Source: an uncultured Flavobacteriales bacterium
GTDB taxonomy: Bacteria; Bacteroidota; Bacteroidia; Flavobacteriales_D; Parvicellaceae
Assembly (NCBI GenBank): GCA_913042175.1
Contig: CAJWIX010000010.1
Location: 1 to 40,693, forward strand
Reading direction: 5' to 3'
DNA: 40,693 nt
The translations under genes and the position numbers were made by a program. Shown piece by piece: positions 1 to 40,693 of this stretch. Below the pieces are notes generated by a model. It was not told the DNA's origin and searched no databases. It worked only from the letters and a program-made list of their open reading frames with translations. Position 1 is the first letter of the stretch; every line of letters starts with the position of its first letter.

Positions 1-2178
1 TGGAAGGAATTTGAATTAGAACTTCTGAGAGACAATATTGGAAATGTAATTATAATATGTTCCATTGAAAACTTTGATGCAATGGGTATTCATACTGGTG
101 ATTCTATTACGGTAGCCCCTGCGATGACTTTACCTGATACTGTTTATCAAGAAATGAGAAACTTAGCGATAAAGATGATGAATGGTATTGGTCATTTTGC
201 TGGTGGTTGTAATGTTCAATTTGCTATAGATCCAGACACTGATGAGTTAATTGCAATTGAAATTAATCCTAGAGTTTCAAGATCTTCTGCTTTAGCTTCT
301 AAAGCAACTGGTTATCCTATTGCAAAAATAGCAGCAAAACTTGCAATTGGATATAACCTTGACGAATTAGATAATCAAATTACAAAAAACACATCAGCTT
401 TTTTTGAGCCCGCTCTAGATTATGTTGTTGTAAAAATACCTAGATGGAATTTTGATAAGTTTGTTGGTTCGGATAGGCGATTAGGATTACAAATGAAGGC
501 GGTTGGAGAAGTTATGGGTATAGGCAGTAATTTTCAAGAAGCACTACAAAAAGCTTGTCAATCATTGGAAATTAAAAGAAATGGACTTGGAGCTGATGGC
601 AGAGAAATAATTGATCAAAACACTCTTCTTAACAGCCTAAAATATCCTAGTTGGAATAGATTATTCCATATTTATGATTCATTTAAATTAGGGCTTCCTT
701 TTAATACTATCCAAGATATAACAAAAATAGATAAGTGGTTTTTATACCAAATTCAAGAATTAGTTATGATTGAAAAAAACATTGAAAATTTTGATATTGA
801 AACCATTCCAAAATCTAGTTTAAAATTGTTAAAAGAAAAAGGATATGCTGATAGACAAATTGCTCATTTACTTAATTGTTTAGAAAGTGAAGTATTTGAA
901 AAAAGACAAGAATTAAATATTAAAAGAGTATTTAAGCTAGTAGATACTTGCGCAGCTGAATTTGAAGCTGTCACTCCTTATTATTATTCTACCTTTGGCG
1001 ATGAAAATGAATCTAAACCTTCTAATAAGAAAAAAGTATTAGTTCTAGGATCTGGTCCAAATAGAATCGGTCAGGGAATTGAATTTGATTATTGTTGTGT
1101 TCATGGTGTTTTAGCTGCTAAAGAATGTGGTTATGAAACTATTATGATTAATTGTAATCCTGAAACCGTTTCTACTGATTTTGATACGGCTGATAAACTG
1201 TATTTTGAACCTGTATTTTGGGAACATATTTACGATATTATTTTACATGAAAAACCTGAAGGTGTTATTGTTCAATTAGGCGGACAGACTGCATTAAAAC
1301 TCGCTGAAAAATTACACAGATACGGAATAAAAGTTATTGGTACATCTTATCAATCTTTAGATTTAGCTGAGGATAGAGGTAGTTTTTCAACTTTGCTCAA
1401 AGAAAATAATATTCCTTATCCAAAATTTGGAGTTGTTGAGTCAGCAGAGCAAGCCATTGAATTATCAAAAGACTTAGGTTTTCCTCTCTTGGTAAGACCA
1501 AGTTATGTGCTCGGTGGTCAAAAAATGAAAATTGTTATTAATGAAGAAGATTTAGAGCATCATGTAGTTGATATTTTAAGAGACATGCCTGACAATAAAA
1601 TATTATTAGATCATTTCTTAGATGGAGCTATTGAAGCGGAAGCTGATGCTATTTGTGATGGTGATGAAGTTAAAATAATAGGCATAATGCAACATATTGA
1701 ACCTGCTGGCATTCATTCAGGTGATTCTTATGCTGTATTACCACCATACAACTTAGGAGATTTTATCATTCAACAAATTGAAGAGCATACCAAAGTAATA
1801 GCAAAAGCATTGAACACTGTAGGTTTAATTAATATTCAATTTGCTGTAAAAGATGATCAAGTTTATGTAATTGAGGCGAACCCAAGAGCATCTAGAACTG
1901 TTCCTTTTATTGCAAAAGCATATCAAGAGCCATATGTCAATTATGCTACTAAGGTTATGTTAGGAGAAAAGAAAATAAAAGATTTTAACTTTTCACCAGT
2001 TAAAGAAGGTTATGCCATTAAAATACCTGTATTTTCTTTTGAGAAATTCCCTAATGTCAATAAAGAATTAGGTCCTGAGATGAAATCAACAGGTGAAGCT
2101 ATTCGCTTTATTGAAAATCTTAAAGATCCATTTTTTAGAAAAGTATATTCTGAAAGAAATCTTTACTTAAGTAAGTAG
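1..2178 (+). CDS. carB: Carbamoyl-phosphate synthase large subunit, 5'-truncated by window edge
   Basis: The reading frame is open from base 1, so the gene begins upstream; about 725 C-terminal residues are visible. CarB makes carbamoyl phosphate from bicarbonate, ammonia (from the CarA glutaminase) and two ATP, for pyrimidines and arginine. Visible parts in order are the end of the first ATP-grasp domain ([15 protein letters not shown], then [20 protein letters not shown]), the helical oligomerisation domain, and the complete second half starting at [17 protein letters not shown] (about base 1040), with GGQTALKLA, the ATP-grasp RPSYVLGG and [12 protein letters not shown]. The protein stops about 35 residues after [11 protein letters not shown], exactly where Escherichia coli CarB continues into its roughly 140-residue allosteric (MGS-like) domain. 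The stop is a clean TAG with no remnant behind it. I recall flavobacterial CarB proteins being similarly short, so this is probably a lineage trait and not a local truncation. Confidence 0.97.
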
Positions 2179-2220
2179 TTCATATTATTACTTATCTATA
2201 CGTTTTACCGATATGCTTAT

Positions 2221-2228
2221 TATATTTG
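2221..2228 (+). promoter_or_regulatory. Candidate -7 promoter element TATATTTG before the YfhO gene
   Basis: TATATTTG matches the Bacteroidota housekeeping -7 consensus TAnnTTTG and ends 17 bases before the ATG at 2246. No convincing -33 TTG lies 17-20 bases upstream. A 6-base inverted repeat, TTTACC at 2204-2209 and GGTAAA at 2228-2233, brackets the element and could be an operator or chance. Confidence 0.5.
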
Positions 2229-2245
2229 GTAAATAAACTTTTTCT

Positions 2246-4996
2246 ATGAATTTTAATTTCAAGACTGCTATACCTCACATTATAGCTGTGCTCTTATTCT
2301 TAGCTATATCAGCTTTTTACTTATCTCCAGCTTTTGAAGGTTTTTCCCTAAAACAAGATGATATCAACAACCACAAAGGGGTTGCTAAAGAAATATCTGA
2401 TCATCGTGACATGTTTAATGAGGAACCATTGTGGACTAATTCTATGTTTGGTGGAATGCCTGCTACTCAAGTATCAGTTGTTCATGGAGGTAATCTTATG
2501 AATCAAGTTTTTAAAGTTATAACACTATGGCTTCCCCACCCTGTTAATTACATGTTTCTTTATTTTTTAGGTTTTTATATTCTCTGTATATGTTTAAGTA
2601 TTCGACCATGGTTATCCCTAACAGGTGCTTTAATGTTTGGTTTTAGTTCATTTTTTTACATAAGTCTTGCAGCTGGTCATAATTCAAAAGTGATGGCTAT
2701 GGCTTTCATGCCCATGATAGTCGGTGCATTTATATATTGTCTGAGAAAAAAAGCAATAGCTGGTTCAATTTTGTTTGCGTTATTTCTTGCGCTTGAACTG
2801 CGTTCAAATCATATTCAGATTACCTATTATACTTTTATGATTTTGTTATTAGTTGGTATTTATGAACTAATAATTTCCTATAAATCAAAGACTTTAATTT
2901 CTTTTTTTAAAAAATGTGGTCTTTTAATAGCTGGAATTGCTTTAGCAGTTTTATGTAATTCTGGAAATTTATTCATGACCTATGATTACTTAGAGGATTC
3001 ACAACGTGGACCATCAGAGCTAACATCACTAGACAAAGAAGAAAATACTACTGGAGGATTAGACCTTTCGTACATGACAAATTGGAGTTATGGCATTGGA
3101 GAATCTGTTAATTTATTAATACCAAAAGCAAAGGGTAAAGGCTCTGGATTAGTTCTTCTTAACGAAGAAATTATGACTAATTCTAAAAATGCAAACTTTT
3201 CAAATTTTCTTAGAGATGCTTATCAAAAAGGTTGGCCTGTAAGTACATATTGGGGGAATCAACCTTCAACTAGCGGTCCAGTATATATAGGTGCATCGGT
3301 CATCTTTTTATTTTTAATAGGAATGTTTTTCCTTAAAGATAAAATAAAGTGGCCATTATTTATAGTTGCTGTCATTGCTTTAATGCTGTCTTGGGGTAAT
3401 AATTTTATGGGTTTAACAGAGTTATTTGCGGCCTACTTCCCCGGATATGCGAAATTTAGATCGGTTACCATGATACTGGTTATTTTAGAACTGATTATTC
3501 CTTTAATTGGTGTGCTATGGTTGTTTCAATTTGTCGAAAAAAGAAATGCTTCTTTTTCTGGAGATTTCATCATCTTTAATAAAGAGCTTCCAAGACAAAA
3601 AGTCTTTTTAGGTGTAAGTTTATTTTTCTTCCTTGTGCTTTTAATTTTATCATTAAAGCCAGATTCATTTTTGAGCTTTATTTCTGATAATGAAGAAAAT
3701 ATTATAAGTCAACTTACCTTATCTAATCCAATGTATCAACAAAACATTGATGAACTGGTAAGTCATCGAATTAACGTATTTAAGTCAAGTGCTTTCAAAT
3801 CATTGTTTTTTTCCATGATGATTTTTATTTCAATTTTAGCATTGAATTATAAAAAGATAAGTAAGACTGTTTTTATAGTTTGTATTAGCATTATAGTTAC
3901 AGGTGATCTTTGGATGACTAGTAAAGATTACCTTAACAATGAAAATCATTCCACTTTTGATCGTCAAATGGGGATGAGTGGAAAAAAGTTTTGGCAAGAT
4001 GAAGAGTTGAAAAAATTCCCGCACAGTCCAAAGCCAGCAGATATAGCCATAAGGGATATAGAATTAAGAGAAAATTCTGCTTTAGTAACTCAAATGCAAC
4101 AAGAGATTAATAAAATTAGCAATGAAGATTTTAAAAGAGAGCATAAAAATCGCATTAAAAATATCTCAACTTTTAAACTGCTTAATTTTAACACTAATTA
4201 TCGAGTACTTGAGTTTGGTAATCCTTTGAACACGGCAAGAACATCTTATCTACATAAGTCTATTGGTGGTTATTCCGCAGTAAAAGTGAAGCGTACACAA
4301 GAAATGATAGATCGATATTTTCAATCTAATTATTCCGTTCTAACCAATGCTTTAAATAGTGGTAATATACCGGCAATGAAATCGGCACACTTTTTTAATA
4401 TGTTAAATACGAAGTATTATATACTAGATTTAAATTCAAGTGGGGTTGTTGGTAACATGAATCCTCAAAAACCTGATGAAAAACCAGGTGTTCTTCCCAA
4501 TCCATTTGCTTTAGGAAATGCCTGGTCTGTATCTAATGTCAATTGGGTTAAAAATGCTGATGAAGAAATAGCTGCAGTTGGAGAACAAAATTTTGACCCT
4601 ACAAATACTGCAGTTATTGATGAAAGGTTTAAGGACATAATTGGAGATGAACTCACGTTAGCTAATTGTGCTATACAGTTAATTGATTATAAACCCAATT
4701 ATCTAAAATATACTGCCAATGCAGATGGGGAAGCATTAGTTGTTTTTTCTGAAATATTTTATGATAAAGGATGGAAAGCTTTTATAGATGGTGTGGAAAT
4801 TCCACATTTTAGGGCAAACTACATTTTAAGAGGTTTGAAAATTTCATCTGGTGAACATGATGTTGAATTTAAGTTTGATTTACCTATTTATCAAAAAGCA
4901 TCACTAATATCACTAACAAGTTCAAGCATTATAATCTTGTTATTTTTAATTTTATTGATATTTGGGTTGATTGATAGAGAATTCCCAACTGTATGA
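2246..4996 (+). CDS. YfhO-family polytopic membrane protein (GT-C-like)
   Basis: This 916-residue protein resembles the bacterial YfhO family: many hydrophobic helices over about residues 1-430, more near 455-475 and 515-560, a large soluble C-terminal region, and a last hydrophobic helix near 890-910. The N-terminal region has the family-like pattern of a first helix, an acidic loop, and a segment LWTNSMFGGMPA in the extracytoplasmic loop. YfhO proteins are thought to be GT-C-type enzymes that use lipid-linked sugars; B. subtilis YfhO is implicated in glycosylating lipoteichoic acid. The substrate here cannot be read from sequence. The stop overlaps the start of the next gene, a glycosyltransferase, by four bases (ATGA), so the two are probably translationally coupled and may act on the same surface glycan. 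A TAnnTTTG element precedes the ATG. Confidence 0.85.
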   Translation: MNFNFKTAIPHIIAVLLFLAISAFYLSPAFEGFSLKQDDINNHKGVAKEISDHRDMFNEEPLWTNSMFGGMPATQVSVVHGGNLMNQVFKVITLWLPHPVNYMFLYFLGFYILCICLSIRPWLSLTGALMFGFSSFFYISLAAGHNSKVMAMAFMPMIVGAFIYCLRKKAIAGSILFALFLALELRSNHIQITYYTFMILLLVGIYELIISYKSKTLISFFKKCGLLIAGIALAVLCNSGNLFMTYDYLEDSQRGPSELTSLDKEENTTGGLDLSYMTNWSYGIGESVNLLIPKAKGKGSGLVLLNEEIMTNSKNANFSNFLRDAYQKGWPVSTYWGNQPSTSGPVYIGASVIFLFLIGMFFLKDKIKWPLFIVAVIALMLSWGNNFMGLTELFAAYFPGYAKFRSVTMILVILELIIPLIGVLWLFQFVEKRNASFSGDFIIFNKELPRQKVFLGVSLFFFLVLLILSLKPDSFLSFISDNEENIISQLTLSNPMYQQNIDELVSHRINVFKSSAFKSLFFSMMIFISILALNYKKISKTVFIVCISIIVTGDLWMTSKDYLNNENHSTFDRQMGMSGKKFWQDEELKKFPHSPKPADIAIRDIELRENSALVTQMQQEINKISNEDFKREHKNRIKNISTFKLLNFNTNYRVLEFGNPLNTARTSYLHKSIGGYSAVKVKRTQEMIDRYFQSNYSVLTNALNSGNIPAMKSAHFFNMLNTKYYILDLNSSGVVGNMNPQKPDEKPGVLPNPFALGNAWSVSNVNWVKNADEEIAAVGEQNFDPTNTAVIDERFKDIIGDELTLANCAIQLIDYKPNYLKYTANADGEALVVFSEIFYDKGWKAFIDGVEIPHFRANYILRGLKISSGEHDVEFKFDLPIYQKASLISLTSSSIIILLFLILLIFGLIDREFPTV

Positions 4997-6279
4997 AAAA
5001 AGTATTAATCATTACTTATTACTGGCCACCTAGTGGTGGGGCTGGGGTACAGCGATGGTTAAAATTTATAAAATATCTTCCTGACTTTGGTTGGCGACCT
5101 ATAGTGTTTACTGTGAAAGATGGTGAATATCCTGTGCTGGATAATGGATTAGAAAAAGAGGTTCCAAAAGAAATAGAAGTACATAAAATACCTGCTTGGG
5201 AACCATATGGCATTTATAAAAGTTTAGCAGGAAAGAAAAAATCTGAAGGAATAAATAGTGGCTTTCTTTCCGAAAAAAAAGGCAACGGATTTATTGAAAA
5301 TTTGAGTAAATGGGTTAGGGGTAATTTATTTATACCGGATGCAAGAAAATTTTGGATTAAGCCCTCAATAAAATACCTTGAAAAATATTTAAATCAGCAT
5401 AAAATAGATGCTGTTATTTCTTCTGGACCACCACATTCTGCTCATTTAATTGCCCTTAAGCTAAAAAGTCAATTTGATATTCCTTGGGTGTCAGATTTTA
5501 GAGATCCTTGGACCAATATTGATTTTTATAAAGAATTGAAATTGACTAAACTGGCTGATAAAAAGCACAAAAGATTAGAAAAACAAGTGCTGAATAATGC
5601 TGATTTAGTTTTAACTGTGGGTAATCAGCTATCTAATGAGCTTAATGATCTTGGTGCAAAATATGTAGAGGTCATTGAAAACGGCTACGACCCCGAAGAT
5701 TTTATTGTTAATGAAGAAATAGAAATTGATAAAAAGTTTTCTATTGCCCACATTGGTTCTTTTACACCATCAAGAAATCACCAAGTTTTGTGGAATGCAC
5801 TACATGAATTGGTAAATGAAAATCCTGCATTTAAATCTGATTTGCAATTAAAGTTAATAGGTAAGGTTGATCATACTGTATTACAATCTATTGAAGATCA
5901 TGGTCTAAGTTCTTTCGTTCAAAAGATTAATTATGTACCTCATTCAGAGGTAGTAAAACTTCAAAGAACATCTAGGTTATTGCTGCTTATGGTTAATAAT
6001 ACGCCTAATGCAAAAGGAATTATTACTGGAAAAGTATTTGAATATATGGCTTCTAAACGACCAATTTTAGTTGTAGGGCCAGAAGATGGTGATTTAAATG
6101 AAATTATTAAAAAAGCTAATGCAGGCTTAGTATGTGGTTATGATGATGTGGAAAAATTAAAGTCAACAATTCTTGGTTTTTATTCTAATGAACTTAATTT
6201 TAATTGTGAACCTAGTTCATATTCAAGGAAAATTCTAACTAAAAAATTAGCATCATTGTTAAATAATTTAGAGGCCTAA
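4993..6279 (+). CDS. Glycosyltransferase, family 4-like (GT-B fold)
   Basis: The 428-residue protein has a GT4-type layout. The N-terminal acceptor lobe starts with ITYYWPPSGGAGVQRWLKFI, carrying the Gly-rich loop of GT-B enzymes, followed by SGPPHSAH and the SDFRDPW segment. The donor lobe has IAHIGSFTPSRN, the LKLIGKVD strand, and near the C-terminus GKVFEYMASKRPIL, where the Glu of the E-x7-E-like motif should contact the nucleotide sugar. There is no signal peptide, so it is cytoplasmic or membrane-associated. The start overlaps the YfhO stop by four bases, and proline dehydrogenase follows after four bases. The likely role is adding a sugar to a surface polymer or lipid carrier, possibly feeding the YfhO protein; donor and acceptor are unknown. 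Confidence 0.88.
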   Translation: MKKVLIITYYWPPSGGAGVQRWLKFIKYLPDFGWRPIVFTVKDGEYPVLDNGLEKEVPKEIEVHKIPAWEPYGIYKSLAGKKKSEGINSGFLSEKKGNGFIENLSKWVRGNLFIPDARKFWIKPSIKYLEKYLNQHKIDAVISSGPPHSAHLIALKLKSQFDIPWVSDFRDPWTNIDFYKELKLTKLADKKHKRLEKQVLNNADLVLTVGNQLSNELNDLGAKYVEVIENGYDPEDFIVNEEIEIDKKFSIAHIGSFTPSRNHQVLWNALHELVNENPAFKSDLQLKLIGKVDHTVLQSIEDHGLSSFVQKINYVPHSEVVKLQRTSRLLLLMVNNTPNAKGIITGKVFEYMASKRPILVVGPEDGDLNEIIKKANAGLVCGYDDVEKLKSTILGFYSNELNFNCEPSSYSRKILTKKLASLLNNLEA

Positions 6280-6283
6280 TTTT

Positions 6284-7459
6284 ATGTTGCATTTTGATGA
6301 TACAGAAGCTGCTTTTGAGTATCAGTCTAAAAAAGATTTGAGGAAGGCCTATTTGCTTTTTTCATTGCTTAAGTATCCTATTCTTGTTCAGTTAGGTAGT
6401 TTTATTACCATTGCTGCTTTTAAACTTGGACTCCCTGTTAAAGGATTAGTCAAGTCTACCATATTTCGACAATTTTGTGGAGGTGAGTCAATTCAAGAGA
6501 GTGAATCAAGAATTAATCAATTAGCCAAATATCGTGTGGGAACTATACTTGATTATTCTGTAGAAGGAAAAGAAAATGAAGGAGATTTTGAAAATACCAA
6601 AGAAGAAATAGTTAAGACTATTATAAAGGCTGCAGAAAATAATCACATTCCATTCTCTGTATTTAAGGTTACAGGTTTAGGGCCATCATCAATAATAAAA
6701 AAAGTGAATAACAAGTATGCATTAAGTGAAGAGGAGAAAGAAGTGGTATCGAAAATACGTCACCGTGTTAATCACATTTGTAATATGGCATACCAAAATA
6801 ATGTATCCGTATTTATTGATGCAGAAGACAGCTGGTTTCAAGATTTTATTGATGAATTAGCCCTTGATATGATAATGAAGTACAATAAAAAAGCACCTAT
6901 TGTATACAATACTATTCAACTATATAGACATGATCGATTAAATTATATGATTGATCTTATAGATACTTGTAGAAAAAGTGATGTTTATCTTGGTTTGAAA
7001 TTAGTCCGAGGAGCTTATATGGAAAAAGAAAGAGAACAAGCAGAAATTCAAGGCTATAGAGACCCTATTCATGCCACAAAAGAAGATACGGATAAGGATT
7101 ACAATCTGGCTATAGATCACTGTTTAAGTAATTTGGATAAGCTCTATTTATGTGCTGGTACGCACAATGAATTTAGTTCATCTTATTTAGCACAAAAAAT
7201 GAGCGAAAATGGCATCGAAAATAGTGATCCTAGAATTTGTTTTGCTCAATTACTAGGAATGAGTGATCACATAAGCTTTAATTTATCCAAAAATGGATAC
7301 CATACAGCAAAGTATGTTCCTTATGGGCCTATTAAAGAAGTTTTACCTTATTTAATTCGAAGAGCTAAAGAGAATACATCAGTAGCTGGGCAAACGGGTA
7401 GAGAATTAACTTTGATAAAAAAAGAAATTAAAAGAAGAAAGTCAGGGAAAATAAGTTAA
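6284..7459 (+). CDS. Proline dehydrogenase (FAD, monofunctional)
   Basis: The 391-residue protein matches the PRODH barrel that oxidises L-proline to pyrroline-5-carboxylate with FAD. Recognisable motifs are LGLKLVRGAYMEKE (with the family Arg and Tyr), LCAGTHNE, FAQLLGMSD, TAKYVPYGPI and PYLIRRAKENTS, the last carrying the paired arginines that bind the proline carboxylate. There is no P5C dehydrogenase domain and no DNA-binding domain, unlike proteobacterial PutA, so this is the stand-alone form usual in Bacteroidota; the partner dehydrogenase is not in the window. It follows the glycosyltransferase by four bases, an unexpected neighbour functionally. Its last 18 bases overlap the convergent DUF3108 gene. 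Confidence 0.93.
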   Translation: MLHFDDTEAAFEYQSKKDLRKAYLLFSLLKYPILVQLGSFITIAAFKLGLPVKGLVKSTIFRQFCGGESIQESESRINQLAKYRVGTILDYSVEGKENEGDFENTKEEIVKTIIKAAENNHIPFSVFKVTGLGPSSIIKKVNNKYALSEEEKEVVSKIRHRVNHICNMAYQNNVSVFIDAEDSWFQDFIDELALDMIMKYNKKAPIVYNTIQLYRHDRLNYMIDLIDTCRKSDVYLGLKLVRGAYMEKEREQAEIQGYRDPIHATKEDTDKDYNLAIDHCLSNLDKLYLCAGTHNEFSSSYLAQKMSENGIENSDPRICFAQLLGMSDHISFNLSKNGYHTAKYVPYGPIKEVLPYLIRRAKENTSVAGQTGRELTLIKKEIKRRKSGKIS

Positions 7460-8266
7460 AGGCCTTTTACTATTTTTTATGCTTTTAATATATACTCTTA
7501 TTGAGCCAACAAGGATCTCAGCCTCTACGTAAATAGGTATTTTATTTTCATCGTTAGTTACATATACATCCATAGTTTCATTCCCTTTAAATATTGTTCC
7601 CTCAATAAGTTCTATTTCAAAATGGATACATTCTATTTTTCTTTGTTGTTGATCTTTAATGACTTTTGTTCCATTATATATGATTCCAATATCACTAAAC
7701 ATTTCTTTGTCTAATATTATGTCAATGGGAATAGTGTCTCCTTTATTTAGTTTCTTAAAATCAATAGCTCTAGAAAAATATACAGAACTCAATATGTCAT
7801 AGCTGCATGGTATTAGATCCATAGTATCTTGACGAGCTATGTTTTTTCTTTTTTCTTCTATGAACGCTTTTTTATTTTTATAATCAAAGTCATAATCATA
7901 ATTTAAGAAGAAATCACCCTCTCTTACTCTTCTAATAAAGTGAATTGGCTTATGATCTTTAGTGGAAATAAAACTGGCATATTTATCTCTTACTTTAAAG
8001 AACCAATCGTAACTTTTTAATGTTCTTCCTTTTCCTTCAAGATAATAACATGGATTATTATTGAATGTTGAATCTTTAACAATAAACCGGGCTTTAGCGG
8101 CTGAGACCCAAGTATTACCCATGTGGTACTCTACGTCATAAATTAATTCCTCTCCACTAATAAATGGAAGTTTGTCAGGAACACAACCTATTTGCCCAAT
8201 AAATATTTGAGAAATTAATAAACAGAAGAAAATTAAACTGCCTCTATTCGTCAGGAGAATTGACAT
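7442..8266 (-). CDS. DUF3108 family exported protein
   Basis: The 274-residue protein begins with a hydrophobic export signal (about residues 10-27) and then FISGEELIYDVEYHMG, the typical opening of DUF3108 proteins, followed by YYLEGKGRTLKSYDWFFKVRDKY and the conserved middle strand region. DUF3108 proteins are periplasmic or outer-membrane-associated in Bacteroidota; their biochemical role is not known to me. The Cys at the end of the signal (QIGC) has a poor lipobox, so cleavage as an ordinary secreted protein is as likely as lipidation. The ATG lies inside the end of the DUF1573 gene (23-base overlap), indicating coupled translation as the last gene of the six-gene unit. Confidence 0.82.
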   Translation of the reverse strand: MSILLTNRGSLIFFCLLISQIFIGQIGCVPDKLPFISGEELIYDVEYHMGNTWVSAAKARFIVKDSTFNNNPCYYLEGKGRTLKSYDWFFKVRDKYASFISTKDHKPIHFIRRVREGDFFLNYDYDFDYKNKKAFIEEKRKNIARQDTMDLIPCSYDILSSVYFSRAIDFKKLNKGDTIPIDIILDKEMFSDIGIIYNGTKVIKDQQQRKIECIHFEIELIEGTIFKGNETMDVYVTNDENKIPIYVEAEILVGSIRVYIKSIKNSKRPLTYFP

Positions 8267-8786
8267 TAGCAGATATTCTTAAAATCGTATTTTCTGGGTT
8301 GGTATTGGCACTTACAGTAACAGTCTTACTTTGGTTACCCTTTTGTTTGGCTGGTTTGTATACAACATCAATTTGTCCTGTTTTTCCAGGCATAATGGGT
8401 TCTTTAGGATAGTTTGGAACCGTACAACCACAAGAACCTTTTGCATTCTTAATTTTAAGAGGTTCGTTACCAGTATTAGTAAAAGTGAATGAATATTTAT
8501 TTTCTGTATCCTGCTCAATATTTCCAAAATCATGACTGTCTTTATTGAACTTTATGCTTGTTTTTGGTGTTTTGTCTAAGTCAACATTATTAGGCGTTAG
8601 TGGGCTTTTTTCTAATAGATTTTCAAAATCATTTAATTCTTTTTTTGCTTTGGGGTCTGCAGGTATGTAAACTTTTTCATTGTCTCTTTCAAAACGATTA
8701 CTATCGTTTTTACCAAAAAGAGCAAAAAGAGAAACGCTCAATGCTATTAAAGAAATGACTATAGAAATATTGCTTTTATCTTGCAT
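8244..8786 (-). CDS. DUF1573 domain protein, membrane-anchored
   Basis: This 180-residue protein has one N-terminal hydrophobic segment (about residues 7-24), a charged linker, and one DUF1573 Ig-like domain over residues 75-178. The domain shows HDFGNIEQD, FTFTNTGNEPL, the signature GSCGCTVP and PGKTGQIDVVYKP. DUF1573 domains are beta-sandwiches related to the ASH/HYDIN type, found in exported Bacteroidota proteins. The uncleaved-looking N-terminal helix suggests anchoring in the inner membrane with the domain in the periplasm. It lies 10 bases after the S41 protease gene and overlaps the DUF3108 gene, so the three envelope proteins are expressed together. No enzymatic residues are apparent. 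Confidence 0.85.
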   Translation of the reverse strand: MQDKSNISIVISLIALSVSLFALFGKNDSNRFERDNEKVYIPADPKAKKELNDFENLLEKSPLTPNNVDLDKTPKTSIKFNKDSHDFGNIEQDTENKYSFTFTNTGNEPLKIKNAKGSCGCTVPNYPKEPIMPGKTGQIDVVYKPAKQKGNQSKTVTVSANTNPENTILRISANVNSPDE

Positions 8787-8796
8787 GGATAGTTGT

Positions 8797-10869
8797 TTAT
8801 TGGTTATTCAAAGCTAATTTAGAAAATGCTTTATCATCTTTAAGTAATTCAAGTGATTTTTCTAAAGAATTATTAAGTTTATTAATTACCTGATAAAATC
8901 GTTTGTAGTCAAATAAATCCTGAGCGATATTTGCTTTAATTCTTGTGTGAATGACTGATTTAGCTTTTTCATATTGACTTTCATTAAATGCTACACCTTC
9001 AACTTCAGCATATTCAATCAATTTTTTGACCACATTATCTGTATTGAATTTATCATTGAACTTGTCAAAATTGGAGTATTTTTTCTCTAATTCTTTTCTA
9101 TTGTCATTAACCCAAGATAGCGCAAATTGATTGAAAATTCCTTTGCGAATTAGTTTGTTAAAATAGGGGCTTGTACCTGTTGTGTCTAATGGAACAAAGT
9201 AATCTGGAATTATACCACCTCCACCATATACTGTTCTATCTTTAATTAGGGTTTGAAAAGTTTCATTAGAGTTGAACTTAATACTATCTACACTAAAGGA
9301 CTCTCCTGAATTATATCTATTATATTTTTCTTTTCTGTAGGCCAATGATCCATCTTCATATGGTTTTTGAATACATCGGCCACTCGGTGTATAATATTTT
9401 GAAGTTGTAATTCTAACTTGTGATCCGTCAGGAAGTTCAATTGGTTTTTGTACTAATCCTTTGCCAAAAGTTCTTCTTCCTACAATTAAGCCTCTATCCC
9501 AATCTTGTATAGCTCCAGAAACAATTTCACTTGCACTTGCACTACTTTCATTTACTAAAACAACCAGTTTGCCTTTTTCAAGCAAACCTTTCTTCCCTGT
9601 TTTGTATATTCTTTCAGGAAATTTTCTGCCATTAGTGGATACAATTTTTTTTGTTCCTGAAAGAAATTCATCAGATAAATCAACAGCTGTTCTTAGATAA
9701 CCGCCACCATTGTTTTGAAGATCTAGAATTAAGTTTTCCATTCCTTGATCTTTTAGTTCAAATGATGCTTTTCTAATTTCAGCCATAGTGGTTGATGAAA
9801 AGTTATTTAACTTGATGTATCCTGTATTGGAATTGACCATGTATGATGCATCAACACTATAAATGGGAATTTTATCTCGAATAATTTCAAAATCCAAGAA
9901 GCTGTTTGTTTTTCCTCTTTTAATCGTAACATTAACCTTAGTTCCTTTATCACCAAGAAGTCTATCTCTAACTCCTTTATTCTTCATCCCAATACCTGCA
10001 ACTAATTCATCTTGTATTTTTATGATTTGATCTCCTGCCATTAATCCCACCTTCTCTGAAGGACCACCTGGAATAGCTTGGACAACCATAATGGTATCTT
10101 TTAGAATTTGAAAGCGAATGCCAACACCTGTAAATGAGCCTTTTAAGGGAGCATTCATATCGTGAATTTCTTCAAGCGAAATATAAGTGGAATGAGGATC
10201 AAGTTGCTCTAACATGTATCTTATGCCATGTTCAGTGATGGTGCCATTAGAAACAGAGTCAGGGTAAATGTAATCGAACAATTGAATAGCATCTTGATAA
10301 TTAGATATGCTGTTTTGACCATTTCCTAAAGGGATGGGTAACATTTGATAGCCATCAATTGCTTCTTTTCTTACGTTGAATGAAAGGGTGTCCTTTTCTC
10401 TTATTACAGTAAGTTGACTTTTAGATGCTTTTTTGGTTGCAGTAAGTCTGTCAAAGTCTGCATAGTAGTAAACTTGTTGTAAACTATCTTTATCAATGCA
10501 TATAATCTCATCCTTAGCTTTTATACCGGCCTTTTCTGCACTACTATTGGGCAATACTTTATCCACCAATATTTTTCCTTTTTGGAATTTAATTTTTAAA
10601 CCAAGTCCAAATGTTGATTTAGCAGAGAGGTTTAGGTTCTCAAATACAGAATCAGGTTGATAAATTCCAGAAGGGTGAAGCATGTTATACATGCCTAAAA
10701 CCAAATCTTCTTGTAATTCTGCAGAATTAACGTCTTCAACATACATTTGCTCTATCAGAAATAACAGTCTTTCAACCTTGATGCCAGTTGTCCTATCATT
10801 GGACCCCTGAGAAAAAAGAGTGTATGGCAGTATTAACGTAATTACTAATGTGAAAATGATTCTAATCAT
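8797..10869 (-). CDS. S41 family C-terminal processing peptidase with two PDZ domains
   Basis: The 690-residue protein starts with a signal peptide (MIRIIFTLVITLILPYTLFSQ), so it acts in the periplasm. A first PDZ-like domain spans about 75-170 (FGLGLKIKF, SSAEKAGIKAKDEI) and a second about 243-330 (GVGIRFQIL, GPSEKVGLMAGDQII). The S41 catalytic core follows with GYIKLNNFSSTT, LILDLQNNGGG, NESSASASE holding the nucleophilic Ser near residue 443, and GRRTFGKGLVQ with the general-base Lys about 25 residues later, then YYTPSGRCIQ. A C-terminal helical region of about 130 residues follows. Tail-specific proteases of this type trim or degrade periplasmic proteins from the C-terminus. The gene lies 66 bases after rsmG, the largest gap in its unit, but I saw no clear promoter there. 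Confidence 0.95.
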   Translation of the reverse strand: MIRIIFTLVITLILPYTLFSQGSNDRTTGIKVERLLFLIEQMYVEDVNSAELQEDLVLGMYNMLHPSGIYQPDSVFENLNLSAKSTFGLGLKIKFQKGKILVDKVLPNSSAEKAGIKAKDEIICIDKDSLQQVYYYADFDRLTATKKASKSQLTVIREKDTLSFNVRKEAIDGYQMLPIPLGNGQNSISNYQDAIQLFDYIYPDSVSNGTITEHGIRYMLEQLDPHSTYISLEEIHDMNAPLKGSFTGVGIRFQILKDTIMVVQAIPGGPSEKVGLMAGDQIIKIQDELVAGIGMKNKGVRDRLLGDKGTKVNVTIKRGKTNSFLDFEIIRDKIPIYSVDASYMVNSNTGYIKLNNFSSTTMAEIRKASFELKDQGMENLILDLQNNGGGYLRTAVDLSDEFLSGTKKIVSTNGRKFPERIYKTGKKGLLEKGKLVVLVNESSASASEIVSGAIQDWDRGLIVGRRTFGKGLVQKPIELPDGSQVRITTSKYYTPSGRCIQKPYEDGSLAYRKEKYNRYNSGESFSVDSIKFNSNETFQTLIKDRTVYGGGGIIPDYFVPLDTTGTSPYFNKLIRKGIFNQFALSWVNDNRKELEKKYSNFDKFNDKFNTDNVVKKLIEYAEVEGVAFNESQYEKAKSVIHTRIKANIAQDLFDYKRFYQVINKLNNSLEKSLELLKDDKAFSKLALNNQ

Positions 10870-10935
10870 AAACTAAATCTTTCATGAATATATAAAATCT
10901 ACTCATGTAGTGTTGTTAATTAATTATAAATGAGG

Positions 10936-11583
10936 TTATTTTTTATGTAGATGAACAATTTGCTTGGTTTCAAAAAAGTCATGCTCAAAATAATCCTTCA
11001 AGTGATATATTGAATGATGATATTTTTGTTTAATAGCATTTAATTCATCTTTCAAATCTCCTCCCTTTAGATAAATTATACCATTTTTTAAATGATGCTT
11101 GCTGTCCTCTTTTATTTTATCAACTACCCATGGGCAAAATTTTGAAAATCTTGTAACAGCTCTACTAATGACAAAGTCAAAAGTCCCTTTGGTGTTTTCA
11201 GCCCTATTTTGCTCCGCTAATACATTTTCAACCTTCAGTTCATTACATACTTCTTTTACAACTTTAATTTTCTTTCCTATGGAATCAATTAAATGAAATG
11301 AGGTATCCTTATTTACAATTGCAAGAGGTAGGCCAGGAAAACCACCCCCAGTACCTACGTCCAAAATAAAGGAGTCTGGACGAAAAGAGATAATTTTATA
11401 AATGGATAAAGAATGTAAAACGTGATGGATAAAGAAATTATCCATGTCTTTTCTACTTATGACATTTATTTTATCGTTCCAAAATTGGTACAACTCTTTT
11501 AATTGACATAATTTTTCAATTTGAGGTGTAGTTAAATCGGGATATAATCCATTTAATAGTATTGAAAACTCAGATGGTTTCAA
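10936..11583 (-). CDS. rsmG: 16S rRNA (guanine-527-N7)-methyltransferase
   Basis: The 215-residue protein is full length for RsmG (GidB), which methylates N7 of G527 in the 530 loop of 16S rRNA with S-adenosylmethionine. The SAM-binding motif I is ILDVGTGGGFPGLPLA (about residues 73-88); other family markers are NVISRKD near the start, NRAE, VISRAVTRFSKFCPWV and the LKGGDL strand. The ATG at 11583 lies 14 bases inside the end of the sigma-factor gene, so translation is probably coupled. The residues look intact. Its placement with a sigma factor and an S41 protease does not follow the classical gidA-gidB order known from other phyla. Confidence 0.95.
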   Translation of the reverse strand: MKPSEFSILLNGLYPDLTTPQIEKLCQLKELYQFWNDKINVISRKDMDNFFIHHVLHSLSIYKIISFRPDSFILDVGTGGGFPGLPLAIVNKDTSFHLIDSIGKKIKVVKEVCNELKVENVLAEQNRAENTKGTFDFVISRAVTRFSKFCPWVVDKIKEDSKHHLKNGIIYLKGGDLKDELNAIKQKYHHSIYHLKDYFEHDFFETKQIVHLHKK

Positions 11584-12187
11584 TGTTATGTTTCATAAGA
11601 TTGTAAAGAAACTCTCTAGCTCTGAATAATTGCGCTTTGACCGTGCCTAGTGGAAGATTAAGTTCATTGGATATTTCTTCGTAACTCATCTCTTTGAAAT
11701 ATCTCATCTCAACCAAAGTTTCATATCTGGGTTTAAGTTTTTTCACGTAAGATCGCATTAGCTCAATTTTTTGATCTCTAATGGTTTCCTGTTCTGGAGT
11801 TCGCGCATCACTTTTTAGTTCAATGGTGATTTCATCTCCGTCCTTGTTTTCGATACTATTGTCAATTGACATTGTTTTTTTCTTTTTCTTTCTTAAAAAA
11901 TCAATGCAATTATTAGTGGCAATTTTAAATAACCATGTGCTGAATGCATAGTTAGGAGTATATTGCTTGAGAGAGTTAAATGCCTTTCCAAAAGCTTCAA
12001 TGGTTAAGTCTTCTGCATCGTCTTTATTGTTAACCATTTTTAGTAGCATGAAATAAATAGAATCTTTATACCTATCCATTAAATCTGAAAAAGCTTGTTG
12101 GTCATCATATTTAGTTGCTTTGATAACTAAATCATAGTCTTTCTGGGCTTTTTCTGAAAGATGTGTTGATTCCTTTTTGTGGTCCAT
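11570..12187 (-). CDS. RNA polymerase sigma factor, sigma-70 family (ECF/SigW-like)
   Basis: The 205-residue protein contains the two ECF domains. Sigma region 2 lies at about 35-100 (DSIYFMLLKMVNNKDDAEDL, AFGKAFNSLKQY, FSTWLFKIATNNCIDFLRKK), covering the core-binding and -10 recognition helices. An acidic linker follows. Region 4 spans about 145-200 (PRYETLVEMRYFKEMSYEEI, LPLGTVKAQLFRARE), which recognises the upstream promoter element. There is no region 1 or 3. No neighbouring gene looks like an anti-sigma factor (no FecR-like or zinc-binding anti-sigma protein), so control may be by expression level or by a gene elsewhere. It starts one base after the glycosyltransferase 2 gene ends and overlaps rsmG. 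Confidence 0.93.
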   Translation of the reverse strand: MDHKKESTHLSEKAQKDYDLVIKATKYDDQQAFSDLMDRYKDSIYFMLLKMVNNKDDAEDLTIEAFGKAFNSLKQYTPNYAFSTWLFKIATNNCIDFLRKKKKKTMSIDNSIENKDGDEITIELKSDARTPEQETIRDQKIELMRSYVKKLKPRYETLVEMRYFKEMSYEEISNELNLPLGTVKAQLFRAREFLYNLMKHNIETI

Positions 12188-12188
12188 T

Positions 12189-13280
12189 TTAAGTTTTTTT
12201 CCAATTTATTTGGAATATTGGTTGACAAATTAGCAAGATGAATTCATAAAATGGATAGAGTAATAAAAGATCTTTACACAATAGAATCTTGAAAGGTTTG
12301 TAATAAATAAGTGGTGCTAAGCATAATTTTATACAGAAAAATATACCAAAATAGATCCAATATTCATCAGTAGAAACAAGAAAAAACCCTGATGAATAAA
12401 ATAGTAAAATTGCCATGTATTGCATTGTTAAGATTGCTTTGTGTTTTAATTTATAATACTTGTTTGTAGTGTGATGTCTACTTTTTTGCATTATCCATTT
12501 CTTCCAGCTATTCTCTGGAATTGATATTGTTATTCCATCTTTATCCAACAAAATATTCGTGTTGTTTTTATTGGCAATTTGATTAATAAGCAAATCATCA
12601 TCGCCAGAAGCTATATGATAATGAGATTTAAAACCACTTGCACTTTCATAATTTTTTTTCTTATAGCCTAAGTTTCTGCCTACACCCATGTAGGGTAAAT
12701 TTGCTTTAGCAAAACCAAGATAATTCACAGCAATTTGTACGGTGTCAAATCTAATTAGCTTGTTTAAGAACCCTTTCTTTTTTTCATAAGTACTTGCGCC
12801 TAATACTATATCTACATTTTGATTAAACTCATTAACCATTTTAGCCAACCAAAGATTACTTGAAGGTCTGCAGTCTGCGTCAGTCAATAAAATATGTTCA
12901 TATTGAGCTGCTTTTATCCCAAGTGTTAGTGCAAATTTCTTACCAAAGTGATCAGTTTCATTGTCAGGAATATTCACAATTTTAAGTTGAGGATAGCTTT
13001 TGGCTAATTCATTCAATACAATTAAACTGTTATCCCAAGACCTATCATTTACTACAATTACTTCAAAATTTTCATAATCTTGTTTTAAAAAAGATTCTAA
13101 GTATAAAGCAAGATTCCGTCTTTCATTTCTTGCGCAAATAATAATGGAAACTTTTGTGGATGCTTGACTAAAGTTGTTATTCCTGTGAAGTGTAACCCTT
13201 AAGTGAAAAAATAAAATATAAAATAGGTGAATACCAAAACATATAAAATTTATTACAAAAATTACTTTTTCTAAGTCCAC
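12189..13280 (-). CDS. Membrane glycosyltransferase, family 2
   Basis: The 363-residue protein has an N-terminal hydrophobic helix (about 5-27), a GT-A catalytic domain and two or three C-terminal hydrophobic helices (about 283-350), like membrane GT2 enzymes that extend or export sugar polymers or glycolipids. Motifs are KVSIIICARNERRNL, EVIVVNDRSWDNS, the metal-binding LLTDADCRPS (DxD equivalent), ASGDDDLLINQ with the acidic catalytic residues, and MQKSRHHTTNKYY near the QxxRW position. The start codon is GTG at 13280: it is the only plausible start before the first helix and no ATG precedes the catalytic motifs. The product is unknown. It heads the six-gene - strand unit and diverges from tgt across 75 bases. 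Confidence 0.87.
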   Translation of the reverse strand: MDLEKVIFVINFICFGIHLFYILFFHLRVTLHRNNNFSQASTKVSIIICARNERRNLALYLESFLKQDYENFEVIVVNDRSWDNSLIVLNELAKSYPQLKIVNIPDNETDHFGKKFALTLGIKAAQYEHILLTDADCRPSSNLWLAKMVNEFNQNVDIVLGASTYEKKKGFLNKLIRFDTVQIAVNYLGFAKANLPYMGVGRNLGYKKKNYESASGFKSHYHIASGDDDLLINQIANKNNTNILLDKDGITISIPENSWKKWIMQKSRHHTTNKYYKLKHKAILTMQYMAILLFYSSGFFLVSTDEYWIYFGIFFCIKLCLAPLIYYKPFKILLCKDLLLLYPFYEFILLICQPIFQINWKKT

Positions 13281-13321
13281 AATTGAATTTGAAATTAAAA
13301 TTATCGCTTAATTATCTTGCA

Positions 13322-13329
13322 TATATTTG
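13322..13329 (+). promoter_or_regulatory. Candidate -7 promoter element TATATTTG before tgt
   Basis: TATATTTG matches the Bacteroidota -7 consensus TAnnTTTG and ends 26 bases before the tgt ATG at 13356. It supports that ATG over an upstream in-frame TTG at 13317, which would lie upstream of the transcript. No clear -33 TTG is present at the expected spacing. Confidence 0.5.
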
Positions 13330-13355
13330 CCCTACTCAAGTTTATTCACATATTT

Positions 13356-14486
13356 ATGAACTTTAATCTTCAATTTCAGGACCAATTTTCCAAGGCAAGG
13401 GCCGGAGAGATTGAGACAGATCATGGTAAAATACTTACACCTATCTTTATGCCTGTTGGAACGGCAGGCACAGTTAAAGCAGTATCTCAAAATGATTTGA
13501 CTAATGAGATAAAAGCCCAAATTATACTCGGGAATACTTATCACCTCTATCTAAGGCCAGGCATTGAATTATTAGAAAAAACGGGGGGATTACATTCTTT
13601 TATTTCATGGGATAAACCTATTTTAACTGATTCGGGGGGGTATCAAGTTTATAGTCTATCTGGAAGAAGGAAAATCACAGAAGAGGGAGTTAATTTCAGG
13701 TCACATATTGACGGTTCAAGACATCTTTTTACACCTGAAAGGGCAATAGATATTCAAAAGTCTATTGGGGCTGATATCATAATGGCTTTTGATGAATGCA
13801 CACCATATCCATGTCATTTTAATTATGCTAAAAACTCAATGGAAATGACGCATAGATGGCTTAAAAGATGTGTTGACCACTTCAATTCTTCGCCTTCAAA
13901 ATACGGCTACAGCCAATCTTTGTTTCCTATTGTTCAGGGCAGTACATATTCTGACCTAAGAAAGCAAAGTGCAGAAAAAATTGCAGAATTTGATATGCCA
14001 GGCAATGCAATAGGTGGATTATCTGTAGGTGAACCAGCAGAATTAATGTACAAACATACAGAAGAAGTATGTTCTATTCTACCTGCAGATAAACCTAGGT
14101 ACCTCATGGGAGTGGGTACACCTGTTAATATCTTGGAGTGTATTGCTTTGGGAGTAGATATGTTTGATTGTGTAATGCCTACTAGAAATGCAAGGAACGG
14201 AATGTTATTTACTTCAGAAGGTATTATTAATATTAGGAATAAAAAATGGGAACATGACTTATCCCCAATAGATCCGAATGGAACTGCTTCTGTAGATTCC
14301 AAATACTCTAAAGCATACTTAAGACATTTAATGATTTCAAAAGAATTATTAGGTGCTCAAATAGCAAGCATTCATAACTTGACTTTTTATTTGTGGTTAG
14401 TTGAAGAGGCAAGAACTAAAATTCAAGAGGGAACTTTTCATGAGTGGAAAAATAAAATGGTTGTTAAACTCGTTCAAAGACTTTGA
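13356..14486 (+). CDS. tgt: tRNA-guanine transglycosylase, lacking zinc-site cysteines
   Basis: The 376-residue enzyme exchanges G34 for preQ1 in tRNAs for Asp, Asn, His and Tyr on the way to queuosine. Family motifs are clear: IFMPVGTAGTVKAV, ILGNTYHLYLRPG, LTDSGGYQVYSLSG with the catalytic Asp, IGGLSVGEPAE, and GVDMFDCVMPTRNARNG with the nucleophilic Asp. The zinc site of the family (CxCxxC plus a His 25 residues on) is altered: where E. coli has DCDCYTC before the Tyr-Ser, this protein reads NGTASVD (about bases 14275-14298), while the His in SIHNL is kept. I recall Bacteroides Tgt also lacking these cysteines. I chose ATG 13356 because the upstream extension is a hydrophobic stretch from a TTG codon within the promoter. 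The permease gene follows after five bases. Confidence 0.96.
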   Translation: MNFNLQFQDQFSKARAGEIETDHGKILTPIFMPVGTAGTVKAVSQNDLTNEIKAQIILGNTYHLYLRPGIELLEKTGGLHSFISWDKPILTDSGGYQVYSLSGRRKITEEGVNFRSHIDGSRHLFTPERAIDIQKSIGADIIMAFDECTPYPCHFNYAKNSMEMTHRWLKRCVDHFNSSPSKYGYSQSLFPIVQGSTYSDLRKQSAEKIAEFDMPGNAIGGLSVGEPAELMYKHTEEVCSILPADKPRYLMGVGTPVNILECIALGVDMFDCVMPTRNARNGMLFTSEGIINIRNKKWEHDLSPIDPNGTASVDSKYSKAYLRHLMISKELLGAQIASIHNLTFYLWLVEEARTKIQEGTFHEWKNKMVVKLVQRL

Positions 14487-14491
14487 TTTAG

Positions 14492-15583
14492 GTGAAAAAG
14501 TTAGATTGGTATATAGTAAAAAAGTTTTTGGGGACTTATGTCTTTATGATTGCTGTTGTAATGAGCATCTCCATCATATTTGATGTTTCAGAAAAATTGA
14601 AAGATTTTATGAGTCCTGAGAATAACCTCACTTTTTTGACAATTGTTAGTGATTACTATCCTTATTTTTTCATCCATTATGCTAATTTATTTTCTTCACT
14701 CATTATTTTCTTGTCTGTACTATGGTTTACTAGTTTTATGGCACAACGTTCTGAAATAATTGCCATACTTAGTAATGGAGTTAGTTTTTTACGCTTTTCA
14801 AGACCCTACATAATTGCCTCAACATTTCTTTTGATTATATCGGTAGTTATGAACCATTACGTAGCACCATTTGCTAATAAAAATAGACTTGATTTCGAGA
14901 ATAAATTCACTAAATACAATGTCAACTTTAGAGATGCACATTTAGAATTAGAAAAAGGAACAATCGTAAGCTATAGACAATTTCTTGGAAATACGACTAA
15001 TGTTAGACGTTTGTGGGTTGAAAATTGGGAAGACAAGGGAAATGGAGATTGGGAATTAAAAAGTGATATGCAAGTTGAGAGAGCTGTGGGAGATAGTTTA
15101 TCTAACAAGTGGATACTGAAAAATGTATTCATAAGAAAATTGGGTGATATCAACGATGAGATTTACATAAAAGATCAAATTGACACCATTTTAAATTTCA
15201 ATTTAAAAGATTTAGGACAACGTGCAGAAATTACATATGCTATGACTACTCCAGAACTTTTGGATTATCGTTTTAAAGAGGAAGCTAAAGGAAATTCTGT
15301 TGCCCAAATTGATATTAGTAGATATGAACGCACTGCTTATCCATTTGCCGCTTACATACTTACTTTAATTGGCATTTCAGTGGCCTCAGTAAAATCAAGA
15401 GAAGGTGTTGGAAGAAATTTAGTAATTGGTTTAGCCTGTGGCTTGGTTTATATTTTCTTTATGAAAATGACTACTGTAGCTGCAGTTAACGTTGGATTGA
15501 ATACCATGTTTGCAGTATGGTTCCCTAATTTATTTTTTTCTACGATAGCTCTTTTTCTATTCTACAGAAGACTAATCTCCTAG
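14492..15583 (+). CDS. LptF/LptG family permease (lipopolysaccharide export)
   Basis: The 363-residue protein is of YjgP/YjgQ type: three N-terminal hydrophobic helices (about 12-34, 55-80, 98-120), a periplasmic beta-jellyroll-like middle (about 125-275, with AHLELEKGTIVSYRQF), and three C-terminal helices (about 283-360, including GVGRNLVIGLACGLVYIFF). In E. coli LptF and LptG form the inner-membrane part of the LptB2FG transporter that extracts lipopolysaccharide. I cannot tell F from G; the partner and LptB are not in the window. The start codon is GTG at 14492, five bases after the tgt stop. The tgt-permease pair is, as I recall, a common arrangement in Bacteroidota. The last 12 bases overlap the convergent lipoprotein gene. 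Confidence 0.9.
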   Translation: MKKLDWYIVKKFLGTYVFMIAVVMSISIIFDVSEKLKDFMSPENNLTFLTIVSDYYPYFFIHYANLFSSLIIFLSVLWFTSFMAQRSEIIAILSNGVSFLRFSRPYIIASTFLLIISVVMNHYVAPFANKNRLDFENKFTKYNVNFRDAHLELEKGTIVSYRQFLGNTTNVRRLWVENWEDKGNGDWELKSDMQVERAVGDSLSNKWILKNVFIRKLGDINDEIYIKDQIDTILNFNLKDLGQRAEITYAMTTPELLDYRFKEEAKGNSVAQIDISRYERTAYPFAAYILTLIGISVASVKSREGVGRNLVIGLACGLVYIFFMKMTTVAAVNVGLNTMFAVWFPNLFFSTIALFLFYRRLIS

Positions 15584-16135
15584 AGCATAATGGATAATTA
15601 ATTGAGTACTATTTGATGGAAGATGGTTCCCATGCACCGTTATTTTATTGTTTATTGCAATTGATATTGGGTTGAATGATCCTGAGTCTATAAATTCATT
15701 ACTATTGGTAGCGTCATTGTCATATAGTTCCCAATGATAGGTTTTATTTACAAGTTTATAATTTTCTTGTGCTGGCCAATAAGCTGGACTATTTGCTGAT
15801 TGATTTTCCATGATAGGAGATATAAATAAGTAAGAACTGGAATCTTGATGTTTAATTTTTAAAAGTAAATCTGCATCAGCTCCAGTACCAGGAATATCCC
15901 ATGAATCTACAAAAGGAATAGAGGAGTTAGGGTTTTCATCCGGATAGTATGAAATTTCATATTCTTGTATATAGGCATATTGACATGAATTATCTTCAAA
16001 ATCAGCTTCATTATTAAAATTAAGTGCATCAATATCAGTACATCCACCCATATTATTGTTGGGGTCAAAAATGTCTTTTTTGCAACCAACTAAAGTTAGT
16101 ACACTAACGAAAAAAATAAGTTTAACTTTAATCAT
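15572..16135 (-). CDS. Predicted lipoprotein with one GCTD...DNSC motif, function unknown
   Basis: The 187-residue protein begins with a lipoprotein signal ending in LTLVGCKK (a good lipobox). Directly after it comes GCTDIDALNF followed by FEDNSCQY, a short Cys-bounded segment of the kind repeated in many large secreted Flavobacteriia proteins (consensus roughly GCTDpxAxNYxxxAxxDDGSC). Only one copy is present. The rest (about 60-187) looks like a beta-rich domain and I do not recognise it. Its ATG lies two bases after the stop of the outer-membrane-like gene upstream, so the two are co-transcribed. Nothing in the sequence identifies a substrate or partner. It overlaps the permease gene by 12 bases at its 3' end. 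Confidence 0.7.
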   Translation of the reverse strand: MIKVKLIFFVSVLTLVGCKKDIFDPNNNMGGCTDIDALNFNNEADFEDNSCQYAYIQEYEISYYPDENPNSSIPFVDSWDIPGTGADADLLLKIKHQDSSSYLFISPIMENQSANSPAYWPAQENYKLVNKTYHWELYDNDATNSNEFIDSGSFNPISIAINNKITVHGNHLPSNSTQLIIHYALGD

Positions 16136-16137
16136 AA

Positions 16138-16728
16138 TTAAAATTTATAACCAATACCTAAGCATAAAGATGTTTGGTAATTTACTTTTTTATTGAAAGC
16201 TGTATTGGGCATCTCAGCAAAAAACAATGGAACATAACCAATTTTGTAGAGTAGTTTTTTCTCTTTGTTGTTATACCTGTATTCGAATGTTAAGTGTGAA
16301 AAAACTTCCCATTGTTCTTTGAGAATTGGGGATATTGGCTGTGAAGATATATTGTTGTTGTCTATGGGTAAATAGTTGGTGGAATATCTCCAAAATGAAG
16401 TGCCAAAACCAAAATGTAGATGATGAGAATTCATGCTATATCCAACATTTAGCTGAGTTGGAAGGACAATTTCATTTGAAGTTTCTAAACTAGTAAATGA
16501 TGGAAAAATGCAAAAACCACTTGAGAAATTAACTGTGATTTCATCAAAGGAAACCAATTCTCTCTCATAACTTAATGAGTAATATAGCCCTTTACCAAGT
16601 AATTCGAATTGAAAATTATTTTTTAAATCTGTTTTTGTTGGTTCTATATTTCCGTCACTATCAATTTGTGCAAATAGCGTAACAGGTAGAATGCAAAGAA
16701 AAATTAGTGATAGTACAATTCTATTCAT
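16138..16728 (-). CDS. Outer-membrane beta-barrel-like protein, function unknown
   Basis: The 196-residue protein has a signal peptide (MNRIVLSLIFLCILPVTLFAQ) and then alternating polar and hydrophobic segments with many aromatic residues (GKGLYYSLSYERE, HHLHFGFGTSFWRYS, HLTFEYRYNN), ending in GYKF, the aromatic end seen in outer-membrane barrels. I do not recognise a specific family. I chose the ATG at 16728: an upstream in-frame TTG at 16743 would add five residues and run into the candidate promoter element. It precedes the lipoprotein gene by two bases and they probably form a pair at the outer membrane. Confidence 0.65.
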   Translation of the reverse strand: MNRIVLSLIFLCILPVTLFAQIDSDGNIEPTKTDLKNNFQFELLGKGLYYSLSYERELVSFDEITVNFSSGFCIFPSFTSLETSNEIVLPTQLNVGYSMNSHHLHFGFGTSFWRYSTNYLPIDNNNISSQPISPILKEQWEVFSHLTFEYRYNNKEKKLLYKIGYVPLFFAEMPNTAFNKKVNYQTSLCLGIGYKF

Positions 16729-16740
16729 TGTTACTAAGAT

Positions 16741-16748
16741 CAAAAATA
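16741..16748 (-). promoter_or_regulatory. Candidate -7 promoter element TATTTTTG (minus strand)
   Basis: Read on the - strand this is TATTTTTG, a match to TAnnTTTG, 12 bases before the ATG at 16728. No clear -33 element is visible at 17-20 bases. It would drive the outer-membrane-like protein and lipoprotein pair. Confidence 0.4.
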
Positions 16749-16829
16749 AAATGCTTACTTATACACATAAAGCCAATTATTTCATCATCTTGAGTTAGAG
16801 AAAGCCTGTTTTTTATATTTTTATTTCCC

Positions 16830-17675
16830 ATGCAAACCCAGGAATTAATTCAAAAGTATAGCCTTAAATACTCTAAATTCATGGATTTGTATGGAATTAA
16901 TATTCACTACAGTGATGAGGGTAGTGGAGATGTTATTTTACTTTTACATGGTGTTTTTTCATCTCTTCATACTTTCAATAAATGGGCAGAACACCTTTGT
17001 AAGTCCTATAGGGTTATAAGAATTGATCTTCCTGGTTTTGGTCTAACGGGCCCTAGTATTGATAATGAATATGGCATGGATTTGTACATAGGATACATTA
17101 GAAAATTCATGGACAATCTAGGAATTGATAAATTTCATATTGCTGGAAATTCACTTGGTGGTTGGATAGCATGGGAATTTGCAGTTGCTCATGAAGAACG
17201 GATAAATAAAATGGTTCTGGTTAATGCTGCTGGGTATGTTAGTGGTGGAAATTATCCCTTGCCATTTGTAATTGCCCAAACACCTGTGCTTAGACAAGTT
17301 TTCAACTACGAGATTGTTCCAAAAGTTGTTGTTAGGAGGTTTTTAAGACAAGTTATAAAAGATCAATATGTAGTTACTGACCATTTGGTAGATAGGTATT
17401 ATGATATTATACATAGAGAAGGTAATTTGGAAGCTTTTTCCAGAATTGCTAATTCAAAATTCATTCAAAACACACATGCACTAAGAAACATTGAAACACC
17501 AACATTGGTGCTTTGGGGCGATGAAGATCCTTGGATCTCTCATCATGATGCTGAGAAATTTAAAAATGACCTAAAAAACGTCACCGTTAAAATTTACGAG
17601 GGTGTTGGTCATATTCCTATGGAAGAAATTCCTGAACTTACAGCAAATGATGTGTTGAATTTTCTTAAGAAATAA
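16830..17675 (+). CDS. Alpha/beta-fold hydrolase
   Basis: The 281-residue protein has the complete catalytic layout of the family: oxyanion-hole HGVFSS, nucleophile elbow AGNSLGGW (Ser near residue 108), acid in LWGDEDPW (about 232) and His in GVGHIPMEEIP (about 260). There is no signal peptide, although several membrane-associated lipid esterases share this profile (MDLYGINIHYSDEG, then FGLTGPS). The substrate cannot be deduced. It is monocistronic: divergent from the outer-membrane-like gene across 101 bases and convergent with the next gene across 21 bases. An AT-rich TATATTTT at 16814-16821 could be a weak -7 element. Confidence 0.9.
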   Translation: MQTQELIQKYSLKYSKFMDLYGINIHYSDEGSGDVILLLHGVFSSLHTFNKWAEHLCKSYRVIRIDLPGFGLTGPSIDNEYGMDLYIGYIRKFMDNLGIDKFHIAGNSLGGWIAWEFAVAHEERINKMVLVNAAGYVSGGNYPLPFVIAQTPVLRQVFNYEIVPKVVVRRFLRQVIKDQYVVTDHLVDRYYDIIHREGNLEAFSRIANSKFIQNTHALRNIETPTLVLWGDEDPWISHHDAEKFKNDLKNVTVKIYEGVGHIPMEEIPELTANDVLNFLKK

Positions 17676-17696
17676 AAAAGAAACTTTCTATAACCT

Positions 17697-18437
17697 TTAT
17701 TGTTCTACGCAGTTTGAGTTATGAAGAAAATCCTGTAAATTAGGATTGCTTTTTAAATCAACCGTATTTGAAGAAACACAAGCATTGAATCTTATCCTTT
17801 TACCCCCTCTTTCCAATGCAACAATATATTCTTTACTTTCAATAGTAATTGTAGAAATGAAAAATGGATTGGGTTTTTTGTAGGGCTTTGAATGTTCCCA
17901 CATTACTTTTAAAGATTGTAAATTATCTTTGATCATATTTCTCCTCAATCCTAATGATGTAAACTGACAAAGAATTTTATCATTGAAATTAAATTCAATA
18001 TCATGGATTAGGTTTAAAAAATTAATCTTATCCATATGTAGTTCAACTCCATTATTGGTAAGGTTTTTTGTGTAGCTAAGAGATGAATCTTCAATTTGTA
18101 TTACCCTTGAAATGGAATCGCTAAATGATAAAGCAATTTCTATTTGTGTAGAATCTGAAAATATTCGGTAGGTTTTAATTTCTCCTTTAGTTTGGCTTTT
18201 AGAGAAGTCTACATTTCCACTTAGAACTAAATCAAATATTTTTTTTGCTAAGGCAGACTTGTTTTTTGAGTTGTTATAAAAGTCTTTGTTAACAAGAATG
18301 GGATGAGATGATATAAAATCCAATACTCTGTTTTCAGGAAGCCAATCCCAGCTCCTATCTTTAAATAAAAAGAAAACCAAAAAAAGGCCTAAACCAAAAC
18401 CTATAAGGTAATATTTAAGCCTTTTTGTAAATTTCAT
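17697..18437 (-). CDS. Anchored protein of unknown function, possibly two DUF4258-like repeats
   Basis: This 246-residue protein has an N-terminal transmembrane helix (about 9-25) after a basic start, so most of it probably faces the periplasm or is anchored at the membrane. Two stretches share a helix, short loop and beta-hairpin pattern. One runs from about residue 62 (SALAKKIFDLVLSG, then SQIEIALSF-like strands ending SRVIQIED). The other runs from about residue 165 (RRNMIKDNLQSLKVMW, then KEYIVALERGGKRIRFNAC). They look like an old duplication. The pattern reminds me of DUF4258 proteins that I recall near ahcY in flavobacteria, but I cannot confirm it. The gene follows ahcY by 12 bases and is likely co-transcribed. 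No catalytic residues are evident. Confidence 0.65.
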   Translation of the reverse strand: MKFTKRLKYYLIGFGLGLFLVFFLFKDRSWDWLPENRVLDFISSHPILVNKDFYNNSKNKSALAKKIFDLVLSGNVDFSKSQTKGEIKTYRIFSDSTQIEIALSFSDSISRVIQIEDSSLSYTKNLTNNGVELHMDKINFLNLIHDIEFNFNDKILCQFTSLGLRRNMIKDNLQSLKVMWEHSKPYKKPNPFFISTITIESKEYIVALERGGKRIRFNACVSSNTVDLKSNPNLQDFLHNSNCVEQ

Positions 18438-18449
18438 AGAGAAGAAACT

Positions 18450-19760
18450 TTAATACCTGTAATGTTCAGGCTTAAATGGACCTTCCACTTTTACTCCAAT
18501 ATAATCAGCTTGATCTTTTGAAAGTGTTTCTAATTCTACACCAATTTTAGCTAGATGTAAATAAGCTACTTTTTCATCAAGGTGCTTAGGTAGCATATAA
18601 ACTTCGTTTTTGTAATTTTCACTATTGTTCCAAAGTTCAATTTGTGCTAAAGTTTGGTTAGTAAATGAATTACTCATTACAAAAGAAGGATGACCTGTTG
18701 CACAGCCTAGATTAACTAATCTACCTTCAGCTAAAAGTATAATATCATTACCATTCACGTTATACATGTCAACTTGTGGTTTAATAGTGGTCTTACTACT
18801 TCCGTGATTGTTGTCTAACCAAGCTACATCAATTTCATTATCAAAATGACCAATGTTACAAACAATAGTTTTGTCTTTCATTAATTCAAAGTGACTTCCT
18901 TTAACTATATCCTTGTTGCCAGTAGCAGTTACAACTATATCAGCCTCTGCTACAGCGCTGTCCATCTTCTTAACTTCAAATCCATCCATAGCAGCTTGTA
19001 ATGCACATATAGGGTCAATTTCAGTTACAATTACTCTTGCTCCAGCTCCTTGTAATGAGGCAGCGGAACCTTTACCTACATCTCCATATCCAGCAACAAC
19101 AGCTACCTTACCAGCTAACATTACATCAGTTGCTCTTCTTATCGCATCTACTAGAGATTCCTTGCAACCATACTTGTTGTCAAATTTTGATTTAGTAACC
19201 GAATCATTAACGTTTATAGCTGGAATAGGTAATGTTCCATTTATAACTCTATCATACAATCTGTGAACACCAGTTGTAGTTTCTTCTGAAAGACCTTTGA
19301 TGTTATTAACCAATTCTGGATAATTATCTAAAACCATATTAGTTAAATCTCCACCATCGTCTAAAATCATGTTTAATGGTTGGTTGTCTTTAAAGGCAAA
19401 TAAAGTTTGCTCAATACACCAATCAAATTCTTCATCGTTCATGCCTTTCCATGCATAAACAGGTATTCCAGCTTGAGCAATAGCAGCTGCTGCATGATCT
19501 TGTGTGGAAAAAATATTGCAAGAAGACCAAGTTACTTCTGCTCCCAATTCAACCAATGTTTCTATTAGAACAGCAGTTTGAATGGTCATATGAAGGCAGC
19601 CTGCAATTCTTGCCCCTTTTAGTGGTTGTTCATCCTTATATTCCTCTCTTAAGGACATTAAGCCAGGCATTTCTGCTTCAGCTAATCTAATTTCTTTTCG
19701 ACCCCAATCAGCTTGGCTGATGTCTTTAACTTTGTAGGGTAAATTTGTTGTTTGACTCAT
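18450..19760 (-). CDS. ahcY: Adenosylhomocysteinase
   Basis: The 436-residue enzyme hydrolyses S-adenosylhomocysteine to adenosine and homocysteine, relieving product inhibition of methyltransferases. Motifs in order: [17 protein letters not shown] and [15 protein letters not shown] in the substrate domain, DDGGDLT, the Rossmann loop [15 protein letters not shown] (about residues 222-236) for tightly bound [15 protein letters not shown], and the C-terminal dimer-contacting tail [13 protein letters not shown] that reaches the neighbouring active site. It lacks the roughly 40-residue insertion of many bacterial SahH proteins, fitting the shorter form. An unknown anchored protein gene follows after 12 bases. 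A candidate promoter and a palindrome lie in the 103 bases upstream. Confidence 0.97.
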
Positions 19761-19794
19761 CGATTTGTTTTAGTGTATCTAATATAATTTTCTG

Positions 19795-19825
19795 CGAAAG
19801 TAACTTTATTGGCAAAAAAAAACAA
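19795..19825 (-). promoter_or_regulatory. Candidate ahcY promoter, TTG-N20-TACTTTCG (minus strand)
   Basis: On the - strand a TTG (19825-19823) is followed after 20 bases by TACTTTCG (19802-19795), which differs from TAnnTTTG at one base. The element ends 34 bases before the ahcY ATG. The TTG lies inside the palindrome ACAACTAAGTTGT (19822-19834), which might therefore act as an operator. Confidence 0.35.
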
Positions 19826-19834
19826 CTAAGTTGT
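19814..19834 (-). terminator. Possible weak terminator after the TamA-like gene
   Basis: Read on the - strand, a 5-base stem ACAAC-TTA-GTTGT is followed at once by a run of T residues (the A tract at 19814-19821). It lies about 30 bases beyond the stop of the barrel gene and upstream of ahcY. The stem is short and AT-rich, so the call is tentative and it may instead be an operator. Confidence 0.3.
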
Positions 19835-19863
19835 AATGGTATACATAATTGTTTAACATATTT

Positions 19864-21540
19864 TTAAAAATAACTGGTAAAACCAAGGTGTATTTTCCCA
19901 GTTCTAATTACAAATGGTTGTCCTACTTCAGTGCCCAAGCCATATACGAGACTAAGTAAACCATTTTTGAAACCAATATGAGTGCCAAATCCAAAACTTT
20001 GGATCCATTTTTTCTCATATAATAGTGTGATTTTTTTTTCTGTCCAAGCAAAATCATTAAATATAAAAACACTTGATTCATTATCTAATAAATACCTTAA
20101 TTCAGTTGTGTTAATGGCGTAAGAACTTACCCATATTGATTCTTCATCAAATCCTCTTATGGAATTGTACCCTCCAATTCTAGTCAATTCATTTTCGTAA
20201 AGCTGATCATTAGATATACTATTGACTTTGGCTTTTAACTTTAAACTTACTCTGTTTTTAATCTTAAAGAAATGTTCATAGTCTATATTAATAGATAAAT
20301 TAGGTGTTCTTACCATGTCATCATTATTATTAAAAAATGTTTGTTTTGTTCCGCTTAAAATAGCAGCATTAAGCTTCCATCCTCTAGATGGGTTTAAATT
20401 ATTATTAAGTTGATTTTGTTGCAGAAAAAAGCCGAAATTATTCGTTGAAGTATAGTTGTATTCAACTTGTTGGATATTGGTAGATAATTGTCGATTTGCA
20501 GTTATGCCAATTTGACTATTTACACCAAAAATATAGCTCAGATCTATATCAGTATCAAAATTAAAAAAAGAAGTATCTTTTTTTATCATGTTTAAATTAG
20601 CATTTATTTGAAAATTCGAACTAAATAGGTAAGGGATAGAGAACGATGTAATTAAATTTTGAGAAGCATTAAACATTCTTCTCCATTTAAATTGAAAGTT
20701 TTCTCCAAAATTTAAATTGTTGTTTAAGTCTAGTGAAACATTTCCTGTAAATTGAATAGTACCATTATTATCTGGCTGAATCCCAATTATACCATTTATG
20801 TTGTTGAATGATTTCATTTTTAAATAAGTATAAATTAGTGCCTTATCATTGATGAATTCATAAGCAGGAGGCCTGAGTGAATTGATGTAATTGACTTTTG
20901 AAATTAAGTTTTCTACTTGTTGTATTTTGCTTATGTCAAATAAAGAACCAGATTTAATATTTATTATTTTTTTTAACAGTTTTAATTGTTTTTCCTCCAT
21001 CTCTGGGTTAATGAGGGAGTCGATATAAACCAAAGGGCCTTTATTAATTTCATAATTTAAAGTCAATTGGTTGTGATCTAATCTTGAATTTGAAATGTTA
21101 ACAAGTGCAAAAGGGTAACCATTGTTGTTTAATGTTTCTACAATAACGATAAGCTTATTGTAAAGTGCGTTAAGATCATGCTTGCCTTTTAAGTTTAATA
21201 AAGGGTTTTCCAACTTTTCATCTTTTGATTGATTGGACACCTGAAAGAAATTTATATCAAATTGCTCTCTTTTATTAATGTATATTTTATAGTTAATGCT
21301 GTCCATGATAATGGAATCTATAGTGGCATTGATGTAGCCATCTTTTATAAAGTTTAACCAAATTTTATTGGCTAATTCATGTGGGCTATTGACTTTTGAC
21401 TCTTGAGCTATTGATTTAATGTATTTATTATCTAATTCGGTATCAATATAACACGAAATATTAGCCGTATTTTGTGAATAGGAATATCCTAACATTAACA
21501 CACTAAAAAGAAATAATATTGGTTTAATTAGGTTGTCCAA
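19864..21540 (-). CDS. TamA/BamA-like outer-membrane protein (POTRA plus D15 barrel)
   Basis: The 558-residue protein has a signal peptide (about 1-22, ending YSYSQ), POTRA-like repeats over about 25-235 (DGYINATIDSI, NNGYPFALVNIS, and a third ending RPPAYEFIND), and a 16-strand-type barrel from about 240 to the end. Barrel signatures are NNLNPSRGWKLNA and the lid-lock-like GGYNSIRGFDEES; the C-terminus is GFTSYF with a terminal Phe. The size and domain order are close to TamA (577 residues in E. coli), while BamA is longer with five POTRA domains. No TamB-like gene is in the window. Start: TTG at 21540 inside the end of ung (13-base overlap). An ATG 15 codons later would remove most of the signal peptide, so TTG is preferred and translation is probably coupled to ung. 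Confidence 0.82.
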   Translation of the reverse strand: MDNLIKPILFLFSVLMLGYSYSQNTANISCYIDTELDNKYIKSIAQESKVNSPHELANKIWLNFIKDGYINATIDSIIMDSINYKIYINKREQFDINFFQVSNQSKDEKLENPLLNLKGKHDLNALYNKLIVIVETLNNNGYPFALVNISNSRLDHNQLTLNYEINKGPLVYIDSLINPEMEEKQLKLLKKIINIKSGSLFDISKIQQVENLISKVNYINSLRPPAYEFINDKALIYTYLKMKSFNNINGIIGIQPDNNGTIQFTGNVSLDLNNNLNFGENFQFKWRRMFNASQNLITSFSIPYLFSSNFQINANLNMIKKDTSFFNFDTDIDLSYIFGVNSQIGITANRQLSTNIQQVEYNYTSTNNFGFFLQQNQLNNNLNPSRGWKLNAAILSGTKQTFFNNNDDMVRTPNLSINIDYEHFFKIKNRVSLKLKAKVNSISNDQLYENELTRIGGYNSIRGFDEESIWVSSYAINTTELRYLLDNESSVFIFNDFAWTEKKITLLYEKKWIQSFGFGTHIGFKNGLLSLVYGLGTEVGQPFVIRTGKIHLGFTSYF

Positions 21541-22211
21541 TTTATAGTAATACCATGATTTTTTAATAGATAATGATTTGCTTTAGAAAAGTGCTTGCAC
21601 CCTAAAAAGCCTCTGTACGAAGATAGGGGTGAAGGGTGAGTAGTTTTAAGGATGAGATGTTTTTCTTTGATAATAAGGTGCTCTTTTTCTTGAGCCTTTT
21701 TCCCCCAAAGTAAAAAGACTACATTAGTATTATATTTAGATATGAGTTCAATAGTTAAGTCAGTAAATTTCTCCCATCCTATTTTTTGATGAGAATTTGC
21801 TTTGCCACTTTCAACTGTTAAAATACTATTTAACAAAAACACACCTTGATTAACCCATGGAGATAAATCACCATTCTTATTTTCAATGTTTAAATCAGCA
21901 TTTAGTTCTTTGAAAATATTGTGCAACGATGGAGGAATTTTAATATGATTTTCCACTGAGAAACATAATCCATTGGCTTGTCCGGGGCCGTGATAGGGGT
22001 CTTGTCCTAAAATTAGCACCTTAACGTCTTTAAGATTAACTTCATTATAAATCCTAAAAATTTTTTTTATAGAAGGATATAGTATGTTGTTTTCAACGGC
22101 ATAGTTTATATTTTTCAGGATGTTTTCAAAATAAGGTTTATTAAATTCATTTTTTAAAAATTCATGCCATTCAATGGGTAAAAGATTTGTAAACTGTTGT
22201 TTTGTTAACAT
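21528..22211 (-). CDS. ung: Uracil-DNA glycosylase
   Basis: The 227-residue protein is full length for family 1 Ung, which excises uracil from DNA. Motif A is GQDPYHGPGQANGLCFSV with the catalytic Asp; the middle has PPSLHNIFKEL and GVFLLNSILTVE; motif B is THPSPLSSYRGFLGCKHF, with the catalytic His and the Leu-equivalent insertion loop close to the usual position. All known catalytic motifs look intact. Its last 13 bases overlap the start of the TamA-like gene, an unusual pairing of a repair enzyme with envelope assembly. It diverges from the small lipoprotein gene across 80 AT-rich bases; I saw no clear - strand promoter element there. Confidence 0.97.
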   Translation of the reverse strand: MLTKQQFTNLLPIEWHEFLKNEFNKPYFENILKNINYAVENNILYPSIKKIFRIYNEVNLKDVKVLILGQDPYHGPGQANGLCFSVENHIKIPPSLHNIFKELNADLNIENKNGDLSPWVNQGVFLLNSILTVESGKANSHQKIGWEKFTDLTIELISKYNTNVVFLLWGKKAQEKEHLIIKEKHLILKTTHPSPLSSYRGFLGCKHFSKANHYLLKNHGITINWTT

Positions 22212-22265
22212 TTTAATAAGTATAAATAAAAATTAGTGTTTTTTTATATAACTTGTGTTTTTTAA

Positions 22266-22273
22266 TACATTTG
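22266..22273 (+). promoter_or_regulatory. Candidate -7 promoter element TACATTTG
   Basis: TACATTTG matches TAnnTTTG and ends 18 bases before the ATG at 22292. It supports the ATG over an in-frame TTG at 22253, which lies upstream of it. There is no clear -33 TTG at the right distance. Confidence 0.45.
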
Positions 22274-22291
22274 TTAAACAATTTACAAAAC

Positions 22292-22471
22292 ATGAAAAGG
22301 ATTTTAATACTGTTTTTTGCTTTTTGTTGGATGCTTTCTTTACCATCTTGCTATTTGTTCAAGCCTGTTCAAAAAACTTGTCCAGCATACAGTTCTGTTA
22401 TTCCTATGGACAATACTCATGACGTATTAACATGTGAAGTTGTTGTTAAAGCCAACGAAGAACAACTTTAA
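22292..22471 (+). CDS. Small predicted lipoprotein, 59 residues
   Basis: The ATG at 22292 starts a 59-residue protein with a basic N-terminus, a hydrophobic core and SLPSC, a plausible lipobox with Cys at residue 20. The mature part would be only about 40 residues, with two more cysteines (TCPAYSS and LTCEVV) and an acidic C-terminus. A promoter element sits 18 bases upstream. I recall short Bacteroidota lipoproteins carrying a CPAY-like segment, but I know no function. The next gene starts 56 bases on and may have its own promoter. Confidence 0.6.
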   Translation: MKRILILFFAFCWMLSLPSCYLFKPVQKTCPAYSSVIPMDNTHDVLTCEVVVKANEEQL

Positions 22472-22486
22472 ATATTACTTTTCCAC

Positions 22487-22510
22487 AACCCTAAAGGTTT
22501 ATTTTTTATT
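22487..22510 (+). terminator. Possible weak terminator after the small lipoprotein gene
   Basis: A 4-base stem AACC-CTAAA-GGTT at 22487-22499 is followed by TATTTTTTATT. It lies 15 bases after the stop at 22471. The stem is short, so this is a low-confidence call. Confidence 0.25.
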
Positions 22511-22513
22511 GCA

Positions 22514-22521
22514 TATTTTTG
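22514..22521 (+). promoter_or_regulatory. Candidate -7 promoter element TATTTTTG, almost at the start codon
   Basis: TATTTTTG matches TAnnTTTG but ends only six bases before the ATG at 22528. If it is real, the transcript would be leaderless or nearly so. The alternative is chance in an AT-rich gap with read-through from the small lipoprotein gene. Confidence 0.3.
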
Positions 22522-22527
22522 TTTAAT

Positions 22528-23280
22528 ATGCGTCTTTCGTCATCATATTTTTTTTTAACTCTTCTTCTTTTTGTTGCTTATAGTTCCTACAGTCAACTAC
22601 CCCAAGAGGAACAACTCAATGTGAGAGTTTCAAAAGAGGTTTGGATGGGAGCAGTTTTCCATTCAAATGGTTTTGGAGTAAATCTTGATATTGCCAAATT
22701 CAAAACTTACAAAAAGAAAAGTTTACTTCATTTGGAATTAATTAATATGAAGCATAACAAAGAATATAAAATGCTTGGATTTGGGGATGAAAGCGCAAAA
22801 AAATATGTTTATGGCAAGTTAAATTATGTCAATGTGTTTAGGGTAGGAATTGGTAGAAGGAAGTTGATTTTTGAAAAATTCAGAAACAATGGTGTTCAGT
22901 TCACAGCCAATGTTAGTTCAGGTTTATCTCTTGGATGTGCAAGACCAGTCTATTTGCAGATTTATAAACGAGATTTCAATGGAGTACCAATTGCTGTTGT
23001 TCCTGAAAGATATGACGCTTCTCAACACGGTTATTATGATATTTATGGCAGAGGACCTCGATTTAGGGGGTTGTTTGAATATAGTTTTAATCCTGGGATA
23101 TACTTTAGAGCTGGTTTAGAGTCTGATTATTCGGTTGTTCCAGAAATTATCCAAAGCATTGAAGTTGGTATTGCTGTTGACGCATATTTGAATGAAATTG
23201 AAATAATGGCCAACAATAGCCCTTCATATTATTTTGCAACCTTATATTTGAACTTTTCCTTAGGAAATAAATTTTATTGA
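22528..23280 (+). CDS. Outer-membrane-like protein of unknown function
   Basis: The 250-residue protein has a signal peptide ([23 protein letters not shown]) and a beta-rich, aromatic-rich body ([48 protein letters not shown]) ending [11 protein letters not shown], consistent with a small outer-membrane barrel. I do not recognise a named family. The ATG at 22528 was preferred to an in-frame TTG at 22519, which falls within the candidate promoter element. The stop at 23280 is five bases before the lipA ATG, so the two genes are probably co-transcribed, though a functional link is not obvious. Confidence 0.7.
23243..23250 (+). promoter_or_regulatory. Candidate internal -7 element TATATTTG before lipA
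   Basis: TATATTTG matches the -7 consensus and lies inside the 3' end of the preceding gene, 35 bases before the lipA ATG. It encodes part of the barrel-like strand ATLYLNF, so it may be coincidental. It could give lipA its own transcript. Confidence 0.3.
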
Positions 23281-23285
23281 TTTCT

Positions 23286-24149
23286 ATGTCATCAACTAAT
23301 GTAGCCGAAAAACCTAAAAAACCCAGTTGGTTAAAAGTTAAATTACCCACTGGTGAGTCTTACAAAAAAGTAAGGAATTTAGTTTCAGAACATAACCTGC
23401 ATACTATTTGTGAAAGTGGAAATTGTCCCAACATGGGGGAATGTTGGGGTGCTGGAACTGCTACTTTTATGATACTAGGAAATATATGTACAAGATCTTG
23501 TGATTTTTGTGCTGTTTCTACAGGTAAACCTGAAGAGGTTGATGTTTTTGAACCTGCAAGAGTTGCAAATTCAGTTAAGTTGATGAACGTTAAACATGCC
23601 GTATTAACCTCTGTTGATAGAGATGATTTGCAAGACGGAGGTGCTGATATTTGGGTAAAAACAGTAAAAGCAATTAGAAGAAAGTCACCAGAAACAACTT
23701 TGGAAACACTTATTCCTGATTTTGCTGGAAAATGGGAAAACCTACAAAAAATTATAGATGTTGCACCTGAAATTGTTTCTCATAATATTGAAACAGTAAG
23801 AAGATTGACAAAAAAAATTCGAATTCAAGCAAAGTATAATAGAAGCTTAGAACTTTTATTGAGACTTAAAAAAGGAGGCATGAAGACTAAATCAGGTCTT
23901 ATGTTAGGATTAGGGGAAACTGATGAAGAAGTTTTAGAAACCATGCAAGACTTGAGAACAGTTGAGGTGGATGTATTAACACTAGGTCAGTACCTTCAAC
24001 CTACTCCTAAGCACGCTCCAGTTAAAGATTTTATCACACCTGAAAAATTTGAGGAATACAAAAAAATAGGACTTGATATGGGTTACAAATTTGTAGAAAG
24101 TGGTCCATTAGTGAGATCTAGCTATCACGCAGAAAAACATTTGTTTTAA
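23286..24149 (+). CDS. lipA: Lipoyl synthase
   Basis: The 287-residue radical SAM enzyme inserts two sulfurs into protein-bound octanoyl groups to make lipoyl cofactors for 2-oxoacid dehydrogenases and glycine cleavage. Both iron-sulfur clusters are readable: the auxiliary cluster motif [13 protein letters not shown] (C-x4-C-x5-C) near residues 40-52, and the radical SAM motif [10 protein letters not shown] (C-x3-C-x2-C). The serine-ligand segment RSSYHAE closes the protein, as in the family. [10 protein letters not shown] and [11 protein letters not shown] are further markers. I chose ATG 23286 over the in-frame TTG at 23277, which overlaps the previous stop. LipB is not in the window. Confidence 0.97.
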
Positions 24150-24181
24150 CATATATTTAATATTTTCTACTAAACAATTAT

Positions 24182-24209
24182 TTGGTTAAATCAATAATTT
24201 GTATTTTCG
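24182..24209 (+). promoter_or_regulatory. Candidate promoter TTG-N17-TATTTTCG before the T9SS protein gene
   Basis: TTG (24182-24184, within TTTGG) is followed after 17 bases by TATTTTCG (24202-24209), one base from TAnnTTTG. It ends 28 bases before the ATG at 24238. Both elements fall at the spacing expected for the main Bacteroidota sigma factor. Confidence 0.45.
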
Positions 24210-24237
24210 GGTAAATATTTGAGTTAATACTATATCA

Positions 24238-27200
24238 ATGAAAAAAATTTACTTATTTCTCCCAGTAATTATAGCTGCACTTTTATTTTCATTTTTTGGA
24301 GTTTCTGATTTCTCCAATGATAAAGAAGATGCTAAAAGAAAATACACCTATAAACCATTAATCAATAGCAACAAGCAATTTACTGCAAATGAAGCAATAG
24401 AGTTCAAGAACATGCTTTACAAAGATGCAGTCACTGGAAAAATTGAACACCAAAAACTAGCTGATGCTAGAACTCAGGTGAAGCAAATGATGTTGGCAAA
24501 GTCATCCAACCTTTCTTTTATTGAAGAAGGTCCAGATAATATTGGAGGTAGAACAAGGGGTATTGCCATCCACCCTGACAATGATAGTGTAATGTTTGCA
24601 GGTTCTGTTTCAGGTGGTTTATTTGTTACAAGAAATAAAGGAAATACTTGGCAACGTGTTCAAGAATTTGATGATGCAATGGAAAATAGTGCTACAGGTA
24701 CAGGGTCTTTAGGGATTTCATCAATCACTATAACACCAGGTGGAGCATTATATGTAGCCACTGGTGGTTCAGCTTACGAAGGAGGTTTAAGTGGTGAAGG
24801 TTCTGCTAACATAACTGGTGATGGTGTTTGGTTTAGTATGTCTACGAATAGTTTTAATTTCCAACAACTTTCAGGTACCAATAACAAGGATGTGCTCAAG
24901 GTTATATCTGATCCCACTGTTGACAATAAAATTTATTTTGTTGGTGTAAGTTTGGGTCTTAATGTCTCTTCAGATTACCAAGCAGCTCAAAGCGTTTCTG
25001 GGTTGTCGCAAAATGCTACAATAGGAGATGTTAAAATATCATCAGATGGTCAACACATGGTTGCAGGAGTTTCTCAAGGAGGAATTAGAACATGGGTAAG
25101 CCACGATGCAGGTTCAACGTGGACTGATATGCATTCTAACCAATCACTCCAAGGCTTTGGGTTCATTAGGGGAGAATATTCAATTTCTGAACTTACTAAT
25201 AGTGATGGAAATTATGTTATGTACGCTTTGTTTGCTAATTCTGTTAGCCAGCTAGGTGGTGTTTACAGGTCTATTGACAATGGTGACAATTGGTGTCAAA
25301 TTGCACCTCAATCTACTCCAGCATTTGCTCCACTTACTTCAAGAAGCGGTCAAGGTTGGTATGATTTAGTTATACTATCTTCACCTGATGGAGAAGCTTG
25401 TACCTTAGGTGGTATAGATTTATGGGATTGGTTACACACACCAGGTGTAACTACATGTGATAATGGACAATGGTACAGAGTATCTTATTGGAATGCACCT
25501 CCATCAAGTCCAGCATATATACATGCGGACAATCATAGACTTTTATACAACAGTATTGGAGAAATGATTGTAGGTAATGATGGTGGAGTACAGGTTAGAA
25601 CAGGATTTGGTAATTACCCTGTAAATAAAGGTTATAATGTCACTCAATTTTATTCCATGGGATTCGGTGGACTTGGTGCAGTCATAGCTGGTGCTCAGGA
25701 CAATGGTACATTATATAAAGATAATTCTTTGCCTTGGCTTAAAGAATTCAACGAAGTAAGGGGTGGTGATGGTTTTGAATGCGAGATTTCTTACCTAAAT
25801 CCTGAAGGTTTAATTGCCACAGTTTATAATGGAGCAATTTACAGGTCTGATAACAACGGGCAGTCTATGGGTCAAATTAGTATTGACTGTGCTGCTGGAA
25901 CTGGTGAACCTGGATGTGCACCATTTTACAATTCGATAGCTCTAATGGAAACACCTGATGACTACCAATCAGAGGATTCAGTTATGTTTTATCCTCCAAG
26001 TACAGAAAGTTTATCTGCTGGTGACACTATTACTTATTATAGTGATAATTTTGGTATGCCTATTGAACACATATTAACACAAGATGTAAATGTTTATGAT
26101 ACAACATTTATTCTTGGTGGTGACACTATAACATACGTAACTTACAAGGATACAATTACTCTTCCTGATTTTATACAAACCTATTTTATGACTCAATGGG
26201 ATAACTCAGTTTTTATAACAAGAGATGTATTTAGATTTTCCAAGCAAACTGAATGGTGGAAACTTCTTAATGCTACTTCAAATGTTAAAAGCTTTGAAAT
26301 TAGCCACGACATGAATTACGCATGGTGCGGGAATACAAATGGACAATTAACTAGGATCTCAGGTTTAGCAAATGTGTATACAGCTGCCGGTGCAGATATT
26401 GACATGAAACCTCAAACCACAGATACATTGATTTTAATTTCAACAGGTGATTCCATAATGGGCTCACTAGTATCGCAAATTGATTTTGAAAATGATAATC
26501 ACTTATACACTTGGTTAGACGGTACTCCTGTAGAGTATAATGTTACGGTAAAACCAATTACATCATTTCCCAATGTCATTACGGACATTTCTGTTGATCC
26601 ATCAAACCCTGATAATGTATGTGTGACAGTAGGAGGAACAAGTGGTAATCATGTTCATTATTCTACAAATGCAACATCAGCCAGTCCTACATTTACTGCT
26701 ATAGATGGTAATTTACCAGATATGCCAGTATTCGGTTGTGTTGTCGAAAGAGATGCATCAAGCGATGTGATTGTGATAGGTACAGTATATGGAATATTTA
26801 CTACAGATAATGTTTCTGGTTCATCTACTACATGGTCTCCATGTAATGATGAAATTGGGCCTATTCCTGTTTTTGATGTTTGTCAGCAATGGAGAGATTG
26901 GGAAGAAGGTGACTCACTACACAGATATAGACGTGTTGAAAATCCAGGCGCAATTTATGCTTGTACGCACGGTAGAGGAGTTTGGAGAGCGGATAATTTA
27001 TTATCAAGCCAAGATATAGATTCAGATGAACCATTGACATCTAATCCTGTTTCTTTAAATGTATTTCCAAATCCATCATCAGATTTAACTACTATTAACT
27101 TTAGCATTCCTTCTAACAAGGAAATATCATTGGATGTTTATGATTTAAACGGCAAGAAAGTAAAATCTATACTTTCTAATAATGTCTCTAATGGAGGTAT

Positions 27201-27303
27201 ATACAATATTCCACTTGATATTAGTCTTTATCCACTTGGAACATATATAGTTGTACTAAGTTCAGATAATACTAGTAAAGTAGCTAAGTTTATTAAGTAT
27301 TAA
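24238..27303 (+). CDS. Large secreted propeller-repeat protein with T9SS type A sorting domain
   Basis: The 1021-residue protein has a signal-anchor-like N-terminus (KKIYLFLPVIIAALLFSFFG), then repeated BNR/VPS10-like beta-propeller blades. Examples are GGRTRGIAIHPDNDSVMFAG with SGGLFVTRNKGNTWQRV near 100-135, HDAGSTWTDM near 290, YRSIDNGDNW near 345 and AGAQDNGTLYKDN near 485. A second cluster of blades lies at about 770-920. The last 80 residues are a type A T9SS C-terminal domain: LNVFPNPSSDLTTINF, LDVYDLNGKKVKS, PLGTYIVVL and a final KFIKY. It should cross the outer membrane through the type IX system and be attached or released. It resembles the sialidase/sortilin-like secreted proteins common in marine Bacteroidota, but no glycosidase active site can be assigned, so it may be adhesive or a binding protein. 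Confidence 0.88.
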   Translation: MKKIYLFLPVIIAALLFSFFGVSDFSNDKEDAKRKYTYKPLINSNKQFTANEAIEFKNMLYKDAVTGKIEHQKLADARTQVKQMMLAKSSNLSFIEEGPDNIGGRTRGIAIHPDNDSVMFAGSVSGGLFVTRNKGNTWQRVQEFDDAMENSATGTGSLGISSITITPGGALYVATGGSAYEGGLSGEGSANITGDGVWFSMSTNSFNFQQLSGTNNKDVLKVISDPTVDNKIYFVGVSLGLNVSSDYQAAQSVSGLSQNATIGDVKISSDGQHMVAGVSQGGIRTWVSHDAGSTWTDMHSNQSLQGFGFIRGEYSISELTNSDGNYVMYALFANSVSQLGGVYRSIDNGDNWCQIAPQSTPAFAPLTSRSGQGWYDLVILSSPDGEACTLGGIDLWDWLHTPGVTTCDNGQWYRVSYWNAPPSSPAYIHADNHRLLYNSIGEMIVGNDGGVQVRTGFGNYPVNKGYNVTQFYSMGFGGLGAVIAGAQDNGTLYKDNSLPWLKEFNEVRGGDGFECEISYLNPEGLIATVYNGAIYRSDNNGQSMGQISIDCAAGTGEPGCAPFYNSIALMETPDDYQSEDSVMFYPPSTESLSAGDTITYYSDNFGMPIEHILTQDVNVYDTTFILGGDTITYVTYKDTITLPDFIQTYFMTQWDNSVFITRDVFRFSKQTEWWKLLNATSNVKSFEISHDMNYAWCGNTNGQLTRISGLANVYTAAGADIDMKPQTTDTLILISTGDSIMGSLVSQIDFENDNHLYTWLDGTPVEYNVTVKPITSFPNVITDISVDPSNPDNVCVTVGGTSGNHVHYSTNATSASPTFTAIDGNLPDMPVFGCVVERDASSDVIVIGTVYGIFTTDNVSGSSTTWSPCNDEIGPIPVFDVCQQWRDWEEGDSLHRYRRVENPGAIYACTHGRGVWRADNLLSSQDIDSDEPLTSNPVSLNVFPNPSSDLTTINFSIPSNKEISLDVYDLNGKKVKSILSNNVSNGGIYNIPLDISLYPLGTYIVVLSSDNTSKVAKFIKY

Positions 27304-27349
27304 TAAATAAACTCCATATTTACTTTAATATATTCAATGGTTTACTATC

Positions 27350-27370
27350 TTAGTGTAAAATTAACACTAA
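27350..27370. promoter_or_regulatory. Inverted repeat, candidate operator before gapA
   Basis: TTAGTGT (27350-27356) and ACACTAA (27364-27370) form a perfect 7-base inverted repeat with a 7-base AT spacer, ending 10 bases before the gapA ATG. The centre-to-centre geometry suits a dimeric regulator. A -7-like TATCTTAG at 27346-27353 overlaps the left arm, so binding there could block transcription. The regulator is unknown; an mRNA hairpin is the alternative. Confidence 0.4.
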
Positions 27371-27380
27371 TATAAATCGC

Positions 27381-28382
27381 ATGGGAAAAATTAATGTTGG
27401 TATAAATGGCTTTGGTCGAATAGGTAGAATGGTTTTTAGGGCATCACTACATCGTGATGATATTGATGTTGTTGCCATCAATGACCTACTTGATATTGAT
27501 CACCTAATTTATCTACTAAAATATGATTCTGTTCATGGAAATTGTGATGCCAGTATAACTGCAGATGATGAAGGAATAATAGTTAATGGTCAAAAAATTG
27601 TTATTCTTTCAGAAAAAAATCCTTCAGATATTAATTGGAAAAATTTCGGGGTTACTACTGTTATTGAATCAACAGGTTTATTTACACTAAAAGCTGATGC
27701 TGCAAAACACTTAGATGGCGGAGCTAAAAATGTTATAATATCTGCGCCATCAAAAGATGCACCTATGTTTGTAATGGGAGTAAATCACAACATGATTACT
27801 TCAGCTGATAATGTAGTTTCTAATGCCTCTTGTACGACAAATTGTTTGGCACCTGTAGTAAAAGTATTACATGATAATTTTGAAGTTAAAGAAGCTTTAA
27901 TGACAACTGTACATGCTGCCACTGCAACACAGTTTACTGTTGATGGTCCATCAAGAAAAAATTATAGACTAGGTAGAAGTGCTATTAACAATATTATTCC
28001 TACCTCAACTGGTGCTGCTGTAGCAGTAACAAAAGTCATCCCCAGTTTAGAAGGTAAAATCACAGGTATGGCATTTAGAATCCCAACTGCAAATGTTTCA
28101 GTTGTCGATTTAACAGTGAAACTTTCCAAGTCAACCTCTTACGATGAAGTTATGGCTGCATTGGAATTAGCATCAAAAAACGAATTAAATGGTGTACTTG
28201 GGTTTACAACCGATAAAGTTGTTTCTCAAGATTTTGTTGGTGATCCAAGAACCTCAATTGTAGATGCAACTGCAGGAATTGAATTGAATGATACTTTTTT
28301 TAAATTGGTTATTTGGTATGACAACGAAGCTGGGTATTCAAACAAATTGCTAGACATGGCTCAACATATCAATGTTATTTAA
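27381..28382 (+). CDS. gapA: Glyceraldehyde-3-phosphate dehydrogenase, type I
   Basis: The 333-residue enzyme interconverts glyceraldehyde-3-phosphate and 1,3-bisphosphoglycerate. The NAD-binding [14 protein letters not shown] opens the protein, the active-site [12 protein letters not shown] has the catalytic Cys near residue 151, and the His lies in [31 protein letters not shown] and the C-terminal [15 protein letters not shown] complete the family pattern. The acidic residue after the first Rossmann strand (VVAINDLLD) favours NAD over NADP. It is monocistronic, with an inverted repeat just upstream, and its last eight bases overlap the convergent lpxH-like gene. Whether it serves glycolysis or gluconeogenesis cannot be told. 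Confidence 0.97.
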
Positions 28383-29139
28383 CCCTCTTGTAGTCAAAAT
28401 TTTCCAAGGTTAACTTTTCCCCATCAAAAACGCCATAGGTGTAATGTTTGATCCAATCACCTAAATTGATGTATGTAGATTTTTCACTTAATTTGTGTTC
28501 TATTGGAAGGTGTCTGTGCCCAAAAATAAAGTAATCTACATGTCTTTTTTTTAAGATTTCATTTGCATAAATGATAAGCCATTCTTTATTTTCTCCCAAA
28601 AAATCATGATTACCTAACATTTCTTTTTCCCTGCTTTTTTTTGACCAATAATGGGCAATACTAAATCCAAAATTTGGATGTAATCTTGCAAAAAGCCACT
28701 GGCATAATTTATTTGCAAAAAACCTTTTTATGATTTTATATTTTTTATCTCCTGGGCCCAGTCCATCACCGTGACCTATAAAAAATATTTTATCATTAAT
28801 TTCTTTAGTTATTGGTTTCCTATTTATAGTTATCCCAAACTCTTTTTCAAGGTAGTCAAACATCCACATGTCATGGTTTCCAGTGAATAAATGAAATTGA
28901 ATACCATGTTCTACTAATTCAGCAATTTTACCTAAAAATCGAATGCAACCCTTGGGAACAGTGTATTTGTACTCAAACCAAAAATCAAATAAATCTCCAA
29001 CCAAATAAATTTCTTTAGCATCTGTTTTAACTTTATCCAACCATGCTACTATTATCTTTTCTCTTTCATTAGATTGCAAATTATTTGGAATGCCTAGATG
29101 AAAGTCAGATGCGAAATATATCTTTTTGTTTTCTTTCAA
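28375..29139 (-). CDS. lpxH: UDP-2,3-diacylglucosamine diphosphatase (LpxH-type metallophosphatase)
   Basis: The 254-residue protein carries the calcineurin-like metal motifs in order: [38 protein letters not shown] and FIFGHRHLP. The FDFWFEY segment after the second metal motif is typical of LpxH and LpxH2-like enzymes, which cleave UDP-2,3-diacylglucosamine to lipid X and UMP in lipid A synthesis. The absence of a signal peptide fits a cytoplasmic peripheral membrane enzyme. It is the last gene of the unit that begins with lpxK, starting inside the M1 peptidase stop (ATGA overlap), which supports the lipid A assignment. A different UDP-sugar phosphatase remains possible. Confidence 0.85.
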
Positions 29140-32100
29140 GGGTTAAGCTCTTTTTTTATTAATAACGGGTTTATGGAGTTGAGGTTAAAAATAAAATTTA
29201 TTCGTTGAAGAAATGAAAGTTCACTTACAGGAGTTTGATTTATGAAATCTCTTGAATTAGCAATGTTTTCTGAAAATGTTAAAGGAATAAATATTTCTAA
29301 AAGAGGTTGGTTGTTTATTTTGATAAAATCATATTTTAATCCAATGTTATAGGACAATATATGTTCGTTTCTCCAAGTATTTGTAGAGGCATTTAATGTG
29401 GGTTCATCATAATACCCTAGATCAATAAAAAGACTTAATGGTAATTTTGGTAGATCAACTAAAATATTTGAAGACAAAAGCCAATCGTCTGATCTACCAG
29501 CTGTACTATTTACCTTAAAACCTCCATAGCTGTTGGAGTTTTGTTGCGATAAGATATTATTGTAGCTATTTATATGTCGACCTAAAAAGATATAGTCATA
29601 TAAATAATCAGTGCTGCCTTGGATTCCTCTAAGATAAAAGCAGAAATCATTATTTATAGGTTGTAAAAATTGGTATCCACCAAAGAATCTGACACTAATA
29701 GCATCACTTCTTTTATTGTATATATACTTCATGTTAGAAGTAAGTTGGATATTGCTTACTAAAGCATTTGATTCTCCTGCTCCATAAACATAGCGCAAAC
29801 GCAAATTCTTTGGTTTTAAAAATTGTTTATTACTTATAAGGTAATCTACTGTTCCATAATATCGAGTAGTTTGTTCAGTAGTTGGAGGGTCAATGGACAA
29901 ACCAGAAGGAATATATTGATCTATTTTAAGTGCTCTAAATTTAATTGACTGATTTGGAGAAGATCTTAGACTCTTGCTTTTTATTCTAAAATTTGAAGAT
30001 AGTTCTTGTTTTACCCATCTATCCAAATTTGGAATTTGTTCAAATTTGGAATGATAGCTTTGTACTTTGTATCCAAGACTTATTCTTGGAAAAAAACTAT
30101 TTGTATTTATGTTTTTGGTAAAGCTACCACTACCAACAATCGATTTGCTTCCAAATGCATACATAGGATTTAATATCCATTCGTTTTTCTTTTCTTTTAT
30201 TCCTGTATTATAAAGAGCAGTACCAATCATAAATTTATCATGATAATTCCACCCGTTAGAGGGTATAAAATGTATCTGATTTTTAGAGTTTGACTTTATG
30301 CTATAGGGTATCATTTTAAATGAGATAGGCTTAATATTTTTTGCAATTCCACTTGTTCTATATAAATGATTTTGAAAGTTAAAGTCAGTGGTGTTCAAAT
30401 GGAAATCTAATCCAAAATGAGTCGGTGAATTTTTAGATTTAATTATTAATGAAGTATCCTTTTTAAATCCATCTATCCAAGTTTGATCAAATGCATTTAG
30501 TGTGTCATTTTTTCCTTTGGTAAGGTGAACAATATTGGTAGGTCCAGGAATTCCTCTGTTGTTTTTCAACTTGATTAAATATTGTGTTTCATCAATCTTT
30601 TTAATGCTTTTAATACTATAATCTACTTTGTCAGTTGTGTTAATGAAATCATCAAAAAACCAGGATAAGTTTTTGTTGCTATTTAAAGAAAATACTTCAG
30701 CGATGTCTTTAGGTTTAGGATGTCTAAATTTCCACTTGTCAAAGTAAGTGTGCATACAATCGTCAAATAGTTCTTCCCCTAGATAATCTTTCAAATAATG
30801 AAAACCAATTCCTGTTTTTGAATAAACAACCCCGCCATAATTCATGGAAGTAAATTTTGGTGAACCCATTTGCATAGGTTGATCATAATTCCTGCTTGCA
30901 TTAAACTGATAACTAACTCTGTGAACATCTTTATGTTGTATGTCCAAGTTTATTTTATTCCTTCCAGTGGATAAATTCAATATGTTTTTGTTGCCATATT
31001 TTTCTTCGAAATATCTAATTTCTATGTATGTGTTTAAACCCTCATCCATCCAGGCATTATCTCTTTCATTACTTCCAAGAATTCCATAATACCAATTGTG
31101 GCCTACTTCATGAACAATTACAGTTTCTAAACCATATTTGTTGCCTGAAGAACCTATAACTGTTATGTTGGGGTACTCCATGCCACCTCCAGCACTAATG
31201 GTTCCATCAACTGCCGTTACATGATTGTATGGGTATTCTCCAACCCATTTTGAAAAGTAATAAGTAGCATCATTTAAATACTCAATAGCATTTGTCCATA
31301 GTTTTGCCTCATTATTGGTAAAAAGTGCCCATGTTTCTACCGTTTTTTCAGATGATGGAAGTTGAACTTCCCCCTTTAATACATGATATCTTTTATCGGC
31401 AAACCAAGCAAAGTCATGCACGTTTTCTTGCTTAAAGCGAACCGTTTTCAGTTTCTCACTAGACTTAGGGAATACCATGTTTGCTTTACCCATTGAATCT
31501 TTAACAGGGAGTTTGTTTTCTGCTATTAACCTTTCGGTCAATTTTACTTTTTCATTTAAAAATTCAATTTCTTCTTGATTTTGTAAATCTCCAGTCGCCA
31601 TAAGCACGTAATTTTCAGGAAGTGTAATACTCACATCATATTTACCATATTCTGAATAGAATTCTCCTTGATTTAAATAGGGCATAGGGTGCCATCCATC
31701 TTCATCATAAACAGCAGGTTTTGGAAACCATTGTGTAATTTGATAAGATTGACCAATGTGGCCAAGTCTTGAGAACCTTCCAGAAGGTATTTTCACCCTA
31801 AAGGGAGTAGTGATTTCAATTGATTCACCTTGCTTCAAAGAAGTATTGAGGTGTAAAATGGCAATATCAATATATTGGTCATCCAATTCCCATGGGATAG
31901 GTTCCCCATCAACTTTAAATTTTAAGGAGTCCATGTAGCCCCTGGAATAATTAGGTGCATATTTGATGTAAAGTTGCCCATCTTCTATTTTTTGCTTGCC
32001 CAGTTCAGTATCTATATTTTTGTAAGCATTAGGCCAAACATGGAAAATAATGGAATCAAGATTCGTGTTGGAGTTGTTGGTGTAAATAACCTTAATATCA

Positions 32101-32240
32101 CCATTCAAAAAATGGTTTTTATCATCTAAGCTTACATTAATGTAAGAATCTACTTTTTGTTGGAAATAGCTGCTTTGTCCACAATATAATTTCGCACTTA
32201 ATATAAAAAGTAAAAAAAATAATTTTTTAAGATTTTTCAT
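29136..32240 (-). CDS. M1 family metallopeptidase with long C-terminal barrel-like extension
   Basis: The 1034-residue protein has a signal peptide (to about residue 21), an M1 N-terminal beta domain, and a gluzincin catalytic domain with the exopeptidase-type GGGMEYP (about 350-356), the zinc motif HEVGHNWYYG (about 373-382) and the third-ligand Glu in WMDEGLNTYIE. The peptidase core ends near residue 540. The following 400-500 residues are unlike the helical C-terminal domain of classical aminopeptidase N: from about 640 they alternate strand-like segments with aromatic ends (MYAFGSKSIVGSGSF, FPRISLGYKVQSYHS, LRLRYVYGAG, SVRFFGGYQFL, LPLSLFIDLGYYDEP). This suggests a surface peptidase held in the outer membrane by its own barrel. 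It overlaps the lpxH-like gene by four bases. Confidence 0.87.
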   Translation of the reverse strand: MKNLKKLFFLLFILSAKLYCGQSSYFQQKVDSYINVSLDDKNHFLNGDIKVIYTNNSNTNLDSIIFHVWPNAYKNIDTELGKQKIEDGQLYIKYAPNYSRGYMDSLKFKVDGEPIPWELDDQYIDIAILHLNTSLKQGESIEITTPFRVKIPSGRFSRLGHIGQSYQITQWFPKPAVYDEDGWHPMPYLNQGEFYSEYGKYDVSITLPENYVLMATGDLQNQEEIEFLNEKVKLTERLIAENKLPVKDSMGKANMVFPKSSEKLKTVRFKQENVHDFAWFADKRYHVLKGEVQLPSSEKTVETWALFTNNEAKLWTNAIEYLNDATYYFSKWVGEYPYNHVTAVDGTISAGGGMEYPNITVIGSSGNKYGLETVIVHEVGHNWYYGILGSNERDNAWMDEGLNTYIEIRYFEEKYGNKNILNLSTGRNKINLDIQHKDVHRVSYQFNASRNYDQPMQMGSPKFTSMNYGGVVYSKTGIGFHYLKDYLGEELFDDCMHTYFDKWKFRHPKPKDIAEVFSLNSNKNLSWFFDDFINTTDKVDYSIKSIKKIDETQYLIKLKNNRGIPGPTNIVHLTKGKNDTLNAFDQTWIDGFKKDTSLIIKSKNSPTHFGLDFHLNTTDFNFQNHLYRTSGIAKNIKPISFKMIPYSIKSNSKNQIHFIPSNGWNYHDKFMIGTALYNTGIKEKKNEWILNPMYAFGSKSIVGSGSFTKNINTNSFFPRISLGYKVQSYHSKFEQIPNLDRWVKQELSSNFRIKSKSLRSSPNQSIKFRALKIDQYIPSGLSIDPPTTEQTTRYYGTVDYLISNKQFLKPKNLRLRYVYGAGESNALVSNIQLTSNMKYIYNKRSDAISVRFFGGYQFLQPINNDFCFYLRGIQGSTDYLYDYIFLGRHINSYNNILSQQNSNSYGGFKVNSTAGRSDDWLLSSNILVDLPKLPLSLFIDLGYYDEPTLNASTNTWRNEHILSYNIGLKYDFIKINNQPLLEIFIPLTFSENIANSRDFINQTPVSELSFLQRINFIFNLNSINPLLIKKELNP

Positions 32241-32261
32241 GCTCTTTAAAAATACTATTAT

Positions 32262-33509
32262 CTATGAATTTAACATTTTATATATGGATAATAATACTCT
32301 TTTGTGAATAGGCCCTTTTTTAAATAGCTTTTTGTTTTTTACATAACCATCAAAAAAGAATTTAGCATAAACACTAGATGTACCAGCACATTTTCCATGA
32401 GAAAATTTTTTACCTCCAGATTTTAAATAAACGTTTTTCGCTCCTAATCTTTTCATGTTTTCATAGGTAACTAGCGCATTTTCATACAGTACTACTTCAT
32501 CTCCTTCGCAATAACATAACTGAACTGGAGATTTTGGGAGCCAATTGCTTAGATCATTCAGTTTCAATAATTTTTTTAGTTCAAAGTCAGGGTCTTTATT
32601 GTATCTGAAAACAAAAGCGTCTTGAACCATGTCAACTGGAATTTCAGGCAGGAGGTTATTAATCTTTCTTAATTTATAGTCTCCATTGTACATGTGTTTT
32701 GCCACAGAATCATAGGGAGGTTTAAATATTTTATAGAAGGATTCTTCATCAAATAACTGGTAAGCTGTATTTAATGATAGCAAAAGATAAGGTAAATAGG
32801 AGCTGTTTGTATAGGGTTCATACATAACCTTTTCTTGCACTCCCGAAAGATCATAGGGTCCAGACATTGGACTACTTGCTGTTAATTCAATATTTGGATA
32901 ATCCCTTTCTAAAACAAATTGTTGCGATAATGCTGCGTGTCCCCCTTGAGAGTAACCTGTAATAAACAAGGAACTATAAGGCGGTTTATTTAAATCTTGA
33001 AGAATTTCATTAGTAATTTTTATGAAATCAATTCCAGCTTTTGCTTGTGATTCAATATGACAATATAAATGAGATTTTTCACCATCTCCAAGCCCAATAT
33101 AGTCTGGACAAATTACATTATAACCATCAGTCGAAAATAGCATGGCTAAAATATTTTCTCCTCCTAAAATTTTAGGGGGGCCTTTTTTAATTCTTGTTCC
33201 ATGATTATATACCATTAAAGGATTATTTTTAGAACGGTCAGGTACATATATACTACCTGTGGCCACTATTTTATCTCCATTAATCCACTTGGTATAATAT
33301 TTCACTCTGTATAGAGTGATTCCAGTTTTAATACTCACAATAGATTTTGGGATTTTTTTGATTTTCCAAATTTCTTTTAGTGAGTCTTTAGTGAAATGTC
33401 CTACTTTTTGGTAATCAATTAATTGACAATTTATATCATCATTTTTAAAAAGACAAAGAATTAAAATGGTAAGTTTCAATGCATAAGTTATCCTTTTTGA
33501 TTTATCCAT
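32262..33509 (-). CDS. Secreted alpha/beta hydrolase, lipase-like
   Basis: The 415-residue protein has an N-terminal hydrophobic segment after KSKR (about 8-23), probably an export signal. The fold follows with PLMVYNHGTRIKKG (oxyanion region), YNVICPDYIGLGDG, and the nucleophile elbow FITGYSQGGHAALS with Ser near residue 188. CYCEGDEVVLYENA is a good candidate for the acid, and HGKCAGTSSVY for the His region near the end. The layout matches fungal-type secretory lipases and related esterases (LIP-type) also found in Bacteroidota. The substrate is unknown. Its start overlaps the TlpA-like gene stop by eight bases, and the M1 peptidase gene follows after 21 bases. Confidence 0.83.
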   Translation of the reverse strand: MDKSKRITYALKLTILILCLFKNDDINCQLIDYQKVGHFTKDSLKEIWKIKKIPKSIVSIKTGITLYRVKYYTKWINGDKIVATGSIYVPDRSKNNPLMVYNHGTRIKKGPPKILGGENILAMLFSTDGYNVICPDYIGLGDGEKSHLYCHIESQAKAGIDFIKITNEILQDLNKPPYSSLFITGYSQGGHAALSQQFVLERDYPNIELTASSPMSGPYDLSGVQEKVMYEPYTNSSYLPYLLLSLNTAYQLFDEESFYKIFKPPYDSVAKHMYNGDYKLRKINNLLPEIPVDMVQDAFVFRYNKDPDFELKKLLKLNDLSNWLPKSPVQLCYCEGDEVVLYENALVTYENMKRLGAKNVYLKSGGKKFSHGKCAGTSSVYAKFFFDGYVKNKKLFKKGPIHKRVLLSIYKMLNS

Positions 33510-34605
33510 TCAATAATGCTTCGATTTTTAGAGCCAATTCTTCTCCTCTAAGGTTATAGGCCACAATCCTATTTTCTTTGTCAAGTAGAAATGTACTAGG
33601 AATACTTCTTATACCGTACTTTTGTGCTGCTATAGAATTCCATCCTGCTAAATCACTAACGTGATAGGGCCAACTTAAATTGTCTGCTTTGATCGCATTT
33701 TCCCATGAATCTTTTTTTTGATCTAACGATACGCTAAAAACAGTAAATCCTTTAGCTTTATTATTCTCATATATTCTAACAACATTTGGATTCTCAGCAC
33801 GACATGGCCTGCACCAAGATGCCCAAAAGTCAAGCAACACTACTTTCCCTTTTAAATCACTTAATTGATATGTTTTTCCTTTGGGGCTTTGAAGGCTGAT
33901 ATTAGGAGGAACATCACCAATATTAAGGCCTAAATTTTTTCTCATTTCTCTTTCTTCCTTTTCTCTTTGTTCTTGTTGAGCTAATAAGTTTTCCTGCTGA
34001 TTTACATATTGTAAAAGTTGATTTACTTGTTTCAGGTAAGTTTCGTTTTTGAATTTCTTTTCTATTACGTTTTTTATAAACAAAATTTCATTTTTAAATG
34101 GAAATGGATTTTGTTGTATGTCATTAAGCGTCATTAATATAGCTGGAGATGTTTTATTACGATCTATAAAATCTTTCATGAAATCGTAATATGCAGGTAT
34201 TAGTTCTTTTTTAGCAATTTCACTTGCTGTTGTAATTCTATTTATTTGATCTTGCCTTTTTTGGAAAAAATCATTCAATACAATATTATTTGAGTCTAAA
34301 GTAAATTTTAGTAATGCAACATCAAATGCATCTACTTTAACTTCACATTTTCCAATAGGCTTAGCAATAAATACAAAGCAATTGGATTGATTTTCACCAC
34401 ACCACAAAATTTCGTGATGTAATGGTTTTATATTAAAATCATGAATCCCATTTTTTGAATAAGAAGAATCAACTGTTATAAATGTTCCCTTTTCATATTT
34501 GTAAAGGTAATAGGGGTTTTCACTTTCTGTCGTTACGCGAAGTGCATATTCATTTTCTTTGGCGCATGAACACAAAAAAAATAACGCAATTATTACAATT
34601 CTCAT
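33502..34605 (-). CDS. TlpA-like thiol-disulfide lipoprotein with DUF4369-type N-terminal domain
   Basis: The 367-residue protein starts with a short lipoprotein signal (ALFFLCSCAKE, Cys near residue 14). Residues about 20-110 resemble DUF4369, followed by a helical region with a strongly charged coiled-coil stretch (about 195-215). The C-terminal thioredoxin-like domain (about 222-367) has the redox motif WASWCRPCRAENP near residues 262-274 and the cis-Pro loop RSIPSTFLL. It probably reduces or isomerises disulfides, or passes electrons, at the periplasmic face. This domain combination is common in Bacteroidota. It overlaps gatB by four bases and the hydrolase gene by eight; the exported hydrolase downstream contains several cysteines and could be a client, which is inference. 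Confidence 0.9.
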   Translation of the reverse strand: MRIVIIALFFLCSCAKENEYALRVTTESENPYYLYKYEKGTFITVDSSYSKNGIHDFNIKPLHHEILWCGENQSNCFVFIAKPIGKCEVKVDAFDVALLKFTLDSNNIVLNDFFQKRQDQINRITTASEIAKKELIPAYYDFMKDFIDRNKTSPAILMTLNDIQQNPFPFKNEILFIKNVIEKKFKNETYLKQVNQLLQYVNQQENLLAQQEQREKEEREMRKNLGLNIGDVPPNISLQSPKGKTYQLSDLKGKVVLLDFWASWCRPCRAENPNVVRIYENNKAKGFTVFSVSLDQKKDSWENAIKADNLSWPYHVSDLAGWNSIAAQKYGIRSIPSTFLLDKENRIVAYNLRGEELALKIEALLNG

Positions 34606-36068
34606 GGATGACTTTGGATGATTTTGTGTAATACTTGTGCAGCTAATTTTGGATTTGCAGTTCCTTTTGTTGCTTTCATGATTTGCCCCATAAAGAATCC
34701 AGTTAATTTTTTTTCACCTTCTTTAAATCGTTGTGTTTCGTTAGGATTATCAGAGAGTATTTTTTCAATAATCTCTGACAAGTCATCTTTATTTGATTGA
34801 CTAATCCAATTGTTCTTTTCAGCAATATCATTGGGACTCAATTTTGGATTTTCCAACATATTTGGAAAAACTTTTTGAGAAGCTAGAGAATGGCTGATCT
34901 TGTTATCGTCAATGAGTTGAATTAACTCTGCAATAAATTTAGGTGGTATTTGAAAATCATCAATTGGAATAGCTTGTTGATTTAGATATGATTTAATATT
35001 GACCATGACCCAATTTGCTGCAGATTTGAAATTTTTAGTATGATCTAAAATGGCCATAAAATAAAGGGCAATTTCCTTTTGTTCTAGTAAAACCAAAGTG
35101 TCATAAGAAGATAATTTATATGAAGAGGTAAACAGTTTGTACAACTCATTGGGAAGGGGAGGCATCTCGGATCTAATTTTTTCTAAATGCTTTTCTTCAA
35201 TTAAAATTGGATTAAGGTCTGGTTCAGGAAAATATCTATAATCATGTGCAGCTTCTTTTTTTCGCATAGCATTAGTTGAGCCACTTGGTGCATCAAAGGT
35301 CCTAGTTTCTACCCCAACCTTTTGGCCATTATCCAAAAGATTGGCATGTCTTATAATTTCAAAATCTATAGATCTTTGTACATTTCTAATAGAGTTCAAG
35401 TTTTTAATTTCAACACGTTGGCCAAATTTATTACTTCCTTTAGGCATAATTGAAACATTGACATCACACCGCATACTGCCTTCTTCCATATTTCCATCAC
35501 AAATATCAAGGTATCTAAGAAGTTTTCGAATTTCTGTAACATATTGGTATGCTTCTTCAGATGATTTAATTACTGGTTCTGTAACTATTTCTAAGAGTGG
35601 AACTCCGGCTCTATTTAAGTCAATTAAGGTATGAAGAGGGTCTAAATCGTGTGTGCTTTTTCCAGAATCTTCCTCCATGTGGATTCGAGTTAGTTCTATT
35701 GTTTTTTCTTGACCATCTTTTAACCTGATGAGCACTTCTCCTTGTCTACATACAGGAGTCTTGTCTTGAGTAATTTGATATCCTTTTGGTAAATCAGCGT
35801 AAAAATAATTTTTACGATCAAAGTGCATTTCTTTTGTGATATTGCAATTGCATGCTAAGCCTAATCGAATAGCGTGATCAAGTACAGCAGTATTAAATTT
35901 TGGTAGTGTACCAGGATGACCTAAAGAAATAGCAGAAGTAAGTGAATTGGGTACATGGCCGTATTCATTTAAATCCCCACAGTAGGCCTTGCTTTTAGTT
36001 TTAAGCTGAGCATGAATTTCAATACCAATGACTGGTTCGTATTTTTCTAGGACTTTTTCTAATTCCAT
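34602..36068 (-). CDS. gatB: Aspartyl/glutamyl-tRNA amidotransferase subunit B
   Basis: The 488-residue protein is full length for GatB, the subunit that phosphorylates mischarged Glu-tRNA(Gln) or Asp-tRNA(Asn) and amidates it with ammonia from GatA. Motifs are IGIEIHAQLKTKSKAYC, the metal-site FDRKNYFYADLPKGYQITQ, HMEEDSGKSTHD, DLNRAGVPLLEIVTEP, GSMRCDVNVSI and KNLNSIRNVQRSIDFE. The C-terminal helical and YqeY-like tRNA-binding tail is present, with KLTGFFMGQIMKATKGTANP. It starts one base after the nucleoside phosphorylase stop. GatA and GatC are not in the window. Confidence 0.97.
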   Translation of the reverse strand: MELEKVLEKYEPVIGIEIHAQLKTKSKAYCGDLNEYGHVPNSLTSAISLGHPGTLPKFNTAVLDHAIRLGLACNCNITKEMHFDRKNYFYADLPKGYQITQDKTPVCRQGEVLIRLKDGQEKTIELTRIHMEEDSGKSTHDLDPLHTLIDLNRAGVPLLEIVTEPVIKSSEEAYQYVTEIRKLLRYLDICDGNMEEGSMRCDVNVSIMPKGSNKFGQRVEIKNLNSIRNVQRSIDFEIIRHANLLDNGQKVGVETRTFDAPSGSTNAMRKKEAAHDYRYFPEPDLNPILIEEKHLEKIRSEMPPLPNELYKLFTSSYKLSSYDTLVLLEQKEIALYFMAILDHTKNFKSAANWVMVNIKSYLNQQAIPIDDFQIPPKFIAELIQLIDDNKISHSLASQKVFPNMLENPKLSPNDIAEKNNWISQSNKDDLSEIIEKILSDNPNETQRFKEGEKKLTGFFMGQIMKATKGTANPKLAAQVLHKIIQSHP

Positions 36069-36069
36069 T

Positions 36070-36882
36070 TTAAATTAATTCAAACAATCTTTTTACCATT
36101 TTAGTTAGAATTAATTCTGCTTTAGCAGCTACCTTTTGAACATCTTCATGGGTTACTTCTACAATCTTGCCTGGAACTCCTAAATCTGTAATAACTGATA
36201 CCCCAAAACATGGTATACCCATATGCCTAGCTGCAATAACTTCAGGCACTGTACTCATTCCAACAGCATCTGCACCAACATTTCTTACATATTGATATTC
36301 TGCTGGGGTTTCTAAAGTTGGCCCTGATAAACCTGCGTAAATTCCTTTTACTACATAAATATCAAGTTCTTTTGCTACTTCTTCAGCGGTTTTTAATATG
36401 TCTTTGCTGTAAGCTTGACTCATATCAGGGAATCTAGGGCCTAATTCGCTCATGTTTGGTCCCATCAAAGGATTTGTGGGGAAAAGATTAATGTGATCTG
36501 AAATAAGCATGATATCACCAATTTCAAAATCAGGATTAACTCCTCCTGATGCGTTACTAACCATAAGTTTTTCTATGCCTAAAAATTTCATTACCCTTAC
36601 TGGAAAAACCAATTCATTCATGGAGTATCCTTCATAAAAGTGAAACCTTCCTTGCATGGCCACAACTCTTTTGCCTCCTAGCTCTCCAAAAATGAGTTGA
36701 CCTTTGTGTCCCTCTACGGTAGATACGGGAAAATTAGGAATGTCTTCATAGGAAATAGCATGAGCTATATTTATTTCATTAACTAACCCACCAAGACCAG
36801 TTCCCAAAATAATTCCTATTTGTGGTTCAAAATTGGTTTTTTCCTTTAAATGATTTGCAGTTTGCTTAATTACCTCTAACAT
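36070..36882 (-). CDS. Purine-nucleoside phosphorylase (trimeric type)
   Basis: The 270-residue enzyme phosphorolyses inosine and guanosine for purine salvage. Markers are IGIILGTGLGGLV (phosphate-binding Ser position is Thr-Gly here, as in some members), EGHKGQLIFGE, MQGRFHFYEGYSM, VSNASGGVNP, AGLSGPTLETPAEYQ and AVGMSTVPEVIAARHMG with the base-binding residues. I chose the ATG at 36882; an upstream TTG at 36930 would lengthen an atypical N-terminus inside lpxK. With this start the gene overlaps lpxK by 17 bases. gatB follows after one base. Confidence 0.93.
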   Translation of the reverse strand: MLEVIKQTANHLKEKTNFEPQIGIILGTGLGGLVNEINIAHAISYEDIPNFPVSTVEGHKGQLIFGELGGKRVVAMQGRFHFYEGYSMNELVFPVRVMKFLGIEKLMVSNASGGVNPDFEIGDIMLISDHINLFPTNPLMGPNMSELGPRFPDMSQAYSKDILKTAEEVAKELDIYVVKGIYAGLSGPTLETPAEYQYVRNVGADAVGMSTVPEVIAARHMGIPCFGVSVITDLGVPGKIVEVTHEDVQKVAAKAELILTKMVKRLFELI

Positions 36883-37897
36883 ATGTAAATATTTTTTTAT
36901 CAAATTTATCCTTATTCCATAGAAAATCAATACTTAGGTTTAAAAAGTATATAGGTAGACCTTTTAGATTTTCAAATTCTATGAGCTTTTGAGCATCCTT
37001 TTCTGTGGTCAAAAGTAAAGCATCTTTTTGCAAGTGGTGGGTGTCTATAATCTTTTTTACATCTTGAGATGTATATGAATGGTGGTCCTGGTAACACAAA
37101 TTTGTTACTTGGCAATTATTTTTGTTTAACAAGTCAATTATAGGTTTTTGATTGGCAATACCTGTTATTAATATTATTTCCTTGCCATGCAATAGAGTTA
37201 ATTTTTCAGACGTATTGGTTCCTAGTAAAGTTATTCCATCATATTTTAAGAAGGAGAAATACACTTGTTGTTTGACACCTGATTTTTTAATAAAAATATC
37301 AGCCTCAGCTTCGCTAAGGTTATTAGGGCATTTTGTAACAATGGTGATATCTGCTCTTTTCTTATTACTGGATGATTCTCTTAGAAAACCAATAGGAAGT
37401 AAGTAATCTTTATATAGTGGCCTATTGAAATCTATAAGCAAGATATTTAAGCCTGCTTTTATTGAACGGTGTTGAAATGCATCATCCATTATAATACAAT
37501 CGATATTTTCTTCATTTGTCATCAATTGAAGGACTCCATTAACCCTGTTATGGTCTACAGCAACCTTATTTTTAGCAAAATTCCTTTTAATCATAAGTGG
37601 TTCGTCACCAACTTGTTTTGGAGTTGATGAACCTTCCACAAGAATAAAATCTCTTGTTTCTCTTTTATAGCCCTTGGATAAAAAGGCAATATTAAATTTA
37701 GATTTCAATAGATTACCGATATACAAAACGTGGGGTGTTTTTCCTGTCCCACCAACGGTAATATTTCCAACATTAATTATTGGAATATCGAATGAAATAG
37801 ATTTAAGCCAATTTAAATCATAAAAAAAGTTTCGTAGTCCGGTTATAATCCAAAACAAGATACTAATTGGAAATAAAAGCCATTTGAACCACTTCAT
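36866..37897 (-). CDS. lpxK: Tetraacyldisaccharide 4'-kinase
   Basis: The 343-residue inner-membrane enzyme phosphorylates the 4' position of the lipid A disaccharide. The N-terminal amphipathic or membrane helix (WLLFPISILFWIITGLRN) is followed by VGNITVGGTGKTPHVL, the characteristic P-loop, then GDEPLMIKRN, IIMDDAFQHRSIK with the catalytic Asp-Asp-x-x-Gln-His, GIANQKP, YQDHHSYTSQDV and LLTTEKDAQKL. All the family signatures look intact. It is the first gene of a seven-gene - strand unit whose last gene is lpxH-like. Its ATG lies only 29 bases from the divergent Nif3-like ATG, so the two promoters must overlap or extend into coding sequence. Confidence 0.96.
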   Translation of the reverse strand: MKWFKWLLFPISILFWIITGLRNFFYDLNWLKSISFDIPIINVGNITVGGTGKTPHVLYIGNLLKSKFNIAFLSKGYKRETRDFILVEGSSTPKQVGDEPLMIKRNFAKNKVAVDHNRVNGVLQLMTNEENIDCIIMDDAFQHRSIKAGLNILLIDFNRPLYKDYLLPIGFLRESSSNKKRADITIVTKCPNNLSEAEADIFIKKSGVKQQVYFSFLKYDGITLLGTNTSEKLTLLHGKEIILITGIANQKPIIDLLNKNNCQVTNLCYQDHHSYTSQDVKKIIDTHHLQKDALLLTTEKDAQKLIEFENLKGLPIYFLNLSIDFLWNKDKFDKKIFTYVRGN

Positions 37898-37910
37898 TAT
37901 TTTATATTTG
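37883..37910 (+). promoter_or_regulatory. Candidate promoter TTTG-N16-TATATTTG for the Nif3-like gene
   Basis: TTTG at 37883-37886 and TATATTTG at 37903-37910 are separated by 16 bases and both match the Bacteroidota consensus. The -7 element ends 16 bases before the ATG at 37927. The -33 element lies inside the first codons of the divergent lpxK gene. I found no equivalent - strand element for lpxK in the gap. Confidence 0.55.
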
Positions 37911-37926
37911 AATCATAAAATTGATT

Positions 37927-39015
37927 ATGAAAGTCAAAGATGTAACAAATTATTTAGAAAGCATAGCCCCATTGCAACTACAAGAAGATTATGATAATTC
38001 TGGATTAATAATTGGAAATGGCGATGATAAGGTTGAAGGAGCTTTGGTTTGTTTAGACGTAACAGAGGAAGTTATTCGTGAAGCTATTTCTTTGGGTTGT
38101 AACTTAATTATAGCCCATCATCCCCTCATTTTTTCAGGAATAAGAAAGATAAATACTAATAACTACCCTTCTTCTTGTGTAGTACTAGCGATTAAAAACA
38201 ACCTTAATATTTATGCCATCCATACTAATTTGGATAATGTTCCAAAAGGAGTTAATGGTAAAATTGCAGATTTACTGCAACTTTCAAATAGAAAAATATT
38301 ACTTCCAAAACAGCACTTGACAAAAATTGCTGTTTATGTTCCAAAAGAACATTTTTCAAAAGTGAGTGATGCGATGTTTGACGCTGGTGCAGGACATATT
38401 GGTAACTATAGCCATTGTAGTTTTTCTAGCTCAGGACAAGGTACATTTATGCCACATGCTGATGCAAATCCACATATTGGACAAAAGAATCAATTAGAAA
38501 AAGTAGATGAGCATAAATTAGAGATGGTAGTTCCAAATCACTTGCTTTTTAAGGTGCTTAACGCCATGACCAAAGCTCATCCATATGAAGAAGTGGCCTA
38601 TGATATTTTTCATTTACTAAATTCATCTAATTATGGTGCTGGTATTATAGGTGAACTTAAAACTCCATTGTCGGAAATGGAATTTCTACAAAAATTAAAA
38701 ACAACATTTAATGCCAATGGAATTAGGTATACTAATTTATTAAAAAAGAAAATTAAAAAAGTTGCAGTGTGTGGAGGATCAGGTAGCTTTTTGCTAAACA
38801 ATGCCATTGCTCAAAATGCAGATATACTAGTTACATCTGACTTTAAATACCACCAATTTTTTGATGCAAATAATCAAATTTTAATTGCTGATATTGGTCA
38901 TTATGAGTCTGAGCAATTTACAATTGACTTAATAGGTGATATATTAATGAAAAAATTTACTAATTTTGCCATCCGTTTGACAACAGTCAACACTAATCCA
39001 ATTAATTACATATAG
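37927..39015 (+). CDS. Nif3-like dinuclear metal centre protein with inserted PII/CutA-like domain
   Basis: The 362-residue protein has the split Nif3 fold: an N-terminal half (EDYDNSGLIIGN, LIIAHHPLIFSGI, AIHTNLDNV) and a C-terminal half (VAVCGGSGSFLL, LVTSDFKYHQF, IADIGHYESEQF). These supply the His, Asp and Glu metal ligands. Between them, about residues 130-235 form the inserted domain found in B. subtilis YqfO-type proteins (TKIAVYVPKEHFSKV, AHPYEEVAYDI), explaining the length compared with about 250 for E. coli YbgI. The biochemical role is unsettled in the literature; GTP cyclohydrolase-like names are not well supported. Start: ATG 37927, preferred to the in-frame TTG at 37921. The coiled-coil gene follows after three bases. 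Confidence 0.92.
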   Translation: MKVKDVTNYLESIAPLQLQEDYDNSGLIIGNGDDKVEGALVCLDVTEEVIREAISLGCNLIIAHHPLIFSGIRKINTNNYPSSCVVLAIKNNLNIYAIHTNLDNVPKGVNGKIADLLQLSNRKILLPKQHLTKIAVYVPKEHFSKVSDAMFDAGAGHIGNYSHCSFSSSGQGTFMPHADANPHIGQKNQLEKVDEHKLEMVVPNHLLFKVLNAMTKAHPYEEVAYDIFHLLNSSNYGAGIIGELKTPLSEMEFLQKLKTTFNANGIRYTNLLKKKIKKVAVCGGSGSFLLNNAIAQNADILVTSDFKYHQFFDANNQILIADIGHYESEQFTIDLIGDILMKKFTNFAIRLTTVNTNPINYI

Positions 39016-39018
39016 AAA

Positions 39019-39804
39019 ATGGCTAGAAAAAAATATTCACCAGAAGAAACATTAAGAGCTTTATACAACCTACAATACATCGATTCAAGAATTGATCGTA
39101 TGAGAGAAGTTAGGGGAGAGTTACCAATGGAGGTTAAAGATCTAGAGGACGAGATGGAAGGATTGAATCGAAGAGTGGAAAAAATTGAAGAAGAAATGGC
39201 TGAGGTTAACCATTTAATACTGGAGAAGAAAAACATCATTGAAGAGTCTAAATCGACTATCAAGAAGTATGAAGAGCAGCAAAAAAATGTGAGAAATAAC
39301 CGTGAATTTGATTCTTTAAATAAAGAAATTGAATACCAAGAGCTTGAAGCACAATTAGCTGAAAAAAGAATTAAAGAAAATTTATTGAAAATTGACAGCA
39401 AAAAGGAAATTTTGCAAGAAGTTAAGGATCAATTTTCTGCTAAAGAAGAAGCTTTAGACGCTAAAAAGAAAGAATTAAAAGAAATTGTAGCTGAGACTGA
39501 AAAAGAGGAGAAAATATTATTAGAAGAATCCGAAAAAGCTTCAAAATCAATAGATGATAGGTTGTTAAGAGCTTACAAAAGAATCAGAGGTGCTTCGAAA
39601 AACGGTTTGGCAGTAGTTCCTGTTGAGCGTGGCGCATCTGGAGGATCTTTTATTAAAATTCCACCACAAATTCAATTAGATATTGCTGCACGCAAGAAAA
39701 TTATAGTAGATGAGCATAGTGGAAGAATTTTGGTTGATGCTGAACTAGCTGAAGAGCAAAACACCAAAATGTCAAGAAAACTAACTAGAGTTTTAAAAGC
39801 ATAA
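39019..39804 (+). CDS. Coiled-coil protein of the C4 zinc-ribbon (CdsZ/DUF164) family, cysteines lost
   Basis: The 261-residue protein is mostly a long charged helical hairpin (about 10-185) followed by a C-terminal region that aligns with the zinc ribbon of this family (GASGGSFIKIPPQIQLDI, then IIVDEHSGRILVDAE). In zinc-binding members this region has two CxxC knuckles around IPPQ and CGRIL. Here the four ligand positions are Ser, Ser, Asp and Ser, so zinc cannot be bound in the usual way, while the surrounding residues remain conserved. The Nif3-like gene lies three bases upstream, an association seen widely in bacteria. The function is unknown; homologues have been proposed as chaperones or nucleic-acid binders. 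The substitutions may be usual in flavobacteria. Confidence 0.85.
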   Translation: MARKKYSPEETLRALYNLQYIDSRIDRMREVRGELPMEVKDLEDEMEGLNRRVEKIEEEMAEVNHLILEKKNIIEESKSTIKKYEEQQKNVRNNREFDSLNKEIEYQELEAQLAEKRIKENLLKIDSKKEILQEVKDQFSAKEEALDAKKKELKEIVAETEKEEKILLEESEKASKSIDDRLLRAYKRIRGASKNGLAVVPVERGASGGSFIKIPPQIQLDIAARKKIIVDEHSGRILVDAELAEEQNTKMSRKLTRVLKA

Positions 39805-39840
39805 ATTACTTTCTACTGAAATTTTAGCATTCTATTTAAT

Positions 39841-40693
<853 letters not shown>

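Follow-up and report, generated by a model that had tools for sequence, protein, structure and literature searches.

The closest described relatives of the protein analysed here belong to the DUF164 family, in which most, but not all, members have two zinc-binding CxxC motifs (Pereira et al. 2011, PMC3372290). Two members of this family have been shown to bind RpoN and regulators of secretion ATPases. The function of CT398 (CdsZ) of Chlamydia trachomatis has been demonstrated in another phylum (PMC5947703 and PMC6426960, relating Barta et al.), and the coil of CT398 alone binds RpoN (PMC5947703, citing Barta et al.). A homologue of CT398 in Waddlia binds heparin, co-localises with DNA and gives a ChIP-seq signal near many genes, mainly those of translation; it also pulls down RpoD, but a second method did not confirm this interaction (PMC6426960).

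In Helicobacter pylori, strains in which the DUF164 protein FlgZ (HP0958) carries C202S or C223S are non-motile and have less RpoN, and the C223S protein also accumulates less (PMC3372290). Serine alone is therefore no free substitute for cysteine. However, the same study reports that the motif SXXS-X20-DXXS is usual in flavobacterial DUF164 proteins, and its accessible text leaves open whether these proteins bind zinc or act as FlgZ does. Given the defects of the FlgZ mutants, the flavobacterial change was probably accompanied by compensation. The cysteine-free motif itself has thus been in print since 2011; in its accessible part that paper gives a seed tree rather than a mapping of the motif across genomes.

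We analysed a 40,693-nucleotide stretch of DNA from an uncultured Flavobacteriales bacterium, and refer to the whole of this stretch as the window. The DUF164 gene of the window and the parts of its product are as follows.

39019..39804, plus strand: DUF164 (CdsZ/FlgZ-type) gene, 261 amino acids plus stop (39019-39801 coding), with a PF02591 match of 31.4 bits and near-full-length matches to 4ilo and 3na7
39019..39600, plus strand: N-terminal coiled-coil hairpin, about residues 1-194, from AlphaFold2 (AF2) helices and pLDDT
39622..39740, plus strand: ribbon module without metal ligands, about residues 202-240
39637..39639, plus strand: Ser207, ligand position 1 (Cys in 87 of 170 homologues; Ser in 81 of 83 S-type homologues)
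39646..39648, plus strand: Ser210, ligand position 2 (Ser in 80 and Thr in 3 of 83 S-type homologues)
39709..39711, plus strand: Asp231, ligand position 3 (Asp in 82 of 83 S-type homologues)
39718..39720, plus strand: Ser234, ligand position 4 (Ser in 83 of 83 S-type homologues)

The two-CxxC zinc motif of DUF164/COG1579 is absent from the window protein, which has S, S, D, S instead; its ribbon reads V-E-R-G-A-S207-G-G-S210-F...IPPQ...D231-E-H-S234-G-R-I-L-V-D. Residues 207-238 nevertheless match PF02591, the C4-type zinc ribbon, above the curated cut-off of 29.1 bits, and nearly the whole protein matches CT398 (4ilo, E 3.7e-16) and HP0958 (3na7, E 2.9e-9). The columns of Ser207, Ser210, Asp231 and Ser234 are the cysteine columns of CT398, of HP0958 and of the 87 homologues (among 170) that have four cysteines, which we call CCCC. 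It had originally been predicted from the sequence that four cysteines were replaced by Ser, Ser, Asp and Ser within a retained family framework, and the reading frame, PF02591 and the alignment with the structural homologues all bear this out. CT398 and HP0958 are thus whole-length relatives that, unlike the window protein, keep cysteine at the ligand positions, HP0958 in the form CxxC...CxxC.

A coiled-coil hairpin of about 170 residues at the N-terminus characterises DUF164/COG1579 and is also present. In the AF2 model it consists of helices 8-89 and 94-176, followed by a helix at 180-194, with ten-residue mean pLDDT values of 78-95 over residues 11-190, and the top Foldseek matches are 4ilo, the best, and 3na7. 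The window protein does not reach an E-value of 0.001 with the Pfam family CT398_CC (PF24481). It scores 79.7 bits with the NCBIfam equivalog Zn_ribbon_CdsZ (NF047363), below the cut-off of 275, and is therefore not filed under that equivalog. Compared with the flavobacterial DUF164 proteins in the accessible text of Pereira et al., it is of the same family with the same four residues and the same spacing of 20, and we found no difference. Because S, S, D, S is common to 83 of the 170 homologues, it marks a published sub-type of a homologous family, and the window protein is a member of this sub-type (S-type).

Both other genomes of the genus in which we found a match (L003 and L004) have the identical four residues; a third, 62% complete, has no match. 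Together with the S-type in 25 of 25 genomes of the window's family, this excludes a sequencing error. A profile search of the window's genome with PF02591 gave a single match, so the available sequence contains no zinc-binding CdsZ paralogue, although at 85% completeness one could be missing. This point bears on the comparison with C-minus ribosomal proteins (e.g., bL31 and bL36), where, as here, a zinc-free form takes the place of one that binds zinc through CxxC. The cases described in the accessible text of PMC9976891 are paralogues exchanged with zinc supply, whereas the only copy found in the window's genome lacks the ligands, and the Cys-bearing paralogue that is expected of the C-minus type was not found by the PF02591 search.

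To map the two types we used 80 named genome loci, which are the best 80 of 395 matches and therefore biased towards close relatives, and 90 genomes of the window's order; some of these 170 homologues are near-duplicates. The order is represented here by 150 genomes, of which 146 have a match to CdsZ and 145 to Tgt (discussed below); CdsZ was read in 90, Tgt in 90 and both in 88. Across the 170 Bacteroidota homologues the ligand site is all-or-none: 87 are CCCC, 83 are S-type and none is mixed. The S-type set consists of 77 SSDS, 3 STDS, 2 ASDS and 1 SSVS. In the window's family (f1), 24 of the 25 genomes read are SSDS and one is SSVS. The other S-type families of the order, with genomes read, are f3 (7), f5 (1), f9 (20), f11 (1) and f12 (5), while f2 (2), f4 (2), f6 (1), f7 (3), f8 (20) and f10 (3) are CCCC; no family has both types among the genomes read. 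Named loci titled Flavobacteriaceae or Crocinitomicaceae are S-type, and those titled Chitinophagales, Bacteroidales, Sphingobacteriaceae or Saprospiraceae are CCCC, as is one titled uncultured Flavobacteriales (L031). Relatives from the window's own family keeping all four cysteines would have counted against the original prediction; there are none (0 of 25), but six other families of the order keep them.

Two discrete types could reflect a single replacement. In a tree of the coil (ribbon excluded, 119 rows) there are three type changes, one of them forced, and constraining the S-type to one clade gave a likelihood 24.66 above that of the free tree (p-AU 0.827). A tree of the coil, Tgt and NIF3 (115 rows) has five changes, one forced; here the one-clade constraint is 47.48 lower, with a p-AU of 0.171, and is not rejected. 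The tree of Tgt and NIF3 alone has seven type changes, at least three of them forced by starred branches, and one origin is thus not secure; the deep branches of this tree are weak, and it breaks up f1. A single origin of the S-type is the simplest reading, and is not proven.

Our preferred explanation, which we consider probable, is that the window protein is a flavobacterial zinc-free form of DUF164 in which the ribbon is still folded and the family role is kept, and that its loss of ligands is one of several separate losses. The other losses concern, first, a protein encoded in the same window.

13317..14486, plus strand: Tgt gene, with C-x-C-x-x-C changed to G-x-A-x-x-D and the His kept

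The usual form of Tgt is C-x-C-x-x-C...H. This form occurs in none of the 116 genomes read, and the original statement that the window's Tgt has lost its structural zinc site is correct as regards the cysteines. At the level of the order (n=90), none of the three cysteines is present in 89 genomes and one is present in the remaining genome; all 90 have Asp at the third position and retain the His. Among named Bacteroidota there are 28 matches, two of which (L290 and L291) are too short to read; 22 of the other 26 have none of the three cysteines and 4 have one. We considered a coupled loss in CdsZ and Tgt and ruled it out: both genes were read in 88 genomes of the order, and each of the 31 with CCCC CdsZ lacks the Tgt cysteine motif. 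The two losses are therefore not one event, and from this distribution the Tgt loss is the older and broader.

A second case is the DnaG primase of the window's genome, which is encoded outside the window (contig C12, L295:1495-3285) and reads S-P-F-S...D-F-S-S, i.e., S, S, D, S for C, H, C, C. Of 88 genomes intended for this comparison, 9 were left out, 3 of the remaining 79 had no match and one (G154) duplicated another (G051), leaving 75. C-P-F-H...C-x-x-C is kept in 21 of these and ligands are lost in 54. Among the 54, the third ligand is Asp in 34 and Cys in 20, the fourth is Ser or Thr in all, and the first is Ser in all 53 that are readable; exactly SSDS is found in 12. The motif is kept in the 16 named CCCC-CdsZ genomes read and in f7 (1), f10 (2) and f12 (2), and ligands are lost in every genome read of f1-f6, f8, f9 and f11 and in the 9 named S-type genomes.

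Comparing the two proteins over the 75 genomes, both have lost ligands in 39 (one a partial read), both have kept them in 19, DnaG alone has lost them in 15 and CdsZ alone in 2, both of f12. Any association (74 rows: 38, 19, 15 and 2) would rest on one independent pair on starred branches and on 4-5 on all branches, and may reflect shared ancestry. Because each protein has lost its ligands without the other, and on different branches, the pattern points to stepwise erosion. DnaG also shows part-way states (e.g., S-T-C-T), whereas CdsZ shows none.

Other normally zinc-bound proteins give a mixed picture. In DnaJ, motifs 1 and 4 of the four CxxCxGxG motifs form one zinc site. The DnaJ of the window's genome (L293) has lost two of the four motifs; only two, which we read as motifs 2 and 3, are present in 44 of 47 sequences, in agreement with the domain spans, and the three exceptions, which have more, are all from f10. 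The stretches bearing motifs 1 and 4 are replaced, rather than the ligands alone. The only L31 match in the genome (L296) has no CxxC and one cysteine overall. Retained are the four cysteines of ClpX, DnaJ motifs 2 and 3 and the C4 site of a protein that we take, from its sequence, to be ComF-like. A scan of a 400-kb sample of the genome with rough motif patterns gave DnaJ and the ComF-like protein as the only zinc proteins of use; it also matched the start of a UvrA that lacked the zinc part. Among the matches listed in the open-access literature we found nothing on zinc-site loss in Tgt, DnaG, DnaJ or Bacteroidetes generally, which does not establish its absence from print.

The original prediction had also suggested that CdsZ and Tgt reflect a shift of the lineage towards zinc independence. 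This part holds to the extent that the genome has further losses, in four DnaG ligands, two DnaJ motifs and the CxxC of L31. However, a coupled shift is not supported, and ClpX keeps its site. The corresponding explanation is that selection for zinc sparing acts on the whole lineage, with flavobacteria of zinc-poor habitats replacing structural zinc sites successively and CdsZ being one step. We regard this as possible but doubtful. It would account for the ligand losses in Tgt, DnaJ, DnaG and CdsZ in one genome, for the S, S, D, S shared by DnaG and CdsZ there, and for the Asp at the third cysteine of Tgt in 90 of 90. However, the losses map to different branches, DnaG and CdsZ have each lost ligands without the other, ClpX, DnaJ motifs 2 and 3 and the ComF-like site are kept, and in DnaJ more than the ligands was replaced. 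The lineage idea is partly supported as a stepwise erosion: this group has lost zinc sites repeatedly and on separate branches, while some sites have been spared. A change from Cys to Asp is found in CdsZ, in 34 of the 54 changed DnaG proteins and at the third position of Tgt, and Ser or Thr nearly always stands at ribbon ligands one and four of both DnaG and CdsZ. This recurring chemistry suggests that a hydrogen-bond network could replace the metal.

Another explanation is that the site still binds a metal or other ligand through Asp231, His233 and Ser (e.g., Mg2+, or a weaker zinc site). The conservation of Asp231 (82 of 83) and of His233 and Ser234 (83 of 83 each) would fit such a site. 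However, His233 is also present in 73 of 87 CCCC homologues and so was not recruited as a new ligand, and Ser is a poor zinc ligand; we therefore consider this explanation unlikely.

It is also important to consider that the ribbon might be dispensable and drifting, with the coiled coil sufficing. The mean column entropy of the ribbon is 0.48 bits in the 83 S-type proteins versus 0.63 in the 87 CCCC proteins, although the narrower phylogenetic range of the S-type set lowers its entropy somewhat; for the coil the values are 1.35 and 1.43 bits. By this measure, losing the cysteines has not relaxed the constraint on the ribbon. Two further positions distinguish the types: Ala223 (78 of 83) and Arg225 (83 of 83) in the S-type are mostly Arg/Lys/Gln and His/Arg/Lys, respectively, in CCCC homologues. 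In AF2 models from 21-row alignments, the S-type ribbon has a pLDDT of about 34-44 and no strand of three or more residues, versus about 70 and three strands for a CCCC ribbon. With Foldseek, the CCCC model matches 3na7, 4ilo, 5y06 and 5y05, all with E < 0.001; the S-type model matches 4ilo and 3na7 at this level and 5y06 at 3.3e-3, and given its low pLDDT in the ribbon its matches presumably rest mainly on the coils. The modelling thus does not demonstrate that the fold is retained. The earlier claim that fold and interface are still selected therefore stands as far as conservation goes, while the fold finds no confirmation in the AF2 model. The low model confidence and the binding of RpoN by the CT398 coil alone would agree with relaxed constraint. 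However, ribbon columns are more conserved than those of the coil, and the four replacement residues are nearly fixed, so that we consider relaxed constraint very unlikely.

The gene directly upstream of cdsZ was also considered.

37921..39015, plus strand: NIF3/DUF34 gene, directly upstream of cdsZ, with HH, H..D and H..E residues present

The name NIF3 is our tentative assignment, based in part on the homology seen among the loci, and we take HH, H..D and H..E to be metal residues. In 155 of 173 loci, with both CdsZ types, the gene is the immediate upstream neighbour of cdsZ, and a NIF3 gene lies upstream in H. pylori as it does in the window. NIF3/DUF34 has been reported as a neighbour of the DUF164 family (PMC3372290, PMC8469502). 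In 14 loci (L014-L025, L027 and L028), many of them titled Flavobacteriaceae and all with S-type CdsZ, the first His of the HH pair is Phe. Family f12 (L102, L103, L108, L113 and L160) has no NIF3 frame within the approximately 1.5-kb flanks of cdsZ, unlike the other 168 of 173 loci, and it is also the family that keeps the DnaG zinc ligands (2 read) and has lost those of CdsZ. That NIF3/DUF34 inserted zinc into CdsZ and became jobless once CdsZ lost it is highly improbable: DUF34 is proposed to be a metal chaperone or insertase (PMC8469502) and the change to Phe is confined to S-type loci, but the gene adjoins both types of cdsZ, and NIF3 in the S-type set retains the remaining tested residues wherever they are readable, bar two X, with all six present in the window.

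Returning to the zinc-free form with a folded ribbon, we propose that, in a lineage ancestral to several flavobacterial families, Ser, Ser, Asp and Ser took the place of the four cysteines as a set, most simply once, and that this set would have been fixed ever since. We infer that the protein carries no zinc in the cell. Most likely the ribbon has kept its fold and displays the same conserved surface, the metal probably being replaced by a Ser/Asp hydrogen-bond network. Hairpin and ribbon most likely dock on a sigma factor or RNA polymerase and on nucleic acid, as in the family role, and our best guess for the function is an adaptor for sigma factor/RNA polymerase and nucleic acid, with a ribbon that has turned metal-free. 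The loss would be one of several separate losses (Tgt, DnaJ motifs 1 and 4, DnaG and CdsZ), with no coordinated switch. An RpoN domain is present in 147 of the 150 genomes of the order; being near-universal, it does not separate the CdsZ types, and we rejected it as a correlate.

A possible link to nucleic acid is also seen in the sister family f9. CdsZ frames longer than 500 amino acids occur in 12 of 46 genomes examined, all from f9 (genera g28, g37, g39, g41 and g50). The seven that were read (L186, L190, L192, L193, L199, L201 and L202) are S-type, with about 290-390 Lys/Ala/Pro-rich residues in frame before the hairpin, a stretch that we liken to histone H1 tails. Three tailed proteins match PF02591 and PF24481 with E < 0.001, but only one of the six scores exceeds its curated cut-off. 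A fusion of NIF3 and CdsZ, considered for these long frames, was ruled out on the reading frames. Among the matches listed in the open-access literature we found nothing on a tailed ribbon protein. The tail would fit a role on nucleic acid; a tail-less form might also be made from an internal start.

Since the CdsZ motif itself is published, the interest lies mainly in the parallel with DnaG and in the histone-like tail. A more speculative reading, possible but doubtful, is that flavobacteria have replaced structural zinc in several unrelated housekeeping proteins (DnaG, CdsZ and, in part, Tgt) stepwise and by a recurring solution, with Asp as the third ligand and Ser or Thr around it. If this is true, essential proteins of the group would offer a natural series of zinc sites in zinc-free form, and one family would, with its histone-like tail, also have moved CdsZ towards DNA. 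A zinc-free CdsZ bears, in addition, on the proposal that NIF3/DUF34 handles metal for its partners. If DnaG, Tgt, DnaJ and CdsZ did lose zinc separately, with two of them reaching the same four residues, then nature would have fixed replacements for a structural zinc ribbon.
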